Source: Rhizobium sp. TH2 (GTDB lineage: Bacteria; Pseudomonadota; Alphaproteobacteria; Rhizobiales; Rhizobiaceae). From it: DNA of 64,000 nt. The translations under genes and the position numbers were made by a program. The notes beneath the pieces were generated by a model. That model saw only the letters and a program-made list of their open reading frames with translations, was not told the origin of the DNA and did not search any database. Below are positions 1 through 64,000 of this stretch, in pieces. Each line of letters begins with the position of its first letter. The stretch's first letter is position 1. The stretch is from assembly GCF_024707525.1 (NCBI RefSeq), contig NZ_CP062231.1, forward strand, positions 3,906,001 through 3,970,000, read 5' to 3'.

Positions 1-3
1 TGG

Positions 4-26
4 CCCCTCCCCCTTGTGGGGAGGGG
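4..26. repeat. GC-rich intergenic hairpin
   Basis: Arms CCCCTCCCC (4-12) and GGGGAGGGG (18-26) form a perfect 9-bp stem with a 5-base loop, followed by TTT. It resembles the short C/G-rich palindromes scattered between rhizobial genes, or a terminator for a gene left of the window. Its source gene is outside the window, so the role cannot be decided. Confidence 0.5.
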
Positions 27-72
27 TTTCGGGGCGGGGTCTAACCGTCTTACGCACACCCACCCGCTTTAC

Positions 73-90
73 TTTCGTTTTTTTCGTTCT
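73..90 (+). promoter_or_regulatory. Candidate GlpR operator upstream of glpR
   Basis: Two TTTCG elements (73-77 and 82-86) lie 9 bp apart about 40 bp before the glpR start, with further CGAAAC and GAAACGAATG elements at 101-106 and 118-127 in the opposite orientation. The same TTTCGTTT words recur before glpD. DeoR-family GlpR proteins are known to bind TCG-containing repeats, so autoregulation is a reasonable inference. Confidence 0.45.
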
Positions 91-124
91 ATCGTGAAGA
101 CGAAACCAACCACGGCTGAAACGA

Positions 125-895
125 ATGTTCCTGATACCGCGCCACAAGGAAATCCTCGATATCGCCCGTGTGCAGGGCAAGGTCCTGGTGGAGGAACTGG
201 CGAACCGGTTCGAGATCACGCCGCAGACCATCCGCAAGGATCTCAACGATCTCTGCGAGAAGAAACTGCTCAACCGCATCCATGGCGGCGCGGTCTTTCC
301 ATCCGGCACCGAGAACATGCAATACGAGCAGCGGCGGCTGATCGCGGCGACCGAGAAGGATGCGATCGGCCGCGCGGCGGCGGCGCTCATTCCCGACAAT
401 GCTTCGCTCTTCGTCAATATCGGCACCACGACGGAAGCGGTCGGCCAGGCACTGCTCGACCATGGCCGGCTAATGATCATCACCAATAACATAAATGTTG
501 CCAACAAGTTACGCGTCTATCCGCAGTTCGAGGTGGTGATTGCCGGCGGCGTCGTACGCGGCACGGATGGCGGCATCGTCGGCGAGGCGGCGGTCGATTT
601 CATCCGCCAGTTCAAGGTGGATTATGCCGTGATCGGCGCCTCGGCGATTGACGATGATGGCGCGCTGCTCGACTTCGATTTTCGCGAAGTGAAGGTCGCG
701 CAGGCGATTATCGCCAATGCGCGGCATGTGATTCTCGTGTCGGATTCGACGAAATTCGAGCGCACCGCACCCGTTCGGATCGGCCACATTTCGCAGGTCC
801 ACACCTTCGTGACCGACAATTGTTTTCCCGAAAATCTCCGGAAAATCTGTCGCGAGAACGATGTTCAACTGATCGAAACCGCCAAATCCCATTGA
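125..895 (+). CDS. glpR: DeoR-family glycerol-3-phosphate regulon repressor
   Basis: This 256-residue protein has the standard DeoR layout. An N-terminal winged helix covers residues 1-60, with the recognition region ITPQTIRKDLNDLCEK. A sugar-phosphate-sensing DeoRC domain follows, with the IGTTTEAVG and ITNNINVA signatures and the C-terminal DSTKF motif. Family knowledge says such proteins repress glp genes and release DNA when glycerol-3-phosphate binds. The position just before glpD and a glycerol ABC transporter on the same strand supports the GlpR assignment over other DeoR regulators. The 154-bp gap to glpD holds an 11-bp phased repeat, so glpD probably has its own promoter. The ATG is preceded by only a weak ribosome site. 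Confidence 0.88.
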   Translation: MFLIPRHKEILDIARVQGKVLVEELANRFEITPQTIRKDLNDLCEKKLLNRIHGGAVFPSGTENMQYEQRRLIAATEKDAIGRAAAALIPDNASLFVNIGTTTEAVGQALLDHGRLMIITNNINVANKLRVYPQFEVVIAGGVVRGTDGGIVGEAAVDFIRQFKVDYAVIGASAIDDDGALLDFDFREVKVAQAIIANARHVILVSDSTKFERTAPVRIGHISQVHTFVTDNCFPENLRKICRENDVQLIETAKSH

Positions 896-958
896 TATCA
901 ATCAATAGTTCGGACGCGCCTGGATGCCGCCGGTTGTCCCGCTGAATTCATCACCCAT

Positions 959-1006
959 ATTCGATTGACATTCGTTTTGATTTCGTTTTGAATGCTTTTA
1001 GTTTCG
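959..1006 (+). promoter_or_regulatory. Phased TTCG repeats, candidate GlpR operator of glpD
   Basis: TTCG occurs at 960-963, 971-974, 982-985 and 1003-1006, a spacing of 11, 11 and 21 bp. The first three copies sit in near-identical 11-mers (ATTCGATTGAC, ATTCGTTTTGA, TTTCGTTTTGA). All copies fall on about the same face of the helix, 44-90 bp before the glpD start. The pattern is what a repressor binding tandem direct repeats would use. That GlpR is the binder is inferred from proximity. Confidence 0.55.
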
Positions 1007-1049
1007 CAAATGCAATAAAATGCTGCATTGCGAAAGGGGATGGAAGCAT

Positions 1050-2573
1050 ATGACGGACGGAGTCTACGACATCTTTATCGCGGGCGGCGGCATCAATGGC
1101 TGCGGCATTGCGCGTGACGCTGTCGGGCGCGGGTTCTCCGTTTTCCTCGCCGAAATGAAGGACCTCGCCTCGGGCACATCGTCCGGCTCCACCAAGCTCA
1201 TCCATGGCGGACTGCGCTATCTGGAACACTATGAGTTCCGGCTGGTGCGGGAGGCACTGATGGAGCGGGAAGTGCTCTGGGGCATGGCGCCGCACATCAT
1301 CTGGCCGCTCAGGTTCGTGCTGCCGCTGCACAAGGCGATGCGCCCCGCCTGGCTGATCCGGCTCGGCCTGTTCCTCTACGATTACATCGGCGGCCGCAAG
1401 GCGCTGCCGGCGACACGGACGCTCAATCTCGAAACCGATCCGGCCGGTGGGCCGCTCAAACCGGGCTTCCGCAAGGCTTTCGAATATTCCGATTGCTGGG
1501 TCAACGATGCCCGCCTCGTGGCACTCAACGCCCGCGACGCGGCCGATCGCGGCGCTGTCATCAAGACCCGCACCAAGGTCGTATCGGCCCGCCGCGAGGG
1601 CGGCTTCTGGTCTGTTGTCACCGAGAACGAACAGACCGGCCAGACCGAGACGATCAGCGCCCGGCTGTTCGTCAACGCGGCCGGCCCCTGGGTCGACAAG
1701 CTGCTGCAGAACGCCGCCGGCTCGAACGCCAGCAATGTCCGCCTCGTCCAGGGCAGCCACATCGTGGTGCGCAGGAAATTCTCCGATTCCCGCGCCTATT
1801 TTTTCCAGAACAACGATGGCCGGATTTTCTTCGCCATTCCCTATGAGGAAGACTTCACGCTGATCGGCACCACCGACCAAGACTACAAGGGCGATCCGCA
1901 GGACGTGAAGATCACCGATGCCGAGATCGATTATCTCTGCGCCGGCGCCAGCGAATATTTTGCCGAGCCGGTCACCCGCGCCGACATGGTATGGTCCTAT
2001 TCCGGCGTCCGGCCGCTCTATGACGACGGCGCCTCGAAGGCACAGGAAGCCACGCGTGACTACGTGCTGAAGGCCGATGGCGCTGCCGGCGAGCCCCAAT
2101 TGCTCAATGTATTCGGCGGCAAGATCACGACATACCGGCGGCTCGCCGAATCCATGCTGGAAAAGATCGAGGACGTGCTCGGCAGCCGCGGCAAGCCGTG
2201 GACAGCGGGCGCGACGCTACCCGGCGGCGATTTCGACAGGCAGGGATTCGAGGGCCTTGTGGCGAAATTCCGCCGCGAGTTCCCGTTTCTGAGCGAAGCG
2301 CACTCCAGGCGTCTGGTCCGGCTTTACGGCACACGGGCGTGGCGGATCGTGGGGAAAGCAAAGAGTTTTGCCGATCTCGGCCAGCTCTTCGGCGGTGACC
2401 TGACGGAAGCCGAGGTTGCCTATCTCATCGAACAGGAATGGGCGCTGGAGTCGGAAGACGTGCTCTGGCGGCGGACTAAGCTTGGTCTGAAGCTTGAAGC
2501 CGATGGCAGGCAGGCACTTGAGGAATTCATGAGAGGCCGGCCGAGCGCGGATGCCCGGCTCGCCGCCCAGTAA
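1050..2573 (+). CDS. glpD: Glycerol-3-phosphate dehydrogenase (FAD)
   Basis: This membrane-associated flavoenzyme oxidises sn-glycerol-3-phosphate to dihydroxyacetone phosphate and passes electrons to quinone. The N-terminus carries the FAD dinucleotide fold IAGGGINGCGIARDAVGRG, followed by the family signature GGLRYLEHYEF. The segment GVRPLYDDG and the terminal helical domain are as expected for a protein of about 507 residues. The frame is open from an ATG at 1020, but the ATG at 1050 is preceded by AAAGGGGA at a good distance and gives the usual family N-terminus, so I chose it. The gene is 39 bp upstream of glpS, so it probably shares a transcript with the transporter. The phased TTCG repeats upstream suggest GlpR control. 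Confidence 0.95.
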   Translation: MTDGVYDIFIAGGGINGCGIARDAVGRGFSVFLAEMKDLASGTSSGSTKLIHGGLRYLEHYEFRLVREALMEREVLWGMAPHIIWPLRFVLPLHKAMRPAWLIRLGLFLYDYIGGRKALPATRTLNLETDPAGGPLKPGFRKAFEYSDCWVNDARLVALNARDAADRGAVIKTRTKVVSARREGGFWSVVTENEQTGQTETISARLFVNAAGPWVDKLLQNAAGSNASNVRLVQGSHIVVRRKFSDSRAYFFQNNDGRIFFAIPYEEDFTLIGTTDQDYKGDPQDVKITDAEIDYLCAGASEYFAEPVTRADMVWSYSGVRPLYDDGASKAQEATRDYVLKADGAAGEPQLLNVFGGKITTYRRLAESMLEKIEDVLGSRGKPWTAGATLPGGDFDRQGFEGLVAKFRREFPFLSEAHSRRLVRLYGTRAWRIVGKAKSFADLGQLFGGDLTEAEVAYLIEQEWALESEDVLWRRTKLGLKLEADGRQALEEFMRGRPSADARLAAQ

Positions 2574-2612
2574 GCGGACGACAATCGTCGCCTGCCTGGG
2601 GAGGAGGATGGA

Positions 2613-3695
2613 ATGCTGGAACTGAAAAGCGTAACCAAGCAGTTGGGCGCTGATATTCACATCAACGACGTCTCGATCCGCCTTGAACGGGGTTCGCTGA
2701 ACGTGCTGCTCGGGCCGACACTGTCGGGCAAGACATCGCTGATGCGGCTCATGGCCGGGTTGGACAAACCGACCAGGGGTTCTGTCTGGTTCGAAGGTAA
2801 GGATGTCACCGGCGTTGCCGTGCAGAAGCGCAACGTTGCGATGGTCTACCAGCAGTTCATCAACTATCCCGCCATGACGGTTTATGAAAACATCGCTTCG
2901 CCGCTGCGTGTCACCGGCAAGAGCCGCGACGAGATCGACAAATCAGTGCATAAGGCGGCCGATCTGCTGCGCCTGACGCCCTATCTCAAGCGCCTGCCGC
3001 TGGAGCTTTCGGGCGGCCAGCAGCAGCGCACGGCGCTTGCCCGCGCCATGGTCAAGAATGCCGGCCTCGTGCTGCTCGACGAGCCGCTCGCCAATCTCGA
3101 TTACAAACTGCGCGAGGAACTGCGTGCCGAACTGCCGAAGATCTTCGCCGAGACCGGCGCGATCTTCGTCTATGCGACCACCGAACCGTCCGAAGCGCTG
3201 CTGCTCGGCGGCAATACGGCGACGCTGAGCCAGGGCCGCATCACCCAGTTCGGCCCGACGGTGGATGTGTTCCGCCGGCCGGCCGACCTCGTCACCGCCC
3301 AGACATTCTCCGACCCGCCGCTTAATACGGTCGGCGCCGTCAAGCAGGGTTCGATCATCCGGCTCGATACCGGCACGGAAATGCCGGTTCCCGCTTACCT
3401 CTCAGGCATTGCCGACGGCCGGGTCGTGATCGGTTTTCGCCCGCATCATCTCTCACCCGTGCCGGTGAGCGCAGCGAGCGTCGCCATTCCGGCCAAGGTC
3501 ACGGTCACCGAGATCACCGGCTCGGAAAGCTTCGTCCACGTTTCGAACGGTTTCGGCAAATGGGTCATGCTGGCGCGCGGCGTCCATGATCTCACGCCCG
3601 ACACCGATATCACCGTCAATCTCGACACGCGCCACCTGCTCGCCTTCCGCGAGGATGGGACGAGCGCGGCGCAAGCCCGGCCGCTCGCGGCTTGA
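2613..3695 (+). CDS. glpS: Glycerol ABC transporter ATP-binding protein 1
   Basis: This 360-residue CUT1/MalK-like ATPase is the first gene of a six-gene transporter operon laid out like Rhizobium leguminosarum glpSTPQUV. Visible motifs are Walker A GPTLSGKT (34-41), Q-loop Q80/Q81, intact signature LSGGQ (132-136) and Walker B GLVLLDE (151-157), plus a C-terminal TOBE-like domain after about residue 235. The H-loop position reads YATTE, with Thr190 where the switch histidine normally sits. The partner GlpT keeps the histidine but has lost LSGGQ, so the two are expected to work as an asymmetric pair. The start has GGAGGAGGATGGA just upstream. Substrate assignment rests on operon similarity and on the adjacent glpD and glpR. 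Confidence 0.88.
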   Translation: MLELKSVTKQLGADIHINDVSIRLERGSLNVLLGPTLSGKTSLMRLMAGLDKPTRGSVWFEGKDVTGVAVQKRNVAMVYQQFINYPAMTVYENIASPLRVTGKSRDEIDKSVHKAADLLRLTPYLKRLPLELSGGQQQRTALARAMVKNAGLVLLDEPLANLDYKLREELRAELPKIFAETGAIFVYATTEPSEALLLGGNTATLSQGRITQFGPTVDVFRRPADLVTAQTFSDPPLNTVGAVKQGSIIRLDTGTEMPVPAYLSGIADGRVVIGFRPHHLSPVPVSAASVAIPAKVTVTEITGSESFVHVSNGFGKWVMLARGVHDLTPDTDITVNLDTRHLLAFREDGTSAAQARPLAA

Positions 3696-3710
3696 GGAGG
3701 AACGCTTAAC

Positions 3711-4781
3711 TTGGCCCGCATCAACCTAGATCATATCCGTCATTCCTACATGGAGAAGCCCCAGGCGCCGTCCGACTACGCGCTGAAGGAAGTCGACCAT
3801 GTGTTCGAGGATGGCGGCGCCTATGCCCTGCTCGGACCGTCGGGCTGCGGCAAGACCACGCTTCTGAACATCATTTCGGGCCTGCTGACGCCGTCGCATG
3901 GCCGCATCCTGCTTGGCGAGCGCGACGTCACGCGGCTCCGCACCGAAGACCGCAATATCGCGCAGGTGTTCCAGTTCCCGGTCATTTACGACACGATGAC
4001 GGTGTTCGACAATCTCGCCTTCCCCTTGCGCAACCGGCATGTTCCCGAGGCCGAGGTGACGCGCAAGGTCAACGAGATTCTCGACGTCATCGACTTGAAA
4101 TCCATGGCCAAGCGCAAGGCCCAGGGCCTGACCGCCGACCTCAAGCAGAAGGTCTCGCTCGGCCGCGGTCTCGTCCGTTCGGATGTCAACGCGATCCTGT
4201 TCGACGAGCCGCTGACAGTCATCGATCCGCATATGAAGTGGCTGCTCCGCGCGCAACTGAAGCTCCTGCACCGCCAGTTCGGCTACACCATGGTCTATGT
4301 CACGCATGACCAGACCGAAGCGCTGACCTTCGCCGACAAGGTGGTGGTGATGTATGACGGCGGCGTTGTGCAGATCGGCACCCCGGCCGAGCTTTTCGAG
4401 CGGCCAAGCCACACATTCGTCGGCTATTTCATCGGTTCGCCCGGCATGAACGTGCTGCCAGTCAAGATCGAAGGCGCCAATGCCCTCATCGGCGACCAGA
4501 CCGTGGCGTTGAAGGCGGCCCCGGTTATCGCGCCGGGCGCCAAGACTGAACTCGGCATCCGCCCGGAATTCGTCCGCCTAGGCCGCGAGGGTATGCCGAT
4601 CACCATTTCGAAGGTCGAGGATATCGGCCGGACCAAGATCGTCCGCGCCGTGCTGGCCGGCCTGCCGATCACAATCGTGGCGCAGGAGGATGACGAGATC
4701 CCCGCTGACCCGCGCATCACATTCGACCCTGCTGCAATGAGCATCTACGCCGATTCCTGGCGCGTGAAGACGGAGGGCTGA
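3711..4781 (+). CDS. glpT: Glycerol ABC transporter ATP-binding protein 2
   Basis: This 356-residue CUT1-type ATPase starts at TTG, preceded by GAGGAGGAA. No ATG offers a better ribosome site without cutting into the fold. Motifs are Walker A GPSGCGKT (42-49), Q88, Walker B AILFDE (161-166) and H-loop YVTHDQ (His199). The ABC signature is replaced: LTADLKQ (140-146) aligns where GlpS has LSGGQQQ. With GlpS lacking the switch histidine, one composite ATP site (GlpT Walker and His with GlpS LSGGQ) is canonical and the other is degenerate. The symbol follows the rhizobial glycerol operon and should not be confused with E. coli GlpT, the glycerol-3-phosphate antiporter. Confidence 0.86.
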   Translation: MARINLDHIRHSYMEKPQAPSDYALKEVDHVFEDGGAYALLGPSGCGKTTLLNIISGLLTPSHGRILLGERDVTRLRTEDRNIAQVFQFPVIYDTMTVFDNLAFPLRNRHVPEAEVTRKVNEILDVIDLKSMAKRKAQGLTADLKQKVSLGRGLVRSDVNAILFDEPLTVIDPHMKWLLRAQLKLLHRQFGYTMVYVTHDQTEALTFADKVVVMYDGGVVQIGTPAELFERPSHTFVGYFIGSPGMNVLPVKIEGANALIGDQTVALKAAPVIAPGAKTELGIRPEFVRLGREGMPITISKVEDIGRTKIVRAVLAGLPITIVAQEDDEIPADPRITFDPAAMSIYADSWRVKTEG

Positions 4782-4784
4782 GCC

Positions 4785-5651
4785 ATGAACAAGACCGTCA
4801 ACAACAAGGCCTGGTTCCTCGTCCTCCCGATGCTGGTTCTGGTCGCCTTTTCGGCCGTCATCCCGCTGATGACCGTCGTGAACTATTCGGTGCAGGACAC
4901 GTTCGGCAATAACGAGTTCTTCTGGGCCGGCACCGACTGGTTCACCGACGTGCTCAGGTCCGACCGCTTCTGGGATGCGCTCGGCCGCAACCTGCTCTTC
5001 TCCTTCACCATTCTCGCCATCGAGGTTCCGCTCGGCATCTTCATCGCCCTCAACATGCCGAAAAAGGGCCTGGGCGTGCCGGTCTGCCTGGTGCTGATGT
5101 CGCTGCCGCTGCTCATTCCGTGGAACGTCGTCGGGACGATCTGGCAGATTTTCGGCCGCGTCGATATCGGTCTGCTCGGACGCGTCGTGGCTGCGCTCGG
5201 CATAGACTATAACTATGTCCGCGATCCGATCGATGCCTGGATGACGCTCATCGTCATGGATGTCTGGCACTGGACCAGCCTCGTCGTGCTGCTCTGCTAT
5301 GCGGGCCTCGTCTCGATCCCGGAAGCCTATTACCAAGCCGCCAAGATCGACGGCGCATCGCGCTGGTCGGTGTTCCGCTACATCGAACTGCCGAAGATGA
5401 AGCGGGTTCTGCTGATCGCGGTGCTTCTGCGCTTCATGGACAGTTTCATGGTCTATACCGAGCCCTTCGTCGTTACCGGCGGCGGACCCGGCAACTCGAC
5501 CACCTTCCTGTCGATCGACCTCGTCAAGACGGCGATCGGCCAGTTCGACCTCGGCCCGGCCGCAGCCATGTCGATCATCTACTTCCTGATCATCCTGCTG
5601 CTGTCATGGATCTTCTACACGGTCATGACTTCAAGCGACGCGCAGAATTGA
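4785..5651 (+). CDS. glpP: Glycerol ABC transporter permease 1
   Basis: This 288-residue inner-membrane protein has six predicted transmembrane helices, the first near residues 10-30 (WFLVLPMLVLVAFSAVIPLM). The cytoplasmic EAA loop (EAYYQAAKIDGASRWSVFRYI) contacts the ATPases. It belongs to the binding-protein-dependent MalF-type permease family. The ATG lies 3 bp after the glpT stop, which indicates translational coupling. Its partner permease GlpQ follows 13 bp downstream. Confidence 0.87.
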   Translation: MNKTVNNKAWFLVLPMLVLVAFSAVIPLMTVVNYSVQDTFGNNEFFWAGTDWFTDVLRSDRFWDALGRNLLFSFTILAIEVPLGIFIALNMPKKGLGVPVCLVLMSLPLLIPWNVVGTIWQIFGRVDIGLLGRVVAALGIDYNYVRDPIDAWMTLIVMDVWHWTSLVVLLCYAGLVSIPEAYYQAAKIDGASRWSVFRYIELPKMKRVLLIAVLLRFMDSFMVYTEPFVVTGGGPGNSTTFLSIDLVKTAIGQFDLGPAAAMSIIYFLIILLLSWIFYTVMTSSDAQN

Positions 5652-5664
5652 GGGAGGCAAGATA

Positions 5665-6479
<815 letters not shown>

Positions 6480-6480
<1 letters not shown>

Positions 6481-6887
6481 TGACTTCGACTCGTCGCTGG
6501 CCAATCGCTCTCGGTCTTGTTCTCCTCGCCTATCTAGCTGCAGTCCTGGCGCTTTACAGCAGCCTGCCGGTCAAGGATGGAGCCACTGACTGGTTCGCCC
6601 CGCTGATCCGTGGCGGCTGGATGGCCTGGTCGTTCCCCGGTGCGCTGTTCTTCCTCACCATCGTGGCTCTGCTCGCGCTGATGGCGGTGTGGGAATATGC
6701 CTCGCCGGGCGGCAACCCGCGCGTCGGCATTCTTCGTTTCGAGACGACAAGAGGGGATCGACTCTTCATATCGCTGCTCGGCAGCGCATTCATTCATCTC
6801 GCATGGTTGGGGCTGGTAGGCGCCAACCTGTGGTGGGCTCTTGTCTTGTCGGTTGTCTACGCCATTGGCGTATTCAAACTGGTCTAG
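6480..6887 (+). CDS. glpU: GlpU, DUF2160 small membrane protein of glycerol transporter
   Basis: This 135-residue protein starts at the ATG that overlaps the glpQ stop. The frame is open further upstream, but that part is only a shadow of glpQ. Three to four hydrophobic segments are visible (IALGLVLLAYLAAVLALY, FPGALFFLTIVALLALMAV, LISLLGSAF-like and WWALVLSVVYAIGVFKLV). Proteins of this DUF2160 type are found inside rhizobial glycerol ABC operons. Their exact role is not known to me; an accessory membrane component is the obvious inference. Confidence 0.8.
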
Positions 6888-6964
6888 GCAAGGATAGGGA
6901 GTGGGCGGGACGGCTGCCACCGGACCGTTTTTAGACGCAATCGCAAAACCCCAGGGAGGATCTT

Positions 6965-8686
6965 ATGCGAAAGCACTTACTGACGACGACTGCGGCAGTG
7001 CTGCTTGCCTTTACCGGCACGGCATTTGCAGGAATGGACGAAGCCAAGACGTTCCTTGACAAGGAAGTCGGCGAACTGTCGACGCTTTCGCGCGCCGACC
7101 AGGAAAAGGAAATGCAGTGGTTCGTGGACGCTGCCAAGCCCTTCAACGGCCTGGAAATCAAGGTCGTCTCGGAAACCATCACCACGCATGAATACGAGTC
7201 CAAGGTGCTGGCGCCGGCTTTCACGGCGATCACCGGCATCAAGATCACCCATGACCTGATCGGCGAAGGCGACGTCGTCGAAAAGCTGCAGACCCAGATG
7301 CAGTCTGGCGAGAACGTCTATGACGCCTATGTCAACGATTCGGACCTGATCGGCACCCATTGGCGCTATCAGCAGGCCCGCTCGCTGACCGACTGGATGG
7401 CGAACGAAGGCAAGGACGTGACCAATCCCGGTCTCGACCTCAATGACTTCATCGGCCTGAAATTCACCACCGCACCGGACGGTGACCTGTATCAGCTGCC
7501 CGACCAGCAGTTCGCGAACCTATACTGGTTCCGCTACGATTGGTTCAACGACGAGAAGAACAAGGCCGACTTCAAGGCGAAGTACGGCTACGACCTCGGC
7601 GTTCCGGTCAACTGGTCGGCTTACGAGGACATCGCCGAGTTCTTCACCGGCCGCGAGATCGACGGCAAGAAGGTCTACGGTCACATGGACTACGGCAAGA
7701 AGGACCCGTCGCTCGGCTGGCGGTTCACCGACGCCTGGCTCTCGATGGCCGGCAACGGCGACAAGGGCCTGCCGAACGGCCTGCCGGTCGATGAATGGGG
7801 TATCAAGGTCAACGAGAAGTCCCAGCCGGTCGGCTCCTGCGTCGCACGTGGCGGCGACACCAATGGCCCGGCTTCGGTCTATGCCATCCAGAAGTACCTC
7901 GATTGGCTGAAGGCCTATGCGCCGGCTGCTGCACAGGGCATGACCTTCTCCGAATCCGGCCCGGTGCCGTCGCAGGGTGAAATCGCCCAGCAGATGTTCA
8001 CCTACACCGCATTCACGGCCGACTTCGTCAAGGAAGGCCTGCCCGTGGTCAACGCGGACGGCACGCCGAAGTGGCGCTTCGCTCCGTCACCGCATGGCGT
8101 CTACTGGAAGGACGGCATGAAGCTCGGCTACCAGGACGTGGGTTCCTGGACGCTGCTCAAGTCCACGCCCGACGATCGCGCCAAGGCCGCATGGCTCTAT
8201 GCGCAGTTCGTCGTGTCGAAGACCGTCGACGTCAAGAAGGCTCATGTCGGCCTGACGCTGATCCGTGAATCGACGGTTCAGCATCAGAGCTTCACGGATC
8301 GTGCGCCGAAGCTCGGCGGCCTGATCGAGTTCTACCGCTCGCCGGCCCGCGTGCAATGGTCGCCGACCGGCACCAACATCCCTGACTATCCGAAGCTGGC
8401 TCAGCTTTGGTGGCAGGCGATCGGTGATGCATCCTCGGGTGCCAAGACCGCGCAGGAAGCCATGGACTCGCTGTGCGCCGAGCAGGAAAAGGTGCTCCAG
8501 CGCCTCGAACGCGCCGGCGTCCAGGGCGATATCGGTCCGAAGCTCGCCGAGGAAACTTCGCTCGAGGACCAGAACGCCAAGGCGGTCGCCGCCGGCAATC
8601 TGGCACCGCAGCTGAAGATCGAGAACGAGAAGGACAAGCCGATGACCATCAACTACGACGAACTGGTCAAGAGCTGGCAGAAATAA
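6965..8686 (+). CDS. glpV: Glycerol ABC transporter substrate-binding protein
   Basis: This 573-residue periplasmic solute-binding protein opens with a Sec signal peptide (MRKHLLTTTAAVLLAFTGTAFA, cleavage about residue 22). It is longer than most CUT1 binding proteins, as expected for this glycerol subfamily. Regions resembling family 1 binding proteins include the segment around YDAYVNDSDLIGTHWR and the aromatic-rich segment LYQLPDQQFANLYWFRYDW. A strong ribosome site CAGGGAGGATCTT precedes the ATG, fitting the need for high expression of the binding protein. It is the last gene of the operon and is followed by a terminator. Confidence 0.88.
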   Translation: MRKHLLTTTAAVLLAFTGTAFAGMDEAKTFLDKEVGELSTLSRADQEKEMQWFVDAAKPFNGLEIKVVSETITTHEYESKVLAPAFTAITGIKITHDLIGEGDVVEKLQTQMQSGENVYDAYVNDSDLIGTHWRYQQARSLTDWMANEGKDVTNPGLDLNDFIGLKFTTAPDGDLYQLPDQQFANLYWFRYDWFNDEKNKADFKAKYGYDLGVPVNWSAYEDIAEFFTGREIDGKKVYGHMDYGKKDPSLGWRFTDAWLSMAGNGDKGLPNGLPVDEWGIKVNEKSQPVGSCVARGGDTNGPASVYAIQKYLDWLKAYAPAAAQGMTFSESGPVPSQGEIAQQMFTYTAFTADFVKEGLPVVNADGTPKWRFAPSPHGVYWKDGMKLGYQDVGSWTLLKSTPDDRAKAAWLYAQFVVSKTVDVKKAHVGLTLIRESTVQHQSFTDRAPKLGGLIEFYRSPARVQWSPTGTNIPDYPKLAQLWWQAIGDASSGAKTAQEAMDSLCAEQEKVLQRLERAGVQGDIGPKLAEETSLEDQNAKAVAAGNLAPQLKIENEKDKPMTINYDELVKSWQK

Positions 8687-8714
8687 GAAGAAGCGTTCTT
8701 GGACGTCTCTCCCG

Positions 8715-8742
8715 GCCGGGGCAGCAATGCCCCGGCTTTTTT
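8715..8742 (+). terminator. Rho-independent terminator of the glp operon
   Basis: Stem GCCGGGGC (8715-8722) pairs with GCCCCGGC (8729-8736), loop of six bases, then six T residues. It lies 28 bp after the glpV stop. Confidence 0.9.
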
Positions 8743-8885
8743 GTGGGCGATGCCGCGGTGGCAAGACAGAGGGCAGCTCGCGACCGGCACATCCGGCGGG
8801 TACAATATTCCCGGATTGTCTCATTGCCGCAAACGGCCGGACTTGTTAGCCAATTCCAGGCAAATGGCGCGACCGGGAGGCAGGT

Positions 8886-9671
8886 ATGCGGGTTCCGATC
8901 TATCAGGTGGATGCGTTCACCAACCGGCGGTTCGCCGGCAATCCGGCAGCCGTCATGGTGTTTCCGGATTTCCCGGATGACGCTGTCATGCAATCGATCG
9001 CGGCCGAAAACAATCTCGCCGAGACCGCCTTCCTCGTTGCCGATGGCGACGGCTATCGCCTGCGCTGGTTTACACCTGCGGTCGAGGTCCCGCTCTGCGG
9101 GCATGCGACGCTGGCGAGCTCGGCCGTTGTCATGGAGCGGCTGGAACCCGGCCGGACCGAGGTGATCTTCGAGACCGCCAGCGGCTCGCTGCCGGTGAAG
9201 CGGGTAGACTCGGGCTATGTCCTGAACTTCCCTGCCCGCCCCTCCGAACCCACCGAGCCGCCCCATGGATTGGCCGAGGCACTGGGTGCTGTGCCGCTCG
9301 AGGTCTATGTCAACCAGTTCAACTACATGGCGGTGATGGCGGACAGTGCGACGGTGCGGCTGCTGGCACCCGGCATGGCCGCCATCGTAAGCATCGGAAG
9401 GCCGGGCGTGATCGTCACGGCGCCGGGCGACGAGGGCTATGATTTCGTCAGCCGCTACTTCGCGCCGGCCAAGGGTATTCCCGAAGACCCTGTGACGGGT
9501 GCGGCGCACTGTATGCTCGCGCCCTATTGGTCGAAGCGGCTCGGCAAGACCGCGTTCCGGGCGTTTCAGGCCTCCAAGAGAGGCGGCGAAGTTATCTGCC
9601 GATTGGTTGACGACCGGGTCGATCTCGAAGGCGGCTGCGTTTTCTATCTCGAAGGACATGCCGAGATCTAA
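8886..9671 (+). CDS. PhzF-family isomerase/epimerase-like protein
   Basis: This 261-residue protein matches the PhzF fold family. It starts with the characteristic VPIYQVDAFTNRRFAGNPAAV and has AENNLAETAF with the conserved glutamate used in acid-base isomerisation. The segments LRWFTPAVEVPLCGHATLAS and GIPEDPVTGAAHC are also family hallmarks. Known members isomerise phenazine precursors or epimerise small metabolites, but most are uncharacterised, so no substrate can be given. A GGGAGGCAGGT ribosome site precedes the ATG. The gene ends one base before the convergent AraC regulator and appears to be a single-gene unit. Confidence 0.85.
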   Translation: MRVPIYQVDAFTNRRFAGNPAAVMVFPDFPDDAVMQSIAAENNLAETAFLVADGDGYRLRWFTPAVEVPLCGHATLASSAVVMERLEPGRTEVIFETASGSLPVKRVDSGYVLNFPARPSEPTEPPHGLAEALGAVPLEVYVNQFNYMAVMADSATVRLLAPGMAAIVSIGRPGVIVTAPGDEGYDFVSRYFAPAKGIPEDPVTGAAHCMLAPYWSKRLGKTAFRAFQASKRGGEVICRLVDDRVDLEGGCVFYLEGHAEI

Positions 9672-10529
9672 TCATCGTTCGAAACGCGCGCGGTATTCCC
9701 GCGGCGTGACCCCACGCAGGCGCTTGAACTGGCGATTGAAGTTGGCAAGCGAACCATAGCCCACCTCGCCAGCGACATGAGCAATGGGCAGGCTGGTCGC
9801 GGACAGCAGCGAACACGCCTCGCCGATCCGCATGCGGATAAGGTATTCCGAAGCGGTCGTGCCGGTATGCCGGCGGAACAGGCGGTGCAGGCCGGAGCCG
9901 CTGAGCGCGGCGATATCGGCCAGGTCTTCCATGCCGATATCCGTTCGGTGGTGGCCGTGGATGTGGTGCAGCACGCGGTCGATGCGGTCGCGCCCCTCCT
10001 GTTTTGGAACAGTGCTGGCGCTCGTGCAAAGCGTGGTAGCCGTGCGATCCACCGCAAGCCGACCGAGAATCGATAGAAGGCCGAGAAGCTGATCGGCGGG
10101 TGGCAGATCAAAAAGCGCGCTGTAATCAGCACGAATGGCTTCGGACGCGGCCCGGCTGAAATGGAGGCCGCGGCCGGCGCGATCGACCATCGCGCGGATC
10201 GGCCGGAACTCCACCGAGGATTCGACGATCCTGTCGATCCACTCCTGCCGGAACCAGAAGACCAGCGCGACATGCGGCGCCTTGTCATCCAGGCGATCGA
10301 CCGACGACCAGCTATGCGGCAGGTTCGGCCCGATCAGCACCAGGTCGAGATCGTCATAGGTGCCGACGTGATCGCCGATGAAGCGCTGGCCGCGCGAATT
10401 CAGCGTCAGGGTCAGCTCGAATTCCGGATGATGATGCCATTGAAACGGAATGCCGCCCTCGAGCCGCCGGTTGAGGCTGTTGAGCGATGAGTGCTCGCTG
10501 GGCGATAGTTTCTCTAGATAGGGCTTCAT
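9672..10529 (-). CDS. AraC-family regulator with cupin sensor domain
   Basis: This 285-residue protein has an N-terminal cupin-like domain with the histidine cluster WHHHPEFELTLTLNSRG, and a C-terminal double helix-turn-helix (about residues 185-285). The second HTH carries the typical GYGSLANFNRQFKRLRGVTPREYR. It is transcribed away from the phytanoyl-CoA dioxygenase-like gene, with about 120 bp between the two starts, so it most likely regulates that gene. The ligand is unknown. It converges end-to-end with the PhzF-like gene. Confidence 0.87.
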   Translation of the reverse strand: MKPYLEKLSPSEHSSLNSLNRRLEGGIPFQWHHHPEFELTLTLNSRGQRFIGDHVGTYDDLDLVLIGPNLPHSWSSVDRLDDKAPHVALVFWFRQEWIDRIVESSVEFRPIRAMVDRAGRGLHFSRAASEAIRADYSALFDLPPADQLLGLLSILGRLAVDRTATTLCTSASTVPKQEGRDRIDRVLHHIHGHHRTDIGMEDLADIAALSGSGLHRLFRRHTGTTASEYLIRMRIGEACSLLSATSLPIAHVAGEVGYGSLANFNRQFKRLRGVTPREYRARFER

Positions 10530-10649
10530 GCGGCCTCGATCGCATCATTGACGCCAGAATAGTATCAGTATTTGCCTTTGACGTACAACATGGCTTTTCC
10601 GCCGTCGCTATGCTGCCTGTCATCGTCATGCAAAGCCTGGGAGGGCACC

Positions 10650-11582
10650 ATGCAACAAGCGACTTTACGCGACCACCACCCCACGACCAGCGCCACCACG
10701 CAACTGGCCGAGATCGAGAAGACGCTGCCCCTGCGCGTGCTCTCCAGCGCCGACTGGCAACACTGGATCACCAAGGGTTATGTCATCATCCGCCAGGCCG
10801 TGCCGGCCGCCAATGTCGAGCGGTTGGTCGATCTGCTGTGGCAATTCGACGAGAAGAACCCGGCCGACGCTTCGACCTGGTACGCGCCGCAACGCCGCGA
10901 GCACAAGATGAGGGAGCTCAACAACACAGGCATGCTGGAGATCTATAATCACCAGTACCTCTGGGACAATCGCATGGAAAGCCGCATCTACGATGCCTTC
11001 GTCGATATCTGGGATCGCGAGGACCTGTGGGTGACCATCGACCGCGCCAATCTCAATCCGCCGAAAAAGGTGAAGGGCAATCCGCATGGCTTCATCCACT
11101 GGGATGTCGATACCTCGATCCGGCCGCTGCCGATCGGCGTGCAGGGCGTGCTGAGCCTGAAGAAGCAGGATGGCGACGTCGGCGGCTTCCAATGCGTGCC
11201 CGGCCTGTTCTCCGGCTTCGAAGAATGGGAAAAGACCCAACCGGCCGACCGCGACCCGATGCACCCCGATATGACCGGCCAGACCGTGGTCAATATCGAC
11301 ATGGAGCCGGGCGACCTGCTGATCTTCAACTCGCTGCTGGCCCACGGCGTGCGGCCGAACCATTCGGGAGACCGCGTGCGCATGGCGCAGTACATTTCCA
11401 TGCATCCCGCCGAATGGGAAAACCGCGCCGAGCGCGAGGAGCGCATCAGGCTGTGGCGCGAACTCGACCACCCGCAGCGCGATGCCTTTCCCGGCGATCC
11501 GCGCGATTGGGAAAAGAAGCATGCGACGACGGCGGAACTGACGCCGCTGGGCGAGAAGTTGCTGGGGTTGAAAAGGTGGTGA
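10650..11582 (+). CDS. Phytanoyl-CoA dioxygenase-family oxygenase
   Basis: This 310-residue Fe(II)/2-oxoglutarate-dependent oxygenase shows the double-stranded beta-helix metal site. HWD with His150 and Asp152 supplies the HxD, and His232 in LLAHGVRPNHSG is the distal ligand. Arg242 or Arg244 is a candidate for 2-oxoglutarate binding. The frame is open from 10572, but the ATG at 10650 follows GGGAGGGCACC and is preferred. PhyH-family enzymes hydroxylate diverse substrates, and none can be deduced here. It is divergent from an AraC-type regulator that probably controls it. Confidence 0.82.
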   Translation: MQQATLRDHHPTTSATTQLAEIEKTLPLRVLSSADWQHWITKGYVIIRQAVPAANVERLVDLLWQFDEKNPADASTWYAPQRREHKMRELNNTGMLEIYNHQYLWDNRMESRIYDAFVDIWDREDLWVTIDRANLNPPKKVKGNPHGFIHWDVDTSIRPLPIGVQGVLSLKKQDGDVGGFQCVPGLFSGFEEWEKTQPADRDPMHPDMTGQTVVNIDMEPGDLLIFNSLLAHGVRPNHSGDRVRMAQYISMHPAEWENRAEREERIRLWRELDHPQRDAFPGDPRDWEKKHATTAELTPLGEKLLGLKRW

Positions 11583-11645
11583 CTTTCAGTTGAAGCAGCC
11601 TCGAAAATCCAGCAAGTTGTACCAAGCAACATTGCGGAGGCTAAA

Positions 11646-12608
11646 GTGTTAGAACTGAGGACGCGAGAGGATCTGCAACGGCTAATCGATGAGCGACTGC
11701 CTGAAAGTATCAGCCTTGACTATAAGGCGACGGCTGCCTTGGCAAAGACCAATGAAAAGCGCAAGGAGCTAACAAAAGATGTGTCTGCCTTCGCCAATTC
11801 CGCAGGGGGGCAGATTGTCTATGGGATTGTCGAGCAAGACCAAGTTCCACTCTCGATCGATGAAAGCCTTGATCGTAGTGAAATAACGCCGGAATGGATT
11901 GAGCAGGTTCTTACAACGAGTGTCTCGCCAAGGATAGAGGGCCTAAAAATAGCAATGGTACCGTTGAATGAACGAAATGTTGCATACGTCATCAGCATAC
12001 CGCAGGCCGTAAATCGAGCACCACATCAAGCCATCGATAAACGATATTACAGACGACATAATTTCATGAGCGTCCCTATGGAAGATCATGAAATTCGTGA
12101 TGTGTTCAGACGCTCGTCTACGCCTGAACCTTATCTAAATTTCTCTATCCAAGGTGGAGTACAAGATGTCGTCTTCAAAGACGACGAGAAGGGCAGGCCC
12201 AATGAACTGTCGGAGCCTATTGAGATATCTAGCACTATCGGCAATCGCTCAAACGCACCTGCAGTATGGCTCGTCTGCAGAAGTTTGGTGTCTAAATTCT
12301 TAACGATAAGCCAACACAAATTCGACGCGATCTCTGACGGGAGCGTTAACGATGAACCTCTCAGTATTTGCCTGAAGAAAGTTGGAGGAATGAGTCACTT
12401 TCCAATATTTCGAGAAGCAAGCTTCGCCCATGAAAGATTTAGTATTCGTGTACCTATAGAAATGGCAAAAGAAGACCGACAATTTACTTTAGGTTATCAT
12501 ATTGCGACTCCCGGTTACTCTGGCGGCTTTCTAGGAAAACTCAAGCTAGAAGGGCGAAAGCTGACGATCTTAGAGACTGAAAATCCCATGCCGGTCACCT
12601 TCGAATAA
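11646..12608 (+). CDS. AlbA_2 (Schlafen-type) domain protein, function unknown
   Basis: This 320-residue protein starts at GTG with GGAGG six bases upstream. Its N-terminal half (about 1-155) is an AlbA_2/divergent AAA-type domain with the family motif FANSAGGQIVYGIVEQ and the segment YYRRHNFMSVPMEDHEIRD. The C-terminal half (about 165-320) is rich in beta structure and not recognised. Codon use is distinctly AT-richer than in the flanking genes, which suggests horizontal acquisition. AlbA_2 proteins are often found in defence islands or as transcription regulators. There is no helicase or second defence gene beside it here, so no function is assigned. Confidence 0.72.
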   Translation: MLELRTREDLQRLIDERLPESISLDYKATAALAKTNEKRKELTKDVSAFANSAGGQIVYGIVEQDQVPLSIDESLDRSEITPEWIEQVLTTSVSPRIEGLKIAMVPLNERNVAYVISIPQAVNRAPHQAIDKRYYRRHNFMSVPMEDHEIRDVFRRSSTPEPYLNFSIQGGVQDVVFKDDEKGRPNELSEPIEISSTIGNRSNAPAVWLVCRSLVSKFLTISQHKFDAISDGSVNDEPLSICLKKVGGMSHFPIFREASFAHERFSIRVPIEMAKEDRQFTLGYHIATPGYSGGFLGKLKLEGRKLTILETENPMPVTFE

Positions 12609-12639
12609 CTCCTAGCAGACGTTTCGGATATTCTCGATT

Positions 12640-13923
12640 TCATCCCTTAAAGAGATACTCTTCCCGCGACCGTTCCTTCATCTCGATCGAGAACCCCGGC
12701 ATGACAGGCGGCATGTAGGCTGCGTTCTGGATATTGCAGGGGTCGAGGAAGTGCTCGTGCAGGTGATCGACGAACTCGATCACCCTGCCCTCGATCGTGC
12801 CCGACACGGCGATGTAGTCGATCATCGACAGATGCTGGACATATTCGCACAAGCCCACGCCACCGGCATGCGGCCAGACCGGCAGGCCGTATTTCGCCGC
12901 CATCAGCAGCACGGCGAGCACCTCGTTCAAGCCGCCCATTCGGCAGGCGTCGATCTGGACGATGTCGATGGCGCCGCCCGCGATCATCTGCTTGAAGATG
13001 ATGCGGTTCTGGCACATTTCGCCGGTCGCGACCTTGACCGGGGCGATCTGTTCGCGGATCGCCTTGTGGCCGAAGACGTCGTCGGGGCTGGTCGGCTCCT
13101 CGATGAAGAATGGCTTTGAGAAGGCGAGTTGCTTGACCCAATCCACCGCCTGGCCGACTTCCCAGACCTGGTTGGCGTCGATCATCAGGTAGCGATCCGG
13201 GCCGATCACCTCGCGGGCAATGCGCAGGCGGCGGATGTCGTCCTCCAGATCGCGACCAACCTTCATCTTGATATGGTTGAAGCCGGCATCGATCGCCTCG
13301 TGGCACAGGCGGCGCAGCTTGTCGTCGTCATAGCCGAGCCAGCCGGCGGAGGTCGTGTAGCAGGGATAGCCCTTGGCCTCGAGTTTCGCGATACGCTCGG
13401 CCTTGCCGGGTTCGGCCTTCTTCAGGATATCAAGTGCCTCGTCGCGGGTGATGGCATCGGTGAGGTAGCGGAAATCGACGATATCGACGATCTCCTCCGC
13501 GCTCATGTCGGCAACCAGCCGCCAGACCGGCTTGCCTGATTGCTTCGCCAAGAGATCCCATACCGCATTGACCACCGCGCCGGTGGCGAGGTGGATGGCG
13601 CCCTTATCAGGCCCGATCCAGCGGAGCTGGCTGTCGCTGGTCACATGGCGCCAGAAGCGGGCCGGGCTTTCCCTGACCCAATCGAGATCGAGGCCGACGA
13701 CGAGGTGGCGCATCGCCTCGATTGCGGCGCAGCAGATCTCGTTGCCGCGGCCGATGGTGAAAGTCAGCCCGTGACCCTCCAGCCCGGGGTGGTCCGTGCC
13801 GAGAATGACATAGGCAGCGGAATAATCCGGATCCGGGTTCATCGCGTCGGAGCCATCGAGGCTCTGGGACGTGGGGAAGCGGAGGTCCAGCGTCTGGAGA
13901 CTGGTAATCTGGGTCACGGTCAC
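12640..13923 (-). CDS. fucD: L-fuconate dehydratase
   Basis: This 427-residue enolase-superfamily enzyme dehydrates L-fuconate to 2-keto-3-deoxy-L-fuconate. Expected catalytic and metal residues are in place: Lys221 in HIKMKVG, Asp249 in MIDAN, Glu275 in FIEEPTSP, Glu302 in ATGEM, Asp325 in QIDACRMGG and His352 in PHAGG. Each is offset by one residue from the numbering I recall for Xanthomonas campestris L-fuconate dehydratase, which supports isofunction. It is the last gene of a leftward operon with the next three pathway steps. The stop is 31 bp from the convergent AlbA_2 gene. Confidence 0.9.
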   Translation of the reverse strand: MTVTQITSLQTLDLRFPTSQSLDGSDAMNPDPDYSAAYVILGTDHPGLEGHGLTFTIGRGNEICCAAIEAMRHLVVGLDLDWVRESPARFWRHVTSDSQLRWIGPDKGAIHLATGAVVNAVWDLLAKQSGKPVWRLVADMSAEEIVDIVDFRYLTDAITRDEALDILKKAEPGKAERIAKLEAKGYPCYTTSAGWLGYDDDKLRRLCHEAIDAGFNHIKMKVGRDLEDDIRRLRIAREVIGPDRYLMIDANQVWEVGQAVDWVKQLAFSKPFFIEEPTSPDDVFGHKAIREQIAPVKVATGEMCQNRIIFKQMIAGGAIDIVQIDACRMGGLNEVLAVLLMAAKYGLPVWPHAGGVGLCEYVQHLSMIDYIAVSGTIEGRVIEFVDHLHEHFLDPCNIQNAAYMPPVMPGFSIEMKERSREEYLFKG

Positions 13924-13941
13924 TCTTTCGTCAGTGTCGGC

Positions 13942-14787
13942 TTACTTGTCCTGCACGAATGTCTGCTTCTGCGTGCCGAGGCCCTCGATGCCGAGTTCGA
14001 CCACGTCTCCGTGCTTCAGGAAGCGCGGCGGCTTGAGGCCCATGCCGACGCCCGGCGGCGTGCCGGTGGAGATCACATCGCCCGGATGCAGGCTCATGAA
14101 CTGGCTGAGATAGGAGACGAGGTATTTCACGCCATAGACCATGGTCGAGGACGAGCCGTCCTGCATTTGTTGGCCGTTGACCTTCAGCCACATCTTGAGG
14201 TTCTGCGGATCGGGGATTTCATCCCTCGTCACCAGCCATGGGCCGATCGGGCCGAACGTGTCGCAGGACTTGCCCTTGGTCCACTGGCCGGAGCGCTCGG
14301 TCTGCAAGGCGCGTTCGGAGACGTCGTCGCAGACGGTGTAGCCCGCGACATAGTCGAGTGCTTCGTCTTCCGAGACGTATTTCGCGGTCTTGCCGATGAT
14401 GACGGCGAGTTCGACTTCCCAGTCGGTCTTTTGCGAACCGCGTGGGATCAGCACATTGTCGTTGGGGCCGACGATGGCCGACGTGGCCTTCATGAAGATG
14501 ATCGGCTCCGGCGGCACGGTGGCGCCGGTCTCGGCGGCGTGGTCGGAATAGTTGAGCCCGATGCAGATGAATTTGCCGGTGCCGGCGACGCAAGCGCCGA
14601 TGCGGGTGGAGGCATCCACCACGGGCAGCGAATTGACGTCGATGGCGGCAATCTTCTTCAACCCCTCAGGCGAAATCGCAGCACCGCCGATGTCGGCGAC
14701 ATGGGCCGAGAGATCACGGATCGTACCATCGGCCGCCTGGATCGCAGGCTTTTCGGCGCCGGGCGCGCCAACTCGCATCAGTTTCAT
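13942..14787 (-). CDS. FAH-family hydrolase, likely 2,4-diketo-3-deoxy-L-fuconate hydrolase
   Basis: This 281-residue member of the fumarylacetoacetate hydrolase family contains the metal-binding region DWEVELAVIIG and the hallmark GYTVCDDVSERALQTERSGQ. The C-terminal segments MSLHPGDVISTGTPPGVGMG and LKHGDVVELGIEGLG are also conserved. In bacterial L-fucose oxidation a family member cleaves 2,4-diketo-3-deoxy-L-fuconate to pyruvate and L-lactate. Its placement between fucD and the SDR dehydrogenase supports that role. General acylpyruvate hydrolase activity is the alternative. Confidence 0.83.
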   Translation of the reverse strand: MKLMRVGAPGAEKPAIQAADGTIRDLSAHVADIGGAAISPEGLKKIAAIDVNSLPVVDASTRIGACVAGTGKFICIGLNYSDHAAETGATVPPEPIIFMKATSAIVGPNDNVLIPRGSQKTDWEVELAVIIGKTAKYVSEDEALDYVAGYTVCDDVSERALQTERSGQWTKGKSCDTFGPIGPWLVTRDEIPDPQNLKMWLKVNGQQMQDGSSSTMVYGVKYLVSYLSQFMSLHPGDVISTGTPPGVGMGLKPPRFLKHGDVVELGIEGLGTQKQTFVQDK

Positions 14788-14814
14788 TTTATGTCCTCTC
14801 TTGGAATTGTCTGA

Positions 14815-15543
14815 TCAGATCGTCCAGCCGCCATCGATGGCATAGGCCTGGCCGCTCGTGTAGGTGGCGCCGGCGAGATAGAGCGCAAGATCGGCGATCT
14901 CTTCCGGCGTGCCGAGCCGGCCCATCGGCTGACGGGCGATGAAGGCGGCGCGGGCGGCATCGTAATCGCCCTGCGCGCGCATGCGCTCCTGCAGCGACGG
15001 GCTCTCGACCGTGCCGGGGCAGATGGCGTTGACGCGGATGCCGCGCGTGACATAGTCGGCGGCGACGGACTTGGTCAGCCCGATGACGGCGGCCTTGGAG
15101 ACGCCATAGGCGAAGCGGTTCGGCACGCCCTTGATCGAGGAGGCGACCGAAGCGATGTTGACGATGGCGCCATCGTTGCGCTCCAGCATGCCGGGCAACA
15201 CGGCGCGGATGGTGCGGATCATTGATTTCAGGTTGAGATCAAGCGCGAAATCGAGATCCTCGTCCTTCATTTCGAGGATCGAGCCATTGTGGACGACGCC
15301 CGCCGAATTAACCAGCACATCGACCTGCCCGACCTCGGCGACCAGCGCCTTGACGGCGGCGTCGTCGAGCACGTTGAGCTTGGCGGTGACGATGCCGTTC
15401 TGGCCGTCGATCTCGCGCAGCACGGTCTCGTTGATATCAGTCGCCATGACCTTGGCGCCGGCGGCGGCGAAGGCCAGTGCAACCGCGCGGCCGATGCCCT
15501 GCGCGGCGGCGGTGACCAGCACCGATTTGCCCGTGAAATCCAT
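14815..15543 (-). CDS. SDR dehydrogenase, likely 2-keto-3-deoxy-L-fuconate dehydrogenase
   Basis: This 242-residue classical short-chain dehydrogenase has the cofactor motif TAAAQGIGRA near residue 10, and D32 in MATDIN, which favours NAD. It also has NSAGVVH and the catalytic YGVSK. The frame runs 12 codons further upstream, but GGAAGGAACGAC directly before the internal ATG at 15543 fixes the start. The context suggests oxidation of 2-keto-3-deoxy-L-fuconate at C4, feeding the FAH-type hydrolase. It could instead be the missing L-fucose dehydrogenase, although the position between pathway genes argues against that. Confidence 0.78.
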   Translation of the reverse strand: MDFTGKSVLVTAAAQGIGRAVALAFAAAGAKVMATDINETVLREIDGQNGIVTAKLNVLDDAAVKALVAEVGQVDVLVNSAGVVHNGSILEMKDEDLDFALDLNLKSMIRTIRAVLPGMLERNDGAIVNIASVASSIKGVPNRFAYGVSKAAVIGLTKSVAADYVTRGIRVNAICPGTVESPSLQERMRAQGDYDAARAAFIARQPMGRLGTPEEIADLALYLAGATYTSGQAYAIDGGWTI

Positions 15544-15609
15544 TGTCGTTCCTTCCTTATTCATCTCTGCCGGCTTCATCTTGGGAAGTCGGAGCTTACC
15601 TTGTCCGGA

Positions 15610-15939
15610 TCAGTCGGAGTGGAAGACTTCTTCCATTCCGGCCCACCACTCACCTTCTTTCCGAGTCTCGAACGGCTTCTGGAGGGGACCGCAAACGGCC
15701 CACCATTCCTGGGTCTTGGGGTGTGCCGCCATCTTTTTCTGGTCGGCTTCGAAATCATCGCCGACATACTCGAAATAGGAGAACATCAGGTTCTCCGGTT
15801 CCTTGAGATAGATCGAGTAATTGCGGATGCCGCACTCTGTGATCATCTCGAGCACCTCGGGCCAGACGGCCGCGTGTAGCCGCTTGTATTCCTCGATCTT
15901 GTCGGCGTTGATGCCGATCACCGATCCCATCCGTTGCAT
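15610..15939 (-). CDS. L-rhamnose/L-fucose mutarotase family protein
   Basis: This 109-residue protein belongs to the RhaM-like mutarotase family (DUF718). The residues matching the E. coli RhaM active site are visible: Tyr18 and His22 in EEYKRLH, and a Trp pair near 79-80 in TQEWW. Family enzymes interconvert alpha and beta anomers of 6-deoxy sugars. In this cluster it would supply the anomer used by a fucose dehydrogenase. It starts 3 bp after the enolase-superfamily gene stop, so the two are co-translated. Confidence 0.82.
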   Translation of the reverse strand: MQRMGSVIGINADKIEEYKRLHAAVWPEVLEMITECGIRNYSIYLKEPENLMFSYFEYVGDDFEADQKKMAAHPKTQEWWAVCGPLQKPFETRKEGEWWAGMEEVFHSD

Positions 15940-15942
15940 GGT

Positions 15943-17058
15943 CTACTCCTTGAAGATCACGGTGTCGAATTCGGGGATCGAGCGGCGTTTTACCTGGTCC
16001 CAGTCCCAATCGATGCCAATGCCGGGCTCCTCGGGCGCCAGCGCGTGACCGTTCTCGATCCGCATCTTAGCGCCGGTGATCTCGTCGAGCTGGGGAATGT
16101 ATTCGACATACTTGCCGTTTTGAACCGCGCATGTGAGGCTGACATGCAGTTCCATGAGAAAATGCGGGCAGACCGGGATGTCGAAAGCTTCCGCTGCATG
16201 GGCGACCTTGAGCCACGGCGTGATGCCGCCGATGCGGCCGACATCGACCTGCACGATCGAGCAGGCGCCCTTCTGCATATATTCGCGGAAATGGCGGATG
16301 GAATAAAGCGATTCACCAACGGCGATGGGCGTGGCGGTGCTGGCTGAGAGCCTTGTGTGGCCGTCGATATCGTCAGCGGCGAGCGGCTCCTCGATCCAGG
16401 CGAGGTCGACCTCGCGGAGACGGTCGGCGCGGCGGATCGCCTCGTCCAAGCGAAAACCCTGGTTGGCGTCGGTCATGATCTCGTAGCCCGGGCCGACCGC
16501 CTTTCGGACGGCTTCGAGGCGCGCGAGATCTTCCGAGCCATGCGGCTTGCCGATCTTGACCTTGGATCCGGTGAAACCCTGGGCTTGCGCGGCAAGCGCA
16601 TCATCGACCAGCGCCTGCGTCTCGATATGCAGCCAGCCGCCCTCGGTCGTATAGAGCGGGCAGCGATCCCTGGCACCGCCGGCGAGCTTCCAGAGCGGCA
16701 GGCCTTGCTTCTTCGCGCGGAGATCCCAGAGCGCGGTATCGATGGCGGCGATCGCGATTGCCGTGATCGCGCCGATCGTCGTGGCATGAGTGAAGAATTC
16801 GAGATCGTGCCAGATCGCCTCGATGCGGTCGGCGTCCTGGCCGATGACGCGGGGGGCGAGATGATCCCTGAGCAGCCGCATGACCGACGAGCCGCCGGTG
16901 CCGATCGTGTAGGAATAGCCGGTGCCGGTGGCGCCGTCGCTATCGGTAATCGTGACGATGGGCGTTTCCTGGCTGACGAAACTCTGGATGGCATCCGTGC
17001 GCTTCACCTTCGGCACGAGATCGACCATACGGAGCTCGATTTTTTCGATCTTCGCCAT
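15943..17058 (-). CDS. Mandelate racemase/muconate lactonizing-type sugar acid dehydratase
   Basis: This 371-residue enolase-superfamily protein is distinct from the fuconate dehydratase in the same operon. Candidate catalytic residues are Lys166 and Lys168 in SKVKIGK, Asp197 in MTDANQG, Glu223 in WIEEPL, Glu249 in AVGES, Asp272 in VDVGRIGG and His299 in CPHF. The K-x-K motif with a His-Asp dyad fits the mandelate racemase subgroup, whose members act as acid-sugar dehydratases, racemases or cycloisomerases. It is the first gene of the leftward operon, directly divergent from the IclR regulator. Substrate is unknown; another 6-deoxy or C4-epimeric sugar acid is plausible. Confidence 0.8.
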   Translation of the reverse strand: MAKIEKIELRMVDLVPKVKRTDAIQSFVSQETPIVTITDSDGATGTGYSYTIGTGGSSVMRLLRDHLAPRVIGQDADRIEAIWHDLEFFTHATTIGAITAIAIAAIDTALWDLRAKKQGLPLWKLAGGARDRCPLYTTEGGWLHIETQALVDDALAAQAQGFTGSKVKIGKPHGSEDLARLEAVRKAVGPGYEIMTDANQGFRLDEAIRRADRLREVDLAWIEEPLAADDIDGHTRLSASTATPIAVGESLYSIRHFREYMQKGACSIVQVDVGRIGGITPWLKVAHAAEAFDIPVCPHFLMELHVSLTCAVQNGKYVEYIPQLDEITGAKMRIENGHALAPEEPGIGIDWDWDQVKRRSIPEFDTVIFKE

Positions 17059-17167
17059 TTCTCACTCCCAGGCGCGCCGCTCCATCCACGGCAAGACGAA
17101 GTCTTAGTCAGCTTGCCGCGCCAGCGCAACGGCGGCGGCATTGTTTTCAATTGCCTATCAATGATAC

Positions 17168-17251
17168 ATTCATATATAAAGCATTTATTCAAATATAGTC
17201 AAGTGCCGCGTTGCCTGCTGTGAACTTTGCGTATATGAATTTGAAAATTCA
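17168..17251. promoter_or_regulatory. Divergent promoter region with candidate IclR operators
   Basis: The AT-rich 208-bp gap between the leftward sugar-acid operon and the IclR gene contains ATTCATATATA (17168-17178) and ATTCAAATATA (17187-17197), 19 bp apart. An inverted TATATGAAT lies at 17232-17240, overlapping a 7+7 inverted repeat TGAATTT-GA-AAATTCA (17236-17251). The last sits just before the IclR ribosome site, a typical place for autorepression. A related TATTTGAAT lies before the lactonase gene at 18072-18080. Binding by the neighbouring IclR protein is inferred. Confidence 0.5.
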
Positions 17252-17266
17252 TTAGGGGGATGAAGC

Positions 17267-18046
17267 GTGACGCCGGACGACGACAAATATCGCGCGCCCG
17301 CGCTCGACAAAGGCCTCGACATCCTCGAGCTTCTCGCCGGCATCGATGGCGGCCTGACCCAGGCGGAAATCGCCAAGCGCATGGGTCGCAACGCCAACGA
17401 ATTCTACCGCATGCTCGACCGTCTGGTCCGGCGCGGCTATGTCACCCGGCTCGACGGCGACCGCTATTCGCTGACGCTGAAACTCTTCGGCCTGGCACAA
17501 TTGCATGCGCCGGTGCGGCGGCTTGCCTCCTATGCCACGCCGCTGATGCGAGGATTGGCCGAAGAGAGCCGGCAGGCCAACCATGTCGTGGTGTTCGACC
17601 GGGGGGCGGCTGTAGTGGTCGCGCAGCAGGAGGCGCCGGGTTATTTCGGCATTTCGCTGCGTGTCGGCGCGCATATGGGCCTGTTCAACACCGGCTCCGG
17701 CCATGTGCTGCTCGCCTTCCGCCCTCGGGATGAGCGGGCGATGATGATCCGCGAATATGAGAGTGCAAACGAAGGGCCTGCTGGGCAAACGCCGGAATTC
17801 TTCGCGCGGCTCGACCAGATCCGGGATCGGGGCTATGAGATGATGCCGAGCGCCCAGACAGCCGGCGTGGTCAACCTCTCCGTGCCGATCATGGGTGCGG
17901 ATGGCAATGCCATCGCCGCGCTGACCATTCCTTATATCACGCTGATCAATCTACCGGCTGCGCCTGACATTTCCGCGACGATCCAGTTGCTGCAGAAGAC
18001 TGGAAGGCAACTGTCGGAACTGGCGGGCCATGAACTGGCGGCCTGA
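17267..18046 (+). CDS. IclR-family transcriptional regulator of the sugar cluster
   Basis: This 259-residue protein starts at GTG, preceded by AGGGGGA at seven bases. An N-terminal winged helix (about 15-75) includes LTQAEIAKRMGRNANEFYRMLDRL. The IclR effector domain follows, with HVVVFDRG and the C-terminal cysteine-free segment TAGVVNLSVPIMGADGNAIAAL. IclR regulators commonly control aromatic or sugar-acid catabolism from a divergent position, as here. It sits between the leftward catabolic operon and the rightward lactonase gene and probably controls both. Confidence 0.88.
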   Translation: MTPDDDKYRAPALDKGLDILELLAGIDGGLTQAEIAKRMGRNANEFYRMLDRLVRRGYVTRLDGDRYSLTLKLFGLAQLHAPVRRLASYATPLMRGLAEESRQANHVVVFDRGAAVVVAQQEAPGYFGISLRVGAHMGLFNTGSGHVLLAFRPRDERAMMIREYESANEGPAGQTPEFFARLDQIRDRGYEMMPSAQTAGVVNLSVPIMGADGNAIAALTIPYITLINLPAAPDISATIQLLQKTGRQLSELAGHELAA

Positions 18047-18071
18047 AATTTCCACGTGAATATTGCATTTT

Positions 18072-18080
18072 TATTTGAAT
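18072..18080 (+). promoter_or_regulatory. Candidate IclR half-site before lactonase gene
   Basis: TATTTGAAT, the reverse complement of ATTCAAATA found at 17187-17195, lies 52 bp before the lactonase start in a short AT-rich gap. It is a short word, so chance occurrence is possible. Confidence 0.3.
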
Positions 18081-18131
18081 GGCCGGCTGCCACGTGCCAG
18101 CATCAGGTCACTAGGAATAGGAGGAATACCG

Positions 18132-18974
18132 ATGATCGTCGATACACATCTGCATATCGTGGACCAGAACGCGCTCAGCTATCCATGGCTGGCCGGCGCC
18201 GGCGCGCTCAACCGCAATTCCTCCTATGATGAATATGCGAGCGAGGCGAAGAAGCTGGGCATTATCGCATCGATGCATATGGAAGTGGATGTAGCCGAGA
18301 GCGATATCGAGAAAGAAACGGCTTACGTGACCGGGATCGCCGCGCGGCCAGGCAGCATGCTCGTCGGCGCCATCGCCGCCTGCCGGCCGGAAAACAAGGA
18401 CTTCCCAGCCTACCTCGAACGCACCCTGGAGAAGAAGCGCGTCAAGGGCTTCCGCCGCATCCTGCATGAATCGCCGGATGAACTCTCCGTGCAGCCGCTG
18501 TTTCGTGAGAACCTCTCGCGCCTGGCGGGCACGGGCCTCACCTTCGATCTCTGCGTCCTGCCGCGCCAGCACGAAAAGGCGATTGCGCTGATCGATCTCA
18601 ATCCTGATATCCAGTTCATCCTCGACCATTGCGGCGTGCCCAACATCAAGGGCGATGAATATGCCGGCTGGGCGAAGACCATGACCGAAATCGCCAAGCG
18701 CCCCAACGTGGTCGGCAAACTCTCCGGCATCGTCGCCTATACCGATACCGCCAACTGGACGCTCGAAACCATCCGCCCCTATGCGGAACATACGATTTCA
18801 AGCTTCGGCTTCGACCGCATGGTCTGGGGCAGCGACTGGCCGGTCTGTACGCTTGCCGGCAGCCTCTCGACCTGGGTCGGCGCGACCTACGCGCTGCTGG
18901 AGGGGGTGAGCAAAGAGGAGAAGGCAAAGCTGCTGAGTGGCAATGCGATCAAGCTGTGGGGGCTAAAAATCTGA
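18132..18974 (+). CDS. Amidohydrolase-family lactonase, likely L-fuconolactonase
   Basis: This 280-residue metal-dependent TIM-barrel hydrolase (COG3618 type) has the N-terminal HxH in VDTHLHIVD (His6, His8), a conserved FILDHCGVPN and the terminal metal aspartate in VWGSDWPVC. The frame is open from 18063, but TAGGAGGAATACCG precedes the ATG at 18132. Characterised relatives hydrolyse L-fucono-1,5-lactone or L-rhamnonolactone. The fuconate dehydratase close by makes L-fuconolactone the best guess. The gene follows the IclR regulator by 85 bp and has an operator-like word upstream. Confidence 0.82.
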   Translation: MIVDTHLHIVDQNALSYPWLAGAGALNRNSSYDEYASEAKKLGIIASMHMEVDVAESDIEKETAYVTGIAARPGSMLVGAIAACRPENKDFPAYLERTLEKKRVKGFRRILHESPDELSVQPLFRENLSRLAGTGLTFDLCVLPRQHEKAIALIDLNPDIQFILDHCGVPNIKGDEYAGWAKTMTEIAKRPNVVGKLSGIVAYTDTANWTLETIRPYAEHTISSFGFDRMVWGSDWPVCTLAGSLSTWVGATYALLEGVSKEEKAKLLSGNAIKLWGLKI

Positions 18975-19066
18975 AGAAGAATGAACGGCGATCGCCGGGG
19001 CTCAACCGGCCGATAGACGAACTAAGCATTTTGCCATGAATACCAGCTCGCACCACAGGGAATACC

Positions 19067-20245
19067 ATGCCGACAATTACCGATGACCGTACCACGACGC
19101 AGACCGTTGCCGGAACGACTGGATTAACGCTTACGCGCAAGGGCAGTATCAAAATCAATGGTTCAGATGACAACGTGTTTGGCATTTCAGTGGCAACTGG
19201 CGCCACTGGCAATAATGTCATCGTAAACGGTCTCATCCATGCGACGAATTCGGAAGGCGGGACAGCCGTCGGCATTTGGTCCGGCGGCGATAATTTCAGG
19301 CTCAACATTGGAAAGTCTGGAGAAGTTCAAGGTAACGACGGTATTGTCACGAATGAAAAGACCTACATTTTGAATTCCGGCCATATCATCGGGTTGGACG
19401 GCGACGGCGTTGTTGCCAATGGCTTTGTCAAGCTCGAGAACGACGGGTCTATTCGTGGAGTTCATGCGGTAAGTTTGGCCCATAAAGCGAACGTCTATAA
19501 TTATGGTGACATAACAGGAAGCGATATCGGAATTCTGGGCTCTAATAGTTATCGCCATGCGATCGAAAATGAAGGCACGATCAAGGGCATGGGCTCGGCG
19601 GCAATTCAAACGGGCATCGGCGATGATCGCATACGCAACGCCGGAAAGATCATCGGCGACATCTCGACGGGAGACGGCGAAGACAGGATCCATATTTTCA
19701 AAGGGTCCATACAAGGCAACATCATCACGGGCGCTGGGGATGATAGGCTCATCATCAACAGCAACAAATTCACACTTATAGAAGAAAACGGAGGCGGCTT
19801 CGAGGAGGTCTACTCAAAGGTGAGCTATGCCCTGCCAGACTATGTCGAAACCCTCCGTTTGCTTGGAGCGAAGAACATCAACGCCACCGGCAGCGAAAAT
19901 GGGAACAACTACATTTACGGCAACAGGGGCGACAATGTCCTCAATGGGCTCGGCGGTCACAACGAGCTTTTCGGGTTGGGTGGCACAGATACGCTGATTG
20001 GTGGAGACGACTACGACCTGTTCGGTATCGGTAAGTTCTATGGTCGCGATACAGTCGAAAATTATCAGGACGGCACGGACCAGATCGACATTAAGTATAT
20101 AGGCTCGGACAATTTCGAAGAGCTGAAATCGCACATCAAGGATCATGGCAACGACACATGGATAGAATTCAACAATAACGTATTGATCTTGAAGGGTGTC
20201 GATCACAACGTGCTCGATGAAAGCGACTTTCTGTTCGACTATTGA
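19067..20245 (+). CDS. RTX-type calcium-binding protein, probably secreted
   Basis: This 392-residue protein has no N-terminal signal peptide. It contains many G/N/D-rich strand-turn repeats in the first 250 residues, as in a beta-helix. A short RTX beta-roll at about 285-330 (GNRGDNVLNGLGG, HNELFGLGG, TDTLIGGDDYD) is followed by the typical acidic, aromatic C-terminal tail. Such proteins are exported by type I systems through an uncleaved C-terminal signal. No ABC/HlyD pair is present in the window, so any exporter must be elsewhere. Base composition is lower in GC than neighbouring genes, suggesting a mobile history. Function is unknown. Confidence 0.72.
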   Translation: MPTITDDRTTTQTVAGTTGLTLTRKGSIKINGSDDNVFGISVATGATGNNVIVNGLIHATNSEGGTAVGIWSGGDNFRLNIGKSGEVQGNDGIVTNEKTYILNSGHIIGLDGDGVVANGFVKLENDGSIRGVHAVSLAHKANVYNYGDITGSDIGILGSNSYRHAIENEGTIKGMGSAAIQTGIGDDRIRNAGKIIGDISTGDGEDRIHIFKGSIQGNIITGAGDDRLIINSNKFTLIEENGGGFEEVYSKVSYALPDYVETLRLLGAKNINATGSENGNNYIYGNRGDNVLNGLGGHNELFGLGGTDTLIGGDDYDLFGIGKFYGRDTVENYQDGTDQIDIKYIGSDNFEELKSHIKDHGNDTWIEFNNNVLILKGVDHNVLDESDFLFDY

Positions 20246-20265
20246 TGCCGCCCTGATGCGCCTCT

Positions 20266-20721
20266 CTACTCCGCTTCCCTATAAATCGCCGCCGCGTAAA
20301 GCTCATCCTGCGATCGCGCCTTCCGGATCATCTGTTGCACCGCCGGATTGCGAAGCTGACGGGAAATGGCGGCCAGGCAGGTCAGCTTTTCGGTGTTCTT
20401 CTCGGGAGGATTGAAGAAAAGGCAGACGATATCGACCGGCAGGTCGTCGATCGCTTCGAAATCGACGGGCTGCGTGAGGCTCGCGAGCAGGATGAAAGGC
20501 GCGTTTATCTCGGTCAGCGACGCATGCGGCATGGCGATGCCGCCGCCGGTGCCGGTGGAACCCAGAGCTTCGCGGGCGAGCAGCCGGGAGAGCAGCATAT
20601 TGGGATCAAGCTGCAGCTCTTCTGCCGCGCGGGTGCAAAGCGTCGTCAGAAGCTCTCGCTTCGTTCTTGCCGAAAGCCCCGCCAGCATGTGCTCGGGGCG
20701 GAATAGTTTGTCGATTTTCAT
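20266..20721 (-). CDS. ptsN: EIIA-Ntr-type PTS regulatory protein
   Basis: This 151-residue protein is a fructose/nitrogen-type EIIA domain with the phosphorylatable His66 in GGIAMPHASLTEI. It lies 15 bp after kdpE at the end of the kdp operon. EIIA-Ntr is known to bind KdpD and modulate potassium-uptake gene expression, which suits this location. Because rhizobia usually also carry a ptsN near rpoN, this is probably a second, kdp-dedicated copy; that inference needs the rest of the genome. It converges with the RTX gene, leaving 20 bp. Confidence 0.82.
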   Translation of the reverse strand: MKIDKLFRPEHMLAGLSARTKRELLTTLCTRAAEELQLDPNMLLSRLLAREALGSTGTGGGIAMPHASLTEINAPFILLASLTQPVDFEAIDDLPVDIVCLFFNPPEKNTEKLTCLAAISRQLRNPAVQQMIRKARSQDELYAAAIYREAE

Positions 20722-20736
20722 GGATATTCTCTTGGA

Positions 20737-21435
20737 TTAAGCCTGCTCGCCTTCGCGCAGCCGGTAGCCGACGCCGGTCTCGGTCAGCAGGTATTCCGGC
20801 TGGTCCGGATGCTTCTCGATTTTCTGGCGAAGCTGGCGCATGTAAACGCGGAGATACTGGACATCGGTGGAGCCGTTCCAAACCTGGTCGAGCAGGTAGC
20901 GGTGGGTCAGCACCTTGCCGGCATGCTGGACCATGACGCGGAGGATGTCATATTCCTTGGGCGAGAGCTTGATGTCCTTGTCGCCGATGCGGACGATCCG
21001 TTTCACCAGATCGACCGAGAGATCGCCCGTGCGGAATACCGGTCGCTCGCCCTGCTGCGCGAGCCGGTGGCGAAGTGCCACGCGGATGCGGGCGCCGAGC
21101 TCGTTCATGCCGAACGGCTTGGTGACATAATCGTCGGCGCCGAGTTCCAGAGCCTCGACGATTCCCTTCTCGTCCGTGCGGCTGGAGAGAATGATGATGG
21201 GCAATTCCAGCGCTTCGCTTCGCCACTGCCGCAAAGCATCATGCCCGCTGATGCCGGGCAGGCCGAGATCGAGCAGGATGAGATCGGGCATGTCCTTGGC
21301 CATTTCCTCGATCGCGAATTTCACGCTCGGCGCCTCGATCACCTGATAGCCCTGGGCCGTCAGGCCGACGCGCAGCAGCTTGCGGATCGGCGGTTCGTCA
21401 TCGACCACCAGGATTTTCACTGACGTCGTCGTCAT
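20737..21435 (-). CDS. kdpE: Potassium-responsive response regulator
   Basis: This 232-residue OmpR-type regulator has a receiver domain (acidic DDE near residue 11-13, phosphoacceptor Asp in LILLDLGLPGISG, Lys in VTKPFG). Its winged-helix DNA-binding domain contains YDILRVMVQHAGKVLTHRYLL and the terminal TETGVGYRLRE. It activates kdpFABC on potassium limitation. Its start overlaps the kdpD stop by 4 bp (ATGA), so the two are coupled. Confidence 0.95.
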   Translation of the reverse strand: MTTTSVKILVVDDEPPIRKLLRVGLTAQGYQVIEAPSVKFAIEEMAKDMPDLILLDLGLPGISGHDALRQWRSEALELPIIILSSRTDEKGIVEALELGADDYVTKPFGMNELGARIRVALRHRLAQQGERPVFRTGDLSVDLVKRIVRIGDKDIKLSPKEYDILRVMVQHAGKVLTHRYLLDQVWNGSTDVQYLRVYMRQLRQKIEKHPDQPEYLLTETGVGYRLREGEQA

Positions 21436-24137
21436 TCAAGGTCTCCAATATCCGTCTGTCCTATCGGCACCGGCAGCGTGATCGTGAAGACCGCCCCTCG
21501 CCCGCCGGGCCTGTTGCCGGCGGCAATCCTGCCGCCCATCGCCTCGGTGAAGCCGCGCGATATCGACAGGCCCAATCCCGTGCCGGCGCGCACCGTGTCG
21601 CCCTTGCGCACTCGGTAGAAACTGTCGAAGACCCGCTCCAGGTCCTCTGGTGGAATGCCGGGCCCCTCGTCCGTGATTTCCAATATGACGGATTGGCTCT
21701 CGCCGCGCGCAGCTATGTGGATCGTCGTGTCCTCGGGCGCATATTTGGCGGCATTGTCGATGAGATTGAACAGCACCTGCTCGAACAGCACCGGATCCAC
21801 CCGTACCATCGGCAGGTCCGATGGCACATCCATCTCGGTACGATGATGCGCCGTGATCTTGGCAGCCCGGCCGAGCGCGGTGCCGACGATGTCGCCGACA
21901 TAATGCAGCGCGGAGTTCGGCTGCATGGCGCCGGATTCGATGCGGGTCATGTCCAGTAGATTGACGATGAACCGGTTGAGACGCTCGGATTCATCGACAA
22001 CGGTGCCGATCAGTTCCAGTTGCGCATCCTTGTCGAGAACCTCGGCATATTCGCGCATCGTGCCGGCGGCACCGAGGATCGCCGCGAGCGGCGTCTTCAG
22101 GTCGTGCGAGATCGAGGTCAGGAGCGCGGTGCGCAGCCTGTCGGTCTCGACCGCGAGCTTGGCCTTGTCCTCATCCGCGACGAGTTGGACGCGCTCGATA
22201 GCTATCGCCGCTTGATCAGAGAGCGCTTCCAACAGCCGTTGCTGGTCGGTGTTGAGCAGCGGTCCCTGCCGGTCGTTGTCGAGCCCGATCACGCCCACCG
22301 CCTTGCGGCTGGTGCGGAGCGGCAGATAAAGCCGCTTTGCGCCCGGCAGCGTATCGGCCGCCCGGCCGGCGGGGCGATTGTGCTCCCAGGCCCAGCGCGC
22401 CGCGGCGATATCGGCATCGACCAGCGTATCGTCCGGCGGATAGCCGGCGCGCACGACGATCGTATCGTCTTGCGGCAGAAGGATCACGACGCGCAGTTTC
22501 AGCATCGACGCGATCTGGAAAGCGGTTGCCCACAGCACGTCGTCCAGCGTGCCGGTGCCGGCAAGTTTCTTGGAGAAGAGATAAAGATCTTCCGCCGTCC
22601 GCGCGCGCTGCCGGGCGGCAGCGGCCTGTCTCTGCACCGCGGCCGTGAGGTTGCTGGCGATCACCGCGACCAGGAGAAAGAAGGCCAGTGCCACGATGCT
22701 CTCGGGATCGCGGACAGTGAACGTATAGCGTGGCTCGAGGAAGAAGAAATTGAAGCAGAGTGCGCCGAGAACGCTGGCGAAAAGCCCCGGCCAGAGCCCC
22801 GAACGCACGGCCGTCGCCAGCACCGCCATCAGGAACACGAGCGCCAGATTCTGGACGTCGAGGATCTCGTCGAGCAGGACGCCGGCGCCGAGCGCGAGCG
22901 CCACGAGAAGAGCGCCGACAGCGAACGGCATGAACCGGAACTGGCTCGGCAGCGGCGCCGCTTCGACGCCGCGCCGTGGTTCATTCTCCTCGCGCCGGGT
23001 GGAAATCACATGCACGCTGATCTCGCCGGCATAACGGATCAGCGCATGCGTGACCGAGCCCTGCACCAGTTCGCGCCACAGCGGTTTCTTCGGCTTGCCG
23101 ACGATGATCTGGGTATAGTTGTTGGCGGTCGCGTATTGAATGATATCGGCCGCCACGTTCTGGCCGGGCAGGATGACCGCCTCGCCGCCCAGTTGCTCCG
23201 CCAGCCGCATGCTCGCGGCCAGTCGGTCCTTGTCGGCCTCGCTTATCGCTGCGAGCCGGGGCGTCTCGATGGACAGCACCGCCCAAGGCGCGCGCAGGCG
23301 GTCGGCGAGCCGCTTGGCCTGCCGCACCAGCGCCGAGCCATTCTCCCCGTGATCGATGCAGACCAGCACCCGGTCTCCCGCCGGCCACGGCCCGGAGATC
23401 GCATGCGCCTGCATGTGGTTGAGCAACTGGTCATCGACGCGCTGGGCCGTGCGGCGCAGTGCCAGTTCGCGCAGCGCCGTCAGGTTGCCGGGCGAGAAGT
23501 AGTTATCGACGGCGCGCTCGGCGGTTTTCGGGATATAGACCTTGCCGTCCCTGAGCCTCTTGATCAGGTCGTCCGGCGTGATGTCGATGATCTCGATGTC
23601 GTCGGCGCGGTCGATGATCGAATCGGGCACCGTTTCGCGGACGGTGATGCGGGTGATCTGCGCCACCACATCATTGAGGCTCTCGACATGCTGGATGTTG
23701 AGCGTCGAATAGACATCGATGCCCTGGGCCAGCAGTTCCTGCACATCGAGATAGCGCTTCGGATGGCGGCTGCCCGGCGCATTGGTATGGGCCAGTTCAT
23801 CGACCAGCACCAGGCCGGGGCGGCGCGCGAGAATGGCGTCGATATCCATCTCTTCCAGGCCGCGGCCCTTATAGTCCACTATCCGGCGCGGCACGACTTC
23901 GAGCCCCTCGACCAGCGCCTGGGTTTCGCGCCGACCGTGCGTCTCGACGATGCCGACCACCACATCCACGCCATCGGCCTTGCGGGCATGGCCGGACAGC
24001 AGCATTTCATAGGTCTTGCCGACGCCGGGCGCCGCTCCAAGAAAGATCTTGAAGCGGCCACGTGTTTCCCGTTCGGCATGTTCGAGCAAGGCGTCCGGAT
24101 TGGGCCTGGTACCTTGCTCACTTCTATCGTCAGGCAT
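21432..24137 (-). CDS. kdpD: Potassium sensor histidine kinase
   Basis: This 901-residue kinase has the full KdpD layout. The N-terminal KdpD domain carries the Walker A motif GAAPGVGKT (34-42) and VLVDELAHTNAPGS. A universal-stress-like domain covers about 245-375, four clustered membrane helices about 400-500, a GAF domain about 530-650, the HisKA box SISHDLKTPLAAILG near 675, and a HATPase domain ends the protein (DNAAKYAPEDT, DEGPGIPPEDL, GTGLGLSI). It senses low potassium or turgor and phosphorylates KdpE. KdpC lies 30 bp upstream. Confidence 0.96.
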   Translation of the reverse strand: MPDDRSEQGTRPNPDALLEHAERETRGRFKIFLGAAPGVGKTYEMLLSGHARKADGVDVVVGIVETHGRRETQALVEGLEVVPRRIVDYKGRGLEEMDIDAILARRPGLVLVDELAHTNAPGSRHPKRYLDVQELLAQGIDVYSTLNIQHVESLNDVVAQITRITVRETVPDSIIDRADDIEIIDITPDDLIKRLRDGKVYIPKTAERAVDNYFSPGNLTALRELALRRTAQRVDDQLLNHMQAHAISGPWPAGDRVLVCIDHGENGSALVRQAKRLADRLRAPWAVLSIETPRLAAISEADKDRLAASMRLAEQLGGEAVILPGQNVAADIIQYATANNYTQIIVGKPKKPLWRELVQGSVTHALIRYAGEISVHVISTRREENEPRRGVEAAPLPSQFRFMPFAVGALLVALALGAGVLLDEILDVQNLALVFLMAVLATAVRSGLWPGLFASVLGALCFNFFFLEPRYTFTVRDPESIVALAFFLLVAVIASNLTAAVQRQAAAARQRARTAEDLYLFSKKLAGTGTLDDVLWATAFQIASMLKLRVVILLPQDDTIVVRAGYPPDDTLVDADIAAARWAWEHNRPAGRAADTLPGAKRLYLPLRTSRKAVGVIGLDNDRQGPLLNTDQQRLLEALSDQAAIAIERVQLVADEDKAKLAVETDRLRTALLTSISHDLKTPLAAILGAAGTMREYAEVLDKDAQLELIGTVVDESERLNRFIVNLLDMTRIESGAMQPNSALHYVGDIVGTALGRAAKITAHHRTEMDVPSDLPMVRVDPVLFEQVLFNLIDNAAKYAPEDTTIHIAARGESQSVILEITDEGPGIPPEDLERVFDSFYRVRKGDTVRAGTGLGLSISRGFTEAMGGRIAAGNRPGGRGAVFTITLPVPIGQTDIGDLE

Positions 24138-24167
24138 GCGTCAATTCCCGTCGCGCATTCACACCAA

Positions 24168-24737
24168 TCAGCTGGACGCCAATGAATCCAGCGCGATGTT
24201 GAGCTTGAGCACGTTTACCACAGATTCCCCGAACAGGCCGACCTCCCGGCCTTCGACATGCTGCTCGACCAGCGTGCGGAGCTTTGCCTCGTCCACGCCG
24301 CGCGCCTTGGCGATGCGCGGCAACTGGAAATAGGCTGCTTCCGGCGAGATGTGCGGGTCGAGGCCGCTGCCCGACGTGGTCACGAGGTCCATCGGCACCG
24401 GCGCGGTGGGGTTCTCGGCCCTCAGCTTCTCGATGTCGGCTTTCATCCGGTCGAGCAATTTCGGGTTGTTCGGGGCGAGGTTGCTGCCGCTTGAGCTTGC
24501 GGCATTGTAGCCGTCGCCGGCGGCCGAGGGACGGCCGTGGAAATACTTGTCCGAGGCGAACATCTGGCCGATCAGTTGTGAGCCGATCACCTTGCCGTCC
24601 TTCTCGATCAGGCTGCCATTGGCTTGGGTTGGAAAGATCGCCTGCGACAGGCCGGTCATGGCGAGCGGATAGGCGAGTCCGAGGAAGGCGGTGAAGAAGA
24701 CGATCATAACGATCGCGGGTCTGAGTTGTTTCAACAT
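24168..24737 (-). CDS. kdpC: Potassium-transporting ATPase subunit C
   Basis: This 189-residue single-pass membrane protein has the N-terminal helix [20 protein letters not shown] and the conserved [19 protein letters not shown]. It stabilises the KdpFABC complex and helps ATP binding by KdpB. Spacing to kdpB is 12 bp. Confidence 0.95.
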
Positions 24738-24749
24738 GGTTCGAGTTCC

Positions 24750-26810
<2,061 letters not shown>

Positions 26811-26829
26811 AGTCTTGAGACTCCGGGAA

Positions 26830-28533
26830 TTAGAATGTCTGTCCGAGCGCCGTGGCGAGATGCTCGACGATCGGACCGACGGCGAGCGCCGGGAAGAAGG
26901 TGAGGCCGCCGACGATCAGGATCACGCCGAAGAGCAGGCCGACGAACAGCGTGCCATCGGTCGGGAAGGTGCCTGATGAAGCGGGCACGGTCTTCTTCGC
27001 GGCGAGCGAGCCTGCAATGGCGAGTGCCGGAATGATCACCAGGAACCGGCCCATGAACATCGCGATGCCGAGCGTGACGTTGTACCAGGGCGTGTTGCCG
27101 GTCAGGCCGCCAAAGGCGGAACCGTTGTTGGCCGCGGCCGACGTATAGGCATAGAGGATTTCGGAGAACCCTCTCGGGCCGGGATTGGCGATCGATGCGA
27201 CGGCCGAGGGCATGACGACGCTGATCGCGGTGAAGGTGAGCATGGCGAGCGGCAGGCAGAGCACTGCGAGCATGGCCATCTTCACCTCCTTCGCCTCGAT
27301 CTTCTTGCCGAGATATTCCGGCGTGCGGCCGACCATCAGGCCGGCGACGAAGACTGTGATCACGACGAACATCACGATGCCATAGAAGCCCGCGCCGACG
27401 CCGCCGATGATGACTTCGCCGAGTTGCATGTTGATGAGCGGGATCATGCCGCCGAGTGCGGTGAAACTGTCATGCATGGCATTGACCGCGCCGCAGGATG
27501 CGGCGGTGGTGATGACGGCGAACAGCGAAGAGAGCACGATGCCGAAGCGGACTTCCTTGCCTTCCATGTTGGCACCATCGATACCGAGAGCGTGAACCAG
27601 CGGATTGCCCGCAGCTTCCGCCCAGTAGGTGACGACGACGCCGGCGACGAAGAGCAGACCCATCGTGGCGAAGATCGCCCAGCCCTGCTTCTGGTTGCCG
27701 ACCATGCGGCCGAAAACGTTGGTCAATGCCGCACCGATCGCGAAGATCGAAACCATCTGGATGAGGTTCGAGATCGCATCGGGATTTTCGAAGGGATGGG
27801 CGGAATTGGCATTGAAGAAGCCGCCGCCATTGGTGCCGAGCATCTTGATGGCGAGCTGCGAGGCGACCGGGCCGACCGCGATGGTCTGCTGAGCGCCTTC
27901 AAGCGTGGTGGCATTGATGTAAGCACCGAGGGTCTGGGGCACGCCGAGATAGACATAGACCAGCGTCAGCACGATTGAGAGCGGCAGCAGGACATAGAGA
28001 TTGGCGCGGGTCATATCGACCCAGAAATTGCCCACCGATTTGCCCGATGCCCTGGAGAAGCCGCGGATCAGCGCGATCGAGATCGCGATGCCGGTCGCTG
28101 CGGACAGGAAGTTCTGTACCGTGAGGCCCATCATCTGCACCAGGTAGGACATGGTGCTTTCGCCGCCATAGTTCTGCCAGTTGGTGTTGGTGACGAAGCT
28201 GATCGCGGTGTTGAATGTGAGCTCGGGTGGCACCGCCACCATGCCGGCCGGGTTGAGCGGAAGCGCTCCCTGCAGCCGCATCATGAGATAGAGCAGGATG
28301 AAGCCGGCGAGATTGAAGAGCAGCATCGCCACGGCATAGGCTGTCCAATGCTGCTCGTCCTTCTCATTTGCCCCGGCGAGCTTGTAGATGAGCCTCTCGA
28401 AGGGCGAGAGGATGGGCGACAGAAATGTCCGTTCGCCTGTGAAGACGCGCGTCATGTAGAAGCCGAGCGGTTTGACGAGGGCAATGACGATCCCGCAGAA
28501 AATAAGGATCTGTATCCATCCGTTGAGGTTCAT
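26830..28533 (-). CDS. kdpA: Potassium-transporting ATPase subunit A
   Basis: This 567-residue channel-like subunit of the KdpFABC complex has about ten hydrophobic segments. Selectivity-filter-like segments typical of the family are visible, such as [49 protein letters not shown] and the region containing NNGSAFGGL. It selects potassium for transport energised by KdpB. Confidence 0.97.
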
Positions 28534-28563
28534 GTTGGTTGCTTTCGAAATTTGACAGGCGGC

Positions 28564-28653
28564 TCAGAAGCGTTCGGGACGCACGAGCGCATAGGTCAGG
28601 TAAACGAGCAGGAAGAGCGTCGTCGCGCCTGCGAGCATGTAGTCGATCAGCAT
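28564..28653 (-). CDS. kdpF: Potassium-transporting ATPase subunit F
   Basis: This 29-residue single-helix peptide (MLIDYMLAGATTLFLLVYLT then YALVRPERF) has the length, central hydrophobic stretch and Y-x-L-x-x-P-E-R-F ending typical of KdpF. KdpF stabilises the KdpABC complex in the membrane. It lies 30 bp before kdpA and has GAGGAGGCGGGA immediately upstream. Confidence 0.9.
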   Translation of the reverse strand: MLIDYMLAGATTLFLLVYLTYALVRPERF

Positions 28654-28663
28654 TCCCGCCTCC

Positions 28664-28744
28664 TCAAATGTCGTTGCAGATTTTGGTGTAGGCGAAGGCC
28701 AGCGCGAAAAGCGCGATTGCGCCGCCCACAAGTACGATGTCCAT
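28664..28744 (-). CDS. 26-residue membrane peptide heading the kdp operon
   Basis: A 27-codon ORF encodes MDIVLVGGAIALFALAFAYT followed by KICNDI: one hydrophobic helix with a short charged tail. The ATG is preceded by AGGAGTGACCG, and the stop is 10 bp before the kdpF start. It resembles, as I recall, tiny unnamed peptides seen before kdpF in other proteobacteria. Position, ribosome site and transmembrane character support a real gene that may be an additional Kdp complex peptide or a leader peptide. No function is established here. Confidence 0.65.
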   Translation of the reverse strand: MDIVLVGGAIALFALAFAYTKICNDI

Positions 28745-29080
28745 ATCGGTCACTCCTGTTTGAAAGCCGAGTTCTGGTGTTGCCCGCGAAGGCCCGCGTC
28801 TTTGACAAGGAGATCAGGTGTGCCTGACGGCAAAGCGAGATGACCCGCGGTCTTCCGGTATCGGAACTCATATGCTCCCGAACCCCATTAAGGTTCGAGA
28901 TTGCCGGCCTGGGAAAGATATAAAAATCCTATAGGTGAAACGCCGGCGGGCGTTCGCGGAGCCATCGGCGCATAAGGAAATCCTGATGGTTTCTTTACAT
29001 CTTTGCACCGGCATCCCAATCGAAAGCCTATGCGATAAGGGCTACCTTTCTCATGACATCAACTGCGATGAGTGAGAGCC
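28745..29080. promoter_or_regulatory. Upstream region of the kdp operon
   Basis: This 336-bp gap separates the leftward kdp operon from a rightward small gene. It contains a tandem CTTTACAT CTTTGCAC (28993-29008), a T-rich direct repeat of the kind KdpE recognises, and an AT-rich stretch around 28917-28936 (AAAGATATAAAAATCCTATA) that could hold the promoter. No protein gene was recognised inside it. Assignment of the KdpE site is tentative. Confidence 0.35.
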
Positions 29081-29302
29081 ATGAACAATCCGCGAAACGC
29101 CAGCTTGCCGTCGACGACCGCCCGGCTCGCCTTTGTCTATCACCTGATCAGCCGCAGCCTGGGCAGGCAGCAACAATCCGGCAAGCAGCAGGCAACCAAC
29201 GGGCATTCGTTGTTTTCAGCCATCCTGATCGTCGGCTTCATGACGGTGGGAACGATCTTCGCGATCAGCCTGCTGCAATTGCTGTTCGCGGCGGCGAATT
29301 GA
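29081..29302 (+). CDS. Small single-helix membrane protein, unknown
   Basis: A 73-residue ORF has a basic, polar N-terminus (about 1-42) and one strong C-terminal membrane helix, LFSAILIVGFMTVGTIFAIS, followed by LLQLLF. A GTG nine bases upstream (29072) is an alternative start with GATGAGT nearby. The predicted helix and GC-rich codon bias support a real gene, but I do not recognise the family. It is transcribed away from the kdp operon. Confidence 0.5.
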   Translation: MNNPRNASLPSTTARLAFVYHLISRSLGRQQQSGKQQATNGHSLFSAILIVGFMTVGTIFAISLLQLLFAAAN

Positions 29303-29422
29303 GGCATTGGGATCGCCGAGGTTTATTGAACCCGGCTCTTCATTCCTGGAAAATCTCTAGGGCGCGTCGATTAGATTCTGCGATACCAAGGTCGGCACAG
29401 TAGCCTGCCGAGAACGAGATGC

Positions 29423-30184
29423 TCAGCCAAGGAATCGCCTTTTCAGATAGCGAGCCAACTGACGCACCCGGCTTCCTTGGCCGTCGTTGTGCGTTGTCTC
29501 AAACGGGACGTAGTGATCCCAAAGCCTATCATCGTCGGCAATCTTTCTGAACGCAGCCATGGTGCTCGCGCGCTGCGGCACCAGTTCATAATGCCTGTTC
29601 AATGCAACGAATGAAGCCACGCTCTTAACGGAATCCATCCACAGGTCATCAAACGCCATGATGCCGCCAACTCTGAGAACCTGATCCGCAAGATAGAAGT
29701 CGACGACCACATCATCAAAACGATGATTTCCATCGATGAACACCGCGTCAAGCGTATCGCCGGATCGTATGAAATCGCTGAGTGCGTGAATTGAAAACGC
29801 CTCATGCCACTTGAACAGTTTGTCAAAGCCGGTTGTCTGGTTGACCTGGTATAGACCGACGCCACCCCATCTTCTCTTTTCAAACGGATCGATCGCGTTG
29901 TGTGTGCCGCCATGCGCCGCAACAGCATCCAACAGCCAAATGGTCGAGAACCCATATGCAAAGCCGATCTCGAGCGTTTTCGCGGCTTTGATATCCTTGA
30001 GGATCCTGTTCAGTTCAGATCCCTGAAGGATACTTATCTTCTCCTGCCCAATGGTTCTTGCTTTTTCCTCAGTGCCATCAAGAGCACTGGATGAGTACAT
30101 TCGAACGAGAGTTTCGCGAGCGGCGTCGGAAATTTGCGGCGCAAGATCGCCGAGTTCTGTTTCTACTTCTCTCGCGCTGTACAT
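29423..30184 (-). CDS. Class I SAM-dependent methyltransferase
   Basis: This 253-residue protein has the class I methyltransferase core. Motif I is KTLEIGFAYGFSTIWLLDAV near residue 70, with an acidic residue in HNAIDPFE at the end of strand 2. LDAVFIDGNHRFDDVVVDF contains the motif IV aspartate, and GGIMAFDDLWMDS follows. This pattern is typical of the Methyltransf_24 group acting on small molecules or glycans. No substrate can be inferred. Base composition is a little AT-richer than that of the neighbours, and it stands alone. Confidence 0.8.
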   Translation of the reverse strand: MYSAREVETELGDLAPQISDAARETLVRMYSSSALDGTEEKARTIGQEKISILQGSELNRILKDIKAAKTLEIGFAYGFSTIWLLDAVAAHGGTHNAIDPFEKRRWGGVGLYQVNQTTGFDKLFKWHEAFSIHALSDFIRSGDTLDAVFIDGNHRFDDVVVDFYLADQVLRVGGIMAFDDLWMDSVKSVASFVALNRHYELVPQRASTMAAFRKIADDDRLWDHYVPFETTHNDGQGSRVRQLARYLKRRFLG

Positions 30185-30380
30185 TTATCCCCACCGTCGC
30201 AGATTGTAGTCTGGAAGTGCGATGTTATACGTGAGGGTGGGCTTGATGTAAGTGTTGTTTTCAGAAGAGCGTTACCGAGGAGCAATGACGTCGCTCAGCC
30301 GCGTGAGGAATACGCTGTGATCTCAAAGGATGGGCCAGCACCATCCCTGGGCCGGAACTTTCGGCTTTTCGGCTGATTTT

Positions 30381-30457
30381 TGGTAGCGGGAGGCAGAGTT
30401 GAACTGCCGACCTTGGGGTTATGAGTCCCACGCTCTAACCAACTGAGCTATCCCGCC
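30381..30457 (-). tRNA. tRNA-Met (anticodon CAU)
   Basis: Read on the minus strand, a 77-nt cloverleaf with encoded CCA is visible. The acceptor stem GGCGGGA/TCCCGCT pairs with one G-T, the D arm is GCTC..GAGC, the anticodon loop is CTCATAA, and the T arm is GGCAG/CTGCC with TTCAACT. The anticodon stem TGGGA/CCCCA pairs except for an A-C opposition next to the loop. CAU could also mean lysidine-modified tRNA-Ile2. The GGCGGG acceptor and lack of initiator features favour elongator methionine. Confidence 0.93.
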
Positions 30458-30568
30458 ATGGCCGATCCGGGAACGGTGCCCGGCCAGACGGGCGGCTTAT
30501 AAGTCGGGGCTTCCCGTTCTGTCAAGCGCTATCGGGTAAATTCCGGGGGTGAAAACCGTTGACAGGGA

Positions 30569-31765
30569 CTATGCCGCGACATGCGTGGAAAGCAGTTCCT
30601 TGAGCAGTCGTTCGGCCGTCACGTCCTTTTCGGAACGCGCGATGAAGCCGCCGCCATAGACGCGGGCGTCCTCGCCGGGCGCGGAATAGAGCGCGCAGGC
30701 CTGGCCGGGTGCGACACCCGCCTCGCCTTCTTCGAGCTCGACATAGATGCCGCTGGCGTCAGCGAACAGGCGTGCCTCCTTCGGCGGGCGCGTCGAGCGG
30801 ACCTTGGCGAAGCAATCCATGCCGTTCCCGGCCATCTCGCTGATATCGCCGTCGCCCAGCCAGTTGACGTCTCGGAGATAGAGCCGGTGCGTATCGAGCG
30901 CTTCCTTCGGCCCGACGATGACCCGCTTCGAGCGGGCATCGAGATGCACGACATAGAGCGGCTCGCCGACGGCGATGCCGATTCCGCGGCGCTGGCCGAT
31001 GGTGAAATGCAGGATGCCATCGTGCCGGCCGAGCACGCGGCCATCGAGATGCACGATCTCGCCACCCAGCGCCGCATCGGGCCGCAGCTTGTTGATGACA
31101 TCGGAATATTTGCCATGCGGCACGAAACAGATGTCCTGGCTGTCGGCCTTCTCGGCGACGACAAGACCCATCTCGGCCGCATGCGCGCGAACTTCGGCCT
31201 TGGACATGCCGCCGAGCGGGAAGCGAAGGTAATCGATCTGCTCCTGCGTGGTGGCAAACAGGAAGTAGCTCTGGTCGCGTTCGGCATCGACGGGACGGAA
31301 GAGCGCCCGGCGTTCCGGATGGCCTGCCGTCGGTGCGGGGCGCGAGCGGATATAGTGGCCGGTCGCCAATGCATCGGCGCCGAGTTCCTTGGCGGTGACC
31401 AGCAGGTCGGCGAACTTGACGGTCTGGTTGCAGGCGACGCACGGGATCGGCGTTTCGCCCGCGACATAGCTCTCCATGAACGGATTGATCACCGCATCGC
31501 GGAAGCGGCGTTCGTAATCGAGCACGTAATGGGGAATGCCGAGCGTCTCGCAGACGCGGCGCGCATCATCGATATCCTGGCCGGCGCAGCAGGAGCCGGC
31601 GCGATGCACGGCCGCGCCATGATCGTAAAGCTGCAGCGTGATGCCGATGACATCATAGCCCTCTTGCTTCAGAAGACCGGCGACGACGGAGGAATCGACA
31701 CCACCCGACATGGCGACAACCACGCGGGTATCTTCTGGACGCTTGTCGAAATCGAGGCTGTTCAC
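30569..31765 (-). CDS. mnmA: tRNA-specific 2-thiouridylase
   Basis: This 398-residue enzyme installs the 2-thio group of wobble uridine 34 in tRNA-Lys, -Glu and -Gln. The PP-loop SGGVDSSV lies near residue 20, the catalytic cysteine in [11 protein letters not shown], the tRNA-binding loop in ATGHYIR, and the second active-site cysteine in [12 protein letters not shown]-terminal beta domain ends the protein. It sits directly downstream of, and on the same strand as, nothing obviously co-transcribed, with sciP divergent. Confidence 0.95.
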
Positions 31766-31876
31766 GGGCAGTTTTCTTATTGCACTACAGGGATCGGGCC
31801 ATGCTTAGCATGAAATTCAGGGTGGATATAGGTAGTTATGTCAGGCAGGACAAGCCAAGGTTTTCAGCGGATTGGC

Positions 31877-32001
31877 GAGTCGATTCCGGCAGAATTTTGT
31901 TTTCAAAAGGCTTTTCGTAAAATTCTTTCCCAGTGTTTAGGCAATTTTTAAATGTGACACCGTAAAGTCGCTGCATATGGTCTTTGTTTGTGTAGAGAGT
32001 C
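31877..32001 (+). promoter_or_regulatory. sciP upstream region with CcrM sites and near-CtrA box
   Basis: Two adjacent GANTC sites (GAGTC 31877-31881, GATTC 31882-31886) and a third (GAGTC 31997-32001) are visible, plus TTAG-N7-TTAA at 31937-31951, one base from the CtrA consensus TTAA-N7-TTAA. In Caulobacter sciP is CtrA-activated, and GANTC is methylated by CcrM in a cell-cycle-dependent way. The sites therefore fit cell-cycle control here, although binding is inferred. Confidence 0.5.
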
Positions 32002-32004
32002 CAA

Positions 32005-32280
32005 ATGACCGAAGCAATTCGTCCACGTGTTAAATATGTCATCGGCCCCGATGGCAGTCCACTAACTATCGCCGATCTGCCCCCGGCAAATACCAGGCGC
32101 TGGGTGATCCGCCGCAAGGCTGAAGTTGTCGCGGCGGTGCGTGGCGGTCTCTTGAGCCTCGAAGAGGCATGCGATCGCTATACGCTGACAGTGGAGGAAT
32201 TCCTGTCATGGCAAAGCTCAATTTCCGACCATGGCCTGGCCGGCCTGCGCACCACGCGAATCCAGCAATACCGCCACTAA
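32005..32280 (+). CDS. sciP: CtrA inhibitor protein SciP
   Basis: This 91-residue protein matches the DUF1153/SciP family in length and content. It has a basic start (TEAIRPRVKYVIGPDGSPL), PPANTRRWVIRRKAEVVAAV and a helix-turn-helix (LSLEEACDRYTLTVEEFLSW). SciP binds CtrA and blocks its activation of G1 promoters in Caulobacter and is conserved in alphaproteobacteria. It appears monocistronic, with a terminator 25 bp downstream. Confidence 0.92.
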   Translation: MTEAIRPRVKYVIGPDGSPLTIADLPPANTRRWVIRRKAEVVAAVRGGLLSLEEACDRYTLTVEEFLSWQSSISDHGLAGLRTTRIQQYRH

Positions 32281-32304
32281 GCTTATTTCCGAGATCATAT
32301 CGAG

Positions 32305-32328
32305 GGCCGGGTTTTACCCGGCCTTTTT
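32305..32328 (+). terminator. Rho-independent terminator of sciP
   Basis: Stem GGCCGGGT (32305-32312) with ACCCGGCC (32316-32323), a three-base loop and five T residues. Confidence 0.9.
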
Positions 32329-32437
32329 CGTTTTGAATCATAGGCTTATAGAAAATTTTCCACACGCTCGAAACAGGCCCGATAATGATCGATGGCGACC
32401 CAAGCCTTTTCATTATCGATTTTCCAAGGAGCATTTC

Positions 32438-33472
32438 ATGTCGGAACAAACGGTCAATCTTTCCCTCCCCTATATTCTGTCTTCCCAGGCCCAGAAGCAT
32501 GTAACCCACAATGAGGCGCTGCGCCGCCTCGACGGGCTGGTGCAATTGGTCGTGCAATCCGAAACCAACACGCCGCCATCGTCGCCGGCCGAAGGCGCAT
32601 GCCACGCGGTCGGCAGCGCGCCGACGGGCGCATGGACCGGCAAGGCGGGCAAGATCGCGCTGTTCGAGGACGGCACCTGGATCTATCTCACGCCGCGTTC
32701 GGGCTGGGTTGGATGGTTCGAGAATGCATCCCGGCAGAGGATCTGGACCGGAACTGCCTGGGTGGACCTGCTGACCGAGAGCGAAATTTCCCAAATCGGG
32801 ATTAATGCCTCGGCGGATGCGACCAACCGGCTCGTTGTCTCCGCCGCCGCGACGCTGCTCAATCACGCCGGTGCCGGCCATCAGTTGAAGATCAACAAGG
32901 CCGACGCCGGCGATACCGGATCGCTGATGTTCCAGACCGGCTTTTCCGGCCGCGCCGAGATGGGGCTTTCCGGCTCGGACGATTTCGAGATCAAGGTCTC
33001 CGCCGATGGCTCTGCATGGGCAACCGCGCTAAAGACCAGCGCCAGCGGCGCCCTGCTGATGCCCGGCCGGCCGCTGGTGCGCGCCTCCTATGGCGAAACC
33101 GCACTGACGCCGGCCAACAACACCCGCACCGGCTTCGGCACGCTGCATCTCAACCAGGGCGGATTTGCGCTCGGCGCGACCGTGACATCAGGCGTCGGCA
33201 GCCGGCTGACGGTGCCGGTGACCGGCTTCTACATGATCACGCTCAACGTATCCTCGTTTGCCGCGGCGAGTTACTCGGTGGCGGTCCAGCAGAACGGTGC
33301 GACCAATCTTCTGACCGTACGCGATAGCGATACAGGCTCGCAGAGCTACAGCCAGTCGGCGACATCGCTCGCTTATCTCACGGCGGGAGACTGGATCGCG
33401 CTGCATCATACGGGCACGGCGGAATTCCAGTTCGGCTATGGCAAGACGGAGTTGGTGATGGCGTTGATGTGA
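32438..33472 (+). CDS. DUF2793 protein with C1q/TNF-like C-terminal domain
   Basis: This 344-residue protein begins with a DUF2793 domain (about 1-120). Its phage or gene-transfer-agent style motifs are LPYILSSQAQKHVTHNEALR and the W-rich GWVGWFENASRQRIWTGTAW. A middle region is rich in G, S, A and D. The C-terminal about 125 residues are beta-rich (NNTRTGFGTLHLNQGG, GVGSRLTVPVTGFYMITLNV) and resemble a C1q-like jelly roll. Such proteins look like virion tail or surface adhesion tips. The frame is open upstream to 32231, but AAGGAG before the ATG at 32438 sets the start. No other phage gene is nearby. Confidence 0.68.
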   Translation: MSEQTVNLSLPYILSSQAQKHVTHNEALRRLDGLVQLVVQSETNTPPSSPAEGACHAVGSAPTGAWTGKAGKIALFEDGTWIYLTPRSGWVGWFENASRQRIWTGTAWVDLLTESEISQIGINASADATNRLVVSAAATLLNHAGAGHQLKINKADAGDTGSLMFQTGFSGRAEMGLSGSDDFEIKVSADGSAWATALKTSASGALLMPGRPLVRASYGETALTPANNTRTGFGTLHLNQGGFALGATVTSGVGSRLTVPVTGFYMITLNVSSFAAASYSVAVQQNGATNLLTVRDSDTGSQSYSQSATSLAYLTAGDWIALHHTGTAEFQFGYGKTELVMALM

Positions 33473-33513
33473 GATTGATACGTCCCTTTAAAGGACAGAA
33501 GCCTGAACCTCTA

Positions 33514-33546
33514 CGAGGGGACTAACAGCCATTTTTGATCCCCTCG
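33514..33546. repeat. Inverted repeat between DUF2793 and DUF4145 genes
   Basis: CGAGGGGA (33514-33521) and TCCCCTCG (33539-33546) are perfect 8-bp arms around a 17-base loop that contains a run of five T. The long loop makes it a poor terminator. It may be a weak terminator or a boundary of the AT-rich DUF4145 insert. Confidence 0.35.
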
Positions 33547-33623
33547 CCCACTACTAAAGAATCCACTTGTTGCATTCAACAAAAATAGAGGATTGATTAA
33601 ACTACCCGATTTGGAACAGACAC

Positions 33624-34370
33624 ATGGCACTCCTCGTATTAACCTGCCCTCATTGCCTTACCGCTAAAAGTGGAATGCCGTTGTTCGGCGTGCGAAGCTT
33701 TCCGTATGAGGCTGCTATTTCTCATGGCATTGATAGAAGTCAAGGTGGAGAAGTATTTTCTTGGGACATTAGCGTTTCAGCGATCTGTCAAGTCTGCTTC
33801 AAGCCGGTTAGTGCCGTACTCCGCCCTTCACAAAAGATGCCCAAAAATTATTACAAGTCGACAACGGAGAGCACGAAAAACGTGCTCTTAGGAGAAGGCA
33901 ATGTAAGATCGTTGGGCTATGCAGTCTTGGAATCATGGCCGACCGTTACGGAATCAGCCATTCCTGACCATCTGTCAGAAAATGTTGCAAAAACATATCG
34001 CTCTGCTGAGAGAAACTTCTCAACGCCTGATGGCGAAGATGCCGCTGCGATGCTTTATAGACGCGCAATTGACGTCGCAATCCGAGAGAAACATCCCGAA
34101 ATCACCGGATTGCTCGCCGTAAGGATCTCCAAGCTCGCAGGCAAGGGGCTTCTACCTCCCTCGATGAAGGAGTGGGCCGATCAAATTCGGTTGATCGGAA
34201 ATGACGGCGCGCACGAACCTGAAGGTGTTACTATGGACGACCTCAAGCCGATGCGTGGCTTTACAGAAGCGTTCCTTCGGTACTTCATCACGATTCCCTT
34301 TGAAGTATCTTGTCGCCGTGGAGAGATTGACGACGAAGGCAACCTGCTGCTGGTGTCCGAGCAAAGCTAG
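33624..34370 (+). CDS. DUF4145-type protein with zinc-ribbon cysteines
   Basis: This 248-residue protein begins with a two-knuckle zinc ribbon (Cys8/Cys11 in CPHC and Cys55/Cys58 in CQVC). A helical domain follows, with LYRRAIDVAIREKHPEI, KGLLPPSMKEWADQIRLIGN and DGAHEPEGVTMDDLKPM, which is the pattern of DUF4145. These domains are often fused to or near restriction and defence genes, but here no nuclease accompanies it. Codon use is AT-rich compared with the surroundings, pointing to recent gain. Function is unknown. Confidence 0.7.
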   Translation: MALLVLTCPHCLTAKSGMPLFGVRSFPYEAAISHGIDRSQGGEVFSWDISVSAICQVCFKPVSAVLRPSQKMPKNYYKSTTESTKNVLLGEGNVRSLGYAVLESWPTVTESAIPDHLSENVAKTYRSAERNFSTPDGEDAAAMLYRRAIDVAIREKHPEITGLLAVRISKLAGKGLLPPSMKEWADQIRLIGNDGAHEPEGVTMDDLKPMRGFTEAFLRYFITIPFEVSCRRGEIDDEGNLLLVSEQS

Positions 34371-34407
34371 AGGATGGAGAGATCACGCGCACTTAACTTA
34401 CCGGGCA

Positions 34408-34437
34408 AACCCCTCCTCCCTAATGGGAGAAAGGGTT
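34408..34437. repeat. Short intergenic palindrome after serA
   Basis: AACCC (34408-34412) and GGGTT (34433-34437) enclose TCCC-TAAT-GGGA, forming an interrupted hairpin without a clear T-run. It may end the serA transcript or be one of the small C/G palindromes typical of these genomes. Confidence 0.35.
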
Positions 34438-34455
34438 GAGGAAGCTATGGCGCCA

Positions 34456-36051
34456 TCAATCGACGTTGAACACCAGCGGTCGGGCCTGGCGGATGGCGGT
34501 GTGTGCGGTGAGCTTGTCGAGCACCTCCTGCTTGACGGGCTCATCGACATAAAGCAATGCAATCGCATCGCCGCCCTGCTTGTCGCGGCCGAGCTGGAAA
34601 TTGGCGATGTTGACGCCACCCTCGCCCAGCGTCATGCCCATGAAGCCGATCATTCCCGGCACGTCGGTGTTGGAGATGTAGATCATGTTGGCGCCGACAT
34701 CGGCGTCCATGTTGATGCCCTTGATCTGGATGAAGCGCGGCTTGCCATCCGAGAACACAGTGCCGGCGATCGAGCGGGTCTGGTTCTCGGTGGTGACCGT
34801 GAGCTTCACATAGCCCTCATAGACGCCCGACTTGTCGCGCTTGACCTCGGAGAGCATGATACCCTTTTCCTTGATCATCACGGGCGCCGAAACCATGTTG
34901 ACGTCCGCGACCTGGCTGCGGATGAGGCCGGCCAGAAGCGCTGAAGTCAGCGCCTTGGTGTTCATCTCGGCGACGACGCCGTCATAGAGGATCTCGATCG
35001 CCTTGATCGGGCTCTCCGTGACTTGGCCGACAAAAGCGCCGAGGCAATCGGCGAGCTTGATATAGGGCTTCAGGATCGGCGCTTCCTCGGCTGTGATCGA
35101 AGGCATGTTGATCGCGTTGGAGACCGCACCCTTGATAAGGTAGTCCGACATCTGCTCGGCGACCTGCAGCGCGACATTTTCCTGCGCTTCCGTGGTCGAG
35201 GCGCCGAGATGCGGTGTGCAGACGACGTTGGGCAGGCCGAAGAGCGGGCTGGCTTCGGCGGGCTCGACCTCGAAGACGTCGAAGCCGGCGCCTGCGACCT
35301 TGCCCGACTTGATGGCTTCGGCGAGATCGGCCTCCACGACGAGGCCGCCACGGGCGCAATTGATGATGCGGACGCCATCCTTCATCCTGGCGAGCGCCGC
35401 ATGATCGATGATGTTGCGGGTCTTGTCGGTCAGCGGCACATGCAGCGTGATGAAATCGGCCTTCTCGAACAACTCATCGAGATCGACCTTCTGGATGCCC
35501 ATTTCCAACGCCCGTTCGTGGCTCAGGAACGGGTCATAGCCGATGACATGCATCTTCAGCCCGATGGCGCGTTGGCAGACGATGCCGCCGATATTGCCGC
35601 AGCCGATCACGCCGAGCGTCTTGCCGGTGATCTCGACGCCCATGAATTTCGACTTCTCCCACTTGCCGGCCTGGGTGGAAAGATCGGCGGCGGGAAGCTG
35701 GCGGGCGACGGCGAACATCATGGCGACGGCGTGTTCGGCAGTGGTGATCGAATTGCCGAACGGCGTGTTCATGACGATGATGCCGCGGCGCGAGGCGGCC
35801 GGGATATCGACATTATCGACGCCGATGCCGGCACGGCCGATGACCTTGAGGTTCGTCGCGGCGGCGATCAGCTTCTCGGTCGCCTTGGTGGCGGAACGGA
35901 TCGCAAGGCCGTCATAATTGCCGATAATCTCGGCCAGCTTGTCCTTGTCCTTGCCGAGCTTCGGCTGGAAGTCGACGTCTACGCCGCGATCGCGAAAGAT
36001 CTGGACGGCGGTTTCCGAGAGTTCGTCGGATACGAGTACGCGCGGTGCCAT
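34456..36051 (-). CDS. serA: D-3-phosphoglycerate dehydrogenase
   Basis: This 531-residue enzyme performs the first step of serine synthesis. The N-terminal substrate domain begins APRVLVSDELSETAVQIF. The NAD fold has GVIGCGNIGGIVCQRA near residue 150, the catalytic Arg, Glu and His lie in NCARGG, VEPAE and CTPHLGAST, and a long C-terminal region ends in an ACT domain (VPGMIGFMGMTLGEGGVNIA). The frame is open 96 codons further upstream, but that part is an antisense-like extension into serC. The ATG at 36051 gives the normal family N-terminus. It follows serC by 70 bp in the same operon. Confidence 0.95.
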   Translation of the reverse strand: MAPRVLVSDELSETAVQIFRDRGVDVDFQPKLGKDKDKLAEIIGNYDGLAIRSATKATEKLIAAATNLKVIGRAGIGVDNVDIPAASRRGIIVMNTPFGNSITTAEHAVAMMFAVARQLPAADLSTQAGKWEKSKFMGVEITGKTLGVIGCGNIGGIVCQRAIGLKMHVIGYDPFLSHERALEMGIQKVDLDELFEKADFITLHVPLTDKTRNIIDHAALARMKDGVRIINCARGGLVVEADLAEAIKSGKVAGAGFDVFEVEPAEASPLFGLPNVVCTPHLGASTTEAQENVALQVAEQMSDYLIKGAVSNAINMPSITAEEAPILKPYIKLADCLGAFVGQVTESPIKAIEILYDGVVAEMNTKALTSALLAGLIRSQVADVNMVSAPVMIKEKGIMLSEVKRDKSGVYEGYVKLTVTTENQTRSIAGTVFSDGKPRFIQIKGINMDADVGANMIYISNTDVPGMIGFMGMTLGEGGVNIANFQLGRDKQGGDAIALLYVDEPVKQEVLDKLTAHTAIRQARPLVFNVD

Positions 36052-36121
36052 GATGGCCTCCTCAAAAGGTATATGAAATCTGGGATTGGCTGCCTCCCCC
36101 GATGGCCGGAGGAGGTTGAAA

Positions 36122-37300
36122 TCAGGCCGCCTTGGCGGAGAGCGTTGCCTTCTGCTTTTCGAAAGCGAAGGAGAGCCACGGCATGAGACGCTGGAGATCG
36201 GAGGTCTCGATGGTCGCACCGCACCAAATGCGCAGACCCGACGGCGCATCGCGGTAGGCGCCGATATCGACGGCCACGCCTTCCTTCTCGAGCGTTGCGA
36301 CCACGCCCTTGGCGAAGGCCTCCTGCGCATCGGCATCAAGCGCCGTCACAGCGGGATCGACGATCTTCAGGCACACGGAGGTGTTGGAGCGGGTGGCCGG
36401 AACCTCGGCGAGATTGGCGAGCCAGGGGTTCTTGTCGCAGAAATCGAAAATCACTCGGGCGTTGGCATCGGCGCGAGCCATCAATGCCTTGAGGCCGCCA
36501 AGCGACTTCGCCCAGAGCAGTGCATCGATATAATCCTCGACGCATAGCATCGAAGGCGTGTTGATCGTCTCGCCCTGGAAGATGCCCTCGATCAGCTTGC
36601 CACCCTTGGTCATGCGGAAGATCTTCGGCAAGGGCCAAGCTGGTTCATAGGATTCGAGCCGTTCGACAGCGCGTGGCGAAAGGATGAGAACGCCATGGGC
36701 GCCCTCCCCGCCCAGCACCTTCTGCCAGGAGAAGGTGACGACATCGAGCTTGGCAAAATCGAGGTTCTGCGCGAAGGCCGCCGAAGTCGCGTCGCAGATG
36801 GTAAGGCCCTTGCGTTCGGCGGGGATGAAATCGCCGTTGGCGACACGCACGCCCGAGGTCGTGCCGTTCCAGGTGAAGACGACGTCGCGGTCGAAATCGA
36901 CCTTGGCGAAATCGACGAGCTTGCCATAATCGGCGTTGAACTTGCGGACATCAGGAAGCTTGAGTTCCTTGACGACATCGGAGACCCAGCCGGCGCCGAA
37001 ACTTTCCCAGGCCACCATGTCGACGCCCCGCGCGCCGAGCAGCGACCACAGCGCCATTTCGACGGCGCCGGTATCCGACGCGGGCACGATGCCGATGCGA
37101 TAATCGGCCGGCACGTCGAGTATCTCGCGCGTCAGGTCGATCGCCTGCTTGAGCTTGTTCTTGCCGAGTTTCGAGCGGTGGGAGCGGCCGAGCGCTGCGT
37201 CCTTGAGCGCATCGAGCGACCAGTTCGGGCGCTTCGAGCAGGGGCCGGAAGAAAAATGCGTGTTCGCCGGACGTGACGCCGGAACTGCGAGTTCTACCAT
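36122..37300 (-). CDS. serC: Phosphoserine aminotransferase
   Basis: This 392-residue PLP enzyme belongs to the alphaproteobacterial SerC type. [17 protein letters not shown] opens the protein, and the cofactor lysine lies in [16 protein letters not shown]. It also has [26 protein letters not shown] and the terminal [16 protein letters not shown]. It converts 3-phosphohydroxypyruvate to phosphoserine, and serA follows. A conserved-looking leader RNA lies directly upstream. Confidence 0.95.
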
Positions 37301-37309
37301 GATAAACTA

Positions 37310-37372
37310 CCCTTCCAGGTATATGGCCTCTCGTTGGGGAGAGGTGTCCCGCCGCTGGGGATATGGGAAGGG
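37310..37372 (-). ncRNA. serC leader RNA element (alphaproteobacterial serC motif)
   Basis: Immediately before serC the transcript can fold with an outer stem CCCTTCC/GGAAGGG (DNA 37366-37372 and 37310-37316) and an inner hairpin CCTCTC/GAGAGG (37339-37344 and 37327-37332). ATAT occurs on both sides of the internal loop. A structured serC motif in front of serC-serA operons is known in alphaproteobacteria, and both location and shape match. Assignment to that Rfam family is from memory, and the ligand or mechanism is unknown. Confidence 0.62.
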
Positions 37373-37424
37373 CAATTCCAAGTCAAGCGCGTTATGGCGC
37401 AAACAGAAGATAAATTGACGCATC

Positions 37425-37450
37425 AAAAAAGGCGGAGTCCTGCCCCGCCT
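37425..37450 (-). terminator. Terminator of outer-membrane barrel gene 1
   Basis: On the minus strand AGGCGG (37445-37450) pairs with CCGCCT (37430-37435) across a nine-base loop and runs into T residues (37425-37430 is AAAAAA on the plus strand). It lies 29 bp after the barrel gene stop and just before the serC promoter region. Confidence 0.82.
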
Positions 37451-37478
37451 CTCTGCGTCAATTCGGTTGCTGGGTGGC

Positions 37479-38309
37479 TTACCAGGTGGTCAGGCGCAGG
37501 CCGGCGCGGAACTCGTGGCGGCCGATGCCATCATCCTGGGCCTTGGGGTTCTTGGCACCCTTCTTCTGTTCGGCCTCGCCATAGTCCGTCATGTCCCCGC
37601 CGGCGATATTGGCATAGCGGTAGCCCAGATCGAGCTTGGTGCGAGGAGCGATATCATAGCTGACGCCGGCCATCAGCGCATAGGTGAAGCGCCAGCTTTC
37701 GATGCCGGACGTCTCCTGGTCCTTGTACGGGATCCCATTGTCGCAGTTCTTGCCGGTGCAATATTTCGAGGTCGTCATGCCTTTCCAGTCGACACTGGCC
37801 ACACCGGCACCGGCGCCGACATAGGGCGTCAGCCCCCAGACCGTGCCGAGATCGACATAGGCATTGGCGAGAAGACCGAGCGAGGCAAGGCTGTCGGTAT
37901 GGCTGTAGCCGCATTTGGTGCTGGCCAATTGCGCGGGAGAACATGATGTGTTCCGCATCGACTTGCCGTCGAAATCTGTCTTGAAATAGTCGAGCGTCAG
38001 GTCGGTACGGAAATAGTCGTTGAACTGGTAGCCGGCGCCGGTGCTGAGGTTGAAATTGCCGTCGAGCCGCGCCGAATCGAATGTCACATTCTCATAGCTG
38101 TTATTGTTGGAACTGTAGTTCTCCCAGCTCGGCTTGCCGGCATCCAGGGACGCGTTGTAGCCGAGATCGCCGCGGATATACCAGCCGCCGACGCCCGAGA
38201 TCGTGCCGGTATATTCCGGCGCTTCGACCGGCGGCGGCAGGTCGAAAGCGAGTGCCGGTGTCGCGACGACTAAAGCCAGGACAGCAAACAGGCTATGGCG
38301 GATCTTCAT
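37479..38309 (-). CDS. Outer-membrane beta-barrel protein (porin-like) 1
   Basis: This 276-residue protein has a Sec signal peptide (MKIRHSLFAVLALVVATPALA). Alternating strands begin at GGWYIRGDLGYNAS and end with a terminal strand HEFRAGLRLTTW, whose final aromatic is typical of BAM substrates. It resembles the small rhizobial/Brucella Omp25-type barrel family. Four cysteines in two loops (CSPAQLASTKC and CTGKNC) are unusual. GAGGAAATTGCC precedes the chosen ATG. It is paralogous to the barrel at 42847-43680, and a perfect CtrA box lies 73-87 bp upstream of the start. Confidence 0.82.
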   Translation of the reverse strand: MKIRHSLFAVLALVVATPALAFDLPPPVEAPEYTGTISGVGGWYIRGDLGYNASLDAGKPSWENYSSNNNSYENVTFDSARLDGNFNLSTGAGYQFNDYFRTDLTLDYFKTDFDGKSMRNTSCSPAQLASTKCGYSHTDSLASLGLLANAYVDLGTVWGLTPYVGAGAGVASVDWKGMTTSKYCTGKNCDNGIPYKDQETSGIESWRFTYALMAGVSYDIAPRTKLDLGYRYANIAGGDMTDYGEAEQKKGAKNPKAQDDGIGRHEFRAGLRLTTW

Positions 38310-38381
38310 GGCAATTTCCTCGCGACGCGGCCGGCGCAAACCAGCCAGAATTCGATTTGGAAAAACTATGCCAAGGAGAGG

Positions 38382-38396
38382 TTAACCCTGAGTTAA
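38382..38396 (-). promoter_or_regulatory. Perfect CtrA box upstream of barrel gene 1
   Basis: TTAACCCTGAGTTAA matches the CtrA consensus TTAA-N7-TTAA exactly and starts 73 bp before the barrel start codon. CtrA control of outer-membrane proteins has been reported in Brucella. Binding here is inferred from the motif. Confidence 0.7.
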
Positions 38397-38456
38397 GCAT
38401 GTTTCGAGAGAGAGCGTTTACCGTGTTTGTTAAGGAAAGCGGATCAACCCTCCCGC

Positions 38457-38825
38457 CTAGTCGCCCTCATCCGGGTTCACCTCACGTATACGATCTTTGA
38501 CGATTTTGGATTTCGTGGAAACGTAGACGAGTAGGAAGAACGGAATCATGCCGATGTACATGTTGATACCTGTATACTTTGTGATCAGGAACGTCATGAC
38601 GGCATAGAGTGTAATGGCGCTGCCGGCGATCAAACCGAAGCGAAGAGAATACGGTTTACCCTTGCCTCCCCATCCGAGATAGAGTGACAGGGCCATCCAG
38701 CAAATCAGGACAAATGTCGATGGCCCCCATTCGGAATGCCAGAAAGGACGCAGAAGCATTGTCCCAACAATGATGGGGGTGCCTATCAACAGGCTTAAGA
38801 AGTAAGTTTTCAGTCCGTTGTTCAT
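38457..38825 (-). CDS. Small four-helix membrane protein, unknown
   Basis: This 122-residue protein has four hydrophobic segments (FLSLLIGTPIIVGTMLL, FVLICWMALSLYLGW, FGLIAGSAITLYAVMTFLI, YIGMIPFFLLVYVS) and a charged C-terminus KIVKDRIREVNPDEGD. GAGAGACGC lies upstream of the ATG. Lower GC than neighbours suggests an accessory gene. I do not recognise the family. Confidence 0.6.
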   Translation of the reverse strand: MNNGLKTYFLSLLIGTPIIVGTMLLRPFWHSEWGPSTFVLICWMALSLYLGWGGKGKPYSLRFGLIAGSAITLYAVMTFLITKYTGINMYIGMIPFFLLVYVSTKSKIVKDRIREVNPDEGD

Positions 38826-39000
38826 TTTGCGTCTCTCGCTAAAGAGACAATGCTAGCGGGTGTTGGCTGACTAATTCGATAATCCAAAAAGTAGAATCTT
38901 TCCCGACCAACTACCTCTCCAGTCCCGCCATCATTCTTGATATTCGGCGTGTACCGGTTTCGCGCGCGGACCGGCATGCCCGGTCGTTCCTGCCCAACCT

Positions 39001-40247
39001 TCAGGCAGTCGATGCGAGGCTTGCACTATTTTCCACAAGCCTCTCCACCAGCAGGGCCGCCTCCTTCGCGATCCCCGGTACAATGCCGGAATTCCGCGTC
39101 GATGCGAACTCGAGGCCGTAGAAATAGAGACCGGGAACCGTGGCGACGCCATCCTCATGGATGGGCTGGCCATCGGCACCGAGGGCGCCTGGGACATGGA
39201 CCCAGGAGAAGTCGCCCGTGAAGCCCGTGCACCAGATCACCGTTCCGAGGTCGCTTGCCTGCCAGTCGAGCGCGCGGATCGGGGGATCGGGCAGGCGCGG
39301 CTCGACCGTCTCGGCGGGGTCGTCCTCGGCCGGCGGCGCATCGAGACCGGCGCGCTCGATGTACTCATCGACCAGGCGCTTGGTGTTTGCGGAGACCTCG
39401 TCGGCAAATCTGAGATGCTCGGGAACTTCGTCGCCGAAAATCAGGCTGCCGTCCTCCACGCCCCTGAAGCGGCCGAGCAGGACCACACCCTCGGCGCTCA
39501 ACGATTGCAGGCTGATCGTATGCGTCGGGCCGACCAGCGCGCGGGTCGGCACCCTGCCGGCCAGGCGGATCACCTCTTCACGGCGGACATCCATGAAGCC
39601 GGAAAGCGTCAGCAGTGAAGCAGGACGCTTCCACGGTAGGTCCGCACCCAGCGGCCGGTGCGGCTGGTCGCGAGAAACACCTTGCGCCCGGCCAATACCA
39701 GATCCTCGGTAATCTGGGCGCCCGACTGCCCGCTGCCGACGACCAGAACCGCGCCGGGCGCAAGGGCATCGGCACTGCGGTATGCGGGACAATCGACCTG
39801 GGCAATCGCATCAGGCAAGTCCGCCGACATGGGCGGCCGGACGGGTCGATTCTGGTCGCCGGTGGCGATCACCACATTGCGCGCCAGCAGCACGCCATCC
39901 GATGTGGTGACCCGAAACATCCCCTGGTCCGCTGCCAGTTCCGTCACGCGGGTCCGGATGCTGACCGGCAGATGGTGCCGTTCCGCATAGTTTTCGAGAT
40001 ACGAGACGAAATCCTGGCAGGTCATCGCACCCCAGGGGTCCGTGCCCTCATAGGTATCGCCCGGCAGCAGGGAGCGGATGGTGGGCGAGTTCAGCAGAAA
40101 CGAATCCCACCGCTGGGTCCGCCATGTCTCGGCGATGCGGCCTCCATCGAGCACCCTGTGCCTGAGGCCTTGCCGGCTCAGGAAATAGCTGACGCCGAGC
40201 CCTGCCGACCCGGCGCCTATCACGATGACGTCGAGAATATCGCCCAT
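39001..40247 (-). pseudogene. Flavin-containing monooxygenase-like protein, frameshifted
   Basis: Two overlapping frames together make one CzcO-type FAD/NADPH oxidoreductase. The first (40247 to 39609) holds the FAD motif VIVIGAGSAGLGVSYFLSRQ and the NADPH motif VLVVGSGQSGAQITEDLV, and ends after WVRTYRG. The second frame resumes near 39630 (LLTLSGFMDVRREEVIRL) and runs to 39001, with VIWCTGFTGDFSW and a normal C-terminus PGLYFYGLEFASTRNSGIVP. A single-base loss around 39624-39635 would explain the break. Either the gene is recently dead or there is a sequencing error; everything else is well preserved. GGGGGACAAGC precedes the start. Confidence 0.75.
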
Positions 40248-40444
40248 GCTTGTCCCCCGCTGGAAAGGCTGGCCGCATCCTACGCCTTCGCTTCGGCCTC
40301 GGGCAAGACCAGGCTGGATGTAAAGCTGGGAGGTTCATTTTCGCAGACACGCCCGTTCCGCTGGGAATGATGCTGGACGTTGTACCAAGATGCCCGCCTG
40401 CGCTATGGATCTCACAAAAGCGAATGACAAGCGGGAGGACGGCA

Positions 40445-41446
40445 ATGCCCATTACACGCGTTGGAATCATAGGCACTGGCGTCATGGGCAGCGATCACGC
40501 CCGCATTCTCGCCTCATGCGTCGCCGGAGCCGAGCTTGCCGGCGTCTTCGATGTTGATCAAGCGCGTGCCGTCTCGCTGGCGGAGGAGACCGGCGCGCGC
40601 GTCTTCGATGGTGCCACTGCTCTTATCGCCGACCAAGGCATCGATGCGATTATTGTCTGCTCGCCAGACGCGACCCACAGCGAACTGGCGCTCGCCTGTA
40701 TTGCGGCAGGCAAGCCGGCTCTGGTGGAAAAGCCGCTCGCGAGCACGGTTGCCGGTGCCGTCGATGTCATGAAGGCAGAGACGACGGGTGGCCGGCGGTT
40801 GATACAGGTGGGTTTCACGCGCCGTTTCGACCCCGGCTACATCGCTATGAAAGAGGCGTTGGCAAGCGACCGCCTCGGCCAGGCGCTGTTTCTCCACTGC
40901 ATCCACCGCAATGCCGTCGGGCCGGACTACCTGACGTCGGAACTGGTGATCGCCAGCAGTGCCGGCCATGAATTCGACATCACGCGCTTCCTGCTCGAGG
41001 ACGAGATCGTTTCCGCAACCGTAGCCAGTCCGCGTGCGAGCAGGCTCGCGCCGAACCGTCAGCCGCAATTCATCCTGCTGGAAACGGCGAGCGGCGTCAT
41101 CGTCGATATCGAGGTCTTCGTCGATTGCATCTATGGCTACGACGTGCGTGCGGAACTTGTCTGCGAGAAGGGCACCGTGTCGCTCAACACCTCGCCGGCG
41201 ACAATGCTCCGCCATGCCGGCTACGACGGTTTCGAAACGCCGCCCGACTGGCGTGACAGATTCAAGCATGCCTATCGCCAACAGTTGCAGGGCTGGATCG
41301 ACGCGATCCACGGCATGCCCAACCACGGCGCCAGCACCTGGGACGGCTACCGCTCCATGAAAGTGACCGAGGCCTGCCTCGCGGCCTGCCGGAGCGGCCA
41401 GAAGACCGCCGTGCCGGTCGAAGAGATGCCAACATTCTACCGCTAA
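40445..41446 (+). CDS. Gfo/Idh/MocA-family oxidoreductase
   Basis: This 333-residue NAD(P)-dependent sugar or inositol dehydrogenase-like protein has an N-terminal Rossmann fold (VGIIGTGVMGSDHARIL) and the family signature VEKPLASTVAGA with its active-site lysine. QVGFTRRFDPGY and SAGHEFDITRFLL carry the histidine/aspartate pair, and a C-terminal alpha/beta domain follows. It resembles inositol 2-dehydrogenases (IolG-like), but without iol neighbours the substrate is open. GGGAGGACGGCA precedes the ATG at 40445, although the frame is open earlier. The next gene follows after 13 bp. Confidence 0.85.
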   Translation: MPITRVGIIGTGVMGSDHARILASCVAGAELAGVFDVDQARAVSLAEETGARVFDGATALIADQGIDAIIVCSPDATHSELALACIAAGKPALVEKPLASTVAGAVDVMKAETTGGRRLIQVGFTRRFDPGYIAMKEALASDRLGQALFLHCIHRNAVGPDYLTSELVIASSAGHEFDITRFLLEDEIVSATVASPRASRLAPNRQPQFILLETASGVIVDIEVFVDCIYGYDVRAELVCEKGTVSLNTSPATMLRHAGYDGFETPPDWRDRFKHAYRQQLQGWIDAIHGMPNHGASTWDGYRSMKVTEACLAACRSGQKTAVPVEEMPTFYR

Positions 41447-41459
41447 CCACGGAGTTCCC

Positions 41460-42059
41460 ATGCCGCCTGTGAAAGTCGATCCTGACAAGGTTCATGAATT
41501 CGTCGATGAGCAGCGCTTCTACAACTGGCTCGAACAGCACCATGACAGCGAGGACGAGGTGTGGATAAAGATCCACAAGGTCGGGTCGGGGCTGAAATCG
41601 ATCACGCCGAAAGAGGCGATCGACGCGGTGCTCTGCTGGGGCTGGATCGATGCAGTGCGGAAAGGCCTTGACGACAAGAGCTATCTGCAGCGCTACACGC
41701 GGCGCACCCGGAAGAGCATCTGGAGCAAGATCAATGTCGAGAATGTCGCCCGGCTGATCAAGGCGGGCCGCATGACCGAACACGGATTGAAAGAAGTCGA
41801 GGCGGCCAAGGCGGACGGTCGCTGGGATCGCGCCTATGGCAGCGGCAAGGAGATGAAGATCCCCGACGATCTGCAGGCCGCGATCGATGCCGAGCCGAAG
41901 GCGAAGGAGATGCTCGGCAAATTGAGCGCGCAGAACCGCTTCGCGCTGGCATTCCGCACCCATCACATGAAGACCGAGGCGGGACGCAAGAAGAAGATCG
42001 AGACTCTGGTGGATATGCTCATGCGTGGCGAGACGATCTATCCGCAACGCGCGAAATAG
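41460..42059 (+). CDS. YdeI/OmpD-associated family protein
   Basis: This 199-residue soluble protein matches the YdeI/OmpD-associated family. EVWIKIHKVGSGLKSITPKEAIDAVLCW, GWIDAVRKGLDDKSYLQRYT and RRTRKSIWSKINVENVARLI are the conserved core, and a lysine-rich C-terminus follows. Function in the cell is poorly known. It lies 13 bp after the Gfo/Idh/MocA gene and may share its transcript. Confidence 0.82.
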   Translation: MPPVKVDPDKVHEFVDEQRFYNWLEQHHDSEDEVWIKIHKVGSGLKSITPKEAIDAVLCWGWIDAVRKGLDDKSYLQRYTRRTRKSIWSKINVENVARLIKAGRMTEHGLKEVEAAKADGRWDRAYGSGKEMKIPDDLQAAIDAEPKAKEMLGKLSAQNRFALAFRTHHMKTEAGRKKKIETLVDMLMRGETIYPQRAK

Positions 42060-42231
42060 CATTCCGACGGAGAGGCAGAGAACCTGCCCTTAACCCCGCG
42101 CCTTCGAAAAGTCCCAATGGAAAGTGAAGGATTGGACTGTGTCGGCGGCATCTTGAGATGCACGAGCCCGATGGTTGAGTAGCGTTCACCTCTGGGTGCG
42201 GCGGCCAACGGCAATTGAGAAGGACAGTTCA

Positions 42232-42765
42232 ATGGACAAGACAATTATCACGGCTCTCGCCGCAACCGCGCTGGCGATCATGGGCGGCATGGCGGCCCGC
42301 GCCGCGGACACGCTCATCGTCGAGGAACCTCCGGTCGCGGTGGAACAGGATGTCGAAGGAGGCGTGAAGATCGGAACGCTCACCTGCGATATCGGCAATG
42401 GCGGTGGTTATGTCCTGGGTTCGGCCAAGGAGCTCGATTGCGTCTTCCATTCGAGTTTCCGCGGCGATCCCCCGGACCGCTACGCGGGCTCGGTCAAGAA
42501 ACTCGGCATCGATCTGGGCTATACCGCTCAGGGCCGGCTCATCTGGGCGGTGTTCGCGCCGACGGCGGGATATCATCGCGGCTCGCTGGGCGGCGTCTAC
42601 TACGGCGCATCCGCCGAAGCGACGCTCGGCGCCGGCGTCGGCGCCAATGTGCTGTTGGGCGGCACCAAGGGTTCGATCCAGTTGCAGCCCCTCAGTGTTG
42701 CCGGCCAGCTTGGCCTCAATGTCGCTGCGGCAGGTACCACGGTGACCCTCGCTTCGGTTCGTTGA
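42232..42765 (+). CDS. DUF992 exported protein
   Basis: This 177-residue protein has a signal peptide (MDKTIITALAATALAIMGGM, cleavage after AARA-A). It carries the DUF992 pattern of KIGTLTCDIGNGGGYVLGSAK, ELDCVFHS and a glycine/alanine-rich tail (YYGASAEATLGAGVGANVLL). Two cysteines flank the conserved strand pair. The family is periplasmic and typical of Hyphomicrobiales; function is unknown. AGAAGGACAGTTC precedes the ATG. A two-way terminator follows. Confidence 0.82.
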   Translation: MDKTIITALAATALAIMGGMAARAADTLIVEEPPVAVEQDVEGGVKIGTLTCDIGNGGGYVLGSAKELDCVFHSSFRGDPPDRYAGSVKKLGIDLGYTAQGRLIWAVFAPTAGYHRGSLGGVYYGASAEATLGAGVGANVLLGGTKGSIQLQPLSVAGQLGLNVAAAGTTVTLASVR

Positions 42766-42796
42766 TTCGTCTACCAACAACGCATAAACAAAGGAA

Positions 42797-42823
42797 AACC
42801 GCCCATCGCTGGGCGGTTTTTAC
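42797..42823. terminator. Bidirectional terminator between DUF992 and barrel gene 2
   Basis: AACCGCCCA (42797-42805) pairs with TGGGCGGTT (42810-42818) around TCGC, with A-run before and T-run after. It can terminate both the rightward DUF992 gene and the leftward barrel gene. Confidence 0.9.
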
Positions 42824-42846
42824 ATTTCATGAATTGGCAGGCTGTC

Positions 42847-43680
42847 TTACTTGAAGACCGGCTGCTCGGCCGGAAGTTCGGCCGGTGGCATGTAGGCTAC
42901 CGGGCACGCGTCACCGAACTGATAGCGGATACCGGAGCGGACTTCGTGGATATCAAAGCCCTTGTCTGAGCCGGGGCCGCCGTTAAGCTTGCGACCGAAC
43001 ATGCTGCCGCCGTCCACATGGCGGTAACGATAGCCGACATCGGCCTTCCATTGGCAATTGATGTCGATCGAGGTGCCGGCCATCAGGGCGTAGGTGAAGC
43101 GCCAGCTGTCCTTGCCCTTGTGCGTCACAGTGTCGTCGCAGCCGCCGCCACCCGCTGCGCAGGCAGTGTTCTTCAAATCACCCCAGTTGATGTAGGTGGT
43201 ACCGAGACCGGCGCCGACATAAGGCGTGAACACGCCCCAGCGGTAGATGTCGACATAAGCGTTCGCCATCAGGCTGAAGGCCTTGAACGAAGACGCATCG
43301 GTCGAAACGCACTTGACATCGCAAGCGCTGCCGTCGTTAGAACCGCCACCCTTCGTCGACCCACGGAACTTGGTCGAGAACATATAGTCGAAAGTCTTGT
43401 CGACGCGGAAGTAGTCATTGATCTGGTAACCGACACCGAAGCCAAGGTTCCCGGTGTCGTCGAGGTCAACGTCGCTAAAACTCGCGTTGTCTCTTCCGGC
43501 TTTGTAATCGACGCCATCTGAACTCATGAAGTCGTAGGAGATGTCCTTGCGCAGATACCAGCCGCCGGTGGGCAGCGGTTCGACGGCTTCCGGAGCGGGT
43601 GCGGGTTCGACAAAGTCAGCCGCGTAGGCCGGTGCCGACAGCACCGCCAGGACGGATGCGAATGCCAGAATTCTCTTCAT
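42847..43680 (-). CDS. Outer-membrane beta-barrel protein (porin-like) 2
   Basis: This 277-residue protein has signal peptide MKRILAFASVLAVLSAPAYA and a proline/glutamate-rich spacer. A barrel starts GGWYLRKDISYDF and includes DYFRVDKTFDYMF, FSLMANAYVDIYRWGVFTPY and HEVRSGIRYQFGD. It shares the layout, ALMAGVSYDI/ALMAGTSIDI segments and loop cysteine pairs (CDVKC and CAAGGGGC) with the barrel at 37479-38309, so the two are paralogs. The terminal segment after YQFGD (CPVAYMPPAELPAEQPVFK) is an unusual extension beyond the usual last strand. A perfect CtrA box lies 82-96 bp upstream. Confidence 0.82.
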   Translation of the reverse strand: MKRILAFASVLAVLSAPAYAADFVEPAPAPEAVEPLPTGGWYLRKDISYDFMSSDGVDYKAGRDNASFSDVDLDDTGNLGFGVGYQINDYFRVDKTFDYMFSTKFRGSTKGGGSNDGSACDVKCVSTDASSFKAFSLMANAYVDIYRWGVFTPYVGAGLGTTYINWGDLKNTACAAGGGGCDDTVTHKGKDSWRFTYALMAGTSIDINCQWKADVGYRYRHVDGGSMFGRKLNGGPGSDKGFDIHEVRSGIRYQFGDACPVAYMPPAELPAEQPVFK

Positions 43681-43761
43681 GATCAATACTCCACCTAACC
43701 GTGCCAGGCTGAAGAGCCGGCTCTTGAATTTCGGATCAGGTTGAATCATGAACGAGAATGG

Positions 43762-43776
43762 TTAAGGCACGCTTAA
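43762..43776 (-). promoter_or_regulatory. Perfect CtrA box upstream of barrel gene 2
   Basis: TTAAGGCACGCTTAA fits TTAA-N7-TTAA exactly and starts 82 bp before the start codon. Additional half-sites GGTTAAGG (near 43813) and TTAACCAT (near 43844), and a GANTC site at 43743-43747, lie in the same gap. Confidence 0.7.
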
Positions 43777-43900
43777 ACTGGCCCATCATGGTGCAAGATT
43801 TGCTAACCGGCTTGGTTAAGGATGTGAAAATGCCGACATTGCCTTAACCATACTTCTGCGTTTGAGCACAACTACAGCATTATGAACTGGAATTCTGGAT

Positions 43901-45556
43901 TTACCGGCCTCGGCCGCCGAAGGCGCGGTTCATCGCCATCGGCCGGATCACGGTTTCCTGGCGCAGGCTCTCGTCGCGCCTGTCCTCGAGTTCCTCCAGC
44001 ATGACCGGCCGGGAGAAATAATAGCCCTGGACATAGCGGATGCTGGTGCAGGCCTTGAGATAGGCGAGCTCTTCGAACGTCTCCAGACCCTCGACGATGA
44101 CATCCATGCCGAGCGAGCGGCTGAGCGCCTCCACGGCTTTCAGGATATTCTGGCTGCGTGGCCGTTGGTGCAGGTTGGTGATGAACGAGCGGTCGATCTT
44201 CACCTCGTCGGCGGTGATATCGGCCAGCGCCGAGAGCGATGAATAGCCGACACCGAAATCGTCGATCGAGACACGCGCACCGATCTCGCGGATCAGCGGC
44301 AGCACGCTCTCCTGGAAGGTGCTCTTCGACACGAAGGCCTCCTCGGTGATTTCGAGAATGAAGCGCGTGGCGAATTCCGTCGCCGCAATACGCGCCAGCA
44401 ACTCGCGCATGAACTTTATATCGCCCGCCTGCTTGGCCGCCACATTGAGGCTGATCGATGCCGTCTCTCCGAATGCCTCGTTGAGGCGGTCGATCGATCG
44501 GACCGTCTTGTCGAGTACGAGGTAGGTCAGGTCGTCCATCAAGCCAAGGTCGATGGCAAGTGCGATGAAATCGCCCGGCGGCTGGATCACGCCGTCCTCG
44601 TCGATCCAGCGCAGCAGCACTTCGACGCCGCAGACATTGCCCGTCAGGATATCCATCTTGGGCTGGTAGGCGCAACTGACGCGGCGGTCGCGGATCGCCA
44701 GCCTGAGGCGCTGCTCCAGCCGGCTCTTTTCGATCGCCGCATGCTCGATCGTGGCATCGAAGAACTGAACGGAGCCGGTGCCGACCGCCTTGCCGCGATA
44801 CATCGCCCTGTCGGCATTCGCCGTCAGCGCATCGTAGCTCGCTCCATCATCAGGGAAAACGCTGACGCCGATTGACGCAGACGTCAGGATCTCGTTGCCC
44901 TCGATATAGAAAGGCTCTTTCAGGCGATCGCTGATCACGTCGATATCGTGGCCGAGCCGGTCGAGATCGGCGATCGGCGAAAGCAGGAGGAGGAATTCAT
45001 CGCCGCTGAGCCGCGCCAGCATGTCGGACTCGCGCAATCCGGACGCCACCCGCTCGGCGATCTGGATCAGCAGCGCATCGCCGACATTGTGGCCGTAGAA
45101 ATCGTTGACGTGCTTGAAGCCGTCGACATCGATGAAGGCGAGCGCAAAAGGCGCCGCACCCGGGCCGATGAGAGCATTGACGCTCTGCTCGATGACGCGG
45201 CGGTTCGGCAGGCCGGTCAGTTCGTCGAAATAGGCGCGCCGTATCAGCGCCTGCTCGCGGGTCATCTGCTCGGTCTCATCGACCAGCAGCGACACCGTGT
45301 ACGGCTTGCCGCCGAGGGTGAAATCGAAGGACCGGGTCTTGAGCACGCCGTCCACTCCCTGACCGGCAACCGCGGCGGAAAGCCACGCAAAGCTCTCGTT
45401 GGCATAGGCGACCTCGCCCGCAGGGCCGGCAATCTGCATGCCGAAGGGCAGCACGTCGAGCATGTGCCCGAGATCAGGCGCGGACGCGACAACGCCGGCC
45501 GCATCCACTTGCGGCCCGAGCGGATCGTCCATCCATTCCGTGTCTGGATTGCGCAT
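43901..45556 (-). CDS. GGDEF-EAL domain c-di-GMP protein
   Basis: This 551-residue protein has a PAS-like N-terminus (about 25-95), a GGDEF domain (about 105-270) with SGDEF at 184-188, and an EAL domain (about 280-530) with EVLLRW at 312-317. The EAL metal and catalytic residues look largely present (SLNVAAK, EITEEAF, DDFGVGYSSL, DEVKIDRSF, EGLET). SGDEF keeps the catalytic GDEF core, so both synthesis and breakdown of c-di-GMP are possible. No membrane segment is obvious. It starts 33 bp after the HerA-type gene and is probably co-transcribed with it. Confidence 0.88.
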   Translation of the reverse strand: MRNPDTEWMDDPLGPQVDAAGVVASAPDLGHMLDVLPFGMQIAGPAGEVAYANESFAWLSAAVAGQGVDGVLKTRSFDFTLGGKPYTVSLLVDETEQMTREQALIRRAYFDELTGLPNRRVIEQSVNALIGPGAAPFALAFIDVDGFKHVNDFYGHNVGDALLIQIAERVASGLRESDMLARLSGDEFLLLLSPIADLDRLGHDIDVISDRLKEPFYIEGNEILTSASIGVSVFPDDGASYDALTANADRAMYRGKAVGTGSVQFFDATIEHAAIEKSRLEQRLRLAIRDRRVSCAYQPKMDILTGNVCGVEVLLRWIDEDGVIQPPGDFIALAIDLGLMDDLTYLVLDKTVRSIDRLNEAFGETASISLNVAAKQAGDIKFMRELLARIAATEFATRFILEITEEAFVSKSTFQESVLPLIREIGARVSIDDFGVGYSSLSALADITADEVKIDRSFITNLHQRPRSQNILKAVEALSRSLGMDVIVEGLETFEELAYLKACTSIRYVQGYYFSRPVMLEELEDRRDESLRQETVIRPMAMNRAFGGRGR

Positions 45557-45589
45557 GCCGAATCCTCGATTGGCGATCGTCGCCTTCGA

Positions 45590-47392
45590 CTAGAATTTGT
45601 TCCGTCGCGAAAGCAGGCCCTCGCCGGCAAGTGCTGCCTGCAGGCCACGCGTCAGGGCATTCTGGCCCCCCGCAGCGTCCGGCTGCACCGATGGCTCCTG
45701 CGGAATTGGAGCCATGGGTTCGCCGGGAACGCCCGCCGGTGTGCTGGTCGCACGGCGCCAGCGGTCGATGGCTTTTTCCACATTGGCGGCGCGCTCGGCG
45801 TCCGTCAGATGCATGCCGTTGGTGAGCTGATCGCTCGACGGAAGACGCTCGCGCGGCAGGCGCCGGAAGGAGAAGCGCATCGGCAAGGGCATCGCCTCGC
45901 CCACGCCCACGACTTCGCCGGTACCGAGCGACGGCACCAGCAGGAGCAGATTGCTCGCCGCATCGGCCACCGCCGAGCGCAGCAGACTGTGATCCCGCTC
46001 GTTGGACATGCGCATCATGAAGAGGGTCGAGCATTGCGACACGATGGTCGGATCGAGTTCGGCCGGACGCTGAGTGACGAGGCCCAGATGGACGCCATAC
46101 TTGCGGCCTTCCTTTGCGATGCGCGACAATGCCCGGCGCGCCGGTGCAAAGCCGATCGAGTGATCGGCGGCGGCGAAGCGGTGCGCTTCCTCGCAGACGA
46201 TCAGCAGCGGCGTGCCGCCATCGCTCCACAGGCCGAATTCGAAGGCCAGGCGCAACACCACGCAGACCACGGCATCGACCACCTCGCCCGGAAATTCCGC
46301 GAGCTTGAGCAGGGTGACACCGGTGCGGTTGGTGTTGACCGCGAAGAGCTGGCCGAGCACCGAGGCCATCGTGTCGCCGCCGACATTGGCGTTTTCGAAC
46401 ATGAAGGCATAGCGCGGATCGTTGCGGATCGTCTCGATGCGCGCCATCAGGCGGTGATGCACCATGCGTGTCGCGCGGTTTTCCAGCTTGCCCATGCGAT
46501 CATCGATCAGGGACACCAGATCCTGGATCATATAGGGCGCGGGCGTATCGACTGTGAAGCCGCTCTGGCGCGGATGGCGCCTGGCGAGCAGCGACCGTTC
46601 CGCACCGCTCTTGATGCTGGAATAGCTGCTCTTGGCGAGAGGGATCAGTTCGGCAAGAATATCGAGTTCCTCGAGCACCGCCGGTTTGCCGCCATAGATG
46701 GCATCGGTCAGCTCCTCGAAATTGAACAGCCAGAAGGGAAGCTTGAGGCTGTCCGGATCGACCACGGTCGATCGAGCGCCAAAACTGTTGGAATATTCGT
46801 TGTGCACATCGAGCAGCAGGACGCGGACATCCGGACGCGCATTGACCAGCTCGTTCAGGATCACGGCAGTGCCGGAGGATTTACCGACGCCGGTGGAGCC
46901 AAGTACCGCGAAATGCTTGGTGAACAGGCCCTCGGCATCGATATACGCCGGAACGCCACCATCTTCCTGCACTTCGCCGATCTTCAAGGGCTGGCCGGAG
47001 AAGGAGGAATAGATCAGGTGGAGATTGTCCCGCCCGAGCAGTTCGACTTCGTCGCCGATTGCCGGATATTCGCGCACACCGCGATCGAACTTGATCGACC
47101 CATCCGCTGCGAAGGTAATCTCGCCCATGAGATCGACTTGAGCCACCGCATGGCAATTTGCCATGCTCCCCGTGGAGGCAGCAGCCGAAATTTCGCTGAT
47201 CATGCCGACCGAAGCGCCCTTGCCATGCTTGAGCGCCACGAACTTGCCGACAGTGGCGCGCGGCATTTCCGCCGCCGAACGTCGGATGAGACCGACATGG
47301 GCCTGCGATCCACGGCAGGACAGAACACTACCAAGCAGGCTGCCCCGCAATGGATTTCCAGACGACGACGGCCCGTTGTCTTCGAGGTTCAT
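45590..47392 (-). CDS. HerA-type ATP-binding protein (DUF87)
   Basis: This 600-residue FtsK/HerA superfamily ATPase has an N-terminal HAS-barrel-like beta domain (about 15-130) with GKFVALKHG, then Walker A GSTGVGKSS (165-173). The Walker B-like LLDVHNEYS and TPLLIVCEEAHRF follow, then the sensor RIAKEGRKYGVHLGLVTQRP and SQCSTLFMMRMSNERD. HerA ATPases form hexameric DNA translocases that usually pair with NurA nuclease or with Sir2-type defence partners. No NurA is present. The downstream co-directional gene is a GGDEF-EAL protein, and a perfect CtrA box lies 74-88 bp upstream. The role is unknown; a cell-cycle-linked DNA function is one inference. Confidence 0.85.
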   Translation of the reverse strand: MNLEDNGPSSSGNPLRGSLLGSVLSCRGSQAHVGLIRRSAAEMPRATVGKFVALKHGKGASVGMISEISAAASTGSMANCHAVAQVDLMGEITFAADGSIKFDRGVREYPAIGDEVELLGRDNLHLIYSSFSGQPLKIGEVQEDGGVPAYIDAEGLFTKHFAVLGSTGVGKSSGTAVILNELVNARPDVRVLLLDVHNEYSNSFGARSTVVDPDSLKLPFWLFNFEELTDAIYGGKPAVLEELDILAELIPLAKSSYSSIKSGAERSLLARRHPRQSGFTVDTPAPYMIQDLVSLIDDRMGKLENRATRMVHHRLMARIETIRNDPRYAFMFENANVGGDTMASVLGQLFAVNTNRTGVTLLKLAEFPGEVVDAVVCVVLRLAFEFGLWSDGGTPLLIVCEEAHRFAAADHSIGFAPARRALSRIAKEGRKYGVHLGLVTQRPAELDPTIVSQCSTLFMMRMSNERDHSLLRSAVADAASNLLLLVPSLGTGEVVGVGEAMPLPMRFSFRRLPRERLPSSDQLTNGMHLTDAERAANVEKAIDRWRRATSTPAGVPGEPMAPIPQEPSVQPDAAGGQNALTRGLQAALAGEGLLSRRNKF

Positions 47393-47465
47393 AAGTCTCT
47401 CCAGAGTAAATCTGCTGGAGAGTAGGCCTGCGACTGCTAAAGAATTACTACGAGATACGGGCGGC

Positions 47466-47480
47466 TTAAATCGCAGTTAA
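47466..47480 (-). promoter_or_regulatory. Perfect CtrA box upstream of HerA-type gene
   Basis: TTAAATCGCAGTTAA fits TTAA-N7-TTAA exactly, starting 74 bp before the HerA start, in the 121-bp gap after glmM. The spacing to the start codon is nearly the same as for the two outer-membrane barrel genes. Confidence 0.7.
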
Positions 47481-47513
47481 CGCTTTATCTCGAAAGACCA
47501 GTTCCGGTCGTCC

Positions 47514-48866
47514 TCAGGCCGCCGACTTCACCTTGCCGATGAGATCGATCAGGCCATCGACGATTCGTTCGAGCTGGCCGGGATCGTCGCCTTCCGCCAT
47601 GACGCGGATCAGCGGCTCGGTGCCGGAAGGCCGGATGACGAGGCGGCCACGATTGGAAAGCTGGCTTTCGGCGTCGGCAATCGCGCTCTTGACCTGCTTA
47701 TCTTCCAACGGCTTGCCGCCAGAGAAGCGGACATTCTTCAGAAGCTGCGGCACCGGCTCGAAACGGTGGCAGACCTCGCTCACCGTCTTGCCCAGGCGCT
47801 TGACAGCAGCGAGCACCTGGAGTGCCGCGACGAGGCCGTCGCCCGTCGTGCCGAAATCGGACAGTACGATATGGCCGGATTGCTCGCCACCGACATTGAA
47901 GTCGTGTCTCCGCATATGTTCGACCACGTAGCGGTCGCCGACCGATGTACGCGCCAGCGTCATGCCGCGCTCGGCCATGAAGCGTTCAAGGCCAAGATTG
48001 GACATGATGGTCGCGACGATGCCCTGCCCGCGCAGCGTGCCATCATTGGCCCAGGTCTCGCCGATCAGTGCCATCAGCTGGTCGCCGTCGACGATATTTC
48101 CCTTCTCGTCGACGATGATCACCCGGTCGGCATCGCCATCGAGAGCGATGCCGATATCGGCGCGCACTTCGTGCACCTTGGCGATCAGCGATTCCGGATG
48201 CATGGAGCCGCAATTGAGATTGATGTTGGTGCCGTTCGGCTCGGTCCCGATCGCCACGACTTCGGCGCCGAGTTCCCATAGTACGGCGGGGGCAACCTTG
48301 TAGGCAGCACCGTTGGCGCAATCGATGACGACCCTCAGACCGTGCAGCGTGACATCGCGCGGCAGCGTCCGCTTGGCGAATTCGATATAACGATCGTGCA
48401 CGCCGTCGATGCGCTTGGCGCGGCCGATGGCATCGGACTTGGCGAGCTGCGCAGTTATGTCTTGATCGACCATGGCCTCGATCTGAGACTCGATTTCATC
48501 CGAGAGCTTGTAGCCATCCGGGCCGAAGAGCTTGATGCCGTTGTCCTGGTAGGGATTGTGCGAGGCGGAGATCATCACGCCGATATCGCAACGAAGCGAA
48601 CGGGTGAGCATGGCCACGGCCGGCGTCGGGATAGGGCCGAGCACGAAGGCATCGACGCCGGCGGCGGTGAAGCCCGCGACGAGCGCGTTTTCCAGCATGT
48701 AACCGGAGAGCCGCGTGTCCTTGCCGATCACCACGCGATGGCGATGGCCGCCGCGCCGGAAGATCGTGCCGGCCGCGATACCGACCCGCATGGCCAGATC
48801 CGGCGTCATCGGGAACTTGTTGGATTGGCCGCGAATGCCATCCGTGCCGAAATACCGTCTTTTCAT
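47514..48866 (-). CDS. glmM: Phosphoglucosamine mutase
   Basis: This 450-residue enzyme converts glucosamine-6-phosphate to glucosamine-1-phosphate for peptidoglycan and [18 protein letters not shown] opens the protein. The phosphoserine loop is [18 protein letters not shown], the metal loop LDGDADRV, and the sugar-specificity loop GGEQSGHIV. The phosphate-binding [15 protein letters not shown] ends the fold. The frame is open 13 codons upstream, but CGGGTGGAAAC precedes the ATG at 48866. It follows ftsH, the usual alphaproteobacterial order. Confidence 0.96.
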
Positions 48867-48985
48867 GTTTCCACCCGCTCGGTCCTTGGGGGCATGCAAG
48901 CCCATTCTTGATCAACCTGAATGCCATATCCCACGAATTTTGCCACATCAAATTGGGCAAAGCGTCAACACATAGCGTTAACGTG

Positions 48986-49012
48986 AAAAAGGCCCGGGGC
49001 GAGCCCAGGCCT
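48986..49012 (-). terminator. Terminator after ftsH
   Basis: On the minus strand AGGCCTGGG (49004-49012) pairs with CCCGGGCCT (48990-48998, one T-G pair) over a five-base loop, followed by T residues (48986-48990 AAAAA on the plus strand). It separates ftsH from glmM transcripts at least partly. Confidence 0.82.
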
Positions 49013-49034
49013 GATTTTCATGCATGTCGGCCGA

Positions 49035-50978
<1,944 letters not shown>

Positions 50979-51093
50979 TTCCCTCACCGGAACTATTGGG
51001 CCGCCGGGTTAAACCGAGAAGCAGGCCTTTTCAAGGTGTAACATAGGCATGCATACCGGCCTTGCCAAGCCGAGATGCGTGGAAAACGCGCCG

Positions 51094-52407
51094 TCAACCA
51101 AGAGATAGTGAAGGAAAGTGTTCCAAACCGGCCACAAAAGCAAGACTATTGGCGAGTTCCAACCTGCCCGACGGCAGGAAATGTTCGCACTGTGGAATGA
51201 TGGTGCGAACGCGCATTGCTCCGGGATCACCCGAGATCAGCCGGGGAATCGTGATCCTCGCGCGGTGATAGACACTTTTGGGCAGGCGGTCGGCTTGCGG
51301 CGAATCAATGATCGGATAGGTCTCCAGATCGCCTGCAGCGATCTGCGCAACGGCCTTGCCGCGATTGCTGATGTGAAAGCGATTGTCCCAATAGGCCGCC
51401 TCGCCCGGCGCGATCGTCACTTGCTGCAGACCCCTCGCCTCTCGGCCGATGAAAAGCGACCGGCCACGCCTGTCCTGAATCACCCGCTCGGCCGCAAGCC
51501 GCATCCCTTCGCCGCGCGCCAGGAAATCGAAGACGCGCCCTGCCGTCTCCTTGCCTGCAAGGTGATCGCGCCCGCCGAGAAACGCCACAAGCGAGAGCAT
51601 GGCGAGACGGTGTGCCGGATCGGCCGGCGACAGACGTTCCAGATCGACCTCCGCGACATGCCCCGGATGGAGCTGCACCGCTGAGTGGATAAATTCGGCG
51701 GCTTCGTGCGAGATCGAACCGACATCGGCGCGGGAGTCTGGCTCCGGGGTCGCGGTCGCCAAGTCCTGCCTGACCCTTACACGCTCGAAGGCCGGATTGT
51801 CATTGCTGGGATCCTCGATCCAGCCGATGCCCTTGCGCCTCAGATAGGCCCGAATTTCTTCGCGACCGACATCGAGGAAAGGCCGAACGACCCACACCGC
51901 CCGCTCCACCAGCACCGCGTCCGAAATACCGCCCATGGCGTCGGGGCTACGGGTGCGCCGCATGGCAAGCGTTTCCCTCTGGTCTTCCAGATTATGGGCC
52001 GTCAAGATGAGGTCGATCTTGTTATGAATCGCGTGCTCAGTAAGCAGCCGATAGCGTGCCGACCGGGCCGCGGCCTGGATGCCGGTCTTCGGCTTGTCGC
52101 CCGGCCATGTCAGCACCGTATGCGGGATATCGAGCGCGGCGCAAAGCTCTCCCGCTTTCAGCGCCTCATCGGCAGAGCCGGGGCGCAGGCCATGATCGAC
52201 CGTCGCGGCCATGATCGCAATGCCGGGAAAATCCGCACGCAACGCGGCGAGCGCGACCAATAGCCCGGTCGAATCGCCGCCACCGGAATAGGCGACGAGC
52301 AGCCGGCAAGGCAGCTTCAGTCGCTTGAGGAAATGGAATGCCGCCGCTTCAGGCTGGGTCCGGCTCGACGCGAGATGCGGAGCATGGCCCTGCGGCTCGG
52401 AGATCAT
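51094..52407 (-). CDS. tilS: tRNA(Ile)-lysidine synthase
   Basis: This 437-residue N-type ATP pyrophosphatase has the PP-loop AYSGGGDSTGLLVAL, the family segment VDHGLRPGSADEA and LTAHNLEDQRETLAMR. It modifies C34 of the CAU-anticodon isoleucine tRNA. The C-terminal domain is divergent, as is common in rhizobia. Its start overlaps the cpoB stop by 4 bp. Confidence 0.93.
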   Translation of the reverse strand: MISEPQGHAPHLASSRTQPEAAAFHFLKRLKLPCRLLVAYSGGGDSTGLLVALAALRADFPGIAIMAATVDHGLRPGSADEALKAGELCAALDIPHTVLTWPGDKPKTGIQAAARSARYRLLTEHAIHNKIDLILTAHNLEDQRETLAMRRTRSPDAMGGISDAVLVERAVWVVRPFLDVGREEIRAYLRRKGIGWIEDPSNDNPAFERVRVRQDLATATPEPDSRADVGSISHEAAEFIHSAVQLHPGHVAEVDLERLSPADPAHRLAMLSLVAFLGGRDHLAGKETAGRVFDFLARGEGMRLAAERVIQDRRGRSLFIGREARGLQQVTIAPGEAAYWDNRFHISNRGKAVAQIAAGDLETYPIIDSPQADRLPKSVYHRARITIPRLISGDPGAMRVRTIIPQCEHFLPSGRLELANSLAFVAGLEHFPSLSLG

Positions 52408-53357
52408 CCGCAGGAAAGCCGCTTCTGTTCGCTGGCAACCTTGGTGATGATCGAGCGCGAGGCCTTCGGATAGGCCTTGGCGACTTCGCGCAGCGTCGCG
52501 CAGGCTGTGTCCTTGCTGTCGAGCGCCGCCAGCGACATGGCGAGCTTCAGGAGCATTTCGGGCGCCTTTTCCGACTTGCCGTAAGTCTTGTAGGCATTGA
52601 GAAAAGTCTTAGCGGATTCGTTGAACTTGCCCTGCGAATATTGCGCTTCGCCGAGCCAGAAATTCGCGTCAGCGATCTTCTTGCTGTCGGGGTGCGTGGC
52701 GATGAAATCGGCAAATCCCGATTCCGCCGAGGCGTAGTCGCCTGACAGAACCTGCTCGTAGGCCGACTGGTACTGGTCGCCGTCGGAACTGTTGTCCTTG
52801 TCGAGCGAGGCGGTCTGGTCCGCCGTGCTCGTGTCCACAGTGCTCGTATCCGGCGGTGGCAGGTCCTGGGTGGCGACCGCGTTGGGATCGGCTTCCTCGG
52901 CGCCGAGCACATTGCCGCCCTCATCCACCTTCAGCTTGCCGAGATCGATCGGCGGCGTGCCGGTGTCGTCCAGCGTATTGCCGGAACTGTCCATCGGCTG
53001 GTCGAGTGCCGCCGTGTCATCCTGCCGGGTCACTTCCGGCGTTTGATCGCCGGAAGTGTTTGCTGCTGTGTCCTCATTGGCGGGCTTTTCGAGCGAACTC
53101 TTCTTGTTGGTCTTGCCGCCTTCGAGCTCCTGGAATCGGAACTCATTGTCTTCCTGAGCCTTGCGGAGCGTTTCCTGCATCTGCAGGATCTGGAAACTCA
53201 TCTCCTCGACCCGGCCGTTCAACTGCCTGAGCTGTTCCTCCAGTTGCTGCACCCTGAGCTCGGCATCCACACCCTGTGCGGAAGCGGAGAGCGGGGCGAT
53301 CGCAAAAAATGCCGTGGCCGCGATGGCGAGCATGCCGGCCAGAAGCTTCTTCCTCAT
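52404..53357 (-). CDS. cpoB: Tol-Pal system protein CpoB (YbgF)
   Basis: This 317-residue periplasmic protein has signal peptide MRKKLLAGMLAIAATAFFAI then APLSASA, and an N-terminal coiled coil (LRVQQLEEQLRQLNGRVEEM). A long acidic, low-complexity linker (about 85-195) follows. Three TPR units (YQSAYEQVLSGDYASAESGF, ANFWLGEAQYSQGKFNESAK and after) complete it. CpoB coordinates the Tol machinery with peptidoglycan synthesis during division. It is separated from pal by an accessory islet at 53.5-54.9 kb. Confidence 0.92.
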   Translation of the reverse strand: MRKKLLAGMLAIAATAFFAIAPLSASAQGVDAELRVQQLEEQLRQLNGRVEEMSFQILQMQETLRKAQEDNEFRFQELEGGKTNKKSSLEKPANEDTAANTSGDQTPEVTRQDDTAALDQPMDSSGNTLDDTGTPPIDLGKLKVDEGGNVLGAEEADPNAVATQDLPPPDTSTVDTSTADQTASLDKDNSSDGDQYQSAYEQVLSGDYASAESGFADFIATHPDSKKIADANFWLGEAQYSQGKFNESAKTFLNAYKTYGKSEKAPEMLLKLAMSLAALDSKDTACATLREVAKAYPKASRSIITKVASEQKRLSCG

Positions 53358-53544
53358 ATGTCCTCGATCCTAGTGTTTCGGTATTCCGCGCGAAGCAGCG
53401 CGAACAACTGGAGTTGTTTCAATTCCGGGACAAAAAAGCAACGGAGTCAGGCGGAAGTATGGAGACAAAGGGCAGAAAACCATCGCGTCCATATAGCGAA
53501 CGCCACAAGACCACGCTGTGCAACGCGGATAACTACTTAATACT

Positions 53545-53850
53545 CTATCTGTGAGCCGGTGTGATGGAAAATCGCAGACCCAGCGCCGAAAGCGTCTTGG
53601 TTATCGTTTCCATCTGCGGCTTGCCGCTCTGGGAAAGCGCATCATAGAGATTTTCCCGGTTCACATTGGCTCTCTTCGCGACAGCCGAGACGCCACCTTC
53701 CTGAGCTTTGGCAACATTGCGAAGCGCCTCCTGAAAGAGTTCCATATTTCCGCTTTCCAGAATCTGTTCCAGATAAAAGGCCGCGTGCTCGGGATCGCGC
53801 AACAGCTCGTCACGAAAGCCGAAATCCAGAGGTTTGCTCGCGTTTGTCAT
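53545..53850 (-). CDS. HigA/COG3636-type antitoxin, orphan
   Basis: This 101-residue protein is of the addiction-module antidote type. It has the N-terminal segment LDFGFRDELLRDPEHAAFYL and a helix-turn-helix (GGVSAVAKRANVNRENLYDALSQ). The ending METITKTLSALGLRFSITPA is also typical. Its usual partner is a RelE/HigB-like toxin immediately upstream. That gene is absent; instead the 5' end overlaps the 3' end of a GNAT gene by 41 bp on the same strand. It may be an orphan antitoxin or a new pairing with the GNAT protein. Confidence 0.85.
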   Translation of the reverse strand: MTNASKPLDFGFRDELLRDPEHAAFYLEQILESGNMELFQEALRNVAKAQEGGVSAVAKRANVNRENLYDALSQSGKPQMETITKTLSALGLRFSITPAHR

Positions 53851-54337
53851 GACTTGCCGCCAGATGAAGAAATTTATGCATGCGGAAATTAATGAACGTC
53901 TCGTCTTCCTTGGTCACCTGCTGCTGCGCATCAACGACAAATCCCCGCTTCTCGAAGAAAGGCCGCGCCGTAATGCTTGCCTCGGTGAAAATGCGGGAGA
54001 GGCCCTGCTGCCTGGCAGCGTCTTCGACGGCCGTCAATAACATGGAGGCCACGCCAATGCCTTGGTGGGCCGGATGCACGAACATCATGTCCAGATGGCC
54101 GTCCGCTTCCAGATCGCTGAAGCCGATGATCTCCTCGTCCAGAACGGCAACCCAGGTAGGCCGCGTGAGCCGCCAGGGCTCCCAATCGTCGCGATCGACC
54201 TTCGACCATGCCGCCACTTGCGCCGGATCATAATCGCGGCTGGCGACCTCGCGGATCGCCCGCTGGAAGACCTCGATGACGCCATCGAGATCGGCCGTCA
54301 CATATCGCCGTAGAACAATCCCGTCTGTCGATCCCAC
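53810..54337 (-). CDS. GNAT-family acetyltransferase
   Basis: This 175-residue GNAT protein has the acetyl-CoA loop MMFVHPAHQGIGVASMLLTAVEDAA (Q/G-x-G-x-A pattern), and ITARPFFEKRGFVV with QQQV at the C-terminal end of the fold. That makes it similar to the YafP group. A GTG at 54346 is possible, but GAGGTGATTTCC precedes the GTG at 54337, which I prefer. The last about 18 residues (after NFRMHKFL) go beyond the usual end and overlap the antitoxin gene. The substrate is unknown. tRNA-acetylating GNAT toxins exist, but their partners are normally ribbon-helix-helix proteins. Confidence 0.78.
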   Translation of the reverse strand: MGSTDGIVLRRYVTADLDGVIEVFQRAIREVASRDYDPAQVAAWSKVDRDDWEPWRLTRPTWVAVLDEEIIGFSDLEADGHLDMMFVHPAHQGIGVASMLLTAVEDAARQQGLSRIFTEASITARPFFEKRGFVVDAQQQVTKEDETFINFRMHKFLHLAASHDKREQTSGFRLS

Positions 54338-54462
54338 GGAAATCACCTCATCTAGATTTGGATATGATCGCTAAACGCGCGGCCGGGATCTATGGCTATC
54401 TTTGACATTTATTGCTAAGAACGAGCAAGGTCATACTGCTTCCAAAAGGAAAGGCGAACCTT

Positions 54463-54729
54463 ATGCCCAACGTCGCCCTCGGTCCTCACTATGAGGAGTT
54501 CATCAAAAGCCAACTGGATTCCGGCCGCTATAACAACGCGAGCGAGGTTGTGCGGGCGGGCCTACGGATGCTGGAAGACTTCGAAGATGCGCGGGAAAAG
54601 TGGCTGCGAGAAGAAATCCCTGCCCGGTACGATGAGCTTCTGAAAGACCCATCTCAAGCGATTCCGGCGGCAACCGTTCGCGCACGCTTTGAGGCAAAGC
54701 ATCAAGCCCGTTCAACAGAATTCAAGTAG
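54463..54729 (+). CDS. ParD-family antitoxin
   Basis: This 88-residue ribbon-helix-helix protein (ALGPHYEEFIKSQLDSGRYN, NASEVVRAGLRMLED) has a C-terminal toxin-binding helix region EEIPARYDELLKD. It is complete. The ATG at 54463 gives the normal ParD N-terminus, although the frame is open to 54412. It lies 3 bp before a truncated ParE-type gene. Confidence 0.87.
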   Translation: MPNVALGPHYEEFIKSQLDSGRYNNASEVVRAGLRMLEDFEDAREKWLREEIPARYDELLKDPSQAIPAATVRARFEAKHQARSTEFK

Positions 54730-54732
54730 AGC

Positions 54733-54933
54733 ATGGCGTACCAAATCGGCTACCACGGGAAAGCCGAGGCGGAACTTGACAAGCTCTATGAGCATATCGC
54801 GCTTCAAGCCGGGATTGGAGTCGCCGGCGACTATGTCGGCGGCCTCATCGATTTTATCGAAAGCCTGACGACCTTCCCTGAACGCGGAACTGTTCGCGAG
54901 GGCAAAATCCCCGGACTACGGATCATTGGCTGA
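54733..54933 (+). pseudogene. ParE-family toxin, C-terminally truncated
   Basis: This 66-residue fragment starts like a normal RelE/ParE toxin (MAYQIGYHGKAEAELDKLYE), with SLTTFPERGTVREGKIPGLR, but stops right after IIG. Family members usually run about 30 residues further, through the last beta strands that carry conserved basic and aromatic residues. The sequence after the stop does not restore the frame clearly. The toxin is therefore probably inactive while its antitoxin remains intact. Confidence 0.75.
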
Positions 54934-54990
54934 CAAAACATTACGCAGGAACTTCTCGAAGAGCGACTGTAACGCTGCCCCGTGCAAAAC

Positions 54991-55020
54991 GAAAACCGCC
55001 CGCAGCTTGGCTGCGGGCGG
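54991..55020 (-). terminator. Terminator of the tol-pal operon
   Basis: Perfect 11-bp stem CCGCCCGCAGC (54996-55006) with GCTGCGGGCGG (55010-55020), three-base loop. On the minus strand it is followed by TTTTC. It lies 36 bp after the pal stop. Confidence 0.93.
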
Positions 55021-55055
55021 ATTCGTATCCAATATTACCGGTTGCCCGAACCTTA

Positions 55056-55589
55056 TCAGCCGTTCGGGCCGCCCTTGAGGGCTGTCACCGCGCGGCGGTT
55101 CTGCGACCAGCAGGAAATGTCGTCGCAGACCGCGACCGGCTGTTCCTTGCCGTAGGAGATCGTCTTCATGCGGCCGCCATCGACGCCCTGGGCGACGAGG
55201 TAGTCGCGCGTGGCTTCGGCGCGGCGCGCACCGAGTGCAAGATTGTATTCGCGGGTGCCGCGTTCGTCGGCATGGCCTTCGACCACGATGCGATAGCTCG
55301 AATACTGGTTCAGCCACTGTGCCTGCTTGCGCAGCGTCTGCTGGGCGTCGGCACGGATCGAGGTCGAATCCGTATCGAAGAAGATGCGATCGCCGACATT
55401 GACGGTGAAGTCCTGCTGCGAGCCCGGCGTCGCCGAATTCTGCGTGTTCAGGCCGAGATCGTCGGCACTGTTGAGCTTGTTCTTCTTGGCGCAGCTTGCA
55501 AGTGCTATGCCGCAGACAAGGGCGATGACGAATGGATTGCGTGCGAGCGTCGCCATCTTGCCGGGTTTGTATGTTTCAGAATGGCTCAT
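55056..55589 (-). CDS. pal: Peptidoglycan-associated lipoprotein
   Basis: This 177-residue outer-membrane lipoprotein has a hydrophobic signal ending in the lipobox LASC (Cys33) and an OmpA-like domain (about 65-170). It shows the peptidoglycan-binding pattern YRIVVEGHADERGTREYNLA and LGARRAEATRDYL. Two further cysteines (VCDDISC) are near the end. AGGAGCAGGCC precedes the ATG. It follows tolB and, with TolB, CpoB and TolQRA, constricts the outer membrane at division. Confidence 0.95.
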   Translation of the reverse strand: MSHSETYKPGKMATLARNPFVIALVCGIALASCAKKNKLNSADDLGLNTQNSATPGSQQDFTVNVGDRIFFDTDSTSIRADAQQTLRKQAQWLNQYSSYRIVVEGHADERGTREYNLALGARRAEATRDYLVAQGVDGGRMKTISYGKEQPVAVCDDISCWSQNRRAVTALKGGPNG

Positions 55590-55742
55590 GGCCTGCTCCT
55601 AAGTCTTAATAATCACGGTTTCCAGACTCTAACCCGGTGGGGTTAACCTCGTTTCAACGATCGTGGTTAACAAACCGGAAATTGGCGCCTATTTCATAAA
55701 ATCCTAATGAAACAGCCGCCGGCATTCTCCTCATGAATGCGC

Positions 55743-57050
55743 TCACTCGAGGAGCGGCGACCATGCCGGATCGGATGCGAAAGCCGGGGTCGGCACGCGC
55801 AACTCGTTGTAGCCCGACAGGTCGATCGAAAAGAGCGTCGGGCCACCGGCACCGGCACCCTGCCGGAAGAACATCAGCACACGCCCATTCGGCGCCCAGG
55901 TCGGGCCCTCGTTATGAAAGCCGGTAGTCAGGATACGCTCGCCCTGACCGTCGGGACGCATGACACCGATCGAGAACTTGCCGCCAGACTGCTTGGTGAA
56001 GGCGATCAGGTCACCCTTGGGCGACCACACCGGCGTCGAATAGGCGCCGTCACCGAACGAGATGCGGTTCTGGCCCGAGCCGTCGGCATTCATCACATAG
56101 AGTTGCTGTCGTCCGCCGCGATCGCTTTCGAAAACGATCTTCTGTCCGTCAGGCGAATAGGACGGGCCGGTATCGATCGCTGCCGTCGAGGTCAGGCGCG
56201 TCGTGGTGCGCGAACGCAGGTCCATGGTGAAGATATTGGCATTGCCCTTTTCCTGCAGGCTCATGATGACCCGCGAGCCATCCGGCGAAAAGCGCGGCGA
56301 AAACGTCATGCCAGGGAAATTGCCGACCACTTCGCGCTGCCCGGTTTCGAGCTGCAGCAGGTAGACCTTCGGCTGTTCGCCCTCGAAGGACATGTAGGTG
56401 ACTTCCTGCTGGTTCGGCGAGAAGCGCGGGGTCAGCACGATGGACTTGGACTTGGTCAGGATCCGCATGTTGGCGCCATCCTGATCCATGATCGCGAGCT
56501 GGCGAACGCGGGCGGTCTTCGGGCCGGTCTCCGAGACGAAGACGATGCGGGTGTCGAAATAGCCCTTCTCGCCGGTCAGCTTCTCATAGACGGCATCGGC
56601 GATGATGTGCGCGACGCGGCGCCAGTTCTCCGGCCGGGTATAGAACTGCTGGCCGATCAGCTGCGTGCCGCCATAGACATCCCACAGCCGGAACTCGGCG
56701 CGCAGGCGGCCATCGGCTTCCTTGGTCACGCGGCCCGAGACCATGGCCTGGGCACTGATGGTCTGCCAATCCTGGAAACGGGGAGCAGCATCGGGATTGG
56801 TGATCTTCTGGATGAAGGCTTGCTTGCTGATGGGAGCGAAAAAGCCAGAGCGCTTTAGGTCCGCAGCGATCACGTCGCTGATCTGAACCCCAAGTTCATC
56901 GTTGGAAATCATGTCGGTGATGGCAATCGGCATGGGTTCAACGGTACCCTTGCGGATATCGAGCTTGACCTCCGCCTGTGCCGGCATCGCACAGAGTGCG
57001 AGCAGCCCAGCGATAACGAGGAGAGCTTTGATCATCTGGTGTTTCATCAT
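55743..57050 (-). CDS. tolB: Tol-Pal system beta-propeller protein TolB
   Basis: This protein of about 435 residues has a signal peptide ([20 protein letters not shown] then A) and an N-terminal alpha/beta domain. A C-terminal six-bladed propeller shows the repeated TolB motif [33 protein letters not shown] and [10 protein letters not shown]. Several in-frame starts exist at 57125, 57050, 57047 and 57035. The sequence TATATAGG directly before ATGATG makes 57050 or 57047 most likely, and 57035 is possible. It links Pal to the TolQRA motor. Confidence 0.93.
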
Positions 57051-57121
57051 CCTATATAAGCCTTTCAGCCATGTATTATGGTTTGCGGCGCGGAAACGCT
57101 TTCCGCCGATTGCCGTTCGCG

Positions 57122-58243
57122 TCACATCAATTCGCTCGGGTAGAAGCTGAGCTCGACGACTTTCCAGGTCTCGTACTTTTCCTTGGGCAGTATATCGAAC
57201 GGCGCGGACTTCATGACCGCGCGCTTGGCACCACCCTCAAGCGCGCTCAGCGATGAGCCATCGCCGCCGGAACTTGTGATTTCGGGTTCGCCAATAACCT
57301 CGCCGTTCTCATCGAGTTCGAACCGAACCACGATTTTGACATCGCTCGAAGACACTTGGCCCGGCATCACGGTCCAGTTCTTTTCGATGAGACCCATCAG
57401 CGCGGCATTCTCATCTTGAGAAAGCTTTTCGCCGCCTGTCGCCTTCTTGGCGCCAAGCGATGCTTCCTGCTTGCTGCGCTTGGTGCCTCCTGCCTTGCTG
57501 TCGACCTTGCTCAGTTCCTGCGCGATCTCGTCGGTGTTGAAGTCGGTTTCCTTGGTGGTCGTGGATTTGGCCGATTTCGTGTTCTTGTCGGATTTCTTGC
57601 GATCCGGCTGCTTTTCGGGTTTCGCCTCGGCGACCTTCACCTCTTTCGGCTCTACCTTCTTTTCCTCGACCTTCTTCGGCTCGACCTTTGGCCGCATCAC
57701 GGGGACCGGGACATTGTCCGGGATCGGCTCCTCGACCGCCTGCTCGACAGGCTCTTCCTGTTTGACCTCTTCGACCGGCTTAACCTCCGGCTTGACATCG
57801 ACCTTGGGCTGCTCGATCGCAGCGACCTTTTCCTGTGTCGGCTCGATGGCGGTGTCTTCCCTCAGGATATCCTCGACATTTTCCGCCTGGGTAATCTTCT
57901 GATCGGGAATGACCTTCTCTGATGCCTTCTCCGCGCCGGCTTCCTGCACGTTGGACGGCTTCTCGGCCGGAGTCGGCACGGCCTTCAGGTCGAAATCGTT
58001 GTCGCCGGTATTCTCGGCGTTTTCCTTGACATCATCGCGCTTTGTCTTGGCGGAGGCCGACGTTTCCTTCTTCGGAGCCTCCTTGTCACCCTCTTGGAGC
58101 TGTGCCACATCCTCGATCGGCACCAGGTCAACCGGCATCGCTTCGGACATCGTCACCTCGAGAGGTGCCGGCGAAAATGAAAACAGCAGCCATGCCGCGA
58201 GAAGCGCGTGCAAACCGACAGATGTGATGAGGCTGGCCTTCAT
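57122..58243 (-). CDS. tolA: TolA-like energy-transducing protein
   Basis: This 373-residue protein has an N-terminal membrane anchor ([17 protein letters not shown]). A long K/E/P-rich periplasmic stretch (about 45-265) contains repeats such as [22 protein letters not shown]-terminal TonB-like domain covers about 275-373 ([20 protein letters not shown]). It carries proton-motive force from TolQR to the TolB-Pal complex. It lies 11 bp after tolR. Confidence 0.92.
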
Positions 58244-58253
58244 CGTCGTCCTG

Positions 58254-58724
<471 letters not shown>

Positions 58725-58736
58725 AGGAAGACTCCC

Positions 58737-59456
58737 TTACTGCGCCGCGGCGCGCGGCTGCAGCCGCTCGTCGATCTGGCGCGACAGGATGGCGGAGAAC
58801 TCGTCCGCGAAGGCTTCCATGCGCGCCACCAGCTTGTTGGCGTCGCCCGAGAACTTGTTGTAGGCGATAACCGCCGGGATAGCGGCAACGAGGCCGATCG
58901 CGGTGGCGAGCAGCGCTTCGGCGATACCCGGTGCGACAACGGCGAGATTAGTGGATTTCGAAGCCGCGATGCCCTGGAACGAGGTCATGATGCCGACGAC
59001 TGTACCGAACAGACCGACGAAGGGCGCGGCCGAGCCTATGGTCGCAAGCGAGGAAAGCCGGGCTTCAAGCGTTTCGGTTTCACGCGAGAGCGTGACGTCC
59101 ATGGCGCGATCGATGCGCATCTGCAGCCCGATGGGTGAGCGCGCGCCGCGTTCGAAGCTCTTCTTCCATTCACGCATGGCGGACACGAATATCGTGGCCA
59201 TCCCGGACGTCTGACGTTCCGACAAAGTCCGGTAAAGCTCTTCCAGCGATTGGCCGGACCAGAAGACCTGCTCGAAGCTGTCGAACTGGCGGCGGGCCCT
59301 ATTGTAGTTGACCAGCTTGTCGACGACCATTGCCCAGGTCCAGACCGAAGCGCCGAGGAGGCCGATCATCACGAGCTTGACGACCCAGCTTGCCTGCATG
59401 AAGAGCGCCCACAAGCTTACATCTGCGTGTACGGCTGCCAGAGGTGCGGTTTCCAT
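58737..59456 (-). CDS. tolQ: Tol-Pal motor protein TolQ
   Basis: This 239-residue MotA/TolQ/ExbB-family channel protein has three helices (about 22-42, 140-160 and 172-195) with the conserved SAAPFVGLFGTVVGIMTSF and GLVAAIPAVIAYN. It is the first gene of the tolQRAB-pal operon. A ybgC thioesterase gene, often found just upstream, is not present here. Confidence 0.95.
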   Translation of the reverse strand: METAPLAAVHADVSLWALFMQASWVVKLVMIGLLGASVWTWAMVVDKLVNYNRARRQFDSFEQVFWSGQSLEELYRTLSERQTSGMATIFVSAMREWKKSFERGARSPIGLQMRIDRAMDVTLSRETETLEARLSSLATIGSAAPFVGLFGTVVGIMTSFQGIAASKSTNLAVVAPGIAEALLATAIGLVAAIPAVIAYNKFSGDANKLVARMEAFADEFSAILSRQIDERLQPRAAAQ

Positions 59457-59756
59457 ATGTTTTCAAATCCCCGAATCGAGACGCCCGGCCATGAGAGAAT
59501 TCCCAGCCAGGCGGCCATTCACGTCTATCCATCGCTAATCGGCTGGTTTTGCAGCCTTTGGCATCGCCCTATCTGCATCCCAGCCTTCTTTACGCCAAAT
59601 TTGGTCAAAGGAAGGCGTGCGATGCACAAATTTAACTGAAGTCAGTAAGACTCCATTATAGTTAAAAGAAGGTTATCAGGCGACTGGTTGAACGGCGCGA
59701 CGATGCGGCGCAGGCTGTGGGAAACAGCCGGCGCCGCCAAAGAGAATCGATTCTAT
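59457..59756. promoter_or_regulatory. Upstream region of tolQ
   Basis: This 300-bp gap holds no gene I can support. An AT-rich stretch at 59625-59680 contains TTAA-N7-TTAT (59662-59676), an imperfect CtrA box about 206 bp before tolQ. It should contain the promoter of the tol operon. No ybgC remnant was recognised. Confidence 0.4.
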
Positions 59757-60329
59757 TTATTTGCTCCGGCTCACCGGCCGCCAGATTTGCATGATCACGC
59801 CAGACGCAAACAACCTTTGCTGCGCAAGCTTGAAATCGGTCTTAACCGGAGTGTCGGGGAAGAAGCGGAAACCACTGCCGACCGCGACCGGGAAGACGAG
59901 CATTCTGACTTCGTCGATCAGGTTATGCTCGAAGAGTTGATGTACGAGCGAATGGCTGCCCGGCACGAGGATCGGCCCGCCATCGCCTTGCTTGAGCACC
60001 TTCACCTCCTCGACGAACTCGCCCGAAAGCAACGACGAATTGTTCCATTCGAGCGACTTCAGCGTGCGCGAGAAGACATGCTTCGGCATCTCCGACAGCC
60101 GCAGCGACAAGGGATCGGTGCCTTGCGCGAAGCCTCCGGCGAAGGATTCATAGGTGACACGTCCGAGGAGAAGCGCGCTTGCCTCACGCGCCTCGTCTAT
60201 TTTCATCTGGAACTCATCATCGCCGATGAACGGCGCGGCCCAGCCGGTGTGAGGATGGCCGGGCTCGCCGCCCGGCGCTTCCATGACACCGTCGAGAGTG
60301 ACGAGCGGTGCAACAACCAGCTTTCTCAT
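59757..60329 (-). CDS. Dihydrofolate reductase/RibD C-terminal-like protein
   Basis: This 190-residue protein of the RibD_C family starts RKLVVAPLVTLDGVMEAPGG. It has a cofactor-binding region ASALLLGRVTYESFAGGF and the terminal segments ILVPGSHSLVHQLFEHNLID and EVRMLVFPVAVGSG. These proteins bind NADPH and usually act on unknown pterin-like or other small molecules. The chosen ATG at 60329 overlaps the end of the AHSA1 gene by 4 bp, so it is the third gene of a coupled ArsR operon. Confidence 0.82.
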   Translation of the reverse strand: MRKLVVAPLVTLDGVMEAPGGEPGHPHTGWAAPFIGDDEFQMKIDEAREASALLLGRVTYESFAGGFAQGTDPLSLRLSEMPKHVFSRTLKSLEWNNSSLLSGEFVEEVKVLKQGDGGPILVPGSHSLVHQLFEHNLIDEVRMLVFPVAVGSGFRFFPDTPVKTDFKLAQQRLFASGVIMQIWRPVSRSK

Positions 60330-60826
60330 TTTGATTCCCACGCCTTGAGGTCCTCGATCAGCTCGACAAGGTTATCGACGGCGGAATTGCTGCCTTCGAC
60401 GAAGCCGCCATTCACGTGCAAGTTCTTCATCTTGATCGTATCGAACAGCGTATGGATGGTGAGCATCGTGCGGCCGCCGGATTCATCGAAGGTGACGGTG
60501 ACGATCATGCGGCCGGCATTCGGGCTCTCGAAGCCGTTGTCGTAACGGATCAGCTTGTCGGACACGATTTCGAGGTACTTGCCGCCGAAGGGCGGTCCCT
60601 CCTCGCCTTCGGGGCCGGTCATCTGGAAATGGAACTCGCCTCCGACGCGGAAATCCATCTCGCATTTGGTCAGCGGCCAGCCCTTGGGGCCGAACCATTT
60701 CATCATGTGCTCCGGCCTGCAATAGGCGAGGAAAAGCAGCCGCGCGGGCGCATCGAACATGCGCGTGATAACGAGTTCGCGATCGGCGACGGATTCGGTT
60801 GTCTGGCTCCTGGCGTCCATGGTCAT
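60326..60826 (-). CDS. SRPBCC/AHSA1-family protein
   Basis: This 166-residue START-like protein has the family pattern LVITRMFDAPARLLFLAYCR, HMMKWFGPKGWPLTKCEMDF and RVGGEFHFQMTGPEG, and ends GFVEGSNSAVDNLVELIEDL. AHSA1-like proteins bind hydrophobic ligands in a deep pocket. The gene overlaps arsR by 4 bp (ATGA). ArsR-AHSA1 pairs are a common arrangement in soil alphaproteobacteria. Confidence 0.88.
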   Translation of the reverse strand: MTMDARSQTTESVADRELVITRMFDAPARLLFLAYCRPEHMMKWFGPKGWPLTKCEMDFRVGGEFHFQMTGPEGEEGPPFGGKYLEIVSDKLIRYDNGFESPNAGRMIVTVTFDESGGRTMLTIHTLFDTIKMKNLHVNGGFVEGSNSAVDNLVELIEDLKAWESK

Positions 60827-61164
60827 TCTCCCTTTTCAATCAGTTCCTTGACGTAGGTATCGAGCTGGTCGAGGCTTTCCTCCCAGCAGCGCTTGTAGTT
60901 TCCAAGCCATTGCGATGCTTGCTTGAGAGGCGCGGCATTGATCCTCACCGGCCGGAATTGCGCCTCCCGACCGCGCGACACTAGCCCGGCACTTTCCAGC
61001 ACTTTGATATGCTTGGTGATCGTCGGCTGGGCGAGCTTGAACGGCTCGACCAGTTCGTTGACCGTGGCCTCGCCATCGGCGAGGCGAGCAAGGATGGCGC
61101 GCCGGGTGGGATCGGCGAGCGCTCCGAAAACGAGATCGAGTTGAGCGGCGGTCTGCATTTTCAT
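60823..61164 (-). CDS. ArsR-family transcriptional regulator
   Basis: This 113-residue winged-helix protein has LVFGALADPTRRAILARLAD and the recognition helix LAQPTITKHIKVLESAGLVS. The metal-binding cysteines of classical ArsR/SmtB sensors are absent, so it probably responds to another signal. A 12-bp perfect palindrome just before its start is a good operator candidate. It is the first gene of a three-gene overlapping operon. Confidence 0.9.
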   Translation of the reverse strand: MKMQTAAQLDLVFGALADPTRRAILARLADGEATVNELVEPFKLAQPTITKHIKVLESAGLVSRGREAQFRPVRINAAPLKQASQWLGNYKRCWEESLDQLDTYVKELIEKGE

Positions 61165-61170
61165 ATTTCC

Positions 61171-61182
61171 ATATAGCTATAT
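61171..61182. promoter_or_regulatory. Palindromic operator candidate of the arsR operon
   Basis: ATATAGCTATAT is a perfect 12-bp palindrome six bases before the arsR start codon, embedded in an AT-rich promoter (a second TATAG/CTATA pairing extends to 61198). ArsR-type repressors typically bind such sites. The link is inferred from position. Confidence 0.5.
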
Positions 61183-61243
61183 TGCTATTTATCTATATAA
61201 TGGCGATCAGAGCGCGTCAACCAGAATTTTTCCGGTCACCAAA

Positions 61244-62167
61244 TCAGCTTTGCATGAGGATGTTGGCGGCTTTTACCGCCGCCGAGGCGCGGTTCTCGAC
61301 GCCGAGCTTCACATAGATCTGCTCGAGATGCTTGTTGACGGTACGTGCCGACAGCCCGAGGATTTCACCGATGTCGCGATTGGATTTGCCCTTGGCGATC
61401 CAGGCCAGCACTTCGGATTCCCGCGCGGTGAGCGCGAAGTGCTGCTTAAGACGCTCGTTGTCGCTGCCCTGCGTCTGGCCGGTCAGACGGAAGAGATGCT
61501 CGTCCTGGCCGATTGATCCGAGGAATGAGAGCGCCAGCGAGGCCTCGCCGCCGGTTTCCATGACGAAGCCGGGATCCTTGTTTGTGCCGACCTGCCGGCG
61601 CTCTTCCATCCAGGTGAGGATGCGCGCAGCGACCAGATCGATGCCGTCGTCGCTACCGGTGGCGGCGTTGACCAGCCTGATCGCTTGCGGCGTCGACCAT
61701 AGGATCCTGCCGTTGCCGCGCACCGCCAGCAGATGCCTGCCGGCGGCGTCGAGCGCCACGCGGGCACTCTGGGCGGAACGCGCATTGGCAAGATGGACGC
61801 GGATGCGGGCGCGCAATTCATCGACATTGATTGGCTTGGTGAGATAATCGACGCCCCCTGCCCCGAGCGCCCGAACCACATGCTCGGTCTCGGTGAGGCC
61901 GGTCATGAAAATCACCGGCACTTGCGCGGCGGCGGCATGCGATTTCAGCCGCTGGCACGTCTCGAATCCATCCATTCCGGGCATGACCGCATCAAGCAGG
62001 ATGAGATCGGGCGTGATGCGGTCGGCGATCGAAAGAGCCGAGGCGCCAGACGTGGCGATCAGCACCGAATATCCGGATTCCTCCAGCGCCTCGGTGAGGA
62101 AGCTCAGCGATTCCGGGCTGTCATCGACCAGAAGCACGATGTCGCGCGGGCTTTCCACGGCATTCAT
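61244..62167 (-). CDS. Response regulator with LuxR-type DNA-binding domain
   Basis: This 307-residue regulator has a receiver domain (acidic pair Asp15/Asp16, phosphoacceptor Asp59 in LILLDAVMPGMDG, Lys in DYLTKPINVDEL). A middle region resembles a short PAS-like sensor (LLAVRGNGRILWSTPQAIRL). A LuxR-type HTH covers about 240-305 (LTARESEVLAWIAKGKSNRD). Its start overlaps the hybrid kinase stop by 4 bp, so the kinase is its likely partner. Confidence 0.9.
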   Translation of the reverse strand: MNAVESPRDIVLLVDDSPESLSFLTEALEESGYSVLIATSGASALSIADRITPDLILLDAVMPGMDGFETCQRLKSHAAAAQVPVIFMTGLTETEHVVRALGAGGVDYLTKPINVDELRARIRVHLANARSAQSARVALDAAGRHLLAVRGNGRILWSTPQAIRLVNAATGSDDGIDLVAARILTWMEERRQVGTNKDPGFVMETGGEASLALSFLGSIGQDEHLFRLTGQTQGSDNERLKQHFALTARESEVLAWIAKGKSNRDIGEILGLSARTVNKHLEQIYVKLGVENRASAAVKAANILMQS

Positions 62168-64000
62168 GGCCCCGCCTCCTCGCGTTCGAGCTTGCGGAGA
62201 TCGGCGAGATAGGCATCGATGTTGAAGGCCTTGATATGTGCGGTCATGACCTCCGCGAAATGCCGGTTATCGCCATGCTTTGCAAGGTCATTCAGCTTTG
62301 CCTCGATGCCGCGGACATAACCGATCTCGCCGAGCCGGATGAGTTCCTGCACATGGTCGGGTCCCGGGCTGCGGAAAGTCGGCTCGTGATGTCCGTTGAT
62401 CACGGCCACGGGAATCGTGGCGTAAACCCATTCGAGCCCCATCCAGGTCGCGAGCTTGTCGTGCAACTGGCGGAAATCCACCGGCTTGGCGAGCGTATCG
62501 CTATGGTCGCTGCCGGGCAGCGTGCCCGCCGCCCCATCGCCGATATTGGCCGACAACATGATGACCGGCGCGCCGAACCCACCTGCTCGCAGCCTCGCCG
62601 CGAGTTCCCAGCCGTTCATACCGGGCATGGAAATGTCGACGAGGAAGATATCCGGCCGGGCGGCCTCGATCAGCATCAGGCAATCCGGACCCGAGATCGC
62701 GGTCAGCACGACAAAATCGAGCGGCACCAGCGCCTCGCGCATCAGCTCGCGATGTTCCTCATTGTCGTCAACGACCATGATCGTCCGGCGCGGCCCGGTA
62801 TAGGTGAGAATCTTGCGATCGGGCGCCGGCGCGCTCGGTTTGTTGAGACCATAGAGCATCAGCCGCACCTTGAATTTCGTGCCGTGGCCATGTTCGCTTT
62901 CGACTGTGATCTCGCCGCCAAGCGTCTGAGTGAGCAGCCTCGTGATTGTCAGCCCAAGCCCGAGGCCGGGCGCGAGCTTGGCCTGATCACCAGTACCGCG
63001 CTGGAACGGCTCGAAAATCACCGGCAGGTCGCTCTCCGAAATGCCTGGGCCGGTATCGGCAACGGTCAGCGTGGCGACCTGTCCGCGATAGGCGAGATCG
63101 AGCGACACCGAACCGTCGCTGGTATATTTGACGGCATTGGAGAGCAGGTTGACGAGGATCTGCCTGAGCCGCTTTTCGTCGGTTCGCACATATTGCGGCA
63201 GCTTGTCGTCGATCGTCATGTTGAAGACCAGGCCTTTGGCCTCGGCCTGCGGCCGCATCATGCCGGTGACCTGATCGAGGAAATCGCGAATGTTGATCTC
63301 GTTGGAATAGACCTGCAGCCGGCCGGCCTCGATCTTGGAAATGTCGAGCAGGCCATCGATGAGGCCCGAGAGGTGATCGGCGCTGCGCTTGATCACCTTG
63401 ATCGCCGAACGCTTGGCATCGGGAATCGACTCGTCGCGTTCGAGAAGCTGGGCATAGCCGAGCACGGCATTGAGCGGCGTGCGGAGCTCATGCGTGAGGC
63501 CGACGACATAGCGGCTCTTGGCGCGGTTGGCGGATTCGGCGGTCTCCTTGGCATATTGGAGCGCCGCGTCTGTCTTCTTGTGGGCGGCGATTTCCTTGAG
63601 CAGCAGCGTGTTCTGGCGCGAGGATTCCTCCTCCGCCACCACCCGGCTGTCATGCGCGAGCACAAAGAACCATGTGGCGATGCCGGTCAGGATCGCGAAG
63701 ACCAGGAAGACGATCCACACCGTCGCATTGACCACGCCCGACGCCTCGGGCAGCACGCTGCCTGCGCGCTCGGCAATGATCCAAAGCACGGCGCCGATCA
63801 ACGTCAGCGCCAGGATCGTGGTCATCGAGTAGCGGCCAAGGCGCGTTCCGAGCTTCTCGACAACTGAATCGGGTAAAATGGCGCGTGCCACTTCAGTAGC
63901 CTGGTATTGCAGCCGGGCCTTGGGCTTACAGAGGTCGTGGCAACGGCTGTCGAGCGAGCAGCAGAGCGAACAGATCGGGGCGGCATAGGCCGGGCACCAC
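62164..64000 (-). CDS. Hybrid sensor histidine kinase, 5' end outside the window
   Basis: At least 612 codons are visible. Two membrane helices (TTILALTLIGAVLWIIAERA and WIVFLVFAILTGIATWFFVL) are followed by a short coiled linker, HisKA with VVGLTHELRTPLNAVLGYAQ, and HATPase (LSNAVKYTSDG, DTGPGISE, GLGLGLTITRLL). A receiver domain (MVVDDNEEHRELMREAL, FLVDISMPGMNGW) and a helical tail end the protein. A GTG at 63891 could be a start, but the frame stays open to the window edge. There it encodes a cysteine-rich stretch (CPAYAAPICSLCCSLDSRCH then DLCKPKARL), so the real protein probably starts further right, perhaps with a transporter-like sensor domain. Confidence 0.85.
   Translation of the reverse strand, partial: WCPAYAAPICSLCCSLDSRCHDLCKPKARLQYQATEVARAILPDSVVEKLGTRLGRYSMTTILALTLIGAVLWIIAERAGSVLPEASGVVNATVWIVFLVFAILTGIATWFFVLAHDSRVVAEEESSRQNTLLLKEIAAHKKTDAALQYAKETAESANRAKSRYVVGLTHELRTPLNAVLGYAQLLERDESIPDAKRSAIKVIKRSADHLSGLIDGLLDISKIEAGRLQVYSNEINIRDFLDQVTGMMRPQAEAKGLVFNMTIDDKLPQYVRTDEKRLRQILVNLLSNAVKYTSDGSVSLDLAYRGQVATLTVADTGPGISESDLPVIFEPFQRGTGDQAKLAPGLGLGLTITRLLTQTLGGEITVESEHGHGTKFKVRLMLYGLNKPSAPAPDRKILTYTGPRRTIMVVDDNEEHRELMREALVPLDFVVLTAISGPDCLMLIEAARPDIFLVDISMPGMNGWELAARLRAGGFGAPVIMLSANIGDGAAGTLPGSDHSDTLAKPVDFRQLHDKLATWMGLEWVYATIPVAVINGHHEPTFRSPGPDHVQELIRLGEIGYVRGIEAKLNDLAKHGDNRHFAEVMTAHIKAFNIDAYLADLRKLEREEAGP

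Follow-up and report, generated by a model that had tools for sequence, protein, structure and literature searches.

The analysed window comprises 64,000 nt of Rhizobium sp. TH2 (NZ_CP062231.1, positions 3,906,001 to 3,970,000; window positions are used throughout) and contains the perfect box TTAA-N7-TTAA exactly three times, at 38382-38396, 43762-43776, and 47466-47480. The first box precedes a gene for an outer-membrane beta-barrel protein of 276 amino acids with a signal peptide (porin 1; 37479..38309, minus strand; PF13505, 43.1 bits, cut-off 28.7). The second precedes a gene for a related protein of 277 amino acids, likewise with a signal peptide (porin 2; 42847..43680, minus strand; PF13505, 42 bits, cut-off 28.7); the two porins are about 40% identical. 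The longest open reading frame of porin 2 starts at 43749, inside the predicted -10 element described below, and position 43680, located before the signal peptide and used by the earlier note, is the better start. The name adhesin Adr was discarded for both porins, as their NCBIfam match was well below the cut-off (about 70 of 210 bits), and a PDB search with porin 2 returned no match. The third box lies between glmM and a gene for an accessory HerA-type ATPase of 600 amino acids (herA; 45590..47392, minus strand; PF01935, 129 bits). Its partner gene, coding for a GGDEF-EAL protein (43901..45556, minus strand; PF00990 and PF00563), adjoins HerA in all nine genomes having this HerA. A second HerA, 40% identical, is encoded at C1:3189268.

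The start codons of porin 1, porin 2, and HerA, all on the minus strand, are located at 38309, 43680, and 47392, and a recount confirmed the box positions and the box-to-start distances of 73, 82, and 74 bp given in the earlier note. Scanning and conservation identified the full TTAA-N7-TTAAC, read towards the gene, upstream of both porin 1 (38382..38396, minus strand) and porin 2 (43762..43776, minus strand). In both cases, a -10-like CATNNT is found 11 bp behind the box, namely CATAGT for porin 1 (38365..38370, minus strand) and CATGAT for porin 2 (43745..43750, minus strand), each representing a predicted -10 element. CtrA (422.6 bits, NCBIfam cut-off 350) and, judged from ChpT (298.8 bits, NCBIfam cut-off 240), its phosphorelay are encoded in this genome, the genes for CtrA and ChpT lying about 30 kb before the window. 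The 20 kb surrounding ctrA contained no perfect box.

Genome-wide occurrence of the box

At least three boxes were encountered in none of 100 dinucleotide-preserving shuffles of the window, the mean being 0.08 per shuffle. Genome-wide, TTAA-N7-TTAA occurred at 49 places in 6.44 Mb, or about 0.5 per 64 kb, and hand arithmetic from this density gave about 0.12 expected chance triples within 9.1 kb per chromosome. The claim that the three boxes exceed chance was upheld by the shuffles in a weaker form: because the motif is already enriched in the genome, three boxes in one window are unusual, not extreme. A spacer of seven nucleotides was approximately six-fold enriched, with 49 places versus about 8.4 per other spacer, the latter figure being approximate since the background of 251 TTAA pairs may conceal overlapping pairs. 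By chance, about eight boxes would be expected genome-wide, and the genome-wide ratio alone indicates that about five in six perfect boxes are not due to chance. A reversed-motif control (47 places) was dropped as background, as AATT pairs are far commoner than TTAA pairs at all spacings (1143 versus 251). Similarly, non-coding position was not accepted as evidence for the spacer-7 sites, 48 of the 49 being non-coding versus 27 of 28 TTAA pairs with other spacers in the sequence stretches covered. The genes behind other boxes gave Pfam matches to flagellin, CheW, Hpt, methyl-accepting proteins, Tad pilus proteins, FtsK, FtsW, sigma-70, and L,D-transpeptidases, which is consistent with a CtrA regulon.

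Over 60 box-gene pairs in the genome, with genes around the boxes called by a simple ad hoc script, the box-to-start distance ranged from -8 to 495 bp. Equal distance, which had been advanced as an argument for function, is weak in view of this range, and the two porins are not independent cases because they are related and have the same promoter layout; for the HerA box, the argument was rejected on the same range of distances. The peak at the -10 offset over all boxes was modest (10 of 98 orientations versus about three at other offsets), and the porin offset did not stand out under a more stringent TATAAT-like score (four at 27, four at 26).

Conservation of the porin and HerA boxes

Within the genus, perfect porin boxes were present in 16 of 16 cases, distributed over all eight genomes having porins (TH2 included). 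Among the named relatives (best 80 of 86, including the seven genus relatives), the porin 2 box was perfect in 76 of 80, and the porin 1 box was perfect in all 41 usable named loci, one of 42 (L138) having been dropped for an impossible offset of -5829. At the order level, 39 genomes were picked by hand from 33 families, and the porin 2 box was perfect in 35 of them. A match had been obtained in 171 of 199 genomes; from these, each of the 33 families contributed its best listed match, four of the families contributed six further genomes in all, and families whose matches were all weak or partial were left out. One genome of this set (G203) was represented by its second match, which lies near a contig end and is without a box, and a single mismatch in the box was found in one named-family genome (L222) and in both genomes of family f27. 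Positions in the order set are counted from where the protein match begins, and five of the 35 boxes are located upstream of -146. An alignment of 76 porin 2 promoters showed a variable spacer between two invariant TTAA halves; the C behind them and the A within the -10 element are likewise invariant. Spacers of 9 and 20 also stood out in the order set (21 of 39 each); the cause is another TTAA, which precedes the box by 13 bp in 19 of 35 cases.

Control genes of the same named loci (best 80 of 86) had no perfect box upstream, with counts of 0/79 for serC, 0/76 for glmM, and 0/61 for ftsH; 14 ftsH cases and one glmM case were too short for this count. A perfect box also occurred in the upstream 300 bp of DUF992 (3/8) and OmdA (1/1), which may reflect a region shared with the porin, as these genes are divergent beside it in several loci.

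A different picture was obtained for the box at 47466..47480. The full TTAA-N7-TTAA is present upstream of HerA in TH2, and it was perfect in none of eight other genomes having this HerA (two syntenic genomes, the only ones sharing the locus, and six further relatives). For calibration, boxes before FtsK, DUF1465, FtsW, and L,D-transpeptidase, four genes of the author's choice and not a random draw, were kept in 35 of 36 cases in the genus and in seven of eight cases in the two genomes syntenic at the HerA locus. The earlier note had considered all three boxes functional and had proposed conservation upstream of orthologs as a check; this check spoke for both porins at all levels and against HerA. 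It is likely, from sequence comparison, that the 38382 and 43762 boxes are CtrA sites forming the upstream promoter part of two related outer-membrane beta-barrel genes and that the box at 47466 is a chance match or a lineage-private gain.

It is rather unlikely that all three boxes are working CtrA sites, HerA and its GGDEF-EAL partner having first inserted between glmM and porin 2 and then come under CtrA control in this lineage. The perfect form of the 47466 box, the predominance of non-chance sites among perfect boxes in this genome, and its location in the glmM-herA intergenic region fit such a gain. However, it is missing from the two syntenic orthologs despite the persistence of the calibration boxes there, and from the six further relatives, and its layout differs from that of the porins, with the TTAAC half oriented away from herA and the porin spacing lacking a -10-like hexamer in either direction. 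Among the literature matches listed that name both CtrA and HerA, none was related. The 47466 box probably reflects no established control of HerA, and this case illustrates that perfection of a box and a plausible distance to the gene are insufficient as evidence.

Predicted CtrA control of the porin promoters

Conservation in genus, family, and order strongly supports a function of the two porin boxes, which are almost certainly real sites. Phosphorylated CtrA would bind TTAA-N7-TTAAC at the porin promoters, with the box spanning about -38 to -24 and the CATNNT -10 element placed 11 bp beyond it, and bound CtrA would recruit RNA polymerase. Transcription starts are predicted near positions 38358 and 43738. 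Recruitment by CtrA would couple the synthesis of the porins to the phase of the cell cycle in which CtrA is active, so that the production of both porins is probably timed by the cell cycle.

Activation is favoured over the improbable case that CtrA binds the porin boxes and represses, or merely modulates, transcription driven by another activator. CtrA of Sinorhizobium meliloti represses some targets, for instance minCD (PMC4433202), and the additional TTAA that precedes the box by 13 bp in 19 of 35 order-level promoters points to the binding of more than a single protein; the fixed 11-bp spacing between box and -10 element nevertheless fits an activator site beside the polymerase, and activation is described as the main mode of action of CtrA in S. 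meliloti (PMC4433202). A reading of the porin element by another OmpR-type regulator instead of CtrA, such as CenR, is highly improbable. CenR, too, has envelope genes among its targets in alphaproteobacteria (PMC9275681), but neither the TGA-N8-TGA motif described for Rhodobacter (PMC9275681) nor the inverted repeat AGTCAC-N6-GTGACT described for S. meliloti (PMC9561847) was found in the conserved logo, which was built from 76 porin 2 promoters and covers positions -4 to 45, and CenR was rejected as reader of the element. Furthermore, other boxes in this genome precede CtrA-like targets, and CtrA ChIP-seq of a stalked budding alphaproteobacterium, belonging to a different order, yielded the same consensus TTAA-N7-TTAAC (PMC7200025). 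Chance matches in AT-rich intergenic DNA, to which the expected chance boxes and the mostly intergenic location of TTAA pairs of any spacing might point, are a practically negligible explanation of the porin boxes and were rejected for these on their conservation in genus, family, and order, spacer 7 occurring before porin 2 in 76 of 80 loci (best 80 of 86) versus 24 for the next commonest spacer.

CtrA control of outer-membrane proteins is already known, and the order-wide conservation of the promoter is the useful part of the present result. In Brucella abortus, CtrA controls Omp25, also an outer-membrane beta-barrel gene with an upstream CtrA site, which is bound at -389 to -337 (Francis 2017, cited in PMC10787603 and PMC10538546), whereas the predicted porin sites described here are promoter-proximal, with their far ends 87 and 96 bp upstream of the respective start codons and a -10 element 11 bp behind. 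In the closely related S. meliloti, the direct regulon of CtrA, with the same motif class, is described as comprising 54 direct targets, cell-envelope genes among them, with 175 predicted motifs; no outer-membrane porin is named in the main-text passages covered, and orthologs may stand in the supplementary gene tables (PMC4433202, PMC3616915). In Agrobacterium, CtrA sites were predicted in silico before envelope genes coding for L,D-transpeptidases and are termed atypical in spacing or form in a figure legend (PMC11527210), whereas the boxes in TH2, including those of two L,D-transpeptidase genes, are perfect and also precede barrels. A comparative paper contains neither TTAA nor any of the outer-membrane terms searched for (PMC2877005). 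As CtrA targets are reported to differ considerably between alphaproteobacteria (PMC4433202), a porin promoter box kept throughout most of the order set marks something that these bacteria retain.

Tentatively, and with less confidence than for the sites themselves, a CtrA-driven promoter of one beta-barrel family might be ancestral to Hyphomicrobiales and belong to the CtrA regulon across the whole order. CtrA might then time the barrels together with L,D-transpeptidases able to tether them to the cell wall, and the anchoring of the outer membrane would fall at a set stage of the polar-growth cycle. Through the conserved promoter box, it becomes directly and cheaply testable in non-pathogenic rhizobia whether CtrA times outer-membrane growth. 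The gene SMc00639 of S. meliloti presumably adjoins serC. Papers naming SMc00637-SMc00639 are, by title, not on CtrA, and SMc00639 is annotated as 'putative heat resistant agglutinin 1 protein' (PMC5498481).

Candidate CtrA boxes in the window and the genome

The window contained three perfect TTAA-N7-TTAA boxes, as claimed in the earlier note; 0.08 would be expected in 64 kb, and all three were upstream of minus-strand genes. These were found 73 bp before the start codon of porin 1 (37479..38309; box 38382-38396), 82 bp before that of porin 2 (42847..43680; box 43762-43776), and 74 bp before that of a HerA-type ATPase gene (45590..47392; box 47466-47480). The functional role proposed for all three was well supported for the two porins, whose boxes were conserved and are predicted CtrA sites, and not supported for HerA, for which no perfect box was found upstream of the orthologs. 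A fourth perfect box (C1:3972624-3972638) occurred 2.6 kb past the window end; the gene starting 34 bp from it encodes a periplasmic binding protein (PF13433).

In the 6.44 Mb genome, of which the window covers C1:3906001-3970000, the motif was present at 49 places, each appearing twice in the scan output, as the motif is its own reverse complement. TTAA pairs with spacers of 1 to 25 gave 251 matches genome-wide, about 202 of them spread over the 24 other spacers (8.4 each), so that spacer 7 was enriched about six-fold; roughly one box in six would be a chance match. The genes predicted behind boxes encoded motility, chemotaxis, and pilus functions (flagellin, flagellar rod protein, CheW, methyl-accepting proteins, and Tad pilus proteins), signalling and regulation (Hpt, sigma-70, PAS and GGDEF proteins, and a response regulator preceded by two boxes), and division and wall synthesis (FtsK, FtsW, two L,D-transpeptidases, and a transglycosylase-transpeptidase), as well as DUF1465, which we take to be RcdA; the remaining ones were metabolic or of unknown function. 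Three boxes (loci L008, L014, and L073) preceded genes with RTX-type calcium-binding repeats. The genes for CtrA (C1:3876065-3876766; L225:13065-13766) and ChpT, both exceeding NCBIfam cut-offs, were located about 30 kb before the window and adjoined the EipA gene; no perfect box occurred in the 20 kb stretch holding ctrA, chpT, and eipA.

TTAA-N7-TTAAC is the CtrA ChIP-seq motif in a stalked budding bacterium (PMC7200025). For CtrA of Sinorhizobium meliloti, 198 ChIP peaks are reported, and cell-envelope genes are among its 54 direct targets (PMC4433202). In Brucella abortus, CtrA is bound at many promoters of envelope genes (PMC10787603), with a site at -389 to -337 of omp25 (PMC10538546). 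Control of outer-membrane proteins by CtrA is therefore of a known kind. In the literature searched, mostly open-access main texts, no report of an order-wide conserved CtrA box at a porin promoter was found.

Conservation and layout of the porin promoters

The porin boxes were kept upstream of orthologs. Both porins were present in eight of the nine genus genomes, and each of the 16 genes had a perfect box at the equivalent position; no porin match was found in the ninth, 81% complete genome. Among 80 named relatives (the best 80 of 86), spanning Rhizobium, Neorhizobium, Ensifer, Agrobacterium, Shinella, Hoeflea, and others, porin 2 had a perfect box 90-109 bp before its start in 76 cases and a one-mismatch box at the same place in the other four, and the second porin had a perfect box in 41/41 usable loci. 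At the order level, 39 genomes representing 33 families were picked by hand, and in 35 of them a perfect box preceded a member of the porin family. The named loci also supplied control genes, none of which had a perfect box upstream (serC, 0/79; glmM, 0/76; ftsH, 0/61).

Alignment of 76 promoters of porin 2 showed the two TTAA halves and the C following the second one to be invariant and the seven intervening bases variable; CATNAT, its first A invariant, followed 11 bp behind the box. Porin 1 carried CATAGT at the same distance. If these hexamers represent the -10 element, the box would span about -38 to -24. YANNNT was most frequent at the porin offset (10 of 98 box orientations genome-wide versus about three at other offsets); a stricter TATAAT-like score did not single out this offset over the same 98 orientations. 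The exact composite of box and -10 pattern had four matches in the genome, namely both porins, FtsK, and C1:1995767; a one-mismatch version occurred at 55626-55657 (minus strand; C1:3961626). In 19/35 order-level promoters, a further TTAA, often GGTTAA, preceded the porin box by 13 bp, and a TTAA was found at -26 in 24/76 promoters of the named Rhizobiaceae set. The longest porin 2 ORF begins inside the predicted -10, so that automatic annotation could add 23 residues (43681-43749).

Barrels and L,D-transpeptidases

Perfect boxes preceded two L,D-transpeptidase genes (L011 and L069) and both porins of this genome, and AxA followed by AD occurred near the signal-peptide end in 49/80 porin 2 relatives. 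AD after AxA may be linked to barrel tethering. In Agrobacterium tumefaciens, L,D-transpeptidases, some of them with predicted CtrA motifs, tether outer-membrane barrels to peptidoglycan (PMC11527210). On this basis, it may tentatively be proposed, as a possibility short of an even chance, that a CtrA-driven promoter of one beta-barrel family is an ancestral and order-wide component of the Hyphomicrobiales CtrA regulon, timing barrels with the L,D-transpeptidases able to tether them to the wall and hence anchoring the outer membrane at a set stage of the polar-growth cycle.

The HerA box and the HerA/GGDEF-EAL pair

The genome encodes another HerA (C1:3189268), 40% identical to that of the window, which is an accessory paralog. 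The box of the window HerA was not conserved: no perfect box occurred upstream of HerA in two syntenic orthologs (genomes G125 and G126) and six further relatives, one of these eight having a one-mismatch box at a different place. As calibration, the boxes of FtsK, DUF1465, and FtsW were each kept in 9/9 genus genomes and that of an L,D-transpeptidase in 8/9, the ninth being one mismatch off; within G125 and G126 alone, 7/8 of these four boxes were kept. The HerA box was oriented opposite to the porin boxes, and no -10-like hexamer was found at the porin spacing from it. It may be either a private gain or a chance match.

HerA scored high against a PADLOC HerA model and far under the cut-off of the NCBIfam model for anti-phage HerA. 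Three genus genomes, this one included, had HerA together with a GGDEF-EAL (c-di-GMP) gene (43901..45556, minus strand, in the window) in the interval from glmM to porin 2; in five others, the pair was missing from this interval. Both genes were adjacent in all nine genomes with this HerA type (43901-47392; L017-L022, L182, and L183), in some of them at other locations, and the pair is possibly a mobile module.
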